From positions 1-42,229 of the forward strand of contig CADEEC010000007.1 of NCBI GenBank assembly GCA_902826255.1: a stretch of 42,229 nt of DNA, read 5' to 3'. This stretch comes from an uncultured Hyphomicrobiales bacterium (lineage in GTDB: Bacteria; Pseudomonadota; Alphaproteobacteria; Rhizobiales; Hyphomicrobiaceae). Of the stretch, positions 1-42,229 are shown piece by piece. The position numbers were made by a program, and so were the translations under genes. The stretch's first letter is position 1. Each line of letters opens with the position of its first letter. The notes under the pieces were generated by a model. That model did not search any database. It had not been told where the DNA came from and saw only the letters and a program-made list of their open reading frames with translations.

Positions 1-168
1 GACGGCCTCATCGATGTGCATGCCGGCGAGCCTATACTTGTCGACCAGGCCGTTCAGAACCGCCGTCAGCATGGCGAGGTTAGACTGGTCGGCATAAAGC
101 GTGTTGGAGCGGCAGAAGGGAATGCGCGTGCCGCCAAGCACTGCGGCCCGCCTGAGTGTCTGATCCAT
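1..168 (-). CDS. fadI: Acetyl-CoA C-acyltransferase (FadI-type thiolase), N-terminal part
   Basis: This is the start of a thiolase cut by the left window edge; 56 codons are visible. Thiolases of this type carry out the last step of beta-oxidation, releasing acetyl-CoA from a 3-ketoacyl-CoA in the cytoplasm. The visible residues RIPFCRSNTLYADQSN (about 15-30) resemble the N-terminus of the FadI/trifunctional-beta branch, which has RxPF followed by a conserved polar stretch. The catalytic cysteine and histidine lie outside the window. A GGAG ribosome binding site precedes the ATG. The gene starts 27 bases after the fadJ stop on the same strand, so it is the third gene of a fadE-fadJ-fadI operon. 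The assignment rests on a short N-terminus plus this context; the exact subtype is inferred. Confidence 0.8.
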   Translation of the reverse strand, partial: MDQTLRRAAVLGGTRIPFCRSNTLYADQSNLAMLTAVLNGLVDKYRLAGMHIDEAV

Positions 169-195
169 TTATGTCTCCAAATCCCGATCCGGGAA

Positions 196-2217
196 TTATT
201 CTGCAGCCGGCCGGCGCAGCACCTCGACGTTTGGATTGCTCTCGAGCTGCCTCCGCTCGTTGGCAAGGAAGTGCAGCGGTCCGCCGCGGAAGGGTGCGAA
301 ACCGGTACCGAAGATCACCCCGGCATCGACGAGGTCCGCGCTCCCGACGATGCGCTCGTCGCGTACGCGCTCGCATTCGCGGATGAGCGGGTCGACGAGC
401 TCGCGCCCGAGCCGTTCCAGCTCCGCCTTGTCCCAGGGCGTCTCGGGCTTGGCCTTCTGCGGCTTGCCGTCCTTCCAAGTATAGAAGCCTTCGCCGGATT
501 TCTTGCCGAGCTTGCCGGCGGCGACCATCTGATCGAGCTTCGAGCCGCCCGGAGGCGCAATCTTGAGGACGTTGGCGACGCTGGCGCAAACGTCGAGACC
601 CACCGTGTCCGCGAGTTCCACGGGCCCCATGGGCATGCCGAAGGTGCGCGCGGCCTCGTCGATCTTCTCTTTGGACTCGCCGCGCTCGACGCGCTGCAGG
701 GCGGCCAGCATGTAGGGGCCGAGAACGCGGTTGACGACAAACCCCGGGCTGCTCTTCACGATCAGCGGGAACTTGTCGATGGCCGTGACGAAGGTACAGG
801 CCTTCTGCACCTCTTCCTCGCGGCTACCGGCACCGCGGATCACCTCCACCAGCGGCATCTGCGCAACCGGATTGAAGAAGTGAATGCCGACGAGACGTCC
901 GGGATCGGCCAACGGCTCGGCGATGTCCTCGATCATGATCGAGGAGGTGTTGGTTGCCATGACCGCGCCCGGCTTTAGTTTGCCCTCGAGCGACTTGAAC
1001 AGGCTCTGCTTGACCTCCAGGCGTTCGACGATGGCCTCGATCACCACGTCAGCCCGGTGGATGTTGGCACCGGCCTGGTCCGCGATCAGGCGCGCCAGCG
1101 CGGCGTCACGCAGCGGCTTGGTCTTGAACTTGCGTGCAAACAGCTTCTTCTGCGCCGCAATGCCTTTGGCGATCTGCTCGGCGTTCAGGTCCTGCAGCGA
1201 CACTTCCATACCCGAGGCGACGCACCACCCGGCAATGTCGGCACCCATCACGCCTGCGCCGATGACGTGCACGCGCAACGGCTTGAACGGCAGGTCTTTC
1301 GGCGCCTGCGCCTTGAGCATCTCCATGAGCTTGAAGACGCGGCGCAGGTTGCGGGAGGTCTCGCTGACCATCAGAGGCGCAAACGCGCGCGTCTCGGCGA
1401 GCTTCATGCCGTCGAGGTTGGCCGCGTGTGTCTCGAACAGGTCGATCAGCCGGAACGGGGCCGGATAGTGCTCCTCGCGCGCCTTCTTGGCCGTTTCCGT
1501 GCGCAGCTTGTTGGCAAACAGACCGCGCGCCGGCCACTGGCGCACCAAGTCCTTCCAGAACGCTGTCGGCTTCGATTTGCGCTTGCGTTCGACGGCCGCA
1601 CGGGCAGCCCAGGCCAGCTTGGCGCGGCTCGGCACCAACTCGTCGATGAGCCCCATGCCGCGCGCGGCCGTGGCGCGGATCATCGAGCCCGCAAGCATCA
1701 TCGGCATGGCTGCAAGCGCGCCGGCCTGGCGGATCGAACGCGCCGTACCGTTGAAGCCAGGGAAGATGCCTAGCCTCACCTCGGGGAATCCGACACGCGT
1801 GCCTTCGTCACGCGTCGCGATACGCCAGTGGCAGGCGAGCGCCAGCTCCAGGCCGCCGCCGAGGCAGAAGCCATGGATGGCGCACACGACCGGTACCGGC
1901 ATGCGCTCGATGCGATCGAGGTAAGCGTTGACCAGCGTAACGCTGTCCGCCACCTCGCGCTCGCTCTTGAGCTGCTCGAACTCGCGCACGTCGGCACCGA
2001 CGATGAAGCCCTTCTCCTTGCCGGAGATGAACACAAGGCCGCGGATGGACTTGTCCCTCGCGCCCTGCTCGACACGCTCGACGATGGCGCCAAGCTCCTC
2101 GAGCGCACGCCGCCCAAGCGAGTTCTGGCTTTCGCCCTCGCGGTCGAACACCGCCCACGCAATACCTTGCCGATCGACAGAAAAGCGCCAGTCGCGCAAC
2201 GCGTTCACATCCACCAT
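196..2217 (-). CDS. fadJ: Fatty acid oxidation complex alpha subunit: enoyl-CoA hydratase/3-hydroxyacyl-CoA dehydrogenase
   Basis: The 673-residue bifunctional protein hydrates 2-enoyl-CoA and then oxidises L-3-hydroxyacyl-CoA with NAD+, acting with the thiolase encoded just downstream. The N-terminal crotonase domain (about 1-200) carries the oxyanion-hole stretch HGFCLGGGLELAL, with a likely catalytic Glu near 124 and a second Glu in GFPEVRLG near 146. The dehydrogenase domain starts with the Rossmann motif GAGVMGADIAG near 320-330 and has the catalytic His in GIHFFNPV near 446. A C-terminal 3HCDH domain follows. It is slightly shorter than E. coli FadJ/FadB (over 700 residues). Twelve bases separate it from the upstream fadE stop and 27 from the fadI start, so it is probably co-transcribed. 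The second hydratase motif reads GFPEVRLGIFPG, a variation on the usual LPEVxLGLLPG. Confidence 0.93.
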   Translation of the reverse strand: MVDVNALRDWRFSVDRQGIAWAVFDREGESQNSLGRRALEELGAIVERVEQGARDKSIRGLVFISGKEKGFIVGADVREFEQLKSEREVADSVTLVNAYLDRIERMPVPVVCAIHGFCLGGGLELALACHWRIATRDEGTRVGFPEVRLGIFPGFNGTARSIRQAGALAAMPMMLAGSMIRATAARGMGLIDELVPSRAKLAWAARAAVERKRKSKPTAFWKDLVRQWPARGLFANKLRTETAKKAREEHYPAPFRLIDLFETHAANLDGMKLAETRAFAPLMVSETSRNLRRVFKLMEMLKAQAPKDLPFKPLRVHVIGAGVMGADIAGWCVASGMEVSLQDLNAEQIAKGIAAQKKLFARKFKTKPLRDAALARLIADQAGANIHRADVVIEAIVERLEVKQSLFKSLEGKLKPGAVMATNTSSIMIEDIAEPLADPGRLVGIHFFNPVAQMPLVEVIRGAGSREEEVQKACTFVTAIDKFPLIVKSSPGFVVNRVLGPYMLAALQRVERGESKEKIDEAARTFGMPMGPVELADTVGLDVCASVANVLKIAPPGGSKLDQMVAAGKLGKKSGEGFYTWKDGKPQKAKPETPWDKAELERLGRELVDPLIRECERVRDERIVGSADLVDAGVIFGTGFAPFRGGPLHFLANERRQLESNPNVEVLRRPAAE

Positions 2218-2229
2218 ATCACCGCACCT

Positions 2230-4734
2230 CTACTCAGCCGCACTCCGCATGGCCCGCGCATTGTGGCCGGCCGTCATGTAGTGAGGACGCACCTCCGCCG
2301 GATCGAAGTGATCGACGGCGATCACGCGGGCGGTGAGGTCTTCGACCTCGTGCAACAGCCGCGCCTCCTCCTCGGTAATCGCTCCGACCTTGGCAGCGTC
2401 GGCGATCCAGTCGGTTCCATGCACCCGGCGCACTTGCCCCGAGCGCACGGCGCGATCGAGCTTCTTGTCGGCCACCTCGGCCGCAATCACCTTGGCGAAC
2501 GTGACCTCCAACAGCCCGGTCGGGTCTCTGGCATCCTGCGAAACGTAGACGTACCGCGTCAGGCGATCCCGCACGTCGCCCGGCGTCAGCACCAGTTCCA
2601 CGCACTTGTGGCCCAACCAGTCCGGGGCGGGCTTGTAATGGAGGCCGAACGGATAGACGACGGCGCGCATCAGCCACCGCACAGGCGTGGACGGGAAGTT
2701 GTCTATCGTCCCACGCAGGGCCTCCTGGAAGCGAAAGAGGCCGTTGCGGGCACACAGCTCCACGATCATGCGATCGTTGGCAGGCTTGCCGTCGTCCTCG
2801 TAACGCTTGAGGACGCAAGAGAGCAGGTAGAGCTCGGACAGAGCGTCGGCGAGGCGGCCGGTCAGCTTCTGCTTGGTCTTGAGACCGCCGCCCAATACTG
2901 CCACCGTCAGGTCGGCGACGAAGGCAAAATTGCGCGAGGACCGCCAGAGCTGACGATACCATTCGGCCGTTCCGTAGGCCTGCTCGGGGACATGGCCGAA
3001 GTAACCGAAAGTCAGATTGTGGAACAGAGCACCGAAGGTGTTCGACAGAGCGAACGAGACGTGCGCGCAGAACGCGCGATCGAAGGCGACGAGGCCGCGC
3101 TCTTCATCAACGTCCTGGCAGGCCTGGATCTCCCGATAAAGGTAGGGATGCGAGCGCAAGGCACCTTGCGCGAAGGTGATCAGCGAGCGGGTGAGGATAT
3201 TGGCGCCTTCGACGGTGATCGCCACCGGCATGGCCTGGTAGGCCGACTGCAGATAGTTGGAGGGACCGTCGCAGACCGCCTTGCCGCCATGCAGGTCCAT
3301 GGCGTCGTTGACCGAGCGGCGCATGCGCTCGGTAGTTTGGTACTTCATGATGGCAGAGATCACGGACGGCTTTTCGCCTCTGCTCACCATGGAAGCCGTG
3401 ACCCCGCGCGCGGCCTCGTTGACGTAGGCGTTCTCGATCATGCGCGCGAGCGGCTCCTCGAGACCTTCCATCTTGCCGATGGGGAAATCGAATTGCTTGC
3501 GGATGCGCGCGTACGCGCTCGTGTTGCGCAGCACGGATTTGGCGCCGGCCGCGGACGAAGACGGCAGTGAGATCGAGCGACCTGCGGCCAGACACTCCAT
3601 CAGCATCCGCCAGCCCTGGCCAACCATCTTCTCGCCGCCGATCACCCAGTCCATGGGGATGAACACGTCCGTCCCCCAGATCGGCCCGTTGGGGAAAGCG
3701 GATCCACTGGGAAGATGACGCCGGCCGATCTCGACGCCCGGATGATCCGCCGGAATGAGCGCGACAGTGATGCCGAGATCCTCACCGCGGCCCAGCAAGT
3801 TTTCCTTATCGATGAGCCGCACCGCCAGACCGACGAGCGTGGCATTGGGTGCAAGCGTGATGTAGCGCTTCTCCCAGGACGCGCGAAAGCCGATGACCTC
3901 CTGGCCCTCGTGCCGACCTTTGGTGACGTAGCCTACGTCGCGCATCGTGGCCGCATCCGACCCCGACGTAGGACCGGTAAGACCGAAGCACGGCACCTCG
4001 AGCCCCTGCGCGAGGCGCGGGAGGTAATGCTCCTTCTGCTCATCCGTTCCGTATTTTTCGATCAGCTCGCCGGGGCCGAGCGAATTTGGCACCATGACGA
4101 GCGTGCACACATCCGGCGAACGCGAGGCGATCCGGCCAAGGATGATCGATTGCGCCTGCGGCGAGAAGCCGAGGCCACCATGCTCTTTCGATATGAGCAT
4201 GCCGAGAAAGCCGTTCTTTTTAACGAAGTCCCAAATCTCGGCGGGGATTTCCTTGTTGCTGTGCCGGACGGTCCAATCGTTGACCATGCGGCATAGCTCG
4301 TTAGTGGGACCGTCAAGGAAAGCCTTCTCCTCGGCAGTCAACGTGATCGGCGGCACGGACCTGAGCTTGGTCCAATCGGGCCGCCCCGAAAAAAGCTCCG
4401 CATCGAACCCGATGGTGCCGGCATCCAGCGCGGCCTGCTCCGTTGCCGAAACCTTCGGCAGAATTCCTTTGATCACTTTGAAGATCGGCTGCACGAGCAT
4501 CGCGCGGCGCAGGCCGGGCACGCACAGTGCAAACAGGGCTACCGCCAGCAGCCAGCCAACCGCCCCCAGCAAGCCCGGCCGCACCGGACCGACGTCTCCG
4601 CGCAACAATCCTGTCTGCGAAACCAGCAAGGCGGCCGCCAGCGCTGCAGCCCAGATCCATAGTGGCGCCCTCCGCATCGCGAGAACGAAGACACCGACGA
4701 TGCAAACCAGCAAAAGAACCAGTTCCGCCATCAC
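2230..4734 (-). CDS. fadE: Membrane-associated acyl-CoA dehydrogenase, FadE family
   Basis: This 834-residue flavoenzyme catalyses the first step of beta-oxidation, making trans-2-enoyl-CoA from acyl-CoA. It is close in length to E. coli FadE (814). The first 45 residues or so form two hydrophobic segments, expected to anchor it to the inner membrane. The acyl-CoA dehydrogenase core follows, with recognisable stretches such as CFGLTGPTSGSDAA and the motif MDLHGGKAV in the C-terminal flavin-binding helical region. The last 250 or so residues match the extra C-terminal domain (DUF1974) typical of FadE. The ATG follows a GGGAG sequence and has no good upstream alternative. It heads the fadE-fadJ-fadI operon, behind a long palindrome 65 bases upstream that may be its operator. 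Confidence 0.92.
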   Translation of the reverse strand: MMAELVLLLVCIVGVFVLAMRRAPLWIWAAALAAALLVSQTGLLRGDVGPVRPGLLGAVGWLLAVALFALCVPGLRRAMLVQPIFKVIKGILPKVSATEQAALDAGTIGFDAELFSGRPDWTKLRSVPPITLTAEEKAFLDGPTNELCRMVNDWTVRHSNKEIPAEIWDFVKKNGFLGMLISKEHGGLGFSPQAQSIILGRIASRSPDVCTLVMVPNSLGPGELIEKYGTDEQKEHYLPRLAQGLEVPCFGLTGPTSGSDAATMRDVGYVTKGRHEGQEVIGFRASWEKRYITLAPNATLVGLAVRLIDKENLLGRGEDLGITVALIPADHPGVEIGRRHLPSGSAFPNGPIWGTDVFIPMDWVIGGEKMVGQGWRMLMECLAAGRSISLPSSSAAGAKSVLRNTSAYARIRKQFDFPIGKMEGLEEPLARMIENAYVNEAARGVTASMVSRGEKPSVISAIMKYQTTERMRRSVNDAMDLHGGKAVCDGPSNYLQSAYQAMPVAITVEGANILTRSLITFAQGALRSHPYLYREIQACQDVDEERGLVAFDRAFCAHVSFALSNTFGALFHNLTFGYFGHVPEQAYGTAEWYRQLWRSSRNFAFVADLTVAVLGGGLKTKQKLTGRLADALSELYLLSCVLKRYEDDGKPANDRMIVELCARNGLFRFQEALRGTIDNFPSTPVRWLMRAVVYPFGLHYKPAPDWLGHKCVELVLTPGDVRDRLTRYVYVSQDARDPTGLLEVTFAKVIAAEVADKKLDRAVRSGQVRRVHGTDWIADAAKVGAITEEEARLLHEVEDLTARVIAVDHFDPAEVRPHYMTAGHNARAMRSAAE

Positions 4735-4799
4735 AACTGTCTCCCGCGGATGAAAACGCCTACCGCATAAAGCTTGTTCAACGACTTGGATGTAATCAC

Positions 4800-4819
4800 A
4801 GTTGACGTTAACGTCAACT
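4800..4819. promoter_or_regulatory. Perfect 20-bp palindrome, candidate operator of the fad operon
   Basis: The core GTTGACGTTAACGTCAAC is a perfect inverted repeat with no spacer, extended by one A-T pair on each side; a third half-site (TTGACGTC) abuts it at 4819-4826. It lies in the 205-bp divergent region between fadE (start 4734) and fccA (start 4940). Read toward fadE, its TTGACG could serve as a -35 element, with a TACATC hexamer 17 bases downstream as -10, so a bound protein would interfere with or remodel polymerase binding. From memory, the shape resembles sites of MerR-family LiuR regulators of fatty-acid and branched-chain amino-acid catabolism in proteobacteria. That identification is an inference. 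Confidence 0.7.
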
Positions 4820-4939
4820 TGACGTCTCCAATGCTCTAGGATGCGTCCTTGCCGGCCAAGGCGGGCCTCGCTATTTCGGTCGCATTCTCAGTATAGCCAA
4901 ACCCCTCTGGCGGCGGAAAGGATTCGGACCATAGCGACG

Positions 4940-5290
4940 ATGGAAGATCGGTGGATTCTGGCTGGGCGCGCTTCCCTCGCCCCTATCTGTCTGCTGCTTG
5001 GCGGCTTTGCTCTCGCCAGTGCCAATGATCCCAGGCAAATCGCCTACGGCAAGCATCTCTCACAGGAATGTACCGGCTGCCACCGCCTCGATGGTGCCGC
5101 AGACGGTATTCCCTCAATTGTCGGCTGGCCCGCAGATACGCTTGCCGCAACGCTGAAGTTCTACCAAACCGGCGCGCGCAGCAACCCTGTCATGGTCTCT
5201 GTCGCGACCTCCCTGGATGAAAAGCAGATCGACGCTCTGGCCGCCTACTTTGCGTCTCTGCCCAAACCGGGTTCCAAGGGGAAGAAGTAG
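4940..5290 (+). CDS. fccA: Monohaem c-type cytochrome, sulfide dehydrogenase cytochrome-like subunit
   Basis: This 116-residue exported cytochrome starts at an ATG giving a short charged N-terminus and a hydrophobic signal segment (about residues 12-27, ending ALASA). One haem-binding motif, CTGCH, lies at residues 44-48, and a Met near 85 (SNPVM) is a plausible sixth haem ligand. The size and the PSIVGWP stretch fit the small cytochrome c553-type subunit of flavocytochrome c sulfide dehydrogenase, which passes electrons from the flavoprotein to the respiratory chain in the periplasm. The partner flavoprotein gene is convergent and immediately downstream, an unusual orientation because fccA and fccB are usually co-directional. 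The frame continues upstream to 4841, but that extension is arginine-rich and unlike a signal peptide. Confidence 0.8.
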   Translation: MEDRWILAGRASLAPICLLLGGFALASANDPRQIAYGKHLSQECTGCHRLDGAADGIPSIVGWPADTLAATLKFYQTGARSNPVMVSVATSLDEKQIDALAAYFASLPKPGSKGKK

Positions 5291-5301
5291 GATAACGACG
5301 A

Positions 5302-5337
5302 CCGGGCGGGGACGGCAGTAGCCCCGTCCCTGCCCGG
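5302..5337. terminator. Hairpin between convergent fccA and fccB
   Basis: A 14-bp stem with a single mismatch pairs 5302-5315 (starting CCGGGCGGGG) with 5324-5337, closing an 8-base loop. It fills most of the 54-bp gap between the two convergent stop codons, so it can end transcription from both sides. Neither side has a proper T-tract, so efficiency is uncertain. Confidence 0.6.
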
Positions 5338-5344
5338 CGCCGGT

Positions 5345-6664
5345 TCAGCCCTTCTTGCCTGCAGCTGCCGGGCGCGTTTTGGCGAACATCTCGTCCGTGA
5401 TGCTGTTGTACCAGGCAATGCTCTCCTGGTAGTTCTGCTTGCGCACATCCGCGGACTCGCCCCTTTGCGAGACGAAAGACCCGGAGGGATCCAGCTTGCT
5501 TCCCTTCGGCGTATAGTTCGCGCCAACCTTCACGTTGTCGTCGGGCGCAAGCAGCGACCAGCAGGTGTTGCGGTAGCGGGGCTCGAACTTGTCCTTCTTT
5601 GCCAGAGCGGCTGCAATATCCGCTGCGACAACCTTGGCCTGGCTGTTTGCAGAAAAAGCCGACTTCGGCATCTCTGCGGCAATGGCCGCGTCGCCCAGTA
5701 CGTAGATATCGGGCACCTTTGGCGACGAGAAGTTTTCCGCGTTCACGGGGCACCAGTCGCCGTCGTTGATACCGGCTTTCGACGCGATCTCGCCGGCCCG
5801 CTGTTGCGGAATGACGTTGGCAACATCGGCGCGTACCCGCTTGCCGGCTTTGGTGACGATCTCTTTCGTCTTCGGATTCACACTTACGACGGAAAAATCG
5901 TCGAGTTCGGTAGAGAGGTTGAGCTCGATGATGTTCTTGTAGTGGCGGTCGAACGCCTCGGTAAAGACAGGCTGCTTGGAGAAGGAGCGCTTGGGGTCGA
6001 GGATCACCAGCTTCGACTTGGGCTTCCGCGCCTTGAGGTAGTGCGCGATCATGCAGGCGCGCTCGTAGGGACCCGGCGGACAGCGAAACGGGTTGTTCGG
6101 CATCACCATTGCCACCGTACCGCCGTCGCGCATGGACTGCAGCTGCTGCTTCAGTAGGCGCTTTTGCGCGGCGTCGGTGTTGTAAGCGTGCGGCATGATG
6201 CGCGCCACGTCGCGCGAGTAGCCTTGAATGGAGTCGTACTTGATGTCGATGCCTGGAGACAGCACCAGCCTGTCGTAAGAATACGTACGACCGCCGCGGG
6301 TCCTGACCGTCTTTGCCTTGGGGTCCACGGCATTGGCATAATCGTGCACAACCCTGATGCCGAGCCGGCGCAGCCCGGCATAGCCGTGGCTCAACGATTC
6401 TAGCGAACGAAAGCCCCCGAGATAGAGATTGGAGAAGAAGGAAGAGCTGTAAGTCGCGTTCGCCTCGATCAGCGTGACATCAAGGTTGGGGGCCGCGGTC
6501 TTCACGAAATGGGCAACCGTCGCGCCGCCCGCGCCACCCCCCACGATCACGACCTTCGCGGCGCCTTGAGCGATCGCAAACGGGACCAGCATGGGGCCAA
6601 CCACGGCGCTCGCGCCGGTGCCCGCTGCAAGCTTTCCGAACGACCTTCTCGACAGCTTGGACAT
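5345..6664 (-). CDS. fccB: Flavocytochrome c sulfide dehydrogenase flavoprotein subunit
   Basis: The 439-residue FAD protein belongs to the FccB/SoxF family, which oxidises sulfide to sulfane sulfur in the periplasm and passes electrons to the cytochrome subunit. The chosen ATG follows a GGAGG site and begins a Tat signal with SRRSFGK at residues 5-11. The Rossmann motif VIVGGGAGGATVAHF spans about 39-53, and a second FAD motif, YVLGDAA, lies at 321-327. Two cysteines, C195 (FRCPPGPYERA) and C368 (NTCWSLL), sit where the redox disulfide of this family occurs. The stretch around residues 71-79 (TYSSSFFSN) has no cysteine where Allochromatium FccB carries its covalent FAD link. The gene is convergent with fccA and divergent from soxYZ. 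Confidence 0.88.
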   Translation of the reverse strand: MSKLSRRSFGKLAAGTGASAVVGPMLVPFAIAQGAAKVVIVGGGAGGATVAHFVKTAAPNLDVTLIEANATYSSSFFSNLYLGGFRSLESLSHGYAGLRRLGIRVVHDYANAVDPKAKTVRTRGGRTYSYDRLVLSPGIDIKYDSIQGYSRDVARIMPHAYNTDAAQKRLLKQQLQSMRDGGTVAMVMPNNPFRCPPGPYERACMIAHYLKARKPKSKLVILDPKRSFSKQPVFTEAFDRHYKNIIELNLSTELDDFSVVSVNPKTKEIVTKAGKRVRADVANVIPQQRAGEIASKAGINDGDWCPVNAENFSSPKVPDIYVLGDAAIAAEMPKSAFSANSQAKVVAADIAAALAKKDKFEPRYRNTCWSLLAPDDNVKVGANYTPKGSKLDPSGSFVSQRGESADVRKQNYQESIAWYNSITDEMFAKTRPAAAGKKG

Positions 6665-6897
6665 CCCTGAACCTCCCAATCTTGTCCGCCAGACGCTTCT
6701 CATCCCACAATGGCCCTGCGACTATTACAGCAACCGCATAGCTGCAGCCAGAATTCATCGCGCACGGTGCCTCGCAACCAATGACGGGATTTTGCATTGA
6801 TTGCGCGTCAGACGTTATGATACCGCGAGCCAAGCTAGAAGATTCGTCTCTACGCACCATCTGTATTAGTACGAGCCAGTCGTTCATGGGCAGCACA

Positions 6898-7368
6898 ATG
6901 GTGGATTTCCGGTCACCGCTTGATCGTCGAACCTTTATTCTGGGAGGCAGCGCGGTTGCGGCGCTGCTGCCATTTTTGAGCCGTGATGCTGCAGCGCAAG
7001 CGGCCGCCCAACCTTGGGAGGATGCGATCAAAAAGATCATCGGCGATAACAAGCCGACCGAGAGCCGCCTGACCTTTGAGCTGCCGGAGATTGCCGAGAA
7101 TGGCAATACGGTACCCTTCACCGTCACCGTCGAAAGCCCGATGTCGGAGCAGGACCACGTGAAGGCAATTCACTTGATATCTACAGGGAACCCCCAGCCT
7201 GGAATCGCGACGTTCCACTTCACGCCGACATCCGGGCGTGCCTCCGCTTCCAGCAGAATGCGGCTCGCGAAGACCCAGGACGTGATCGGCGTGGCCGAGC
7301 TGAGCGACGGCAAGTTCCTGATGGCCAAGCGGTCCGTAAAGGTGACCATTGGCGGATGCGGCGGCTAG
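6898..7368 (+). CDS. soxY: Sulfur carrier subunit SoxY, Tat-exported
   Basis: SoxY carries sulfur intermediates on a cysteine at its flexible C-terminus in the periplasmic Sox pathway. This copy has 156 residues and ends in the diagnostic GGCGG tail, with the carrier cysteine third from the end. The N-terminus contains a Tat motif, DRRTFILGG, and a hydrophobic segment ending in a likely AAAQA signal cleavage region. The start is uncertain: ATG at 6898 gives a compact Tat signal, and ATG at 6886 adds four residues; neither has a clear Shine-Dalgarno. soxZ follows after 18 bases. The 233-bp divergent gap to fccB probably holds promoters for both, though no clear operator was seen. No soxA, soxX, soxB or soxC is nearby. 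Confidence 0.9.
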   Translation: MVDFRSPLDRRTFILGGSAVAALLPFLSRDAAAQAAAQPWEDAIKKIIGDNKPTESRLTFELPEIAENGNTVPFTVTVESPMSEQDHVKAIHLISTGNPQPGIATFHFTPTSGRASASSRMRLAKTQDVIGVAELSDGKFLMAKRSVKVTIGGCGG

Positions 7369-7386
7369 GAAGGCAAGAGAAGACCC

Positions 7387-7704
7387 ATGTCGAGACCGCG
7401 CGTTAGACTTCCCGAGCGAGCCAAGGTCGGCGAGATCATCGAGGTGAAAACCCTCATCTCACATGTCATGGAAATGGGTCAGCGCCGTGAGGGGGACAAG
7501 GCGATACCGCGCTTCATCATCAATACCTTCACCGCAACCTATGCGGGTGCCGAGGTATTCAAGGCTGAATTGCAACCTGGCATTTCAGCCAATCCCTACA
7601 TAGCGTTCTTTATGAAGGTCCCTGGCCCAGGCGAGTTTGAATTCACCTGGATCGACGACAACGACGCACGCGTCGTCGAGAAGCAGAAGCTCAACGTGGC
7701 CTGA
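7387..7704 (+). CDS. soxZ: Sulfur carrier partner SoxZ
   Basis: This 105-residue protein matches SoxZ in length and in its opening (PRVRLPERAKVGEIIEVKTL), a beta-sandwich fold that forms a heterodimer with SoxY. SoxZ has no signal peptide and is normally exported together with Tat-targeted SoxY; none is visible here either. It follows soxY by 18 bases with a purine-rich GGAAGG-type leader, so the two are co-transcribed. The sequence HVMEMGQRR near the middle is typical of the family. Because the full Sox complex is absent from this window, SoxYZ here may act as a carrier for sulfur released by the neighbouring sulfide dehydrogenase; that role is inferred from context. Confidence 0.93.
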   Translation: MSRPRVRLPERAKVGEIIEVKTLISHVMEMGQRREGDKAIPRFIINTFTATYAGAEVFKAELQPGISANPYIAFFMKVPGPGEFEFTWIDDNDARVVEKQKLNVA

Positions 7705-7783
7705 GATGCTCCGTGGCCGACTTGAGGCCTCCGGCGGCTGGCGATAATCTGCTTCGCGTGAAGTACTTGGGGAGAGTGAGCAG

Positions 7784-8029
7784 GTGTCGGACGACGAGGC
7801 CGTGTGCGCCCAGAAGGGTCCCTATCAGATCGCGCTTGAAGCTGGGCGTGCGTACTTTTGGTGCACCTGCGGACGCTCCGCGCGACAGCCCCTATGTGAC
7901 GGATCACACAAGAGCACGTCGTTCGAGCCGCACCGCTTCGTGGTAGAGCAATCAGGTACGTTCAATTTGTGCGGCTGCAAGAGCACGGACGATCGCCCGT
8001 TCTGCGACGGCACCCACAATATGCTCTGA
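7784..8029 (+). CDS. CDGSH-type iron-sulfur protein with two motifs
   Basis: The 81-residue protein has two CDGSH signatures: C27-x-C29...C38-DG-SH42 and C63-x-C65...C74-DG-TH78. Each 3Cys-1His set is known to bind one redox-active [2Fe-2S] cluster, so two clusters are expected in one small soluble protein. It starts at GTG, placed by a GGGAGAG sequence a short distance upstream; no ATG fits better. It lies 79 bases after soxZ on the same strand and ends 10 bases before the convergent TIGR01244 gene, so it is likely part of the sulfur gene group. Its precise role is unknown; electron transfer or cluster handling linked to sulfur oxidation is an inference. Confidence 0.85.
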   Translation: MSDDEAVCAQKGPYQIALEAGRAYFWCTCGRSARQPLCDGSHKSTSFEPHRFVVEQSGTFNLCGCKSTDDRPFCDGTHNML

Positions 8030-8039
8030 CGATCGCGAG

Positions 8040-8540
8040 CTAGGCCGCCTCCGGCTGATCGGGTGCACAGTCACAGTCGAGAGTCGGCGGAAGTCGATCG
8101 CCTCTGAACGGTTTGTCCCGCTGCTCATCCAGCTCCTCGCGCATCGCCGAGAAGTCAAAACCGGCCTTTTTGAGAGTGTCCAGAACGCAGCCCGATGGCT
8201 GACGCCGCGCGGCTGCGGCAGCCCATGCCAGGGCGGTCCGCAAACCGGAAGCGCAATGCCCGAGAACAGGCCCCTCCAACTCGTTGAGGGCCTGGATCAT
8301 CCCACCCACGACACGCTCGCTGAAGACGTCATGCTTTGTTGCGGGAATGTGGCGGAAACCCAATCCGGCGTCGGCGGCAAGCCGCGCCTCTTCAGCGCTT
8401 AGAAGCGGCGCGCCGGCCTCGCCATCCGGCAGGTTGGAGACGATCGCCCTGAAGCCAGCGGCGGCAGCCGCCCGGATATCTTCGGGTCCCAACGCACCGG
8501 TAACGGCAAATTTGGGCGTGATCTGCTTGATTTTGTTCAT
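8040..8540 (-). CDS. TIGR01244/DUF442 family sulfur-transferase or phosphatase-like protein
   Basis: This 166-residue protein has the fold family of the DUF442 (Blh N-terminal) domain, related to dual-specificity phosphatases and often found with persulfide dioxygenases in alphaproteobacteria. The P-loop-like signature HCASGLRT places the nucleophilic cysteine at residue 96. The family usually starts with a short segment like KITPKFAVTGAL, as here. A GGAAGG site lies just before the ATG; a longer frame up to 8630 is less likely. The C-terminus ends with an acidic, cysteine-containing tail (LDCDCAP), a CxC pair that could bind metal or accept sulfur. It is convergent with the CDGSH gene, in keeping with a role in sulfane sulfur handling, but the substrate cannot be read from the sequence. 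Confidence 0.8.
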   Translation of the reverse strand: MNKIKQITPKFAVTGALGPEDIRAAAAAGFRAIVSNLPDGEAGAPLLSAEEARLAADAGLGFRHIPATKHDVFSERVVGGMIQALNELEGPVLGHCASGLRTALAWAAAAARRQPSGCVLDTLKKAGFDFSAMREELDEQRDKPFRGDRLPPTLDCDCAPDQPEAA

Positions 8541-8712
8541 AATCCTTCCATGCGCGACGGCGGATGATCGGAGGTTGGGGTCACCATGAGAAATTGGAAG
8601 TGGCAACCCCGGGATTGACGGAATAATCATCTACGCGTACGCAGCCATCCCTTGGATGTGGAGAAAATTGTTCCTCCGCGCCGCCGGAATTATGCGCCTC
8701 GGAGTGGCTGCC

Positions 8713-9228
8713 ATGACACTCGACGAAATGGACATCAAGATTCTCAAGATCCTGCAGGAGGATTGCACCCTCGCCGTCGCCGACATCGGCAAGGCCGTGG
8801 GCCTGTCCACCACGCCTTGCTGGCGACGCATCCAGAAGCTTGAGGAGGCGGGTGTAATCAAGCGCCGTGTCGCGGTTCTCGACGCACAAAGCGTCAATGC
8901 CGGCGTGACGGTGTTCGTTTCGATCAAGACCGATCAGCATTCGCTGGCGTGGCTCGAGAAATTCCATTCCGCCGTGATCGACTTCCCTGAAATCATAGAG
9001 TTCTACCGCATGAGCGGCGACGTCGACTATTTGCTGCGCGTCGTCGTACCCGACATCGCCTCGTACGATACGTTTTACAAGAAGCTCATTGCCCGCGTCG
9101 ACATTTCCAAGGTGTCGTCTGCCTTTGCGATGGAGCAGATCAAATATACGACCGCGCTGCCGCTCGATTTCGCACTTAGAGGTCACGAGCCCCGGCAGCT
9201 TGCCAAACAAACCGTGAGGGCCAAATGA
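8713..9228 (+). CDS. Lrp/AsnC family transcriptional regulator
   Basis: The 171-residue protein has an N-terminal winged helix-turn-helix (LDEMDIKILKILQEDCTL, then a recognition helix around STTPCWRRIQKLEEAG) and a C-terminal RAM ligand-binding domain (about 70-150), the standard Lrp/AsnC layout. Members bind DNA as dimers or octamers and respond to amino acids or other small molecules. The chosen ATG has GGAG nine bases upstream; an earlier ATG at 8692 is possible. The stop overlaps the start of a thioesterase gene by four bases, so the two are translationally coupled. The 172-bp gap from the divergent TIGR01244 gene may carry its autoregulatory site, but no clear palindrome was found there. 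Confidence 0.9.
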   Translation: MTLDEMDIKILKILQEDCTLAVADIGKAVGLSTTPCWRRIQKLEEAGVIKRRVAVLDAQSVNAGVTVFVSIKTDQHSLAWLEKFHSAVIDFPEIIEFYRMSGDVDYLLRVVVPDIASYDTFYKKLIARVDISKVSSAFAMEQIKYTTALPLDFALRGHEPRQLAKQTVRAK

Positions 9229-9701
9229 CGATCGCAGGTGATGCCGGCTATGTGTCGACGATTGAAGAGATCAAGAGCTTCACCGGCCTGCAATTCCTGC
9301 AACGCATCGTGGACGGAACCATCGGACAGCCGCCAATAACCAAGACGTTGGGCTTCAAGCTGTCTGAGGTCGCACCGGGCTTCGCGCTCTTCACGATGAC
9401 CCCCGGCTACAAACACTACAATCCGATTGGCAGCGTGCACGGCGGCGTGGCGTCCACGCTGCTCGACTCCTGTATGAGCTGTGCCGTTCAGACCAACTTG
9501 GACAAGGGTCTCGGCTACATCACGCTCGAACTCAAGGTAAACCTGGTCCGCGCCATCACGGACACGACCGGCCCGATCAGGGCAGAGGGCCGGTCGCTCT
9601 ACGTCGGAAGGCGATCCGCGACAGCAGAGGGGAAAATCATCGATGGGAAAGGGACCCTCCTCGCCCATGGCACCACGACGTGCCTGATTTTTCCCCTCTG
9701 A
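9225..9701 (+). CDS. PaaI-like hotdog-fold thioesterase
   Basis: The 158-residue protein matches the hotdog thioesterase family, which hydrolyses acyl-CoA or aryl-CoA thioesters in the cytoplasm. The signature region NPIGSVHGGVASTLLDSCMS (about 66-85) contains the HGG turn and the Asp/Ser position used in catalysis by PaaI-type enzymes. It overlaps the Lrp-type regulator gene by ATGA and is probably regulated together with it. The substrate cannot be deduced. Six bases separate its stop from the convergent DoxX gene, leaving no room for a conventional terminator. Confidence 0.87.
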   Translation: MTIAGDAGYVSTIEEIKSFTGLQFLQRIVDGTIGQPPITKTLGFKLSEVAPGFALFTMTPGYKHYNPIGSVHGGVASTLLDSCMSCAVQTNLDKGLGYITLELKVNLVRAITDTTGPIRAEGRSLYVGRRSATAEGKIIDGKGTLLAHGTTTCLIFPL

Positions 9702-9707
9702 GCCGAA

Positions 9708-10097
9708 CTAGTCCGCCCCACGCGCTCTGTCGACGCTCCACGGTCCTCCGCCGGCTGCTGCGAGGTACAGGAATACGAACGAATAGAGCGCTGCCAGCTC
9801 GCCACCGTTGAGGATGGGGAAGAAGTTGCGGCCGGCATGTGAGTAGAAATATGCGACGGCGCACATGCCTGACAGGACGAAGGCGGACAGGCGCGTGAAC
9901 AGGCCGATCACGAGAAGCGCGCCGAACACGAGTTCAATGATACCCGCCGCACCGCTCATGGTCATGGGCGAGGCGTTGTTCATCGGTCCGACCGGTATGC
10001 TCAAGTACTTGATCGTGCCGTGCTGCAGGACCAGCAAGCCGGACATGATCCGCAAAACGCTTAGGAGCTGCGCCGCGTAAGGGCGCAGAAAGTCCAT
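9708..10097 (-). CDS. DoxX family membrane protein
   Basis: This 129-residue protein has four hydrophobic segments (about 12-30, 48-68, 70-90 and 100-117) and the DoxX-family pattern: an early LRIMSGLLVLQHG helix, and GGELAALYSFVFLYLA at the C-terminus. DoxX relatives take part in quinone or thiol redox processes in some organisms, for example thiosulfate:quinone oxidoreductase DoxDA in archaea, but many family members have no known function. The ATG has an AAAGGG site and begins MDFLRPYAAQL; a longer frame to 10181 adds a hydrophilic N-terminus untypical of the family. It lies alone on the minus strand. A sulfur role by proximity is speculative. Confidence 0.82.
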   Translation of the reverse strand: MDFLRPYAAQLLSVLRIMSGLLVLQHGTIKYLSIPVGPMNNASPMTMSGAAGIIELVFGALLVIGLFTRLSAFVLSGMCAVAYFYSHAGRNFFPILNGGELAALYSFVFLYLAAAGGGPWSVDRARGAD

Positions 10098-10245
10098 GAT
10101 TTCCCTTTCATTGTGATTCTGTCCGAACGGACATGCGCACAAAGGAGGGAGCCATCGCCCTGTCGATTCACTAATAAACACAATGACTTGATCTGCTATC
10201 GCACATTCAGCTTGCTGCGCAAAGGTTACAAGGCGAGCTCACATG

Positions 10246-10273
10246 AAAATCGCCGCGCGATTGCGCGGCGATT
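10246..10273 (-). terminator. Rho-independent terminator of the dehydratase gene
   Basis: An 11-bp perfect stem (AATCGCCGCGC pairing with GCGCGGCGATT) closes a 4-base loop. Read on the minus strand it is followed by a TTTT stretch, 25 bases after the stop of the IlvD/Edd gene. Confidence 0.85.
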
Positions 10274-10298
10274 GGCGGGCCCGGAAGTTCCTCGTCGT

Positions 10299-12107
10299 CT
10301 AGTGATTGTCGCGCGGCACACCCTTGGTCGCGACAATCTTCTGGTACTTCACCGCCGGCTTCAGCACCATCCCGTGCGACAGCTCATCGACCAGCCCGCG
10401 CTGAATCTCCTGCCACGGCGTTTGGTGATCGGGGTACTTGTATCCCCCGTGGCCCTGCAGTGTGGCGCGACGCTTATCGCACTCCTCCTTGGAGATGAGG
10501 ATATCCGCCGTGCGCTTGTTGAGATCGATGCGTACCCTGTCGCCTGTCTTGAGGATGGCAAGGCCGCCGCCGGTCGCTGCCTCCGGCGACGCATTGAGGA
10601 TCGATGGCGAGCCAGACGTGCCGGACTGGCGCCCATCGCCAATGCAAGGCAGCGAACTCACGCCCTTCTTGATGAGATAGTTCGGCGGCCGCATGTTCAC
10701 GACCTCCGCGGCACCTGGATAGCCCACGGGACCGGTGCCGCGCATGAACAGCAGGCAGTGCGCGTCGATCTTGAGTGAAGGATCGTCGATGCGCTTGTGA
10801 TAGTCCTCCGGCCCGTCGAAGACGATGGCGCGGCCCTCGAACGCGTTCGGGTCCTTCGGATTCTCCAGGTAGCGCTTGCGGAACTCATCGGAGATCACGC
10901 CGGTCTTCATGATGGCGCTGTCGAACAGGTTACCCTTGAGGTTGAGAAAACCGGCCTTGTCCTTCATCGGTTTCTTGTAGGGCCGGATCACATCGTGATC
11001 GAGCACCGGACGGTCGGCGCAGTTCTCGCCGATGGTCTTGCCGTTCACCGTCAGCGCGTTCTCATGGATTTTCTTGGCTTTCAACAGCTCGTTGACGACG
11101 GCAGGCACACCGCCTGCGCGATGGTATTCCTCACCGAGGTAGCGGCCGGCCGGCTGCATGTCGACGAGAAGTGGAATGGCGTAACCCACCTTCTCCCAAT
11201 CGTCGTTATCGAGCTTAACGCCGATGTGGCGGGCGATGGCGTTGAAATGAATCGGTGCGTTGGTGGAGCCGCCGATGGCTGAGTTGACCACGATTACGTT
11301 TTCGAACGCCTCGCGCGTCATGATCTTGGAAGGGCGCAAATCCTCCCACACCATGTCGACAATGCGCTTCCCCGTCTCGTACGCGTGCTGCGCGCGCTCC
11401 TTATGCGGGGCCGGCGGCGCCGCGCACCCTGGCAGCGACATGCCGAGCGCCTCGGCCAGCGAGTTCATTGTGGAGGCGGTGCCCATCGTGTTGCAGTGGC
11501 CGGGCGACGGCGCCGAGGAAGCCACCAATTCAACGAACTGGTTGTAGTCGATGTCGCCTGCCGCGTGCATCTGGCGCGCTTTCCAGACGATGGTGCCGGA
11601 GCCGGTGCGCTCGCCGCGGAACCAGCCGTTGAGCATGGGGCCGCCGGAGAGAACGATAGCGGGAATATCCACGGTGGCGGCTGCCATTAGCTGGGACGGC
11701 GTGGTCTTGTCGCAACCGGTGGTGAGGACGACACCATCGATCGGATAGCCGTACAAAATCTCAACAAGGCCGAGATAGGCGAGGTTGCGGTCAAGGGACG
11801 GCGAGGGACGCTTGCCGGTCTCCTGGATGGGATGGACCGGAAACTCGAAAGCCACGCCGCCGGCCTCACGGATGCCTTCGCGCACGCGCTGCGCGAGTAC
11901 GAGATGATGTCGGTTGCACGGCGACAGATCTGAGCCCGACTGGGCGATGCCGATGATCGGCTTGCCGGACGAAAGCTCCTCGCGGGTCAGCCCGTAGTTC
12001 ATGTACCGCTCGAGATAGATGGCGGTCATGTCTGGGTTCGCCGGATTGTCGAACCACTGGCGCGAGCGCAGCTTCTTGATCTGGGCAGGCGTGGGCTTGC
12101 GGGGCAT
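10299..12107 (-). CDS. IlvD/Edd family dehydratase, pentonate (L-arabinonate/D-xylonate) type
   Basis: The 602-residue protein belongs to the IlvD/Edd dehydratases, which remove water from dihydroxy or sugar acids to give 2-keto-3-deoxy products. Three cysteines expected to hold the Fe-S cluster are present at C64 (SPCNRHH), C132 ([10 protein letters not shown]) and C205 (GHCNTMGT), with the same mutual spacing as the [2Fe-2S] ligands recalled for Rhizobium L-arabinonate dehydratase. Length and the [17 protein letters not shown] region also favour a sugar-acid dehydratase over dihydroxy-acid dehydratase for branched-chain synthesis. The ATG is preceded by AGGAAG; the frame continues upstream to 12404, into the peptidase gene, and that part is not used. 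It is the last gene of a minus-strand series. The exact sugar acid is not decidable from sequence alone. Confidence 0.85.
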
Positions 12108-12210
12108 GGGCGCTTCCTGATGGTCGTGTGTGCTTTGGCCCGTGAGAACAGGCCGCCGCAGTCTAGCGACTTCAGGCAAGCTGAGAAGCGTCGAAAGCAG
12201 GAAAGGCGCG

Positions 12211-13557
12211 CTACTGCTTTGCTTTGGACGCCTTGCCGGCCAGCACCTCAACCGCCCTTTCGAGCACCGGATCGGCCCCCTGGGAATAGGGAAGGGGCCG
12301 TTGCACCTCAATGTCGGGCGCGACGCCCGGACCTTCGAGCACGTCCCCATCGACGTCCAGACCCGAAACGGCAACGTACAGCAAGTTGCCGCCCGGCATG
12401 ACAAACGCCCGCGCAGCGCTGACCGCGCCCGCCGTGCGGGTGCCGATCAGGGGGCCCTGGCGCTCGCGCTTGTAGGCGTGGACAAAGAGCTCGCCAGTGC
12501 TTCGCGTATGGTAATCGATGAGAACAGCCGTCCGGCCTCGCACCGCGGTGCTGCGGCGCGGCCTGCTGCGAGATTCGATCAAGGGCCCCCGCGGATCGAT
12601 GATGTCGAGATAGCGTGTTGCCGTTGTCGCGGTGCCGCCGATCTTGCCGCGCATGTCGATGATCAGCCCGTCCAGCGGTTGGGGTTCATCTTTGTCGCGG
12701 TTTCCCCGCCTGGAGCGTTCACCGGACACGTTGACGCCGAGCCTGGCAAGCGCGCTTTGCAGCGCGTTGCCAGATTCATCGCCGACCGAATCCCAAACAT
12801 GGACGTATCCGATGCGGCGCCCATCGCGCTCGATGGTACGAGCGCTGGCGCGGGTTGCTTCACGAAAGGCATGCAGCGGCGCAATCGCCATCACTTTGAT
12901 CGGAATGATCTCGCTGGGGCCATCGCGTGCACGCCGGATCGTCACGCGCACTTCGTGACCGACCTTGCCGCGGAAGGAACGGATCTGGTGATGCGGCGCA
13001 TCATCCACGGAAACGATCTCGTCGCCGACCTTCAGACCGGCCCGCGCAGCGGGGGAACCCTCGAGCAGAAGGTCGACAAAATCGCGACCCTCCATCCGGA
13101 CCGCAAAGTGACCGATGCCGGCATAGGTGACATTGGCACCCCAGAAGCGGTCATCGAACTCCCTCGGCGGCATGCCGGCGCCGCCGAACACCGAGAGCAG
13201 AACGTAGTAGTCGACATCATCGGGCGTCAGAAACCCGGTGTGGGACATGTTCAGTTTGCCGAGCAGAGCATTGATCCGCTGTGCTGCGGTCTGCAGGTCC
13301 GGCGCATCCACGATCTGTTGCCGGGCCTCGGCGACGAGTTTCGGCCAGTTGACCGCTTCTAGACGCTGCTTGTCCCAGAAGTTCTTGCCGATCGTCTCGG
13401 ACACATCATTGAGCAGGCGACCGAAGTCCTGCCGCTCCGCCGCTTCGGCCGGAACCTGCACCACGTCCTGCGCAGCCGCAGGAGAGAGCGCTATGAGGAC
13501 GGCCAGAATTGCGCCGCCTAGGACGCGCGCCAATGGCCCTGCTGGTTCAGTTCGCAT
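12211..13557 (-). CDS. Exported S41-type peptidase homologue with PDZ domain
   Basis: This 448-residue protein starts with a signal peptide (hydrophobic stretch at about 12-27, ending PAAAQ). An N-terminal helical region is followed by a PDZ-like domain (about 140-220; [21 protein letters not shown]) and an S41 catalytic domain near 270-430. A candidate nucleophile Ser sits in HTRSTGELF, followed by Glu as in tail-specific/tricorn-like S41 enzymes. The Lys of classical CtpA (GKG motif) is absent: the corresponding region reads GTRTAGAVS. It may therefore use a tricorn-like Ser-Glu arrangement or be inactive. It lies between the SDR gene and the dehydratase gene on the same strand (gaps of 70 and 103 bases). 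A link to the metabolic genes is not obvious. Confidence 0.78.
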
Positions 13558-13627
13558 GCGGGAATTGAAGCAGGCCGCACCGGCAGTGCCAGTTACGGCT
13601 TCGTAAGCTGAGCCAACGATTGCGTGA

Positions 13628-14359
13628 TCAGCCGGCGATCAGTCCACCATCAACCAGAACCTCGGAGCCCGTCGTAAAAGCGGAAGCGGGCGAGAGCAAC
13701 CAGACCACGGTGCTGGCAACTTCCTCCGGCCGGCCAAGACGCCCGATCGGGATTTGCGCCTGCAGTTTCGCCATCGCCTTGGCCGGATCAGGACGGCTGT
13801 TGGCCATCGCGTCGACCATGTCTCCTGCAATGAAGGCGGGGTGCACGGAGTTGCATCTCACAGGCGGCCGCTTGCGTGCACCGGACAAGGCGACAGATTT
13901 GCTGAGCAGGCGAACGGCACCCTTCGACGCATTGTAGGCAGCAAGGTTGGCGCCACCGACGATGCCGGACGCCGACGAGATGTTGACGATGGACGGTGCC
14001 TTGGATTTCGCCAGCAGCGGCATCGCATACTTGCAGCCGAGAAACACGCCGTCGGCGTTGATGGCCATCACCCGGCGCCATTCGGCAAAGCTGGTCTGTT
14101 CGACATCGCCCGGCGTACCGACACCGGCATTGTTGACAAGCCCATCGAGCCGGCCGTGCGATCTCTCGATCGCCGCCATGGCTGATTGCCAGTCCTCCTC
14201 CTTGGTCACATCGAGGGCAATGTCGACTTTGCCGCGCGCGGCCAGATCGCTGCGGATCGCCGTCCCGCCCGCAGCTTCGATAGCCACGCACATCGCATTA
14301 CCCAACGTGCCTAACGCCCCGGTAACGAGGACCACATGACCTTGAAGCTCGGCACTCAT
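13628..14359 (-). CDS. Short-chain dehydrogenase/reductase
   Basis: The 243-residue protein is a classical SDR. It has the cofactor motif TGALGTLG near residues 13-20, the NNAG motif at about 76-79, and the catalytic Ser in NISSASG and Tyr-x-x-x-Lys in AAYNASKG. The ATG overlaps the stop of the small membrane protein gene by ATGA and follows an AGGAAG site, so translation is coupled. Substrates are not evident; relatives reduce 3-oxoacyl or oxidise sugar or hydroxy-acid alcohols. With the sugar-acid dehydratase downstream and a FAH-family enzyme divergent, a sugar-acid or hydroxy-acid dehydrogenase is a reasonable guess but only that. Confidence 0.9.
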   Translation of the reverse strand: MSAELQGHVVLVTGALGTLGNAMCVAIEAAGGTAIRSDLAARGKVDIALDVTKEEDWQSAMAAIERSHGRLDGLVNNAGVGTPGDVEQTSFAEWRRVMAINADGVFLGCKYAMPLLAKSKAPSIVNISSASGIVGGANLAAYNASKGAVRLLSKSVALSGARKRPPVRCNSVHPAFIAGDMVDAMANSRPDPAKAMAKLQAQIPIGRLGRPEEVASTVVWLLSPASAFTTGSEVLVDGGLIAG

Positions 14360-14619
14360 CGGCGCTTCCTCTGTCTCCTGAGGCCCCAAGAGCGGCCCAT
14401 GCTGAAGGTGGCATAGTACATGAGCAGGCTCATAAGCCCACTCAATGCCAATATCTGAACGAAGCCGCTGACGCCGCCGCCGCCAGATAGGACGCCCTGA
14501 TATGACACGGCTTGCAAGGCGAGGGTGGCTGCCGCAAGAGCGGCCGGCACCCACCAGCCCGTAAGCTTGTAGCCAAAGTAGGCTGACACCACGGCCCCCA
14601 TGACGATCAGCATGGGCAA
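14356..14619 (-). CDS. Small membrane protein of unknown function
   Basis: The 87-residue protein is mostly hydrophobic, with about three membrane segments (residues 1-18, 21-40 and 53-73) and a strongly basic C-terminus (RSWGLRRQRKRR) expected on the cytoplasmic side. I do not recognise a family. It lies six bases after the crotonase gene and overlaps the SDR start by four bases, so it is embedded in the operon and almost certainly translated. Confidence 0.65.
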   Translation of the reverse strand: MPMLIVMGAVVSAYFGYKLTGWWVPAALAAATLALQAVSYQGVLSGGGGVSGFVQILALSGLMSLLMYYATFSMGRSWGLRRQRKRR

Positions 14620-14625
14620 CGATCC

Positions 14626-15423
14626 CTAGATATCCTTGAAGTCGCCGTGGCGACCCCTGCCTTCAGAAAAGCGCGTCGCGCCACGAATGCCTTCCGCCTT
14701 GACGATGTGGGCGCTGGTCTCCCACTCGCTCTCCAGCCCCGCGCGCACGGGCTTGCCCCACGCGCGATATGCAGAAAGACGGTCCGAGCGCATGCACTCC
14801 TGCGGGAAGCGGGCGATCTCCTGCGCCATTGCCTCCGCGGCTTCGCGCGCCGTGCCGTGCGGTACGACCCTCTCGCACAAACCGATGCGATATGCCTCCT
14901 CGGCCGGGACCTTGCGGCCGGTCATGATGATCTCGAGCGCCTTTCCCATGCCGACGAGGCGCGGGAGACGCACCGTACCGCCATCGATCAGGGGCACGCC
15001 CCAGCGCCGGCAATAGACACCGAAATAGGCACTTTCGGCCATCACGCGCACATCGCTCCACATGGCGAGTTCCATGCCGCCGGCGACTGCCGGACCTTCG
15101 ACGGCGGCGATGACCGGCTTGGACAGTTCCAGTCGCGACGGACCGAGCGGGCCGCGCGGGGCCTTGCCGCCTCCCTTCGGGAAATCGATGTTGCCAACCG
15201 GGTTGTCCTGATCGAGGCTGGAGACGGACTTGAGGTCCCAGCCGGCGCAGAAGGCGCCGCCCTCTCCCCAGAACACGGCAACGTTAGCCGACCCGTCCGC
15301 GTCGAACTGCTCGAAGGCGGCGACGAGGTCATCGGCACTCTTGGGATCCATGGCGTTGCGGGCTTCCGGCCGACTGTGGATGACGGTCCAGACAGACCCC
15401 GATTTCTCGATGCGAACAGCCAT
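14626..15423 (-). CDS. Enoyl-CoA hydratase/isomerase (crotonase) family protein
   Basis: The 265-residue crotonase-fold protein should bind an acyl-CoA. Visible landmarks are the early GAFCAGWDLKSV stretch (oxyanion hole) and the VEGPAVAGGMELAMWSDVRV region. After it comes YFGVYCRRWGVPLIDGGT, where canonical hydratases have their second Glu. The first catalytic Glu position may correspond to M-E-L near 119, but the second Glu appears replaced (RRWGVPL), so the reaction could differ from water addition, e.g. isomerase or hydrolase. It starts at ATG with a strong AGGAGGAG site and heads the minus-strand operon. The FAH and CoA transferase genes are divergent, with a 146-bp shared promoter region. 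Confidence 0.87.
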   Translation of the reverse strand: MAVRIEKSGSVWTVIHSRPEARNAMDPKSADDLVAAFEQFDADGSANVAVFWGEGGAFCAGWDLKSVSSLDQDNPVGNIDFPKGGGKAPRGPLGPSRLELSKPVIAAVEGPAVAGGMELAMWSDVRVMAESAYFGVYCRRWGVPLIDGGTVRLPRLVGMGKALEIIMTGRKVPAEEAYRIGLCERVVPHGTAREAAEAMAQEIARFPQECMRSDRLSAYRAWGKPVRAGLESEWETSAHIVKAEGIRGATRFSEGRGRHGDFKDI

Positions 15424-15438
15424 GTCTCCTCCTGGAAG

Positions 15439-15498
15439 CTAGTGTGCCGAACAGGTACTGTGCCTGTCGCTTGTGCAGATGATATGCGAAGACACTAG
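15439..15498. promoter_or_regulatory. Inverted repeats in the divergent promoter region
   Basis: Between the crotonase and FAH genes, CTAGTGT (15439-15445) and its exact reverse complement ACACTAG (15492-15498) flank an inner 7-bp inverted repeat with one mismatch, ACAGGTA-CTG-TGCCTGT (15451-15467). The inner element has the size of a dimeric regulator site, and its place between two divergent catabolic operons fits shared control. The regulator is not encoded nearby. Confidence 0.4.
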
Positions 15499-15569
15499 CA
15501 AAGGATCGCCGGTGTCGCACGTGACGACCAACGAGAAGTCTTCATCCGAGCCTTGAGCGGGAGGAAAGC

Positions 15570-16754
15570 ATGGCGGGCATTTCTGCCGCAATGACGCCCG
15601 AGCGCACCCTGCCGAAAGACGGCACCAGGGGTGCGCTGGCCGGGCGGGTCTGGTTGCCCGACGCTGATGGGCCAGCTGTTGTGGCCGTGCGTGACGATGG
15701 CCTCTACGACATCTCGCGCGCCGCAGCGACCATGCGCGATCTGTGCGAAGCGGACGGACCGGCAGCGCTCGTTCGCGCGACTAAGGGAACGCGCGTCGGA
15801 ACGCTGGCGGAGGTTCTGGCCAACACACCTGAGCAGGGACGCAATCCGCGCAAGCCATGGCTCCTGGCGCCGATCGACCTGCAGGCCATCAAGGCCGCCG
15901 GCGTGACGTTTCCGCTCTCCATGCTGGAACGCGTCATCGAGGAGCAGGCGCGCGGCGCACCGGAGAAGGCCGAAGCCATTCGTAAGACCGTGCAGGCCAG
16001 CCTCGGCGGTGATATCCGCACACTGGTCCCCGGCAGCACGCAGGCCGCGGAGCTGAAGCGCGTGCTGATCGAGCAGGGTGCTTGGTCGCAGTACCTGGAG
16101 GTCGGCATCGGGCCGGATGCAGAGATCTTCACCAAGGCCCAGCCGATGTCGGCCGTGGGGCACGGCATGGAGGCGGGCCTGCATCCGATCTCGACCTGGA
16201 ACAATCCCGAGCCGGAAGTGGTGCTGGCCGTCAATTCGCGCGGGATGATCGTCGGCGCCACCCTTGGCAACGACGTGAACCTACGCGACGTCGAGGGGCG
16301 TTCCGCACTGCTGCTTTCCAAGGCAAAGGACAACAATGCCTCCGCGGCCGTCGGTCCGTTCCTGCGCTTCTTCGATGGCGAGTTCACACTGGATACAGTC
16401 CGGCGCACGACCGTCGACCTGAAGGTGGAAGGCGAGGACGGCTTCATCCTCGAAGGACGCTCGTCGATGTCGGAGATCGCGCGCGATCCTGCAGATCTGG
16501 TCAAGCAGTTGCTGGGGGCACACCACCAGTATCCGGACGGCGCCGTGCTGTATCTCGGCACGATGTTCTCCCCGGTAAAGGATCGAACTGCGAAGGGCCA
16601 GGGCTTCACGCACAAGGTCGGCGACATCACCACCATCAGCGCCCCGGAGCTTGGGTCGCTCGTCAACCGCATGACGCTCTCGACCAAAGCGCAGCCGTGG
16701 GCATTCGGAGCGGGCGCACTGATGCGCAATCTCGCTAGGCGTGGTCTCATCTAG
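15570..16754 (+). CDS. Fumarylacetoacetate hydrolase (FAH) family protein
   Basis: The 394-residue protein has a C-terminal FAH fold. Acidic metal-binding residues are visible in the PEPEVVLAVNSRG stretch (Glu-x-Glu near 211-213) and in GNDVNLRDVEG (about 230-240), with a GHGMEAG-like glycine-rich stretch before them. Family members hydrolyse, decarboxylate or dehydrate 2-keto acids using Mg2+; relatives include fumarylpyruvate hydrolases and 2-keto-3-deoxy-sugar-acid dehydratases. The N-terminal 130 or so residues are longer than in the 280-residue enzymes. The CoA transferase gene follows 30 bases later. With a pentonate dehydratase-like gene in the neighbouring operon, a role in 2-keto-3-deoxypentonate breakdown is possible, but an aromatic meta-cleavage role cannot be excluded. 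Confidence 0.85.
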   Translation: MAGISAAMTPERTLPKDGTRGALAGRVWLPDADGPAVVAVRDDGLYDISRAAATMRDLCEADGPAALVRATKGTRVGTLAEVLANTPEQGRNPRKPWLLAPIDLQAIKAAGVTFPLSMLERVIEEQARGAPEKAEAIRKTVQASLGGDIRTLVPGSTQAAELKRVLIEQGAWSQYLEVGIGPDAEIFTKAQPMSAVGHGMEAGLHPISTWNNPEPEVVLAVNSRGMIVGATLGNDVNLRDVEGRSALLLSKAKDNNASAAVGPFLRFFDGEFTLDTVRRTTVDLKVEGEDGFILEGRSSMSEIARDPADLVKQLLGAHHQYPDGAVLYLGTMFSPVKDRTAKGQGFTHKVGDITTISAPELGSLVNRMTLSTKAQPWAFGAGALMRNLARRGLI

Positions 16755-16784
16755 TCAATCATCGATCGGGCAGTTTCCTTCAAC

Positions 16785-17918
16785 ATGACCAAGCCCCTTT
16801 CCGGCACGCTCGTCGTCTCGCTCGATCAGGCCGTTGCCGCTCCCATGACCGCGCGGCGCCTCGCGGATGCTGGCGCGCGCGTCATCAAGCTCGAGCGGCC
16901 GGAGGGCGACTTCGCGCGCCACTATGACCACGTCGTCAAAGGCCAGAGCACGCATCACGTCTGGCTGAGCCGCGGCAAAGAGTCAGTTGTTGCCGACCTG
17001 ACCAAGCCTGAGGACCGCAAGCTGTTCGAGGCGCTTCTCGCGAAGGCCGACGTATTCCTGCAGAACCTGAAACCCGGCGCGATGGCTAGGCTCGGGTACG
17101 CACCGGAAAGGTTGCGGGAACTGCACTCGCGCCTGATCTGCTGCTCGATTTCCGGCTACGGCGACGAGGGACCCTACCGCAACCGCAAGGCCTACGACTT
17201 GCTGATCCAGGCGGAGTCGGGCCTATCCTCCATCACCGGTGGACCGGACGGACCGGCGCGCGTGGGCGTATCCCTGGTGGACATCGGCACGGGGCTGCAT
17301 GCCTACGAAGCCATCCTGGAGGCCCTGCTTCTGCGCGCGAAGACCGGCGCGGGATCTGACATCCAGGTGTCCATGTTCGATGCCATGATGGAATGGATGG
17401 CGGTGCCGTTGCTGTTCGGCGAGCACGGCGAGCCGCGCACGCGCACAGGCCTCACGCATTTCAGCCTTGCTCCCTACGGCGTATTCCAAGCCCGCGACGG
17501 CCACCCGATCCTCATCGCCATCCAGAGCGATCGTGAATGGAAAGTGCTGTGCAGCAAGGTTCTGGGCGAACCCGACCTCGGCATCGATCCGCGCTTTGCC
17601 ACCAATCCTGCGCGCGTTGCCAACAGAAGTGAGACCGACGGTTTGATCGCGCGCTACTTCGCGACCAGGGACGTGGAGGCGCTTTCGCAGCAATTAGATA
17701 AGGCCGAGATCGCGTTCGCACGCGTAAACAACGTGGTGGATGTCTTGCGCCACCCGCATTTTCGGCGTGTCGCCGTGAACTCTCCGAATGGCGAGATCAC
17801 CCTGCCGGCGCCGCCCGCGCGATTCGTTGGTGCCTCCAGTTCGGATTTCGGACCTCTGCCTGAGCTTGGGGAGCACACAGAGGCAATCCGGCGCGAGTTT
17901 CTTGGCGCACGCACTTAG
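16785..17918 (+). CDS. CaiB/BaiF family (class III) CoA transferase
   Basis: The 377-residue protein is a family III CoA transferase, which moves CoA between organic acids through an aspartyl-CoA intermediate. The catalytic Asp is expected in KAYDLLIQAESG (near residue 138). The N-terminal region LDQAVAAPMTARRLADAGARVIKLERPEGD is typical, as is SRGKESV around residue 63. It lies 30 bases behind the FAH gene and was probably transferred or co-evolved with it as a two-gene operon. The likely substrates are C4-C5 dicarboxylates or methylated acids, as in mesaconyl/itaconyl-type enzymes of this family; this is not decidable here. Confidence 0.9.
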   Translation: MTKPLSGTLVVSLDQAVAAPMTARRLADAGARVIKLERPEGDFARHYDHVVKGQSTHHVWLSRGKESVVADLTKPEDRKLFEALLAKADVFLQNLKPGAMARLGYAPERLRELHSRLICCSISGYGDEGPYRNRKAYDLLIQAESGLSSITGGPDGPARVGVSLVDIGTGLHAYEAILEALLLRAKTGAGSDIQVSMFDAMMEWMAVPLLFGEHGEPRTRTGLTHFSLAPYGVFQARDGHPILIAIQSDREWKVLCSKVLGEPDLGIDPRFATNPARVANRSETDGLIARYFATRDVEALSQQLDKAEIAFARVNNVVDVLRHPHFRRVAVNSPNGEITLPAPPARFVGASSSDFGPLPELGEHTEAIRREFLGART

Positions 17919-17992
17919 CAGTGTGCAGGCGTTTGCGCGGCAACCGGATTGGGGGCTAAGAAGGCAATATCCTGTTGCCCCGTGGAGCCGAG

Positions 17993-20638
17993 ATGAAGAC
18001 CGACACGCCGCGTCCCATCCTTCTGAAGGACTACCGGCCGCCGAGCTACCTCATCTCGCATGTCGAGCTCCACGTAGCCTTGCATCCGACGCGCACCCAG
18101 GTGCGCGCCCGCAGCAAGGTTCGGCCCAACCCGGCGGTGGCGAAGCCTGGGCCTCTGCGACTTGATGGCGAATTGCTGGAGCTGGAGGCCGTCGCGATCG
18201 ACGGCCGGACGTTGGGTCCGAAGGAGTACCGCAAGAGCGAGCGCGAGCTGGTCATATCCAGGCCGCCAGACGGTGCGTTCGAGATCGACATCACGACAAT
18301 CTGCAATCCCGAAGCCAACAAGGCCCTGACGGGGCTCTATCTGTCGAAGGGCATCTATTGCACGCAGTGCGAGGCGCAGGGCTTCCGCCGCATCACCTAC
18401 TTTCTCGACCGGCCCGATGTGCTGGCCACTTACACCGTGCGCATCGAGGCGGATCGCAAGCAGGCGCCTGTCTTGCTTTCCAACGGCAACCCCAGGGAGA
18501 AGGGCACGCTCGACGGCGGCAAGCGCCACTATGCGGTATGGCACGACCCGCACCCGAAGCCGTCCTACCTGTTTGCCCTAGTCGGCGGGGAGCTTGCCTC
18601 CGTCGCATCCGACTTCAAGACGGCATCGGGCAAGGCCGTCGACCTGCGCATCTATGTCGAGCCGGGCAAAGAGAACCGCTGCCTGTGGGCCATGGATTGC
18701 CTGAAGCGATCCATGATCTGGGACGAGAGGCGGTTCGGACGCGAATACGACCTCGACGTGTTCAACATCGTCGCCGTGTCCGATTTCAACATGGGCGCGA
18801 TGGAGAACAAGGGTCTCAATATCTTCAACGACGCGCTTGTTCTCGCCTCGCCCGAAACCGCGACCGACTTCGCTTTCTTCAACATCGAGCGCGTGATCGC
18901 ACATGAGTACTTCCACAACTGGACGGGCAACCGCATTACATGCCGCGACTGGTTCCAGCTGTGCCTCAAGGAGGGGTTGACCGTCTTCCGCGACCAGGAG
19001 TTCACGGCCGACGAGCGCTCCGCGACCGAGCAGCGGATCGACGACGTGCGGGGTTTGAAGGCGCGGCAATTCCCCGAGGACGCGGGCCCGCTCGCGCATC
19101 CGGTGCGGCCGGACCGCTACATCGAGATCAACAATTTCTATACCGCCACCGTTTACCAGAAGGGTGCCGAACTCGTCCGCATGATCCAAACGCTGCTGGG
19201 TCGGGATGGTTTCCGCAAGGGCATGGACCTCTACTTCGAGCGCCATGACGGCGAAGCCGCGACGGTGGAGGATTTCGTCACATGTTTCGAGGACGTATCG
19301 GGCCGTGATCTCAAACAGTTCATGACCTGGTATGCGCAGGCGGGCACGCCCGAGCTCGTGTGCGAGCTGAAGCACGATGCTGCGAGCCGCAGCGCCGAGT
19401 TGACGCTGAGCCAGGTCCTGCCGCCGACGCCGGGTGACGCGAAGAAGAAGCCTCTCCACATCCCCGTGAGGCTCGGTCTTCTCAGCGCAGACGGACGTGA
19501 CATCCCGCTGGTTCTGGCGTCAGGCGAGCGCGTCAAGGACGGGCTGATCGAACTGCGAAAGCGGACTGAGAAGTTCAAGTTCCGCGACGTCCCGAAGCGA
19601 CCCGTCCCTTCCGTGCTCAGGGAGTTCTCTGCGCCGGCCAACCTCACCCTGCATCGCAGTGACGAGGACCTGCGCTTCCTGATGACGCACGATAGCGATC
19701 TCTTCAATCGCTGGCAGGCGGCGCAAGACTACGCAACGCGCGTCCTGCTCGAAGCGGTTGGCGCACTGCGGAAGGGCAACCGAGCCAGTAAGCCCGATGC
19801 GCTTATTGACGCATTGGCCGGTACGCTCAACGATGAAGGGCTGGAACCAGCCTATCGGGCGCAGTTTGTCGTGCTGCCCAGCGAGAACGACCTTGCTCGC
19901 CTTGTCGGCAACGATGTCGATCCGCTCGCTATACACAAAGCGCGCAAGGCCCTGCGCAAGGCGGTCGGTACTCGGCTGCATGCGGACCTGCAGCGCGTCT
20001 ACCGCGGCATGGAAACAAAGGGCGCCTATTCCCCCGCAGCAGGTCCGGCCGGCCGCCGCGCGTTGCGAAATGTCGCTCTTGGCTATCTGGCGATGCGCGG
20101 CCGACCCGAAGACATAGCGCAGGCCGCGCAGCACTTCTCCGGCGGCAAGAACCTGACCGATGAGATCGCCGGCTTATCGGTGCTATCGGAGACAAATACA
20201 CCGGAGCGCGCCAAAGCCTTCGATGCGTTCTTCGAACGCTGGAAGGCCGATCACCTCGTCATCGATAGCTGGTTCACCTACCAAGCCGTCACGCCACTGC
20301 CGTCCGCACTGGCGACGGTGAAGAGATTGATGCGGCATCCGATATTCTCGATGGAGAACCCGAACAAAGTGAGGGCGCTGATATTCGCCTTCGCGATGGC
20401 AAACCCGGTCAACTTCAACCGTCCTGACGGTGCCGGCTATGCCTTCGTGGCAGACCGCGTGCTTGAAGTCGACAAGTTCAATCCGCAGATTGCGGCGCGC
20501 CTTCTGTCGTCCTTCCGGAGCTGGAAGGCGCTCGAGCCGGAAAGGCGCCGGGTTGCAAAGAAAACTTTGCATCACATCGCCAAAGCCAAGCCGCTTTCCA
20601 GCGACGTCTTCGAGATCGTATCGAAGATGCTCGAATAG
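17993..20638 (+). CDS. pepN: Aminopeptidase N (M1 family)
   Basis: The 881-residue zinc metallopeptidase matches the bacterial PepN class in length (E. coli 870) and removes N-terminal residues from peptides in the cytoplasm. The exopeptidase motif GAMEN is at about 268-272. The zinc site HEYFH lies at 304-308, with the third ligand Glu near 327 (CLKEGLTVFRDQEF). The four-domain PepN layout follows, ending with an all-helical C-terminal domain. The ATG at 17993, with GGAG upstream, is preferred over the upstream start at 17975. It stands alone on the plus strand; the gap of 74 bases from the CoA transferase gene allows its own promoter. Confidence 0.95.
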   Translation: MKTDTPRPILLKDYRPPSYLISHVELHVALHPTRTQVRARSKVRPNPAVAKPGPLRLDGELLELEAVAIDGRTLGPKEYRKSERELVISRPPDGAFEIDITTICNPEANKALTGLYLSKGIYCTQCEAQGFRRITYFLDRPDVLATYTVRIEADRKQAPVLLSNGNPREKGTLDGGKRHYAVWHDPHPKPSYLFALVGGELASVASDFKTASGKAVDLRIYVEPGKENRCLWAMDCLKRSMIWDERRFGREYDLDVFNIVAVSDFNMGAMENKGLNIFNDALVLASPETATDFAFFNIERVIAHEYFHNWTGNRITCRDWFQLCLKEGLTVFRDQEFTADERSATEQRIDDVRGLKARQFPEDAGPLAHPVRPDRYIEINNFYTATVYQKGAELVRMIQTLLGRDGFRKGMDLYFERHDGEAATVEDFVTCFEDVSGRDLKQFMTWYAQAGTPELVCELKHDAASRSAELTLSQVLPPTPGDAKKKPLHIPVRLGLLSADGRDIPLVLASGERVKDGLIELRKRTEKFKFRDVPKRPVPSVLREFSAPANLTLHRSDEDLRFLMTHDSDLFNRWQAAQDYATRVLLEAVGALRKGNRASKPDALIDALAGTLNDEGLEPAYRAQFVVLPSENDLARLVGNDVDPLAIHKARKALRKAVGTRLHADLQRVYRGMETKGAYSPAAGPAGRRALRNVALGYLAMRGRPEDIAQAAQHFSGGKNLTDEIAGLSVLSETNTPERAKAFDAFFERWKADHLVIDSWFTYQAVTPLPSALATVKRLMRHPIFSMENPNKVRALIFAFAMANPVNFNRPDGAGYAFVADRVLEVDKFNPQIAARLLSSFRSWKALEPERRRVAKKTLHHIAKAKPLSSDVFEIVSKMLE

Positions 20639-20802
20639 AAACACCCGCGACACAGCCAGCATATTTTTGCCTCAGTCCGCATTCGACTCTCGACAAGTCG
20701 TTGGTGCGTCAGTCAAAGTACATGTGTGATTCGTGCGGCGTGTACGGTCGAGCGAATCCGCAGTGGGCAGCATTTCTGACAATTTTGGGCGAGGGACGAG
20801 GG

Positions 20803-21771
20803 ATGGCGACGGGCACGTCACCCCTGGAAGGGGCTATTTTTGGCTGGACGTTTGCGCGGTGGCAGCCGGGCGAACGGTTTGCGGCTGGCTATGACTGGAA
20901 ACGGGTCGTTGAGCGGGCCGCGGGCCTCCATCTCATCGCCCTGACGGCAACGATGACCATGGGCTGGCACGATCCATCGGCAGCCACCGGATCGGTGGGC
21001 ACACTCGGTGCTCTCCAACTCGCCTTCCTGATGACCACTGGCGCAGCTGCAGCCTTTCTGGCTTTCCGCCGCGCCGAGGATAGCGCCCCCGCCAAAGCTG
21101 CCGACGACTCCCATAGCGAGCCGGGTGTATCCCAGCTTCTGGCCCAGATGAGCCATGAGTTGCGTACACCTCTCAACGCCATGATCGGTTTCTCCGAGGT
21201 CATGCTGCGCGAGCTGCACGGCCCCCTGGGCCACGCGCGCTACCAAGAGTACGCCTCCCACATCAATGAAAGCGGCGGACGCCTGCTGAAGGCGTCGGAG
21301 GATACGCTGGCCGTTACCGCTACGATGTCGGCGCTGATGGCAAATCGGGCCGCGGCCCGCCGCCAGAAAGTTCTCGCCGGCACGCTGCTTCAGAAGGCGT
21401 GGGGCACGGCATCTGGTCAGGACGATCAGGCTGGGTTGCACATCACCAACTGCAACGGTTGCGAGATCGAGTGCGAGCGCAGGGCGACAGAGCAGGCCCT
21501 TGAACACCTCCTCCGAGAGGCGGTGAGCCGCGTACCTTCCGGTGGCCGTATAGAAGCCAAAGGTCGGCGCCGGGGGAGCGCGCGCAGCATCGAGCTGCGG
21601 ATTGCCGGCCCGTCGGGAGCAGGCCAAGCCGGCCAGGACGCTTACGTTGCAGGCATGACCCTGCGGGTGGTGCTGGCCAGGCTATTGCTGGAAATGCAGG
21701 GCGCGACCTTGAGCCTTTGGGAAGACGAGAACGGCTGGGCAGCCTGCGTTGCCTTCCCGCCGCGCTCCTAG
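20803..21771 (+). CDS. Membrane histidine kinase-like protein with degenerate ATPase domain
   Basis: The 322-residue protein has two probable membrane segments (about 42-54 and 68-88). A HisKA dimerisation domain with an intact H-box, MSHELRTPLNAMIGFSEVM, places the phospho-acceptor His at residue 118. The C-terminal part should be a HATPase domain, but the N-box appears as QALEHLLREAV rather than NLLxNA, and the glycine-rich G1/G2 boxes (DxGxG, GxGLG) are missing; only the last strands (LLEMQGATLSLWEDENGWAACVAF) resemble the family. It could be a pseudokinase or a phosphotransfer/phosphatase component. The ATG has a GAGGG leader; the frame extends upstream to 20701 through TTG. It is convergent with the ECF sigma factor operon. 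Confidence 0.78.
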   Translation: MATGTSPLEGAIFGWTFARWQPGERFAAGYDWKRVVERAAGLHLIALTATMTMGWHDPSAATGSVGTLGALQLAFLMTTGAAAAFLAFRRAEDSAPAKAADDSHSEPGVSQLLAQMSHELRTPLNAMIGFSEVMLRELHGPLGHARYQEYASHINESGGRLLKASEDTLAVTATMSALMANRAAARRQKVLAGTLLQKAWGTASGQDDQAGLHITNCNGCEIECERRATEQALEHLLREAVSRVPSGGRIEAKGRRRGSARSIELRIAGPSGAGQAGQDAYVAGMTLRVVLARLLLEMQGATLSLWEDENGWAACVAFPPRS

Positions 21772-21784
21772 CAGGCCTGCACCG

Positions 21785-22291
21785 TCACTTCTGCGGCTCG
21801 TCGAGCACGTTACGGCGCGGGCGGACCTTCTCGCGCCACTCCATGAAGCCACGCTTCTCCGCCGCGGTCAGGTTGGCGGCAATCTCCCCATAGAGCCTAT
21901 AAACGGCTTCGCGGGCCTTCACGTCCGCGACCATGAGCCGGGCCTGCGCTTCGTCGTAGCCGCGGCGGTCGAAAGTTTCGGACGTCAATACCTTCAAGGC
22001 GTCCTCTCTGGCAGCCCGCAGGCTGGCGCGCAGCGGCTGCATGGTCTGCCGCTCCTCCAAAGTCAGCTTCCACAACTCCCTTCGACGGTTCTCAGACAGG
22101 GTGCTGGTGTAGGTCAGAAGGTTGGGAACCACGTTGCCGGCTTTCTGCTCAGCCAGATCGAAGCGATTGCGCCAGAGAAATCCGCCCGTTGCCCCAATCA
22201 GGATGAGGTTGAAAGCCAGAGATGCAAACAGGGCAATCGCCAACCATCGTCCTGTCGCCGGCCTGTCCACGTCTACCGAGGTCATCGTCAT
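21785..22291 (-). CDS. Periplasmic sensor protein, CpxP/ZraP/CnrX-like
   Basis: The 168-residue protein has one N-terminal membrane anchor (about 16-38) followed by a long helical periplasmic part. That part has the spaced LxLxxRQxMxPLRxxLRxAREDAL-like pattern (about 75-100) and a later LTAAEKRGFMEW motif, typical of heavy-metal-sensing or Spy/CpxP-fold proteins. Such proteins bind metal ions or misfolded protein and signal to an anti-sigma factor (as CnrX does to CnrY). The start overlaps the anti-sigma gene stop by ATGA, so the two products are probably made in fixed proportion. No His-rich metal site is visible in the anchor-proximal loop, so the signal is uncertain. Confidence 0.75.
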   Translation of the reverse strand: MTMTSVDVDRPATGRWLAIALFASLAFNLILIGATGGFLWRNRFDLAEQKAGNVVPNLLTYTSTLSENRRRELWKLTLEERQTMQPLRASLRAAREDALKVLTSETFDRRGYDEAQARLMVADVKAREAVYRLYGEIAANLTAAEKRGFMEWREKVRPRRNVLDEPQK

Positions 22292-22809
22292 AGGACGTCC
22301 TCATCGAGCGGATCTGTGACAGCCAAGTTGTATGTAACGCCGGACGTATCGTTTGCGCCGGTCAGCGTGGGTACAATCTGTTGCGGGATATTGGACAAGC
22401 CAATGTACACCCCTACCATCAGCGACGCTGCCAGAACCGCGGCCTTGCGCAGGTCGGCCGGCAGAACGCCGCGCCGGTGCGCCGCCGAGGACCCAACTGC
22501 GGCAGTGTCACGCCCGGAACCGGGTACGGGATCGCCGATGCTAATGATGCGCGGCGAGCGCTGCGCCGCCACCACGATGCGATCCGCCAAGGCCGCCTCG
22601 ACCGCCAGAGACGGTAACGGTGCCCGCTCCAAAACGCGATCAAGGGCGACAGACTCGCTCAAAAGCCGCTGCGCGGCCCTGTCGCGCGCCACGAGTTGAG
22701 CCGCGGCGGCGCGCGCATCCACCGGCCACCGCGTCCGGTCGCCGCCATAGACATCGAGCAGCCGCTCGAACTCGGGCAAGGTCATGATCGTGGTGCTCGT
22801 GTTCGTCAT
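22288..22809 (-). CDS. Anti-sigma factor-like single-pass membrane protein
   Basis: The 173-residue protein has a cytoplasmic N-terminal helical region (about 1-80), a linker, one membrane segment (about 122-141: AVLAASLMVGVYIGLSNIP) and a short periplasmic tail. The N-terminus opens with MTLPEFERLLDVYGGDRTRWP, a pattern seen in anti-sigma proteins paired with alphaproteobacterial ECF factors; there is no His/Cys zinc motif (ZAS). It starts 33 bases after the sigma gene and overlaps the periplasmic sensor gene. It should hold the sigma factor at the membrane until the periplasmic partner senses a signal. The function is inferred from position and topology. Confidence 0.75.
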   Translation of the reverse strand: MTNTSTTIMTLPEFERLLDVYGGDRTRWPVDARAAAAQLVARDRAAQRLLSESVALDRVLERAPLPSLAVEAALADRIVVAAQRSPRIISIGDPVPGSGRDTAAVGSSAAHRRGVLPADLRKAAVLAASLMVGVYIGLSNIPQQIVPTLTGANDTSGVTYNLAVTDPLDEDVL

Positions 22810-22842
22810 TGTTCAAATCCTGCTTCTTATTTCCGCACGGCC

Positions 22843-23454
22843 TCAACTCGCATCCGGCAGCAGCCCCTGCCATTCTTCCTTCAGAGCGACCTTCAGTGCC
22901 CTGCGCGCGCGCGCAAGCAGGGACTCGACTGCCTCGTCGGATATGCCCATCGCATCGCCCACCTCGATCTGGCTCATACCCTCGTAGTGAAACAGGGTGA
23001 GCGCCAAACGCTGCCGGTCTGGCAGCCCCTTGAGCGCCGCATCGACGCGAACCTCGAGATCACGCTCCACCATTTGCCTAACCTGACCCGCCGGCTCGCT
23101 TTCTTCCGGCACCGCATCCGTAACAACCGTATTCTTCCTTGCGCGCACCCGATCGATGCTCAAATTCGAAACCACCCGCCGCAGCCACGGCCGCACGCCA
23201 CCTTCGCCAAGCTCAAGCGACGCTGCATTTCGCCAAAGGCGCAGGAGTGCCTCTTGCGCCACATCTTCGGCCTCTGCGTCGTCCCGAAGCATGCGTCTGG
23301 CGATAGCCAGAACCGTCGGCAGGTGGCGCTCGACCAGCTTGCGGTACGCCTGAGCGTCGCCAGAAGGCACGCGCACAAGCAATGCCGCATCGTCTTCGGC
23401 ATCCTCAGGCCCAGACCGCAGCGGCGGACCGGCCCCAATTCTCTGCGCTAACAC
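22843..23454 (-). CDS. ECF-type RNA polymerase sigma factor
   Basis: The 203-residue protein has region 2 (about 30-100, with LRDDAEAEDVAQEALLRLWR and WLRRVVSNLSIDRVR) and region 4 (about 135-190, with LPDRQRLALTLFHYEGMSQIEVGDAMGIS), separated by a short linker, and no regions 1 or 3. It therefore belongs to the extracytoplasmic-function group. GTG is the probable start, with GAGGG about nine bases upstream. It is followed by the anti-sigma-like and periplasmic sensor genes, forming an apparent signalling operon, and starts 112 bases downstream of glnE on the same strand. Autoregulation is likely, but no clear -35/-10 pair was identified. Confidence 0.92.
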   Translation of the reverse strand: MLAQRIGAGPPLRSGPEDAEDDAALLVRVPSGDAQAYRKLVERHLPTVLAIARRMLRDDAEAEDVAQEALLRLWRNAASLELGEGGVRPWLRRVVSNLSIDRVRARKNTVVTDAVPEESEPAGQVRQMVERDLEVRVDAALKGLPDRQRLALTLFHYEGMSQIEVGDAMGISDEAVESLLARARRALKVALKEEWQGLLPDAS

Positions 23455-23507
23455 CGGTGCGACCCTCGAAACTCCAATTCTTGCGTATCAGTGCGAACTT
23501 AGAGCAA

Positions 23508-23532
23508 TTTCACGGGCTCAATGCCTGTGAAA
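23508..23532 (-). terminator. Hairpin between glnE and the ECF sigma operon
   Basis: The arms TTTCACGGGC and GCCTGTGAAA form a 10-bp stem with one G-U or A-C position and a 5-base loop, 34 bases after the glnE stop. The T-run after it on the minus strand is weak, so it may be an imperfect terminator or a regulatory hairpin upstream of the sigma gene. Confidence 0.45.
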
Positions 23533-23566
23533 CGGCGTTGGCGCGGTTTCCCGTCGCTCCGGGCTT

Positions 23567-26533
23567 TCAGACGATCAAGGTTTCGAACAGCCCATGGACG
23601 CTCGCCTGCCGCGCCTTCAGGTCGGCCTCCAGGCTGGAGAAGGAGGGGGCCTCCCCGGCCCTGGAAAGCAGCGCGCGCAGCCCCTCGGAGGCCGTTTGCG
23701 GGCTGAAAGCGCCTTCTACGCAAAGCCTAAGAATCTGGGTGAGGGTGTTAAGCAACTTCGCGGCCGGGAGCAGCACTTCGCTGGCAGCAGGCGAGAGGAG
23801 GCCGGCCTGCTGGAGGTTCGAGAGCGCGGTAACCGTGTTGGTGCTCAGAACGCCGGGGTGCCGGTGGGCATGAATGAGTTGCAGGTACTGAGCGATGAAC
23901 TCCAGGTCGACCAACCCGCCGCGCACCTGTTTCAGGTCCCAGATATCCTGCGTCCCCTTCTCCTTCTCGATGCGCTGGCGCATATCGCGCACGTCGGCGG
24001 CGATGCGAGCCTGATCGCGGGGGAGGGTAAGGGCTTCGCGGATGGCCCCATCGACCCGGGCGCGGAGTTCTGCCGGCCCGGTGATGACGCGGGCGCGGGT
24101 CAGTGCCATGTGCTCCCAGGTCCAGGCCTCGCGCCGCTGATACTCCACGAAGCTCGAGAGCTGGGTTGCAACCGGCCCTTTCTGTCCGGACGGGCGCAGC
24201 CGCATGTCGACGTCGTAGAGATTCCCCTCGGCAGTCTGCGATGACAGCGCGCTGATCAGACGTTGCGTGAACCGCGTGTAGTACTGCGTGGGCGCGAGCG
24301 GCTTCAAGCCGTCGGAGGTTTGCGCCTCTGGATCGAAGTCGTAGATGACGATCAGATCCAGGTCGGAGGCGGCCGTCATCTCGCGTCCGCCGAGCTTGCC
24401 CATCGCGATTGTCACAGCGGCGGCACCCGGAACGCGACCGTGTGCGCGCGCCAGGTCACGCTCGACCACCGTTTGCATCGCCGAAATCAGATGCTCCGCG
24501 AGAAGGGCATAGGCGCCGCCGGCATGTGCGGCGCTGATCGTGTCCGTCAGGACGCGCACGCCAATCAAAAACGCCTGCTCGGTGCCGACAAGCCGGGCAT
24601 TGTCGAGGGCTTCCTGGAAATCGCCTGCGCTGGTGATCTGCGACGCGATCACGTTGCTCAGATCCTGGTCGCTAGGCAGGCTGCCAAAGAAGCCGGGTGC
24701 CAGTACGGCGTCGAGGACGCGACGCCGCTTGCTGAGAATACGCGCGAGCCGCGGTGCCGTACCCATGATGGCGGCCATCAGCTCGAGCAAGCCGGGATGC
24801 TGCTTGAGGAGCGAGAAGAGCTGCACGCTGGATGGCAGCTCGGACAGGAACCGGTCGAAGCCGAGGAAGGCCTGATCGGGATCAGCGGTGCGCGCCAGGG
24901 CATCGATCAGCGCCGGTTGCACCTCGGTGAGAAGCTCGCGTGCGCGAGGCGTGCGGACAGCCGGATAGCGGCCATGGTGCCATCCGCGCACCCCCTCGAT
25001 GACAGCCTCCGGCCGCTTGTAGCCCAGCGCCGTGAGCGCCTGGACCGTGCCTGGATCGTCCGCCTCCCCGGCAAACACCATGTTCGCACCATGCCGCGTG
25101 AGTTCGGGGCTGTCCTCGAACAAGTGCACGTAGTGGGCCTGGACGCGCTGTAGCTCCGCCGTCAATCGCGCTGCGAAAGCCGATGTATCCTCGAAGCCGG
25201 AGAAGCGCGCGAGACTGGCGAGCTTGTCCGTGTCTTCCGGAAGCGTTTGCGTTTGCTCGTCGGCAACCATTTGCAGGCGGTGCTCGACTGTGCGCAGGAA
25301 GCGATATGCCGCATCGAGCTCCTCACGCACGCGCGGCTTGATCCAGCCGCGCGCTTCCAACCGCTCCAGACCGAGCAGCGTTTGCGAAACACGCAACTCC
25401 GGCTGGCGGCCGCCGGCGATGAGCTGTTGGGTTTGAACGAAGAACTCGATCTCGCGGATGCCGCCGCGGCCGACCTTGATGTCGTGCCCCGCAACCGCGA
25501 TCTCTCCGAAGCCGCGGAAGGCGTGAATTTGCCGCTTCATCGCGTGGATGTCGGCGATGGCCGCGAAATCGAGATACTTGCGCCAGATGAAGGGGGCAAG
25601 CTCGGCGAGAAAGCTGCGGCCGGTCTCAATATCGCCGGCTATGACACGCGCCTTGATCAGGGCGGCGCGCTCCCAGTTCTGGCCCACGCCCTCGTAGTAG
25701 TTGAGCGCAGCCTCGGTAGAGATGGCGAGCGGCGTGGAGCCGGGATCCGGGCGCAAGCGCAGGTCGGTACGGAAGACGTAGCCGTGCTCGGTACGCTCGT
25801 GCAGCAACTGCACAAGGTCGCGGGTCAGACGAACGAGGAAGCGCTGCGGCTCCAGTCCTTCGCGCAAGTTGAGCTTGTCGAGCTCGTAGAAAACGATGAG
25901 ATCGATGTCGGAAGAATAGTTGAGCTCCATGGCGCCGTGCTTGCCCATGGCCAGGACGAAATAACCCAGTTCATCGGGAGCCAGCCAATCCCCTTTCGAG
26001 CGCGCCTGGGCAAACAGGAACTTCACGGCAGCGGAAACAGCGGTATCGGCGGCTTCGGACAGCACGCGCGCGACGGTCATGACCGGCCAGACGCCGCCGA
26101 GGTCGCACAAGGCGGTGAGAAGTGCCACGTCCGACTTGAACACGCGCAGGCCGCGCATGGCCTCGGCCAGCGAACCCGCATCTGCGACTGCGCGGGCAGC
26201 CGCGCGTAGCGCTTCGAAGCGCTCCTCGGGCCCTGAGAGAAGGGTGTCCTGCAAAGCGGCGGGATTGCGCTCGATAAGGCTGGATAGAAATGGCGAAGCG
26301 GCGATCGCTCCCTCAAGCAACGCTTGAACGTTTGGACGTGCCAGCATGTCGCCCAGGGAAACGAGCTCGGGCTCTTCGCGACAGCGGCGCTGCAAGTCTG
26401 CGAGAACGGCCGACGCGCGCGTGCTGTCCTGCGCAAGCGGCGCACCCGTGATCTTCAGATGAAGCGGGGTAGCGGTCAGGGCAAACCTCGCGGAGTTGTC
26501 GAGCAAGGGGTGACAGCTAACACGGGAGGCCAA
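23567..26533 (-). CDS. glnE: Bifunctional glutamine synthetase adenylyltransferase/adenylyl-removing enzyme
   Basis: The protein is about 988 residues, close to alphaproteobacterial GlnE. It has two nucleotidyltransferase domains: the N-terminal adenylyl-removing domain with NYSSDIDLIVFYE (about 205-217), and the C-terminal adenylylating domain with GKLGGREM followed by SDLDLIVIYDF (about 712-733). It adjusts glutamine synthetase activity by adding or removing AMP in response to PII signals. The start is uncertain: the frame opens with TTG at 26533, 23 bases after the kinase stop, without a clear ribosome binding site, and later TTG/CTG codons are possible. It is downstream of degP and a two-component pair, an arrangement I recall from other Rhizobiales. 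Confidence 0.93.
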   Translation of the reverse strand: MASRVSCHPLLDNSARFALTATPLHLKITGAPLAQDSTRASAVLADLQRRCREEPELVSLGDMLARPNVQALLEGAIAASPFLSSLIERNPAALQDTLLSGPEERFEALRAAARAVADAGSLAEAMRGLRVFKSDVALLTALCDLGGVWPVMTVARVLSEAADTAVSAAVKFLFAQARSKGDWLAPDELGYFVLAMGKHGAMELNYSSDIDLIVFYELDKLNLREGLEPQRFLVRLTRDLVQLLHERTEHGYVFRTDLRLRPDPGSTPLAISTEAALNYYEGVGQNWERAALIKARVIAGDIETGRSFLAELAPFIWRKYLDFAAIADIHAMKRQIHAFRGFGEIAVAGHDIKVGRGGIREIEFFVQTQQLIAGGRQPELRVSQTLLGLERLEARGWIKPRVREELDAAYRFLRTVEHRLQMVADEQTQTLPEDTDKLASLARFSGFEDTSAFAARLTAELQRVQAHYVHLFEDSPELTRHGANMVFAGEADDPGTVQALTALGYKRPEAVIEGVRGWHHGRYPAVRTPRARELLTEVQPALIDALARTADPDQAFLGFDRFLSELPSSVQLFSLLKQHPGLLELMAAIMGTAPRLARILSKRRRVLDAVLAPGFFGSLPSDQDLSNVIASQITSAGDFQEALDNARLVGTEQAFLIGVRVLTDTISAAHAGGAYALLAEHLISAMQTVVERDLARAHGRVPGAAAVTIAMGKLGGREMTAASDLDLIVIYDFDPEAQTSDGLKPLAPTQYYTRFTQRLISALSSQTAEGNLYDVDMRLRPSGQKGPVATQLSSFVEYQRREAWTWEHMALTRARVITGPAELRARVDGAIREALTLPRDQARIAADVRDMRQRIEKEKGTQDIWDLKQVRGGLVDLEFIAQYLQLIHAHRHPGVLSTNTVTALSNLQQAGLLSPAASEVLLPAAKLLNTLTQILRLCVEGAFSPQTASEGLRALLSRAGEAPSFSSLEADLKARQASVHGLFETLIV

Positions 26534-26556
26534 AGCAGGAAACAGACGAAGCCGCC

Positions 26557-28017
26557 TCAGGCAGGCTCGGGCGAACGCTGCAATCTGGCCACGGAGGCTG
26601 CGTCCGAGGCTAGGGCTTGGCGCACCATCGGCATCTCGATGACAGCCCTCAAGCCCGGTGCGTTATCCTCCAGCCGCACGGAACCGCCATGAAGGCGGGC
26701 GACAGCCGCCACCAGGCTCAAGCCGAGCCCCGCACCAGGACGAGACCGGCTCTTCTCGAGCCGCACGAAGCGCTGGAGGGCGCGTTCGCGATCCTCGGGG
26801 GCAACGCCAGGCCCATGATCGGCTACGATGATGGCGACACTGTTGCCGCGAATCTCGATGCCGATGTCGACGGCCAAGCCGGCAGCTTGACCTGCAGGGC
26901 TTTCACGCGAGCCGTACTTGATGGCGTTGTCGACAAGATTGGCAACGGCTTGGCTGATGAGCTCACGGTTGGCAATGAGCACGAGGCTCTCCCGTGCCGA
27001 CACCCGCAGGGACAAACCGGCCTCCTCGGCCACCGGCTCGTACAGCTCGGCGACATCGCCGATGATGACCGCCAGATCGGTGGGCTGCATGCTCTCGGCA
27101 ACGGCACCACCTTCGAGACGAGCGATGAGCAGCAGGGCGTTGAAGGTCTTCATAAGCTCGTCCGCCTCATCCATCGTCTTGGCGAGGGCATCGCGGAGAT
27201 GGCCTTCATCGCCCGTCTCCCGCAGTGCGGCCTCCGCCCGGCTACGCAGGCGCGTGAGCGGTGTCTTCAAGTCGTGCGCGATGTTGTCGGAAACCTCGCG
27301 CAGGGCCAGCATGAGCTCCTCGATGCGCCCGAGCATGGCATTGAGGCTGACCGACAGGCGGTCAATTTCGTCTCCTGATCCATCCAGAGGAATGCGGCGG
27401 GAGAGATCGCCGCTCATGATCCGGCGGCTGGTCTCCGTGACCGCATCGATGCGCTTGAGCATGCTGCGGCTGATGAGGACACCAGCCACGACGCCAATGG
27501 CCGCCAGCAACCCGACGCCCCAGAACGCGACATAGCCGATCGTGGATGCGAAGCGGCGCTGGTCCTCGACGTCGCGACCGACCACGAGCGTCAACCCGCC
27601 TTGCACGGAGCGCGCGACCGCAACGGCGAGGCGATCACGTCCCGAGGGACCATCGGAGGCACGCTTGTATTTGAAGACGTGGCCGGCGCCGCCGACGCTC
27701 ATGTCGCGCGGCATGACGCTCAGGTTGCCGACGATCCTCCGGCCGCCTGAATCGCTAAGCAGGTAGAGGTTGGAGCCTGGCTCGGCGATGCGATCGTTGA
27801 TGACGGTTGCCAACGCGGGCGGACCACCAGACTGCAGATGCTCGTTGAGACTGGAAACTTCAGCGGCGAGCGCCTCGACCGCATTGGCCGTGAGCAGCTC
27901 ATTGGCGCGCCAGGCAACGAAGCCGACAATAAGGGCGGCTGCCAGAATGAAGGCGCCAAGGTAGGCGACAACGATCCGGAACGGCGTGGATGCGATGAGC
28001 CTAGTCGGCGCCGTCAC
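26557..28017 (-). CDS. Two-component sensor histidine kinase
   Basis: The 486-residue kinase has two membrane segments (about 14-36 and 160-183) flanking a periplasmic sensor of about 120 residues. A HAMP linker follows (about 180-232), then the H-box NIAHDLKTPLTRLRSR with His at 248 and a complete HATPase domain (N-box NLVDNAIKYG; GPGV and GLGLSL glycine motifs). Its start overlaps the response regulator gene by 17 bases, so translation is coupled, and the pair is expected to work together. The order degP-regulator-kinase-glnE suggests an envelope-stress or growth link, but the signal is unknown. Confidence 0.93.
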   Translation of the reverse strand: MTAPTRLIASTPFRIVVAYLGAFILAAALIVGFVAWRANELLTANAVEALAAEVSSLNEHLQSGGPPALATVINDRIAEPGSNLYLLSDSGGRRIVGNLSVMPRDMSVGGAGHVFKYKRASDGPSGRDRLAVAVARSVQGGLTLVVGRDVEDQRRFASTIGYVAFWGVGLLAAIGVVAGVLISRSMLKRIDAVTETSRRIMSGDLSRRIPLDGSGDEIDRLSVSLNAMLGRIEELMLALREVSDNIAHDLKTPLTRLRSRAEAALRETGDEGHLRDALAKTMDEADELMKTFNALLLIARLEGGAVAESMQPTDLAVIIGDVAELYEPVAEEAGLSLRVSARESLVLIANRELISQAVANLVDNAIKYGSRESPAGQAAGLAVDIGIEIRGNSVAIIVADHGPGVAPEDRERALQRFVRLEKSRSRPGAGLGLSLVAAVARLHGGSVRLEDNAPGLRAVIEMPMVRQALASDAASVARLQRSPEPA

Positions 28018-28681
28018 GGATCATATACCCCGAGCCGCGCACGGTATGCAGAAGGGGTTTGGCGAAGCCCTTGTCGATCTTGCCCCTGAGGCGCGAGATG
28101 TGCACGTCGATCACGTTCGTCTGCGGATCGAAGTAGTAATCCCAGACATTCTGCAGAAGCATCGTGCGCGTCACCACCTGGCCGGCATTGCGCATCAAGT
28201 ACTCAAGCAAACGGAACTCGCGCGGCTGCAAGATGATGGCCTGGCCGGCACGGGCGACCTTGTGGGAGAGCCGGTCAAGGGTGAGATCACCTACCGCGTA
28301 GCGCGTCACCTGTTCCTCGGGCGTCGGACGGCGCGCCAAGGCCTCGATGCGGGCCAGAAGCTCGGTATAGGCGTAAGGCTTGGTCAGATAGTCGTCGCCG
28401 CCGGCGCGCAAGCCGCGGACGCGGTCGTCAACCTCACCAAGCGCAGAGAGAATCAGGACCGGCGTGCGGGCGCCCTCCGCCCGCAGCGTCGAGATCAGCG
28501 ACAAGCCATCGAGACGGGGCAGCATCCGGTCGACGATAAGGACATCCCAGCCGCCCTCGCGCGCGAGGGCAAGGCCGGTTTCGCCGTCACCGGCGACGTC
28601 GGCCATGTGTCCGTTCTCCTTCAGGGATCGCTGAAGGAACTGGGCCGTCTCACGGTCGTCTTCGATTACGAGAACGCGCAT
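28001..28681 (-). CDS. OmpR/PhoB-family response regulator
   Basis: The 226-residue protein has a receiver domain (1-115) with the acidic pair DD at 8-9 after VIE, the phospho-acceptor Asp at 51 (VLIVDRMLP) and the conserved Lys at 101 (TKPY). A C-terminal winged-helix DNA-binding domain follows (about 125-225; PREFRLLEYLMRNAGQVVTR). The ATG at 28681 is the natural family start; the frame upstream to 28726 is not used. Its cognate kinase gene overlaps its 3' end. A hairpin separates it from degP, so it probably has its own promoter in the 28.68-28.76 kb gap. Confidence 0.95.
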   Translation of the reverse strand: MRVLVIEDDRETAQFLQRSLKENGHMADVAGDGETGLALAREGGWDVLIVDRMLPRLDGLSLISTLRAEGARTPVLILSALGEVDDRVRGLRAGGDDYLTKPYAYTELLARIEALARRPTPEEQVTRYAVGDLTLDRLSHKVARAGQAIILQPREFRLLEYLMRNAGQVVTRTMLLQNVWDYYFDPQTNVIDVHISRLRGKIDKGFAKPLLHTVRGSGYMIRDGAD

Positions 28682-28763
28682 GGTCTTGCCAAACTCACCG
28701 GCATGCTGTGGTGCGAGCTGGTGCATAGCGTAGGGGTGTCCACTCCGTTCAAGAGATGCCAGA

Positions 28764-28798
28764 CGAGGCGGCCTGTCCAGAGGGTTCAGGCCGCCTCG
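28764..28798 (-). terminator. Terminator-like hairpin after degP
   Basis: A perfect 12-bp stem (CGAGGCGGCCTG with CAGGCCGCCTCG) and an 11-base loop lie seven bases after the degP stop on the minus strand. No T-run follows, so termination may be partial or factor-dependent. Confidence 0.65.
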
Positions 28799-28804
28799 CT
28801 CGGT

Positions 28805-30352
28805 TTATCGCTGGCCGGGCGCGGCGGACCTCAGCTGGATGGCGACGAACCGCGGCGTGTCGTTGCCGGACTTGATGCGAAGCAGGAGGGCGCGGCGGTT
28901 CAACCTGCCAGCCTCTCGAATCGCATCCGCGACTTCGTCCGCGTTCGACACCGCTGTACCGCCGATCTCGAGGATCACATCGCCCACGCGGATGCCTTTC
29001 GTGGAAGCATCGGAGTTGTTGTCGATGTCGGTGATGACAACCCCTTCCCGCTCAGGACCGGTTACCGGCGCGACAGTCATGCCCAGCTGCTCAAGCTCGG
29101 TCGGCTGCGCCGGACGGCCCGGAGGGCCAGCCTTGGCAAGCTCCTGGGCGGTCGGCAGGGTGCCGAGCTTGACGCCGATCACCTGCTCGCGCTGACCGCG
29201 CAGCACCTTGACATCGACCTTCGTGCCAGGGGTGAAGTTGGCGATCTGGCGTGCAAGGTCGCGGCTGTCGGCAATCTTCACGCCGTTGACGGAGAGGATA
29301 GTGTCGCCATTCTTCATGCCGGCTTCCGCGGCAGGACCGGGCATGGTCACCTCATTCACCAGCGCACCCTTGGCCTCACTCAGGCCAAGGCTGGCGGCCA
29401 TGTCGTCATCCAGACTCTGGATACGCACGCCCAGCCAGCCGCGCTTGACGGAGCCGGACGTCTTCAACTGGTTGATGACCTCGGTCGCGGTCTTGGCGGG
29501 GATGGCAAAGGCAATGCCGATGCTGCCGCCGGACGGGCTGTAGATGGCCGTGTTGACGCCAACCACTTCACCGTCGAGGTTGAAGGTGGGGCCACCGGAG
29601 TTGCCCTTGTTCACCGCGGCGTCGATCTGCATGTAGTCGTACGGACCCGAGCCGATGTCGCGGCCGTGCGCTGACACGATGCCGGCCGTGACGGTGCCAC
29701 CGAGGCCGAACGGATTGCCGACCGCGATGACCCAGTCGCCAACGCGCGGAGAGCCGTCGGAGAGCTTCACGAAGGGGAATGTTTTGCCGGCCGGCGCCTT
29801 GATCTTCAAAAGAGCAAGGTCAGTGCGCTGGTCGGTACCAATCAGGTCTGCCTCGTACTTGTTGTTCTGGTCAAAAATGACCTGGACCTTGGTGGCCCCA
29901 TCGATCACGTGATTGTTGGTGACAAGGAAACCATCCGGGGAGATGACGAAGCCAGATCCCTGCGCCTGCATCGGACGTGACGGGCCGCCGCGCGGCATGT
30001 TGCGGAAGAACTCATTCAGCGGGTGGTCGTCGGGAAGATTGGGGAAGGTGTCACCGCCGCGGCCTTGCCGATCATCGCCACGTGGAGGAGGAGTACCCCT
30101 GGGGGTGGAGGGGGCGCGCGCGACCTTCGGCCCGCCGGAACTCACCTGGATGCTGACGACAGCCGGTTTCACGCGCTCGACAATGTCGGCAAACGAAAGA
30201 GGCGCGCGGGACATGTCGGTGCGCTGCTGCGCCTGGACGCTGTGCTGCGGGATGGTCAGAAGGAGGCCGCTGCCGAGGGCAACGGCAAGGCCCGCGGACG
30301 CCAGGGCAACGCGCCAGCGCGACGCGCGGGGCTTGGGAACGGTTGTTTGCAT
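28805..30352 (-). CDS. degP: Periplasmic serine protease DegP/HtrA (Do family)
   Basis: The 515-residue protein has an N-terminal signal or anchor segment (about 16-34), then a proline/arginine-rich linker (about 78-105), a trypsin-like protease domain and two PDZ domains, as in DegP/DegQ. The catalytic triad is His 148 (TNNHVIDG), Asp 178 (RTDLALL) and Ser 252 in GNSGGPTFN. It degrades or refolds misfolded envelope proteins. It is the next gene after ccmH on the same strand (gap of 105 bases). A short inverted repeat, GTGGC-7-GCCAC, at 30416-30432 in that gap could be a weak terminator or operator. Confidence 0.96.
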   Translation of the reverse strand: MQTTVPKPRASRWRVALASAGLAVALGSGLLLTIPQHSVQAQQRTDMSRAPLSFADIVERVKPAVVSIQVSSGGPKVARAPSTPRGTPPPRGDDRQGRGGDTFPNLPDDHPLNEFFRNMPRGGPSRPMQAQGSGFVISPDGFLVTNNHVIDGATKVQVIFDQNNKYEADLIGTDQRTDLALLKIKAPAGKTFPFVKLSDGSPRVGDWVIAVGNPFGLGGTVTAGIVSAHGRDIGSGPYDYMQIDAAVNKGNSGGPTFNLDGEVVGVNTAIYSPSGGSIGIAFAIPAKTATEVINQLKTSGSVKRGWLGVRIQSLDDDMAASLGLSEAKGALVNEVTMPGPAAEAGMKNGDTILSVNGVKIADSRDLARQIANFTPGTKVDVKVLRGQREQVIGVKLGTLPTAQELAKAGPPGRPAQPTELEQLGMTVAPVTGPEREGVVITDIDNNSDASTKGIRVGDVILEIGGTAVSNADEVADAIREAGRLNRRALLLRIKSGNDTPRFVAIQLRSAAPGQR

Positions 30353-30456
30353 GTGATTTTGACCTCAGCCGGAATGATGATCCGTCAGGCCCGGGTATAT
30401 GGAAGGCAAAATTACGTGGCTATTTCTGCCACCTTAAAACTTTGTAATGCGCCCAT

Positions 30457-30951
30457 TCAGATGGGGGGATTTCCCTGCTGCGGAGGATCGCCGGCGCGCA
30501 CGATGTCTGCAAGGCGGCGTTGCTCGTCGGGGGACAAAGGTTCGGCGGCTTCGGCCGCAGTCGGCTTGCGCCTCCGCGCCAAAAACACGATTGCTCCAAC
30601 AAGCAAGAGAACCGGTGCCAGCCACAACAAGAGGGTCTGCGACTTGAAGGGCGGCCGCAGGAGAACGAAGTCACCGTAGCGGGCGGTGACGTAGGCCAGC
30701 ACCTGGGCATCCGTGTCGCCTGCCGACAGACGTTCACGGACCAACACGCGCAGGTCGTGTGCGAGCGGCGCGTTGGAATCGTCGATCGACTGGTTCTGGC
30801 AGACGACGCAGCGCAGCTCTTGTGAGAGTTTGCGTGCGCGCGCCTCGAGTGCGGGGTCCTTCAGGATTTCGTCAGGCTGAACCGCATCGGCAGGTGAGAC
30901 GAGCATGCCCAACAGGACGGCAAGCGAGATGAGCGAACGGAGGATGCGCAT
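30457..30951 (-). CDS. ccmH: Cytochrome c maturation protein CcmH
   Basis: The 164-residue protein has a signal peptide, the redox motif CVVCQNQSI (C48 and C51) and one membrane segment (about 107-126), the layout of CcmH/CycL. It reduces the apocytochrome c haem-binding cysteines as part of the haem lyase complex. The ATG at 30951 overlaps the ccmF stop (TGATG); a GTG just before it is possible. It is the last gene of the ccm operon. It does not carry the C-terminal TPR domain of E. coli CcmH, which is encoded separately here as ccmI. Confidence 0.94.
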   Translation of the reverse strand: MRILRSLISLAVLLGMLVSPADAVQPDEILKDPALEARARKLSQELRCVVCQNQSIDDSNAPLAHDLRVLVRERLSAGDTDAQVLAYVTARYGDFVLLRPPFKSQTLLLWLAPVLLLVGAIVFLARRRKPTAAEAAEPLSPDEQRRLADIVRAGDPPQQGNPPI

Positions 30952-32942
30952 CACTCGGCCGGCACGGTGGCTGCTTCAGGTCTGCGGCGCGCGCGGCGCG
31001 GGGCGCCGATGCGCAAGCGGCGGTCGGACAGCGAGAGCAGACCGCCAAGCGACATGATGATGGCGCCAATCCAAATCAAACGCACGAGGGGGTTGAAATA
31101 AAGCCGTATCACCCATGCGCCGTCGCTGCCGGCAACTTCATCGCCGAGGACGGCATAGAGATCACCCGACAGAGCGGCATGAATGCCGGCTTCGCTCGTC
31201 GTCTGACGCGGTGCGTCGTAAGTACGTTTCGAGGGATGAAGCTCGGTCACCGCACTGCCGCCCTGCGAGACCGTGAGAAGGCCGACCTGCTCCTGGTAGT
31301 TTGGGCCGCGTCTTGGCGAGACATCGCGAAAGGTCAGCTCATAGCCGGCGATCTCGGCGCGCTCGCCGGGCTTCATGGTGAGCACGACTTCGCTTTGCCA
31401 AGCCGACGTTGCGGCAATGCCGATCACCATGACGCCGACGCCGGCATGCGCGAGCATGCCGCCATAGGCCGAGCGGGGAAGGTTGGCGGCACGGCGCAGC
31501 GCTTCTTCCACGGAGGCCGAAAACAACTTGATGCGCGAAGCCCATTCGCACACCGCGCCGGCAGCAACCCAAACACCCAATGCCACCGCGAACGGTGCAA
31601 GCCACGGGCCGCGCCGCGCCAGGGCGGCTGTCACCACAAGAGCAAGCAGCGAGAGGACGGCGGCGGTTAGCAAACGTTGGAGGGCGCCCGGCACATCGCC
31701 GCGCTTCCAAGCCAGCATCGGGCCCAGCGGCAGCGCCAGCAATAGCGGCACCATTAGCGGCGCGAAGGTGGAATTGAAGTAGGGCGGCCCGACGGAAATC
31801 TTGTCACCGGTGATGGACTCAAGCGCGAGCGGATAGAGCGTACCGACGAAGACGGTGCCGCAGCCGACCGTGAGCAGCACGTTGTTGAGCACGAGTGCAC
31901 CTTCGCGGCTGATGGGTGCGAACAGCCCGCCCTGCCTGAGATACGGTGCGCGCCGGGCGTAGAGCGCGAGCGCGCCGCCGATGAGGACCACGAGGATCAT
32001 GAGGATGAAGACACCGCGGCGCGGGTCGACGGCGAAGGCATGCACCGAGGTGAGGACGCCGGAGCGCACCAGGAAGGTGCCGATCAGCGAGAGCGAGAAA
32101 GCAAGTATCGCGAGGAGAATCGTCCAGACCTTCAGCGCCTCGCGCTTCTCCATCACGACGGCGGAGTGCAGCAGCGCGGTTGCCGCGAGCCACGGCATGA
32201 AGGAGGCATTCTCCACTGGGTCCCAGAACCACCAGCCGCCCCAGCCGAGCTCGTAGTAGGCCCACCAAGAGCCCATGGCGATGCCGAGCGTCAGGAATAT
32301 CCAGGCGGCGAGCGTCCACGGCCTGACCCAGCGCGCCCAGGCGGCATCGATGCGGCCTTCGATCAGCGCGGCGACGGCGAAAGAGAACGCCATCGAGAGC
32401 CCGACATAGCCCGCGTAGAGCAGCGGCGGGTGAATAGCGAGCGCTGGGTCCTGCAGGATCGGATTGAGACCGCGCCCCTCCGGCTGCAGCGGGATGCGCG
32501 TGAACGGATTGGAGGCAAAGACGATGAAGACGAGGAAGGCGACGGCAATTGCGGCCTGCACGGCGAGCACATTGGCACGCAGCGTCCACGGCAGGTTGGC
32601 GCCGAAGATCGCGACGGCAGCCCCGAACACCGCCAGGATCAGCACCCACAAGAGCATGGAGCCCTCGTGGTTCCCCCACACGCCAGAGATCCGATAAATG
32701 AGCGGCTTGTCGGTGTGCGAGTTGGCCCAGACGTTCTCGACCGAGAAATCCGACGTCACGTAGGCGTAGGTAAGAGCCGCAAAGGCGGTGGTGAGAAGCC
32801 ACAGTTGAGCCAGGGCCGCCGGCTCGCCGACGCGCATGAGGTTTGCATCGCCGGTGCGGGCGCCCAGGGCAGGCAGAACCATCTGCACGAGCGCAACGGC
32901 AAGTGCGAGCAGCAGAGCGAAATGGCCGAACTCGACGATCAT
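30951..32942 (-). CDS. ccmF: Haem lyase subunit CcmF
   Basis: The 663-residue polytopic membrane protein carries the tryptophan-rich haem-handling signature [19 protein letters not shown] and the flanking conserved histidines of CcmF/CycK. It joins haem delivered by CcmE to apocytochromes at the periplasmic face. The start is placed at ATG 32942, overlapping the ynfA-type gene stop by ATGA; the frame continues upstream to 33170, but that part is arginine-rich and unlike a membrane N-terminus. It overlaps ccmH by one stop codon. Confidence 0.96.
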
Positions 32943-33274
32943 GCGGTTCGCGGCCCGTAGAGAATGACGAGGGTGCCGAGACCGCACATCAGCGCGCCGC
33001 CGACGTCCCACTTGTCCGGCGCGCGACTTTCGACCACCCACATCCATACGAGCGACGCGGCGATATAGATGCCGCCGTAAGCCGCGTAGGCGCGACCGGC
33101 GAAGGCAGAGTCGATACGGGTCAGCAGGTAAGCAAAGAGAATGAGCGCGACGGCGCCTGGGATCAGCCAAAGGACCGAGGCGTTGAGGCGCAGCCAGGCC
33201 CAGAAAGCGAAGCAGCCGGCGATCTCAGCAACGGCGGCCAACGCGTAGGTGCCAAGTGTCGTCGCTACGGGCAT
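32939..33274 (-). CDS. YnfA/UPF0060 family small membrane protein
   Basis: The 111-residue protein has four hydrophobic helices and the YnfA (UPF0060) opening [20 protein letters not shown], plus the conserved [19 protein letters not shown] stretch. Family members resemble small multidrug resistance transporters; function is little tested. It starts 75 bases after ccmE and its stop overlaps the ccmF start by four bases, so it is translated within the ccm operon. This position between ccmE and ccmF is not the usual order, where the two are adjacent. A link to haem or cytochrome biogenesis is possible but unproven; a passive insertion is equally likely. Confidence 0.9.
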
Positions 33275-33349
33275 GCGCGGCGCGAAGCTCCTGGGTGCCG
33301 GACTGTGCACTCACGGCATCAGATGTACGACGGCGTCCGCGCGCTGTCC

Positions 33350-33814
33350 TCACTTCTGTCCGCGGTCTTTCGTCTCCTTGCCGGTATGCTGCCACAGGCC
33401 CTGCTCCTTGAGGGATTTGGCAACCTCGGGCGGCATGTAGTTCTCATCGTGCTTGGCGAGCACGTAGTCGGCCTGGAAACGGCCGGAGGCATCGAGCTTG
33501 CCTTCGGCTACCACGCCCTGACCTTCGCGGAAAAGATCCGGAAGGATACCGGTGTAGCTGACGGGAATTGTTTTGGCCGTGTCGGTGATGGCGAACTCCA
33601 CGCTCAAGCCGGTGCCGCGCTTGAGCGAGCCTTCCGCGACCAGGCCGCCGAGGCGAATGCGCTTGCCCGGCGGCACCTGCTTCTCGACCACCTCTTTTGG
33701 CGTGTGGAAGAAAACGATGGTGTCACGTAGCGCGTACACGACGAGAAACACCGCCAGCCCGAGAACGGCGACGGCCAGGCCGACAAGACTTGCGCGGCGC
33801 TGCTTACGGGTCAT
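33350..33814 (-). CDS. ccmE: Periplasmic haem chaperone CcmE
   Basis: The 154-residue protein has one N-terminal membrane anchor (about 10-28) and the OB-fold CcmE domain. The haem-binding site appears as [10 protein letters not shown], with His 122 expected to form the covalent link to haem and Tyr 126 to be an axial ligand. It accepts haem from CcmC and passes it to CcmF. The start overlaps the ccmI stop by ATGA. Confidence 0.96.
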
Positions 33815-34950
33815 GAACCGAGCCCTAGGGACGAGGCCAGCGCGGCAAGCTGCGCGAGCGCATCGGCATTGCCGGTGAAATTGCGGCGCGCTTCGGCCAA
33901 AGCGGCTTGTGCATCCTGACGGCGCTCCAGCACGGCATAGGCACGCACGAGGCGCAGCCAGCCCGGCAGATCATTGCCGTTGGTCCTCAGACGCGCGGCG
34001 AGGCTCTCGACCATCTGCGTGATCATCTGCGCGCGCTGCGCGGGATCGAGCTTGGCGGCCGCGGCGAGATCCGCGGCCGTTGGCCCGGCGGGAGTTCCGG
34101 ACGCGCGCGCGGCGATAAGCGATGTGACCTCACGCACGCGCGCTTCTAGATGAGTGCGGTAGGGAGCGTTCTCAGGCGATGCACCCAGGATCGCCTTGTA
34201 CTCGGCAAGGGCCGCCTCGAGATCGCCGGCCTGTTCCTTGGCCATGGCCAGCCAGAAGCGTGGCTCGATGCGCAAGGGGTCAAGCTTGGCGAGCTTCTCG
34301 TAGGCGCTGCGAGCCTCGGGGGTAACGACGCCGCCCGCAGCGAGCATCGAGGACTCCGCCAATCCGGCAAGGCGGGCCGAAGTTTCACCGAGCAGGCTGA
34401 GGGCTTTGGTGTAGGCATCGGCGGCGTCCTGGAAGCGGCCAAGTTTCAGATAAACGGGTGCGATCACATCCCAGCCCTTGCCGTCGGTGGGAACGGTGCG
34501 CAGACGATCCTCGACCTGCGCGACGAGCCGGCTGATTGCGGCTTGCTCGCGTGCCGCGGCGCGCTGCGCGTCGGTGGGAATGGCTGCGATGGAGCCGTAG
34601 AGGATGTAAAGACCGACCGTGACAACGGCGACTGCGACCGCGGCCAGGAGCGAATAGGTCGCGTGACGGGATTCCAGCAACGCGCGGAAACCGGGGTCAC
34701 CGGGTTGGGTTGCATCACCTGCAGCCGCGAGGAGCCGGCGGGAGATTTCCAATCGCGCAGCTTCGGCTTCCGCCGGCCCCAAGACACCGCGCGCTTGCTC
34801 GGCGTCCAATTCCTTGAGCTGATCGCGGTAGACCGCAACGGCATGCTCGCCGGAGCTTGCGGCCGTCGGGCGGGCAGGGCGGATCAGGGGCGCCAGCACG
34901 AAGGCCAGCACACCGCCAGTCAGGACTGCGAAGGCGACCCAAAGAAGCAT
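33811..34950 (-). CDS. ccmI: Cytochrome c maturation protein CcmI
   Basis: The 379-residue protein has two membrane segments (about 1-24 and 98-118) joined by a cytoplasmic loop with a coiled-coil-like region ([28 protein letters not shown]; the family's characteristic VYRDQLxELE pattern). A periplasmic TPR domain follows, from about 150 to the end, with repeats such as [25 protein letters not shown]. CcmI chaperones apocytochromes to the CcmF-CcmH lyase. It heads the operon ccmI-ccmE-ynfA-ccmF-ccmH, in which neighbouring genes are mostly overlapping. Confidence 0.92.
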
Positions 34951-35308
34951 CGACCTGCCGATCGCGCTGCCGAGCCCGCCGCGCAGGTTGCGGGACGAGG
35001 CAGGTCAGCGCCCGCTTCGGGCTTGGCATAGGGCCCGGCCACCAGCGTGGCAAGGTGCGGAGGTGGCGCACCCCAGGTTGCAGAGGCCGTCCCGGGCCGC
35101 CTGGCGTGACCTCGGGTTGCTGCTGCCATTTCCCCGAAGTTGGACAACGTTCGGTTTCTTTTTTTGGCGCACAGCGGCGGGTGGCCCGGAAAATGGGCAC
35201 CCACGCTCGACTTGCCTGGGCCACCGTTAACCGTAGCGCAAAGACCGGGGAATAGAACTACGGCAGATCAATGCGTTGCATGGCTCCTCCGTGCGTTGGA
35301 AAGAAGAC
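34951..35308. other. Intergenic region between ccmI and the HlyD-like gene
   Basis: This 358-bp divergent stretch holds no convincing gene. It includes a T-rich run (T7 near 35159-35166) and an imperfect inverted repeat, GGGTGGCCC then GGGCACCCA, near 35179-35205. It must contain promoters for both divergent operons, but I could not identify reliable -35/-10 pairs. Confidence 0.55.
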
Positions 35309-36715
35309 ATGGCCTCCCCCTCACGTTCCGCCCGCAAGACCACCGCCGCAGACAAACCCACCGAGCCGGCGGACGGCGTGGTGTCCATGCCGGCCGAGCG
35401 CGTGTCGCCCCGAAGCGGGATACCGAATGCGCATGGGCTGGATATCGCGGGGCGCTTGAAGCTGCTCAAGGACGCGTTCGAGAAGAACGCATGGACGGAT
35501 AGCCCGACGCACCCGGCATTGGCATGGGTTTCCAAAGCCAACGCCTTCGCGAGCAAGAACCGCACCAAGCTGACGAAGATGCTGATCGGCCTCGTCATCA
35601 TCGCGGCGGTTGGGTATTTTCCCGTGCGCACGCTGCTGCAGACGACGAGCACGGAAGCCATCATCAACGCGCGCCTCATTACGCTGAGGGCACCGATCGA
35701 GGGCGAGGTCGGGGCGGGGCTCGGCGGTCTCGTGGTCGGCACCCAGCTCGAGTCCGGCGCACCCCTTGTGAAAATTGCGAACGCGCGCGCGGATCGCGGG
35801 CGGCTCGACGACCTGCTGCGGCTGATCGGACAACTCGAGGGCGAGCGAGCGGCGCTCACGACGCGCAACCAAGATCTGCGCGCGCTGCACGCAGACCTGT
35901 CGGACCAGACCCAATCTTTCAAGGAGGCGCGCGAACGCCAGCTCGATGCGCGCATTGCCGAGCTCAAGAGCGAGGTCGCAGGCGCCGGCGCCAACAAGGC
36001 CGAAACCGAGCGTGCCCTGGCGCGTGCAGCCCCGCTCGCCGAGAGCGGGACAATCACCATCGCGGCCTTCGAGAAGGTGAAGCGGGATGTAACGGTCGCC
36101 ACCGAGGCCGAGGCTGCGCTGCGTCATCGCCTGGCCGGCGTCCAGGTGGAGCGGGCAGCACTGGCGCGCGGCGTGTTCGTCGGCGACAGCTACAACGACC
36201 AACCGCGCTCATCTCAGCGCGCCGACGAGATCGCGCAACGTTTGAGCGAAGTTGCGGGCGACATCCGTGAGCGCGATGTCCGCCTTGCGGCACTGCGGGT
36301 GGAACTGGCCGAAGAGACGCGTCGCTACCAAGCACTCGCCGGCGTCGAGCTGACAGCGCCGGTGCGGGGCAGCGTGTGGGAAGTGCTGACGGCACCGGGA
36401 GAGACCGTGGTGCGCGGGCAAGAGCTTGTGCGCCTGCTCGACTGTTCCGGCCTCGTGGTGACGGCAACCGTCGGAGAGACAGCCTACAACCACCTCAAGA
36501 TCGGCGATCCCGCGCGCTTCCGGCTGCGCGGCGAGAGCATAGACCACAAGGGCCGCATCATCGGTCTGACGGGCGTGGCGACGGCGCCGGCCAATCTGGC
36601 GATCCAGCCTGCGGCGCTGGCGAAGGAGCCTTATCGCGTCACGGTTCTGCTGCCTGACATGGCGCGCGCCGGCCAGTGCGATGTGGGCCGCACCGGGCGC
36701 GTGACCTTCGAGTAA
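35309..36715 (+). CDS. HlyD-like membrane fusion/adaptor protein, glucan synthase partner
   Basis: The 468-residue protein begins with a cytoplasmic segment of about 85 residues, a membrane span (about 91-107: MLIGLVIIAAVGYFPV), then a periplasmic biotinyl-lipoyl-like domain. A long coiled coil follows (about 170-330), then the second half of the lipoyl/beta-barrel region (LTAPVRGSVWEVLTAPGETV; about 335-470). That is the layout of HlyD/EmrA and of adaptors such as BgsB-like proteins paired with glycan synthases. The ATG is placed by GGAAAG just upstream. The glycosyltransferase gene begins six bases after its stop, so the two form an operon and the product probably guides the polysaccharide through the periplasm. 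The N-terminal segment is longer than in most HlyD proteins. Confidence 0.82.
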   Translation: MASPSRSARKTTAADKPTEPADGVVSMPAERVSPRSGIPNAHGLDIAGRLKLLKDAFEKNAWTDSPTHPALAWVSKANAFASKNRTKLTKMLIGLVIIAAVGYFPVRTLLQTTSTEAIINARLITLRAPIEGEVGAGLGGLVVGTQLESGAPLVKIANARADRGRLDDLLRLIGQLEGERAALTTRNQDLRALHADLSDQTQSFKEARERQLDARIAELKSEVAGAGANKAETERALARAAPLAESGTITIAAFEKVKRDVTVATEAEAALRHRLAGVQVERAALARGVFVGDSYNDQPRSSQRADEIAQRLSEVAGDIRERDVRLAALRVELAEETRRYQALAGVELTAPVRGSVWEVLTAPGETVVRGQELVRLLDCSGLVVTATVGETAYNHLKIGDPARFRLRGESIDHKGRIIGLTGVATAPANLAIQPAALAKEPYRVTVLLPDMARAGQCDVGRTGRVTFE

Positions 36716-36721
36716 GCATCG

Positions 36722-38689
36722 ATGAACCCGACCGTGGCCCTGCTGCTGGACACGATGGCGCCGGGCCTGCTGGTGATCGGCGCGGCGCTGATCGTGTTGC
36801 CTTGGATGAGCCCGAGGAACGAACGGGCGCGCATGGCCGTGGTGGCCGTAATCATCGTATTGATGTGGCGCTACATGATCTGGCGCTGGCTCTACACGCT
36901 GCCGCCGATGGGCTTCTCGGTCGACTGGATCGTCGGGCTGATCTTCGTGACGGTGGAAACGTTGGCCATTCTCGGCACCACCATCGGGCTCATCGGCTTG
37001 ACGCGGGTCAGCAACCGCACGCCGCAGGTGCAGCAGAACCTCTCCTGGCTCGATGCGCAGGCGCCGCTGCCGCTCGTTGACGTGTTCATCTGCACCTATA
37101 ACGAAGACAAGGACATCCTGGAGCGCACGATCGTCGGTGCGACGACGATGGACTATGGCCGGTTCCGGGTGTGGGTGCTCGACGACGGACGGCGCGCCTG
37201 GCTTAAGGAGCTGTCGGCGAAGCTCGGCGTGGGCTACATCACGCGGCCCGACAACGAGCATGCCAAGGCTGGCAACATCAACAATGCGTTGAAGCAAGTC
37301 GCGGCGCTGCCCGAGCCGCCGGATTTCATCTCCATTCTCGACGCCGATTTCGTGCCGACCTCGCAATTCCTGCGGCGCGCGCTGAGCCTGATGAAAGAGG
37401 GCGATGTCGGCATCGTGCAGACACCGCAGCACTTCATCAATCCGGACCCGCTGCAGACGAACCTATCGATCACGGGCGTGTGGCCGGACGAGCAGCGCTA
37501 CTTCTTCGACGTGGTGCTGGCCTCGAAGGACGCGTGGGGCGCGGCCTTCTGCTGCGGGACGTCCTCGGTGATCCGCTTCTCGGAGTTACAGCGGCTCGGC
37601 GGCTTCCCGACGGACTCGGTGACGGAGGACTACTGCGTCACCCTCAAGATGAAGCAGGCGGGATATCGCACGGTCTATCTCAACGAGCGGCTGTCGCTCG
37701 GCCTCGCGCCGGAAGGCTTGAAGGAATACATCACGCAGCGCAGTCGCTGGGCGCTGGGCTTCATGCAGATCTTTCGCGGACCTCTGGGGCCGCTGCGGCG
37801 CGGCAACGGACTCAGCATCATCGATCGCATCAGCCTGATCGAGGCGTTTCTCTACTGGTTCGGGAGCTATGGCTTCCGGATGCTCGGGATCATCGTGCCG
37901 ATCCTGTACCTGCTGCTCAACATCAACGCCGTGCAGGCGGACGTGGTCACCACGCTCGCCTATTACATGCCGCACTTCATCGGCTCAGCCATCGCGACGG
38001 CATGGATGGCGCAGAGCCGCGTCATGCCGATCATGACGGACGTGACCCAACTGCTGGCAGCCTCGCAGATCCTGCAAGCAGTCGCGCACGGGCTGTTCAA
38101 ACCGAAAGGGCAGAAGTTCAAGGTGACGGCCAAGGGCGGCGACCGCAGCAAGCGCTTCGTGCAGTGGCCCCTGCTCAGCATGTTCCTCATCTATCTCGCC
38201 CTGACGATTACCCGCGTGGTGTGGGCGTTTCTGCTGGAGGACGGCACCAAGCTCCGCGACTCCAGCGCGCTCTGCCTGTTCTGGAGCTGGTACAATATGG
38301 TGGTGCTCACTATGGCGTGCCTGGTCTGCATCGAGCAGCCGCGCTATCGCTCGGACGAGCGGCTGACGGCAGGCGACGATGCACTCGTGCAGACAAGCGC
38401 CGCAGCCTCGCCGCACAAGGTGCTCGACGTCTCCCTCGGCGGTGCACGCCTGGCAGGAACGCTGGCGGCCGATGTCGGCAGCGAGGTGACCGTGGTGCTC
38501 GCGGGCCTGACGCTGCCGGCGACGGTGGTGAGGCGCGGGGAGGAGAGCTTCGCCGTGCGCTTCCACGACGAAGACGAGGCGCGGATGGACCTCATCAAGC
38601 TCGTCTACTCCGGCCGCTACTCGGCGGCCGTGGAAAAGATCGAGCCGGGCCGCGTGGCGGCAGCCGTGTTTGGCCGCGTAATGCGCTGA
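36722..38689 (+). CDS. BcsA-like processive glucan synthase with PilZ domain
   Basis: The 655-residue inner-membrane glycosyltransferase (GT2) has N-terminal membrane segments followed by a catalytic domain. The processive-synthase motifs are VLDDG (152-156), DAD (207-209), TED (301-303) and QRSRW (339-343). After further membrane helices comes the gating-loop motif FKVTAK (about 466-471), as FxVTxK in BcsA, and a C-terminal PilZ domain with RSDER (543-547) and DVSLGG (569-574), a c-di-GMP-binding signature. It should polymerise UDP-glucose into a beta-glucan under c-di-GMP control. The upstream adaptor gene and the lack of bcsB, bcsZ or bcsC nearby resemble the bgsBA mixed-linkage glucan operon of Sinorhizobium more than a cellulose operon, but curdlan-like or cellulose-like products cannot be excluded. 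Confidence 0.88.
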   Translation: MNPTVALLLDTMAPGLLVIGAALIVLPWMSPRNERARMAVVAVIIVLMWRYMIWRWLYTLPPMGFSVDWIVGLIFVTVETLAILGTTIGLIGLTRVSNRTPQVQQNLSWLDAQAPLPLVDVFICTYNEDKDILERTIVGATTMDYGRFRVWVLDDGRRAWLKELSAKLGVGYITRPDNEHAKAGNINNALKQVAALPEPPDFISILDADFVPTSQFLRRALSLMKEGDVGIVQTPQHFINPDPLQTNLSITGVWPDEQRYFFDVVLASKDAWGAAFCCGTSSVIRFSELQRLGGFPTDSVTEDYCVTLKMKQAGYRTVYLNERLSLGLAPEGLKEYITQRSRWALGFMQIFRGPLGPLRRGNGLSIIDRISLIEAFLYWFGSYGFRMLGIIVPILYLLLNINAVQADVVTTLAYYMPHFIGSAIATAWMAQSRVMPIMTDVTQLLAASQILQAVAHGLFKPKGQKFKVTAKGGDRSKRFVQWPLLSMFLIYLALTITRVVWAFLLEDGTKLRDSSALCLFWSWYNMVVLTMACLVCIEQPRYRSDERLTAGDDALVQTSAAASPHKVLDVSLGGARLAGTLAADVGSEVTVVLAGLTLPATVVRRGEESFAVRFHDEDEARMDLIKLVYSGRYSAAVEKIEPGRVAAAVFGRVMR

Positions 38690-38707
38690 AGCGGCCAAGA
38701 AACGCAG

Positions 38708-38735
38708 AAAAGCCCCGGCCGAAGCCGGGGCTTTC
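38708..38735. terminator. Bidirectional terminator between the glucan synthase and the lipoprotein genes
   Basis: An 11-bp stem, AAAGCCCCGGC with GCCGGGGCTTT, closes a tetraloop. On the minus strand the loop reads TTCG within a C(UUCG)G context and the stem is followed by TTTTC, a strong terminator for the lipoprotein gene ending at 38760. On the plus strand it ends in TTTC after the glycosyltransferase gene. Confidence 0.9.
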
Positions 38736-38759
38736 AAGAAAACCGAAGGTGCGATCGGA

Positions 38760-39218
38760 TCAGCCGACCTGAGTCCAGGTGCCGTCGGGATTGCGGCATG
38801 CGGTGCCGCGCATCGTTTGCGGCCGTCCGTCGATGTAGACCTTGTGCACGAAGTCGCGGCAGTCCTGCGCACCGCGCCGGTAGCGGGGCTCGGGGATCAC
38901 CTCGCCGTAGCGACCGTTGTCGGGATTGCGCCAGCGCACGGGGCGATTGGGCTCGCCGCGCTCCCACGCATCGTACTCGGCTTCGCGCGCCAATTGACGA
39001 TCACGCGCGTCGAGCTTGCGGCCAATCTCGTTACCGACGATGCCGCCAACCACCGCGCCGGCGATGGTGGCCGCCACGCGACCGCCGCCGCTGCCGAACT
39101 GGTTGCCGATGATGCCGCCGACCACGGCGCCAGCAACGGTGCCGCCTTCCTGGTTGGACTCGCAGCCGACGAACGCTACCGACGCAGCCAGCGCCGTGAC
39201 CAGCAGGACCTTCTTCAT
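38760..39218 (-). CDS. Glycine-zipper outer-membrane lipoprotein (17-kDa antigen-like)
   Basis: The 152-residue protein has a lipoprotein signal (cleavage likely before Cys 19, in FVGC) and a glycine-zipper region at about 25-66 (GGTVAGAVVGGIIGN; IAGAVVGGIVGNEIG), as in Rickettsia 17-kDa antigen/SlyB proteins. A hydrophilic C-terminal domain contains two cysteines (DCRDF, TACRNPDG). The ATG follows GGGAG. The family is thought to sit in the outer membrane and affect envelope stability. It lies between feuQ and the glucan synthase gene. The Phe at position -3 of the lipobox is less usual than Leu. Confidence 0.85.
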   Translation of the reverse strand: MKKVLLVTALAASVAFVGCESNQEGGTVAGAVVGGIIGNQFGSGGGRVAATIAGAVVGGIVGNEIGRKLDARDRQLAREAEYDAWERGEPNRPVRWRNPDNGRYGEVIPEPRYRRGAQDCRDFVHKVYIDGRPQTMRGTACRNPDGTWTQVG

Positions 39219-39360
39219 GTCGCGATCTCCCTACGCCCTGCAGAATACCAACATCGGATGCGAGCGTCGCCTAGCCTAATGCTCTGATATTGCCGCGATT
39301 CGGGCGGAAATACGGCCCTTTCCCACGTTTGCACGGCTACGGTGCACAGAGGTTTCACCG

Positions 39361-40746
39361 CTAGACCGCGCGCGGGAGCGTGAGCCGCGCCGAAAGTCCG
39401 CCCAACCCGGACGGCGCCAGCTCGAACCTGCCGTTGTAGCAATAGGCGAGGTCGGCAACGATCGACAGGCCGAGGCCCGAGCCCGGCTTGGTCTCGTCCA
39501 GGCGCCGGCCGCGGACAACGGGCTGGGCGAGCTGCTCGGGCGAAAGCCCGGGACCATCATCGTCGACACGGATTTCAAGCCAGTCGCCTGTTTTGCCGTT
39601 CAGGTGCTGGGTGATGGGCGCAGCGACGAAATCGACGCGCCCGTGCGCCCATTTCGAAGCGTTGTCGAGCAGGTTGCCCAGCATCTCTTCCAGGTCGTGC
39701 CGCTCGCCCTGGAAGCGGGTACCGGCCGGACAATCGATCGTGAACTCGAGGCGTTTGTCCTGATGAATGCGCTCCAAGGCGCGGACGATAGATTCGCCCA
39801 CCGGCCGCACATCCGTCACGCGGCCGATCACGCCGATGCGGGCGGCCATGCGTGCCCGATCCAGATAGAGGTTGACCTGACCGGTCATGACGTCGGCTTG
39901 CTCCATGACCTTGCGCGCAAGGGGAGAGGTGTCGTTGCGGGCCTCGTTGATCAGCACGGCGAGCGGCGTCTTGAGGGCGTGCGCCAGGTTGCCGACATGC
40001 GTGCGCGCGCGCTCCACGATCTCTTCGTTGGATTTGAGGAGTGCGTTGAGCTCTTGCTGCAGCGGCTTGATTTCAACGGGTAGCTCGCCTTCCAGGCGTG
40101 CCGCCTCGCCGGAGCGGATGCCGGCCAAACCCTTCTCCACGCGCGTCAGAGGCAGCAAGCCGAAGCGGATCTGGAAAATCGTGACCGCCAGCAGGCCGAG
40201 GCCCGCAAGGGCCAGCGCCTGAATGAGCTGGGCACGGAACGCGGCGATCGTCTCTTCGACCTCGCTCAGCTTGCCGGCGACCGCCACGGAATAGCGGCCC
40301 GCGCGCCCTTCGCCGAACATGTAGAACTGCTCGGCGACGCGCAGCACCTGCTCGGCTGGGCCCGTCAGGTTCGCCCAGCGCACTTCCTTCTCGTTGGGAC
40401 TGACGTGGTTGGCGCTCGGAAGCGGCAGCGAGTCGACGGACAGGGAGGGTGAACGCAGGACAGGCGCCTGCTGCCCGTCGAGCGGCGTGATCTGCCAGTA
40501 CCAGCCCGAGTGGGTGATCTCGAACAGGCCCTCACCCCAGTTGTTGGGGACATTGGGAGCGCTCTCGAGCTGTTCGTCGGCATCCGTCACCACAACCGTC
40601 AGAAAGAACGCGATGCGGTTGTCGAACGAGGTGATCGCCTCGTCGCGGTAGCTGGTGTAGATGAGCCAGCCTGCCAGCGGCAGCACGACCAGCACCCAGG
40701 CGGTGGTCGTGATGAAGAGGCGGAAGGCAAGAGAGTTAGTTCTCAT
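39361..40746 (-). CDS. feuQ: Sensor histidine kinase FeuQ/PhoQ-like
   Basis: The 461-residue kinase has two membrane segments (about 10-30 and 175-195) flanking a periplasmic sensor of about 145 residues. The H-box VGNLAHALKTPLAVL puts the phospho-acceptor His at 256; N-box (NLLDNASKW) and glycine motifs (DDGPGL, GSGLGLSIV) are complete. This H-box wording is typical of the PhoQ/FeuQ branch. The start overlaps the feuP gene by 11 bases. In Sinorhizobium, FeuPQ controls cyclic glucan export; here it stands beside a beta-glucan synthase operon, which may or may not be its target. Confidence 0.88.
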   Translation of the reverse strand: MRTNSLAFRLFITTTAWVLVVLPLAGWLIYTSYRDEAITSFDNRIAFFLTVVVTDADEQLESAPNVPNNWGEGLFEITHSGWYWQITPLDGQQAPVLRSPSLSVDSLPLPSANHVSPNEKEVRWANLTGPAEQVLRVAEQFYMFGEGRAGRYSVAVAGKLSEVEETIAAFRAQLIQALALAGLGLLAVTIFQIRFGLLPLTRVEKGLAGIRSGEAARLEGELPVEIKPLQQELNALLKSNEEIVERARTHVGNLAHALKTPLAVLINEARNDTSPLARKVMEQADVMTGQVNLYLDRARMAARIGVIGRVTDVRPVGESIVRALERIHQDKRLEFTIDCPAGTRFQGERHDLEEMLGNLLDNASKWAHGRVDFVAAPITQHLNGKTGDWLEIRVDDDGPGLSPEQLAQPVVRGRRLDETKPGSGLGLSIVADLAYCYNGRFELAPSGLGGLSARLTLPRAV

Positions 40747-41407
40747 CGCCTTCCCGCGAAAGCCGATAACCCAGGCCGCGAATTGTCCTGATCATCTCCG
40801 GCGGAATTTTCTTGCGCAGGCGGCCGATGAAAACCTCGATGGTGTTGGAGTCGCGGTCGAAGTCCTGCTCGTAGAGATGCTCGACGAGCTCGGTGCGGGA
40901 GACCACGCGCTCGGAATGGTGCATCAGGTAGGCGAGCAGCCGGTACTCGTGCGAGGTGAGCTTGACGGGCTGGCCGTTGAGGGTGACGCGTGCCGCCTTG
41001 GTGTCGAGACGCAGCGGCCCGCACTCGATGTCGCTCTTGGCATGGCCGGACGCGCGGCGAACCTGCGCGCGCACGCGCGCCAGCAGCTCCTGCATATGGA
41101 ACGGCTTGGCGACATAGTCGTCGGCACCGGCATCCATGCCGGCAACCTTGTCGCTCCACCGGTCGCGCGCGGTGAGGATGATGACAGGCATGTTGCGATC
41201 GGAGCGCCGCCACTGCTCGAGGACACGCAGGCCGTCCATCTTCGGCAGGCCGGTGTCGAGGATGACGATGTCGTAGGGCTCGGTGTCGCCGAGGAAATAG
41301 CCTTCCTCGCCGTCGAAGGCGGCATCGACCGCGTAGCCGGCGTCGGTCAGCGCCGACGCAAGCTGGCGATTGAGATCGCGATCATCCTCGACAATCAAGA
41401 CGCGCAC
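40736..41407 (-). CDS. feuP: Response regulator FeuP-like (OmpR family)
   Basis: The 223-residue regulator has a receiver domain with Asp 51 (IVILDTGLP) and Lys 101 (AKPF), and a winged-helix output domain (about 125-220; TSHEYRLLAYLMHHSERVVSR). The receiver and the stretch ARDRWSDKVAGMDAGADDYVAKPFHMQELLAR closely match rhizobial FeuP as I remember it. Translation starts at GTG, with GGAG about ten bases upstream. It heads the feuP-feuQ operon and probably acts on envelope or osmotic-stress genes. Confidence 0.9.
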   Translation of the reverse strand: MRVLIVEDDRDLNRQLASALTDAGYAVDAAFDGEEGYFLGDTEPYDIVILDTGLPKMDGLRVLEQWRRSDRNMPVIILTARDRWSDKVAGMDAGADDYVAKPFHMQELLARVRAQVRRASGHAKSDIECGPLRLDTKAARVTLNGQPVKLTSHEYRLLAYLMHHSERVVSRTELVEHLYEQDFDRDSNTIEVFIGRLRKKIPPEMIRTIRGLGYRLSREGDEN

Positions 41408-41548
41408 CGCCGCAGCTCCATTTCGCCGACACGCGCAGGAGGCCCTGCGGAATTGCCCGCGGGCCTACTCGCAGCCAACCATTATACCGGTGGGCCGCAC
41501 TGCTACGCCAGCGCCGGGCGCGGACAGGGAGTGCGGTTGAATTCATGG

Positions 41549-41818
41549 TTATTTCGTGGCGCTGAGCGGGCTCGTGGCACGCATGCGGCCGTAGATGGTG
41601 AGGAGGGTGCCGACCAGCGCGCCGACGGCCTGCACCACCGCGACGAGCTGGTCACCGAATTGCTGAACCAGGTCGGCCGTGATGCTGAGGCCGAGGATCG
41701 GACCGATCGTCGGCAACACCGCGGACAGGGTTGTCATGATCACGCCCCAGACCGTCATGGAATGGCCCCACCACTTGGTGTCGGGCGCGGTCGGGGCAGG
41801 CAGAGGGGCGTTGGCCAT
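41549..41818 (-). CDS. Holin-like membrane protein from an internal in-frame start
   Basis: Within the GH108 reading frame, an ATG at 41818 is preceded by AAAGGAG with ideal 6-base spacing. It would give an 89-residue protein with a short polar N-terminus (MANAPLPAPTAPDTKWWGHS) and two hydrophobic segments (about 22-40 and 53-75), the profile of a small holin or membrane partner. Similar small proteins occur as separate genes next to GH108 enzymes in Rhizobiales, as I recall. It may be a distinct gene fused in frame with the muramidase, or the two may both be made from one message by readthrough of the frame and internal initiation. Which form predominates cannot be told from sequence. Confidence 0.55.
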   Translation of the reverse strand: MANAPLPAPTAPDTKWWGHSMTVWGVIMTTLSAVLPTIGPILGLSITADLVQQFGDQLVAVVQAVGALVGTLLTIYGRMRATSPLSATK

Positions 41819-42229
41819 GGGAGGCTCCTTTGGCTCGGTTGCGTTGCGGGAGGGCGGCGTAAAGGGCAGCTGCAGGGCGGCGGCGAGCGTGCGGTCGATG
41901 CGCGCGAGCCAGCCGTTGCCAAAGCGCCAGAAGGTGGAGAGGGAGCGGTAGTGACGGCGGCGCACGTCGGCGTAGAGCGCGAGCGTATCGGGCACCGGAC
42001 GCGCGGCGCCCTTGCTCAGCGTCTCCGGGCCGATCTCGCCGTCGATGCCCGCGCCGACCGATTCCTGCAGCAGGCGCGCGGCACCGAGCACGCCGTGGTT
42101 CACGGCCGCGTCGAAGTGGAAGAAGGCGAGCGCCGGCGGCATTACGGGGCAGGCGGCAGGCCGCCAGTAGCGTTCTAGGTAGATGCGGCGAACCGAATCC
42201 AGGCGGATCGAGCGCAGCTCCGATTTGAG
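41549..42229 (-). CDS. GH108 muramidase with C-terminal membrane extension, 5'-truncated by the window
   Basis: The reading frame is open to the right edge (226 codons visible) and encodes the later part of a glycoside hydrolase family 108 protein: RRIYLERYWRPAACPVM, then FFHFDAAVNHG, a peptidoglycan-binding-type segment (GIDGEIGPETL) and HYRSLSTFWRFGNGW. The catalytic N-terminus lies outside. GH108 enzymes cleave murein and occur in phages and as autolysins. Without an intervening stop, the frame continues through a proline-rich linker into a segment with two membrane-type helices. A second start with its own ribosome binding site lies at 41818. No other phage genes are visible, so prophage origin is not established. 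Confidence 0.75.
   Translation of the reverse strand, partial: LKSELRSIRLDSVRRIYLERYWRPAACPVMPPALAFFHFDAAVNHGVLGAARLLQESVGAGIDGEIGPETLSKGAARPVPDTLALYADVRRRHYRSLSTFWRFGNGWLARIDRTLAAALQLPFTPPSRNATEPKEPPMANAPLPAPTAPDTKWWGHSMTVWGVIMTTLSAVLPTIGPILGLSITADLVQQFGDQLVAVVQAVGALVGTLLTIYGRMRATSPLSATK
41825..41831 (-). promoter_or_regulatory. Strong internal ribosome binding site
   Basis: The sequence AAAGGAG on the minus strand lies 6 bases before the internal ATG at 41818. This match is better than at most genes in the window and supports separate translation of the holin-like product. Confidence 0.65.

Follow-up and report, generated by a model that had tools for sequence, protein, structure and literature searches.

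A recurrent FccB-SoxYZ gene pair in Hyphomicrobiaceae suggests a possible sulfide-linked carrier role for SoxYZ apart from SoxA and SoxB

The window, a stretch of 42,229 nucleotides from an uncultured Hyphomicrobiales bacterium, contains six genes that the original prediction had read as encoding a c-type cytochrome, FccB, SoxY, SoxZ, a CDGSH protein with two clusters and a TIGR01244 protein. These assignments were borne out at the positions listed in Table 1, with family matches far above chance, and all of the genes are intact open frames in which the catalytic residues and the GGCGG arm are present. Their orientations are not those of a single operon: fccB and soxYZ point away from each other, the cytochrome gene and fccB run towards each other, and so do the genes for TIGR01244 and the CDGSH protein. 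We searched the region between fccB and soxY for an inverted repeat and found none.

Table 1. Genes and features at the window's sulfur locus and its conserved flank.
Feature	Position	Strand	Evidence
c-type cytochrome, monoheme, FccA-like	4940..5290	+	Cytochrom_C 7.3e-06; one CTGCH motif (CxxCH)
FccB	5345..6703	-	FCSD_central 1.4e-48, FCSD-flav_bind 1.6e-17; 1fcd_A E 7.9e-107
fccB/soxY intergenic region, divergent	6704..6885	.	
SoxY sulfur carrier	6886..7368	+	TIGR04488 146.7 bits; solved SoxY 2ox5 E 4.1e-25
GGCGG swinging arm at the SoxY C-terminus, bearing the sulfur-binding Cys	7351..7365	+	sequence; tail survey
SoxZ	7387..7704	+	TIGR04490 86.7 bits
CDGSH protein, two CxC...CDGSH/CDGTH clusters	7784..8029	+	zf-CDGSH 3.9e-16, two stretches; motifs
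TIGR01244 / BLH_phosphatase, sulfurtransferase-like	8040..8540	-	PF04273 8.1e-18; HCxxGxR loop, here HCASGLR
fadE, acyl-CoA dehydrogenase (module's conserved flank)	2230..4734	-	
fadJ (module's conserved flank)	196..2217	-	

FccB has a probable start at 6664 and a twin-arginine-like signal (SRRSF), and the FCSD domains span its full length. Equivalents of the redox-active Cys161 and Cys337 are present at ORF residues 208 and 381, and the position of the covalent-FAD Cys42 is occupied by Ser (ORF residue 88), a substitution also found in most of the window's SoxAXB-bearing relatives. Judged from these residues, the window FccB would be a homologue working like FCSD rather than a canonical covalent-flavin FCSD. 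The closest flavocytochrome partner of the cytochrome in the PDB is 5n1t_B (E 2.3e-09), and a cytochrome c gene adjoins fccB in the genomes of g1, g2 and part of g9; we consider the monoheme cytochrome a putative partner subunit of FccB. Both SoxY, with a start codon at 6886 or 6898, and SoxZ score above the curated cut-offs for the "true GGCGG" SoxY (TIGR04488, 125 bits) and for SoxZ (TIGR04490, 76 bits), and the carrier has both the GGCGG arm and a SoxZ partner. A scan of genome contigs with SoxY returned three loci only.

The remaining two genes do not belong to a fixed set. The six genes had been proposed as a co-occurring unit, of which the FccB-SoxYZ core does recur; the CDGSH gene, a near-universal single-copy gene in the family, flanks soxZ in about 29 loci, and TIGR01244 joins the others only in the window's genus, a distribution that rules out both as fixed parts of the module. 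The TIGR01244 protein itself scores 81.8 bits against its model, slightly below the cut-off of 85.85. By eye, neither protein has an export signal, whereas SoxYZ is periplasmic, so that the two could not take up sulfur directly from the carrier, as had been suggested; such a transfer would call for a transporter, for instance SoxT. In several relatives, branched-chain amino-acid ABC transporter genes follow the CDGSH gene; these were examined and judged unrelated.

The prediction that no other Sox genes accompany soxYZ is true of the window and its contig, on which no match to soxA, soxB or a true soxC was found, and untrue of the genome (G000), a MAG that is 86.8% complete in 340 contigs. Another contig (C51) carries soxA and soxX, both over cut-offs, within the conserved order tkt-pgk-soxA-soxX-(soxB)-ccdA, from which soxB alone is missing; its syntenic place holds 392 bp of dispersed multi-copy repeats. 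No SoxC over the cut-off was found in this genome, and its sole GCV_H match adjoins gcvT, with no LbpA found beside the glycine-cleavage H protein in this incomplete assembly. The genome search also recovered a persulfide dioxygenase (C82) and a SoxT-type PF04143 protein (C192). Four genomes of the same genus (G001, G003, G005 and G006) have SoxB, and the window's genome very likely descends from a lineage with soxB beside soxAX.

The lack of soxB could reflect an assembly error at a repeat, or the gene could lie within the missing 13% of the genome; the organism would then have an ordinary truncated Sox system. The incomplete and fragmented assembly, the multi-copy repeats in the gap and the SoxB of the same-genus genomes are all consistent with this. 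The contig, however, continues without a break across the soxB site to ccdA and thiD, the neighbouring genes are those expected, and neither a soxB candidate nor a fragment was found on any contig of the MAG; we consider this explanation possible but somewhat unlikely.

Across the family, fccB lies less than 3 kb from soxY with no soxA or soxB nearby in 67 of 103 genomes, and the order fadJ-fadE-(cyt c)-fccB-(soxS)<>soxYZ-(CDGSH) is conserved across many genera. The module is also syntenic beside fadJ-fadE in further families of the order, and it often includes soxS. Several genera have soxS inside the module, and SoxYZ is the published target of the soxS product (PMC10451225). The module occurs without both SoxA and SoxB in 44 genomes, 37 of which are at least 90% complete, and in such SoxA/B-free genomes soxY, soxZ and fccB are under purifying selection (dN/dS of 0.04-0.30 in the pairs tested). 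The sulfur module that had been proposed is upheld in its FccB-SoxYZ core, which is recurrent and syntenic, and SoxA/B-free in these 44 relatives; the window's own genome, in contrast, has soxAX, and across relatives the six genes form no unit. Our search of openly accessible papers turned up no account of FccB and SoxYZ as a module lacking SoxAXB.

A further explanation is that the module merely supplies SoxYZ to a truncated Sox system for thiosulfate oxidation whose genes are dispersed, with SoxAX-SoxB-CcdA encoded elsewhere and FccB a SoxF-like accessory that (re)activates SoxYZ. Consistent with this are the soxAX of the window's genome and 21 soxAB loci in the family that have no soxY nearby. 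In five genomes (G026, G027, G077, G078 and G102) the module SoxY is the only SoxY, soxAXB lies elsewhere and the GGCGG end is retained; in such relatives the module SoxYZ must serve the distant SoxAXB. The SoxF flavoprotein, moreover, stimulates thiosulfate oxidation of Chlorobaculum tepidum in vitro, according to a title cited in PMC5336275. This explanation nevertheless leaves the 44 SoxA/B-free fccB-soxYZ genomes and their purifying selection unaccounted for, and we regard it as unlikely.

The end of the SoxY arm differs between the two kinds of genome. SoxB-bearing genomes keep GGCGG, apart from those with a separate sox operon and from an unrelated SoxY in G075. All 44 SoxA/B-free module genomes keep GGC, and the GGCGG end is altered in 43 and kept in one; these counts are not independent events, because the main change is largely that of one clade. 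The tail is likewise altered (GGCGAA) in G148, which belongs to another family and has no SoxB. In the SoxA/B-free module genomes the SoxY Cys has been kept and the arm tail released. In the SoxY tree, a branch with support of 96/89 separates module SoxYs from 18 sox-locus SoxYs; this split is weaker in a larger tree of 105 rows. Another explanation is that in the window's genome the locus is a decaying relic, with soxB deleted and a carrier left without a complete pathway. This agrees with the repeats at the soxB site, with the lack of any soxB candidate in the genome, and with G004, whose SoxY is the closest to that of the window and has lost the Cys (GGFSG), and in which no SoxB was detected. 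The intact frames, catalytic residues and arm of the window and a G005 fccB 82% identical to its own count against it, and we consider it very doubtful.

We propose, with a probability of roughly one half, that the window locus represents a sulfide module, FccAB-SoxYZ, that is ancestral and syntenic in this order; its carrier would be shared with SoxAXB in genomes that have it and would work without it in the others. FccB and the c-type cytochrome would oxidise sulfide in the periplasm, and SoxYZ would act as the periplasmic carrier of the resulting sulfane sulfur. In genomes with soxAXB at another site, such as the five above whose only SoxY is the module copy, this SoxYZ would also carry thiosulfate for a truncated Sox system. 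A large lineage would have lost SoxAXB, with the FccB-SoxYZ pair persisting alone, and in the window's genome soxAX was retained and soxB apparently deleted. Sulfur may then enter the cytoplasm through a SoxT-like transporter, to be processed there by TIGR01244 and persulfide dioxygenase. This reading draws on gene identities, conservation, synteny, distribution, selection and the SoxY arm; loading of SoxY by FccB is the step that we infer. In vitro, SoxY(S)n species formed from sulfide can function as carrier states (PMC5336275), but the reported FCSD product is soluble polysulfide (PMC9774590), which would require no protein acceptor and therefore counts against SoxY as acceptor. Further points against the module model are that the adjacent fccB and soxY genes are divergent and not co-transcribed, that the covalent-FAD Cys is missing from the window FccB, and that no full-length SoxT is present in several of the SoxA/B-free genomes.

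Somewhat more tentatively, SoxYZ may serve FccAB as its dedicated acceptor of sulfane in the periplasm, without any need for SoxAX, SoxB or SoxCD, along a sulfide-oxidation route kept by many SoxA/B-free bacteria in which the arm end has been freed from its fit to SoxA and SoxB. An ancient cluster that stays intact in many bacteria after loss of the enzymes regarded as necessary for using its carrier suggests a second, undescribed carrier job with sulfide. The FccB-SoxYZ pair is a possible answer to where flavocytochrome c sulfur goes, and the altered tail may be a sequence marker distinguishing carriers that serve Sox from those working without SoxB. Closed genomes without soxA and soxB would make this role directly testable by gene deletion. 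SoxYZ is treated as belonging to the Sox pathway of thiosulfate oxidation, and the presence of soxYZ is often taken as Sox potential; given a widespread, selected FccB-SoxYZ pair without SoxA and SoxB, soxYZ alone is no indicator of thiosulfate oxidation.

The locus resembles known systems in part. Like FccAB of Allochromatium vinosum (1fcd) and Thioalkalivibrio paradoxus (5n1t), it has full-length FccB domains, the Cys161/Cys337 pair and an adjacent c-type cytochrome gene, but Cys42 is Ser, the cytochrome is monoheme and convergent, and fccB is paired with soxYZ. With the truncated Sox system of Hyphomicrobium denitrificans (SoxAX, SoxB and SoxYZ without SoxCD) it shares a true SoxYZ with the GGCGG arm and, in the genome, soxAX and a SoxT-type transporter; here, in contrast, SoxB was not found, soxYZ lies beside fccB rather than soxAX/soxB, and no LbpA/sHdr was seen. 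SoxF or SoxJ is the FccB-like flavoprotein of full sox operons (Paracoccus, Chlorobaculum), functionally linked to SoxYZ; the window likewise ties an FccB-like flavoprotein to SoxYZ, although its pair stands alone and its SoxY is of a different lineage. Finally, TIGR04487 (SoxY_para_1, with an AACIE arm) and TIGR04557 (quinoprotein-associated SoxYZ-like) are SoxY relatives named apart from the true thiosulfate carrier, and the window SoxY falls below the cut-offs of both and above that of true SoxY.

Family scores confirmed that the six genes of the original prediction (cytochrome c, FccB, SoxY, SoxZ, CDGSH and TIGR01244) are all present at the locus. By eye, FccB (SRRSF) and SoxY (DRRTF) carry twin-arginine-like leaders and the cytochrome a hydrophobic one, and no leader was found on the CDGSH and TIGR01244 proteins; SoxY ends in GGCGG. 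Across 103 genomes of the family, we counted a module wherever soxY and fccB were no more than 3 kb apart and neither soxA nor soxB was closer than 5 kb, which returned 69 SoxY genes in 67 genomes. The gene order is fadJ-fadE-(cytochrome c)-fccB, with soxY-soxZ running divergently from fccB and, in many genera, CDGSH following soxZ; genera g2, g7, g11, g14 and g25 have a small thioredoxin-fold gene between fccB and soxY, its sole strong PDB match being 3d4t/3dml, which we take to be SoxS of Paracoccus pantotrophus. SoxYZ is the target on which SoxS acts (PMC10451225). The arrangement recurs beyond the family, elsewhere in the order (G147, G126, G253), and is therefore probably ancestral. In many genera and in several families the module is flanked by the fadJ-fadE pair, and fadE still adjoins soxYZ where fccB is absent (G028-G030, G265). 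The two remaining genes, predicted to belong to the module, fall outside it: CDGSH occurs in nearly every genome of the family (93 of 103) and adjoins the module in about 29 loci, and adjacency of TIGR01244 is limited to the window, G005 and the neighbourhood of the second module of G003 (both of the same genus), where a PF04143 gene follows it. Direct adjacency of TIGR01244 to a full-length PF04143 (SoxT-type) transporter gene, seen at two loci, hints at a transporter-sulfurtransferase pair.

Coordinates of the module and related loci (G, genome; G000, that of the window; C, contig; L, extracted locus)
Feature	Location	Strand
fadJ-fadE	window 196-4734	
Cytochrome c gene	window 4940-5290	+
fccB	window 5345-6703	-
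soxY	window 6886-7368	+
soxZ	window 7387-7704	+
CDGSH gene	window 7784-8029	+
TIGR01244 gene	window 8040-8540	-
Repeat-filled gap	G000:C51:19821-20212 (L060:5822-6213)	
Second fccB	G000:C61:12899-14236 (L047:7900-9237)	
TIGR01244 beside PF04143	G040:C1:706140-707604; G003:C20:102921-104465	
SoxC-like with SoxY-like	G048:C2:172359-174443; G051:C1:451651-453800; G055:C136:3945-6070; G061:C71:114-2190	
soxYZ with AACID/GACLE-type arms	L054, L092, L096, L097, L099, L100	
SoxY ending GGFSG	L009 / L195 (G004:C353)	

The further prediction that no other Sox genes accompany the module proved wrong for the genome, as soxA (231.8 bits; cut-off 110) and soxX (80.5 bits; cut-off 61) lie on contig C51, the window itself being contig C7. 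A search of the whole assembly (4.02 Mb, 340 contigs, 86.8% complete) found this partial set and no complete sox operon, with a single SoxY, no SoxB candidate and nothing above the SoxC cut-off. In G005, G001 and G026 the order is soxA, soxX, a gap containing soxB, and ccdA, with tkt-pgk upstream in G005 and G001; G005 and G026 have thiD on the downstream side. After soxX, the window's genome has 392 bp consisting of a dispersed repeat, with several further copies on the same contig, and then ccdA and thiD; the repeat occupies the exact place of soxB, whose absence at precisely that site reflects either a deletion or a repeat-induced misassembly. Contig C82 encodes a persulfide dioxygenase, which scores 521.7 bits against the Blh model over its dioxygenase part only, and C192 carries a gene for a full-length PF04143 protein of the SoxT/YeeE type; the genome's sole GCV_H protein adjoins gcvT. 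A second fccB on C61, 58% identical to that of the window, has no soxYZ; a 395-aa gene without Pfam match precedes it and a periplasmic-binding-protein-like/OmpA fusion gene follows.

Within the family the module occurs both with and without SoxA and SoxB. There are 21 soxAB loci with no soxY nearby, and G026, G027, G077, G078 and G102 have no detected SoxY other than the module copy, so SoxAXB there must use it. Neither SoxA nor SoxB was found in 44 module genomes, among them the single-contig G041, G044, G060 and G062; completeness is 90% or higher in 37, and lists compared by hand gave no SoxC above cut-off in 20 of these. At four loci of genomes lacking soxA and soxB, a protein exceeding the SoxC cut-off adjoins a distant SoxY-like gene, probably a fused SoxYZ. 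A second cluster type has soxY-soxZ with AACID/GACLE-type arms beside soxA, in some cases with fccB too, and looks like the TIGR04487 'AACIE arm' SoxY group.

Pairwise Nei-Gojobori dN/dS, computed with our own script for 12 pairs of SoxA/B-free genomes, was 0.04-0.20 for soxY, 0.04-0.30 for soxZ and 0.04-0.23 for fccB. The SoxY GGC is retained in 44/44 SoxA/B-free module genomes; the GGCGG end occurs in one alone (G002, 76% complete), alongside 18 other endings (GI, GNE, GD, QT, SS, EI and more). Where SoxB is present, SoxYs outside sox loci end in GGCGG in 31 cases and differently in 6; five of these exceptions come from genomes that also have a distinct sox operon (G040, G043, G052, G063, G069), with GGCGG ending its SoxY in 4/4 examined, and the sixth, in G075, is an unrelated SoxY. 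In G148, from another family and without SoxB, the end is GGCGAA. The natural reading is that the arm end is constrained because it has to fit into SoxA and SoxB, and that loss of both leaves the Cys still in use. The pattern is strong, but since most altered tails belong to a single clade and few arose apart from it, the independent events are few. The SoxY nearest the window's in the tree, from G004 (83% complete, SoxB not found), ends in GGFSG, its sulfur-binding Cys lost and its frame intact. Every FccB examined keeps the redox-active pair (Cys161/Cys337 in A. vinosum). In the window FccB, Ser takes the place of the covalent-FAD Cys42, as it does in 10/12 examined FccBs of the group bearing SoxAXB or remains thereof; the position is Cys in 20/20 examined SoxA/B-free FccBs and in the other FccB that the window's genome encodes.

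We propose that FccAB would oxidise sulfide, passing electrons to cytochrome c, and that the sulfane sulfur would go onto the SoxY Cys, because suitable adducts treated with sulfide yield SoxY(S)n states, which function as carrier states in vitro (PMC5336275). Where SoxAXB exist, persulfurated SoxYZ would also be the active form for thiosulfate, so that FccB may prime the carrier. A SoxT-type transporter could bring sulfur into the cytoplasm, as in the import described for SoxT1A of H. denitrificans (PMC12423496). Acceptors there might include TIGR01244 and persulfide dioxygenase.

The separate parts of the module are known, and an FccB-like protein, SoxF, acts together with Sox. In the open-access literature we found no account of FccB and SoxYZ working as a conserved pair where SoxA and SoxB are absent; a survey published in 2024 on the diversity of SoxY covers divergent arms, and the portions of it consulted do not treat the FccB-module variant (PMC11237559). 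The enzymes are thus known ones, yet their combination and distribution are not explained by the standard Sox scheme.
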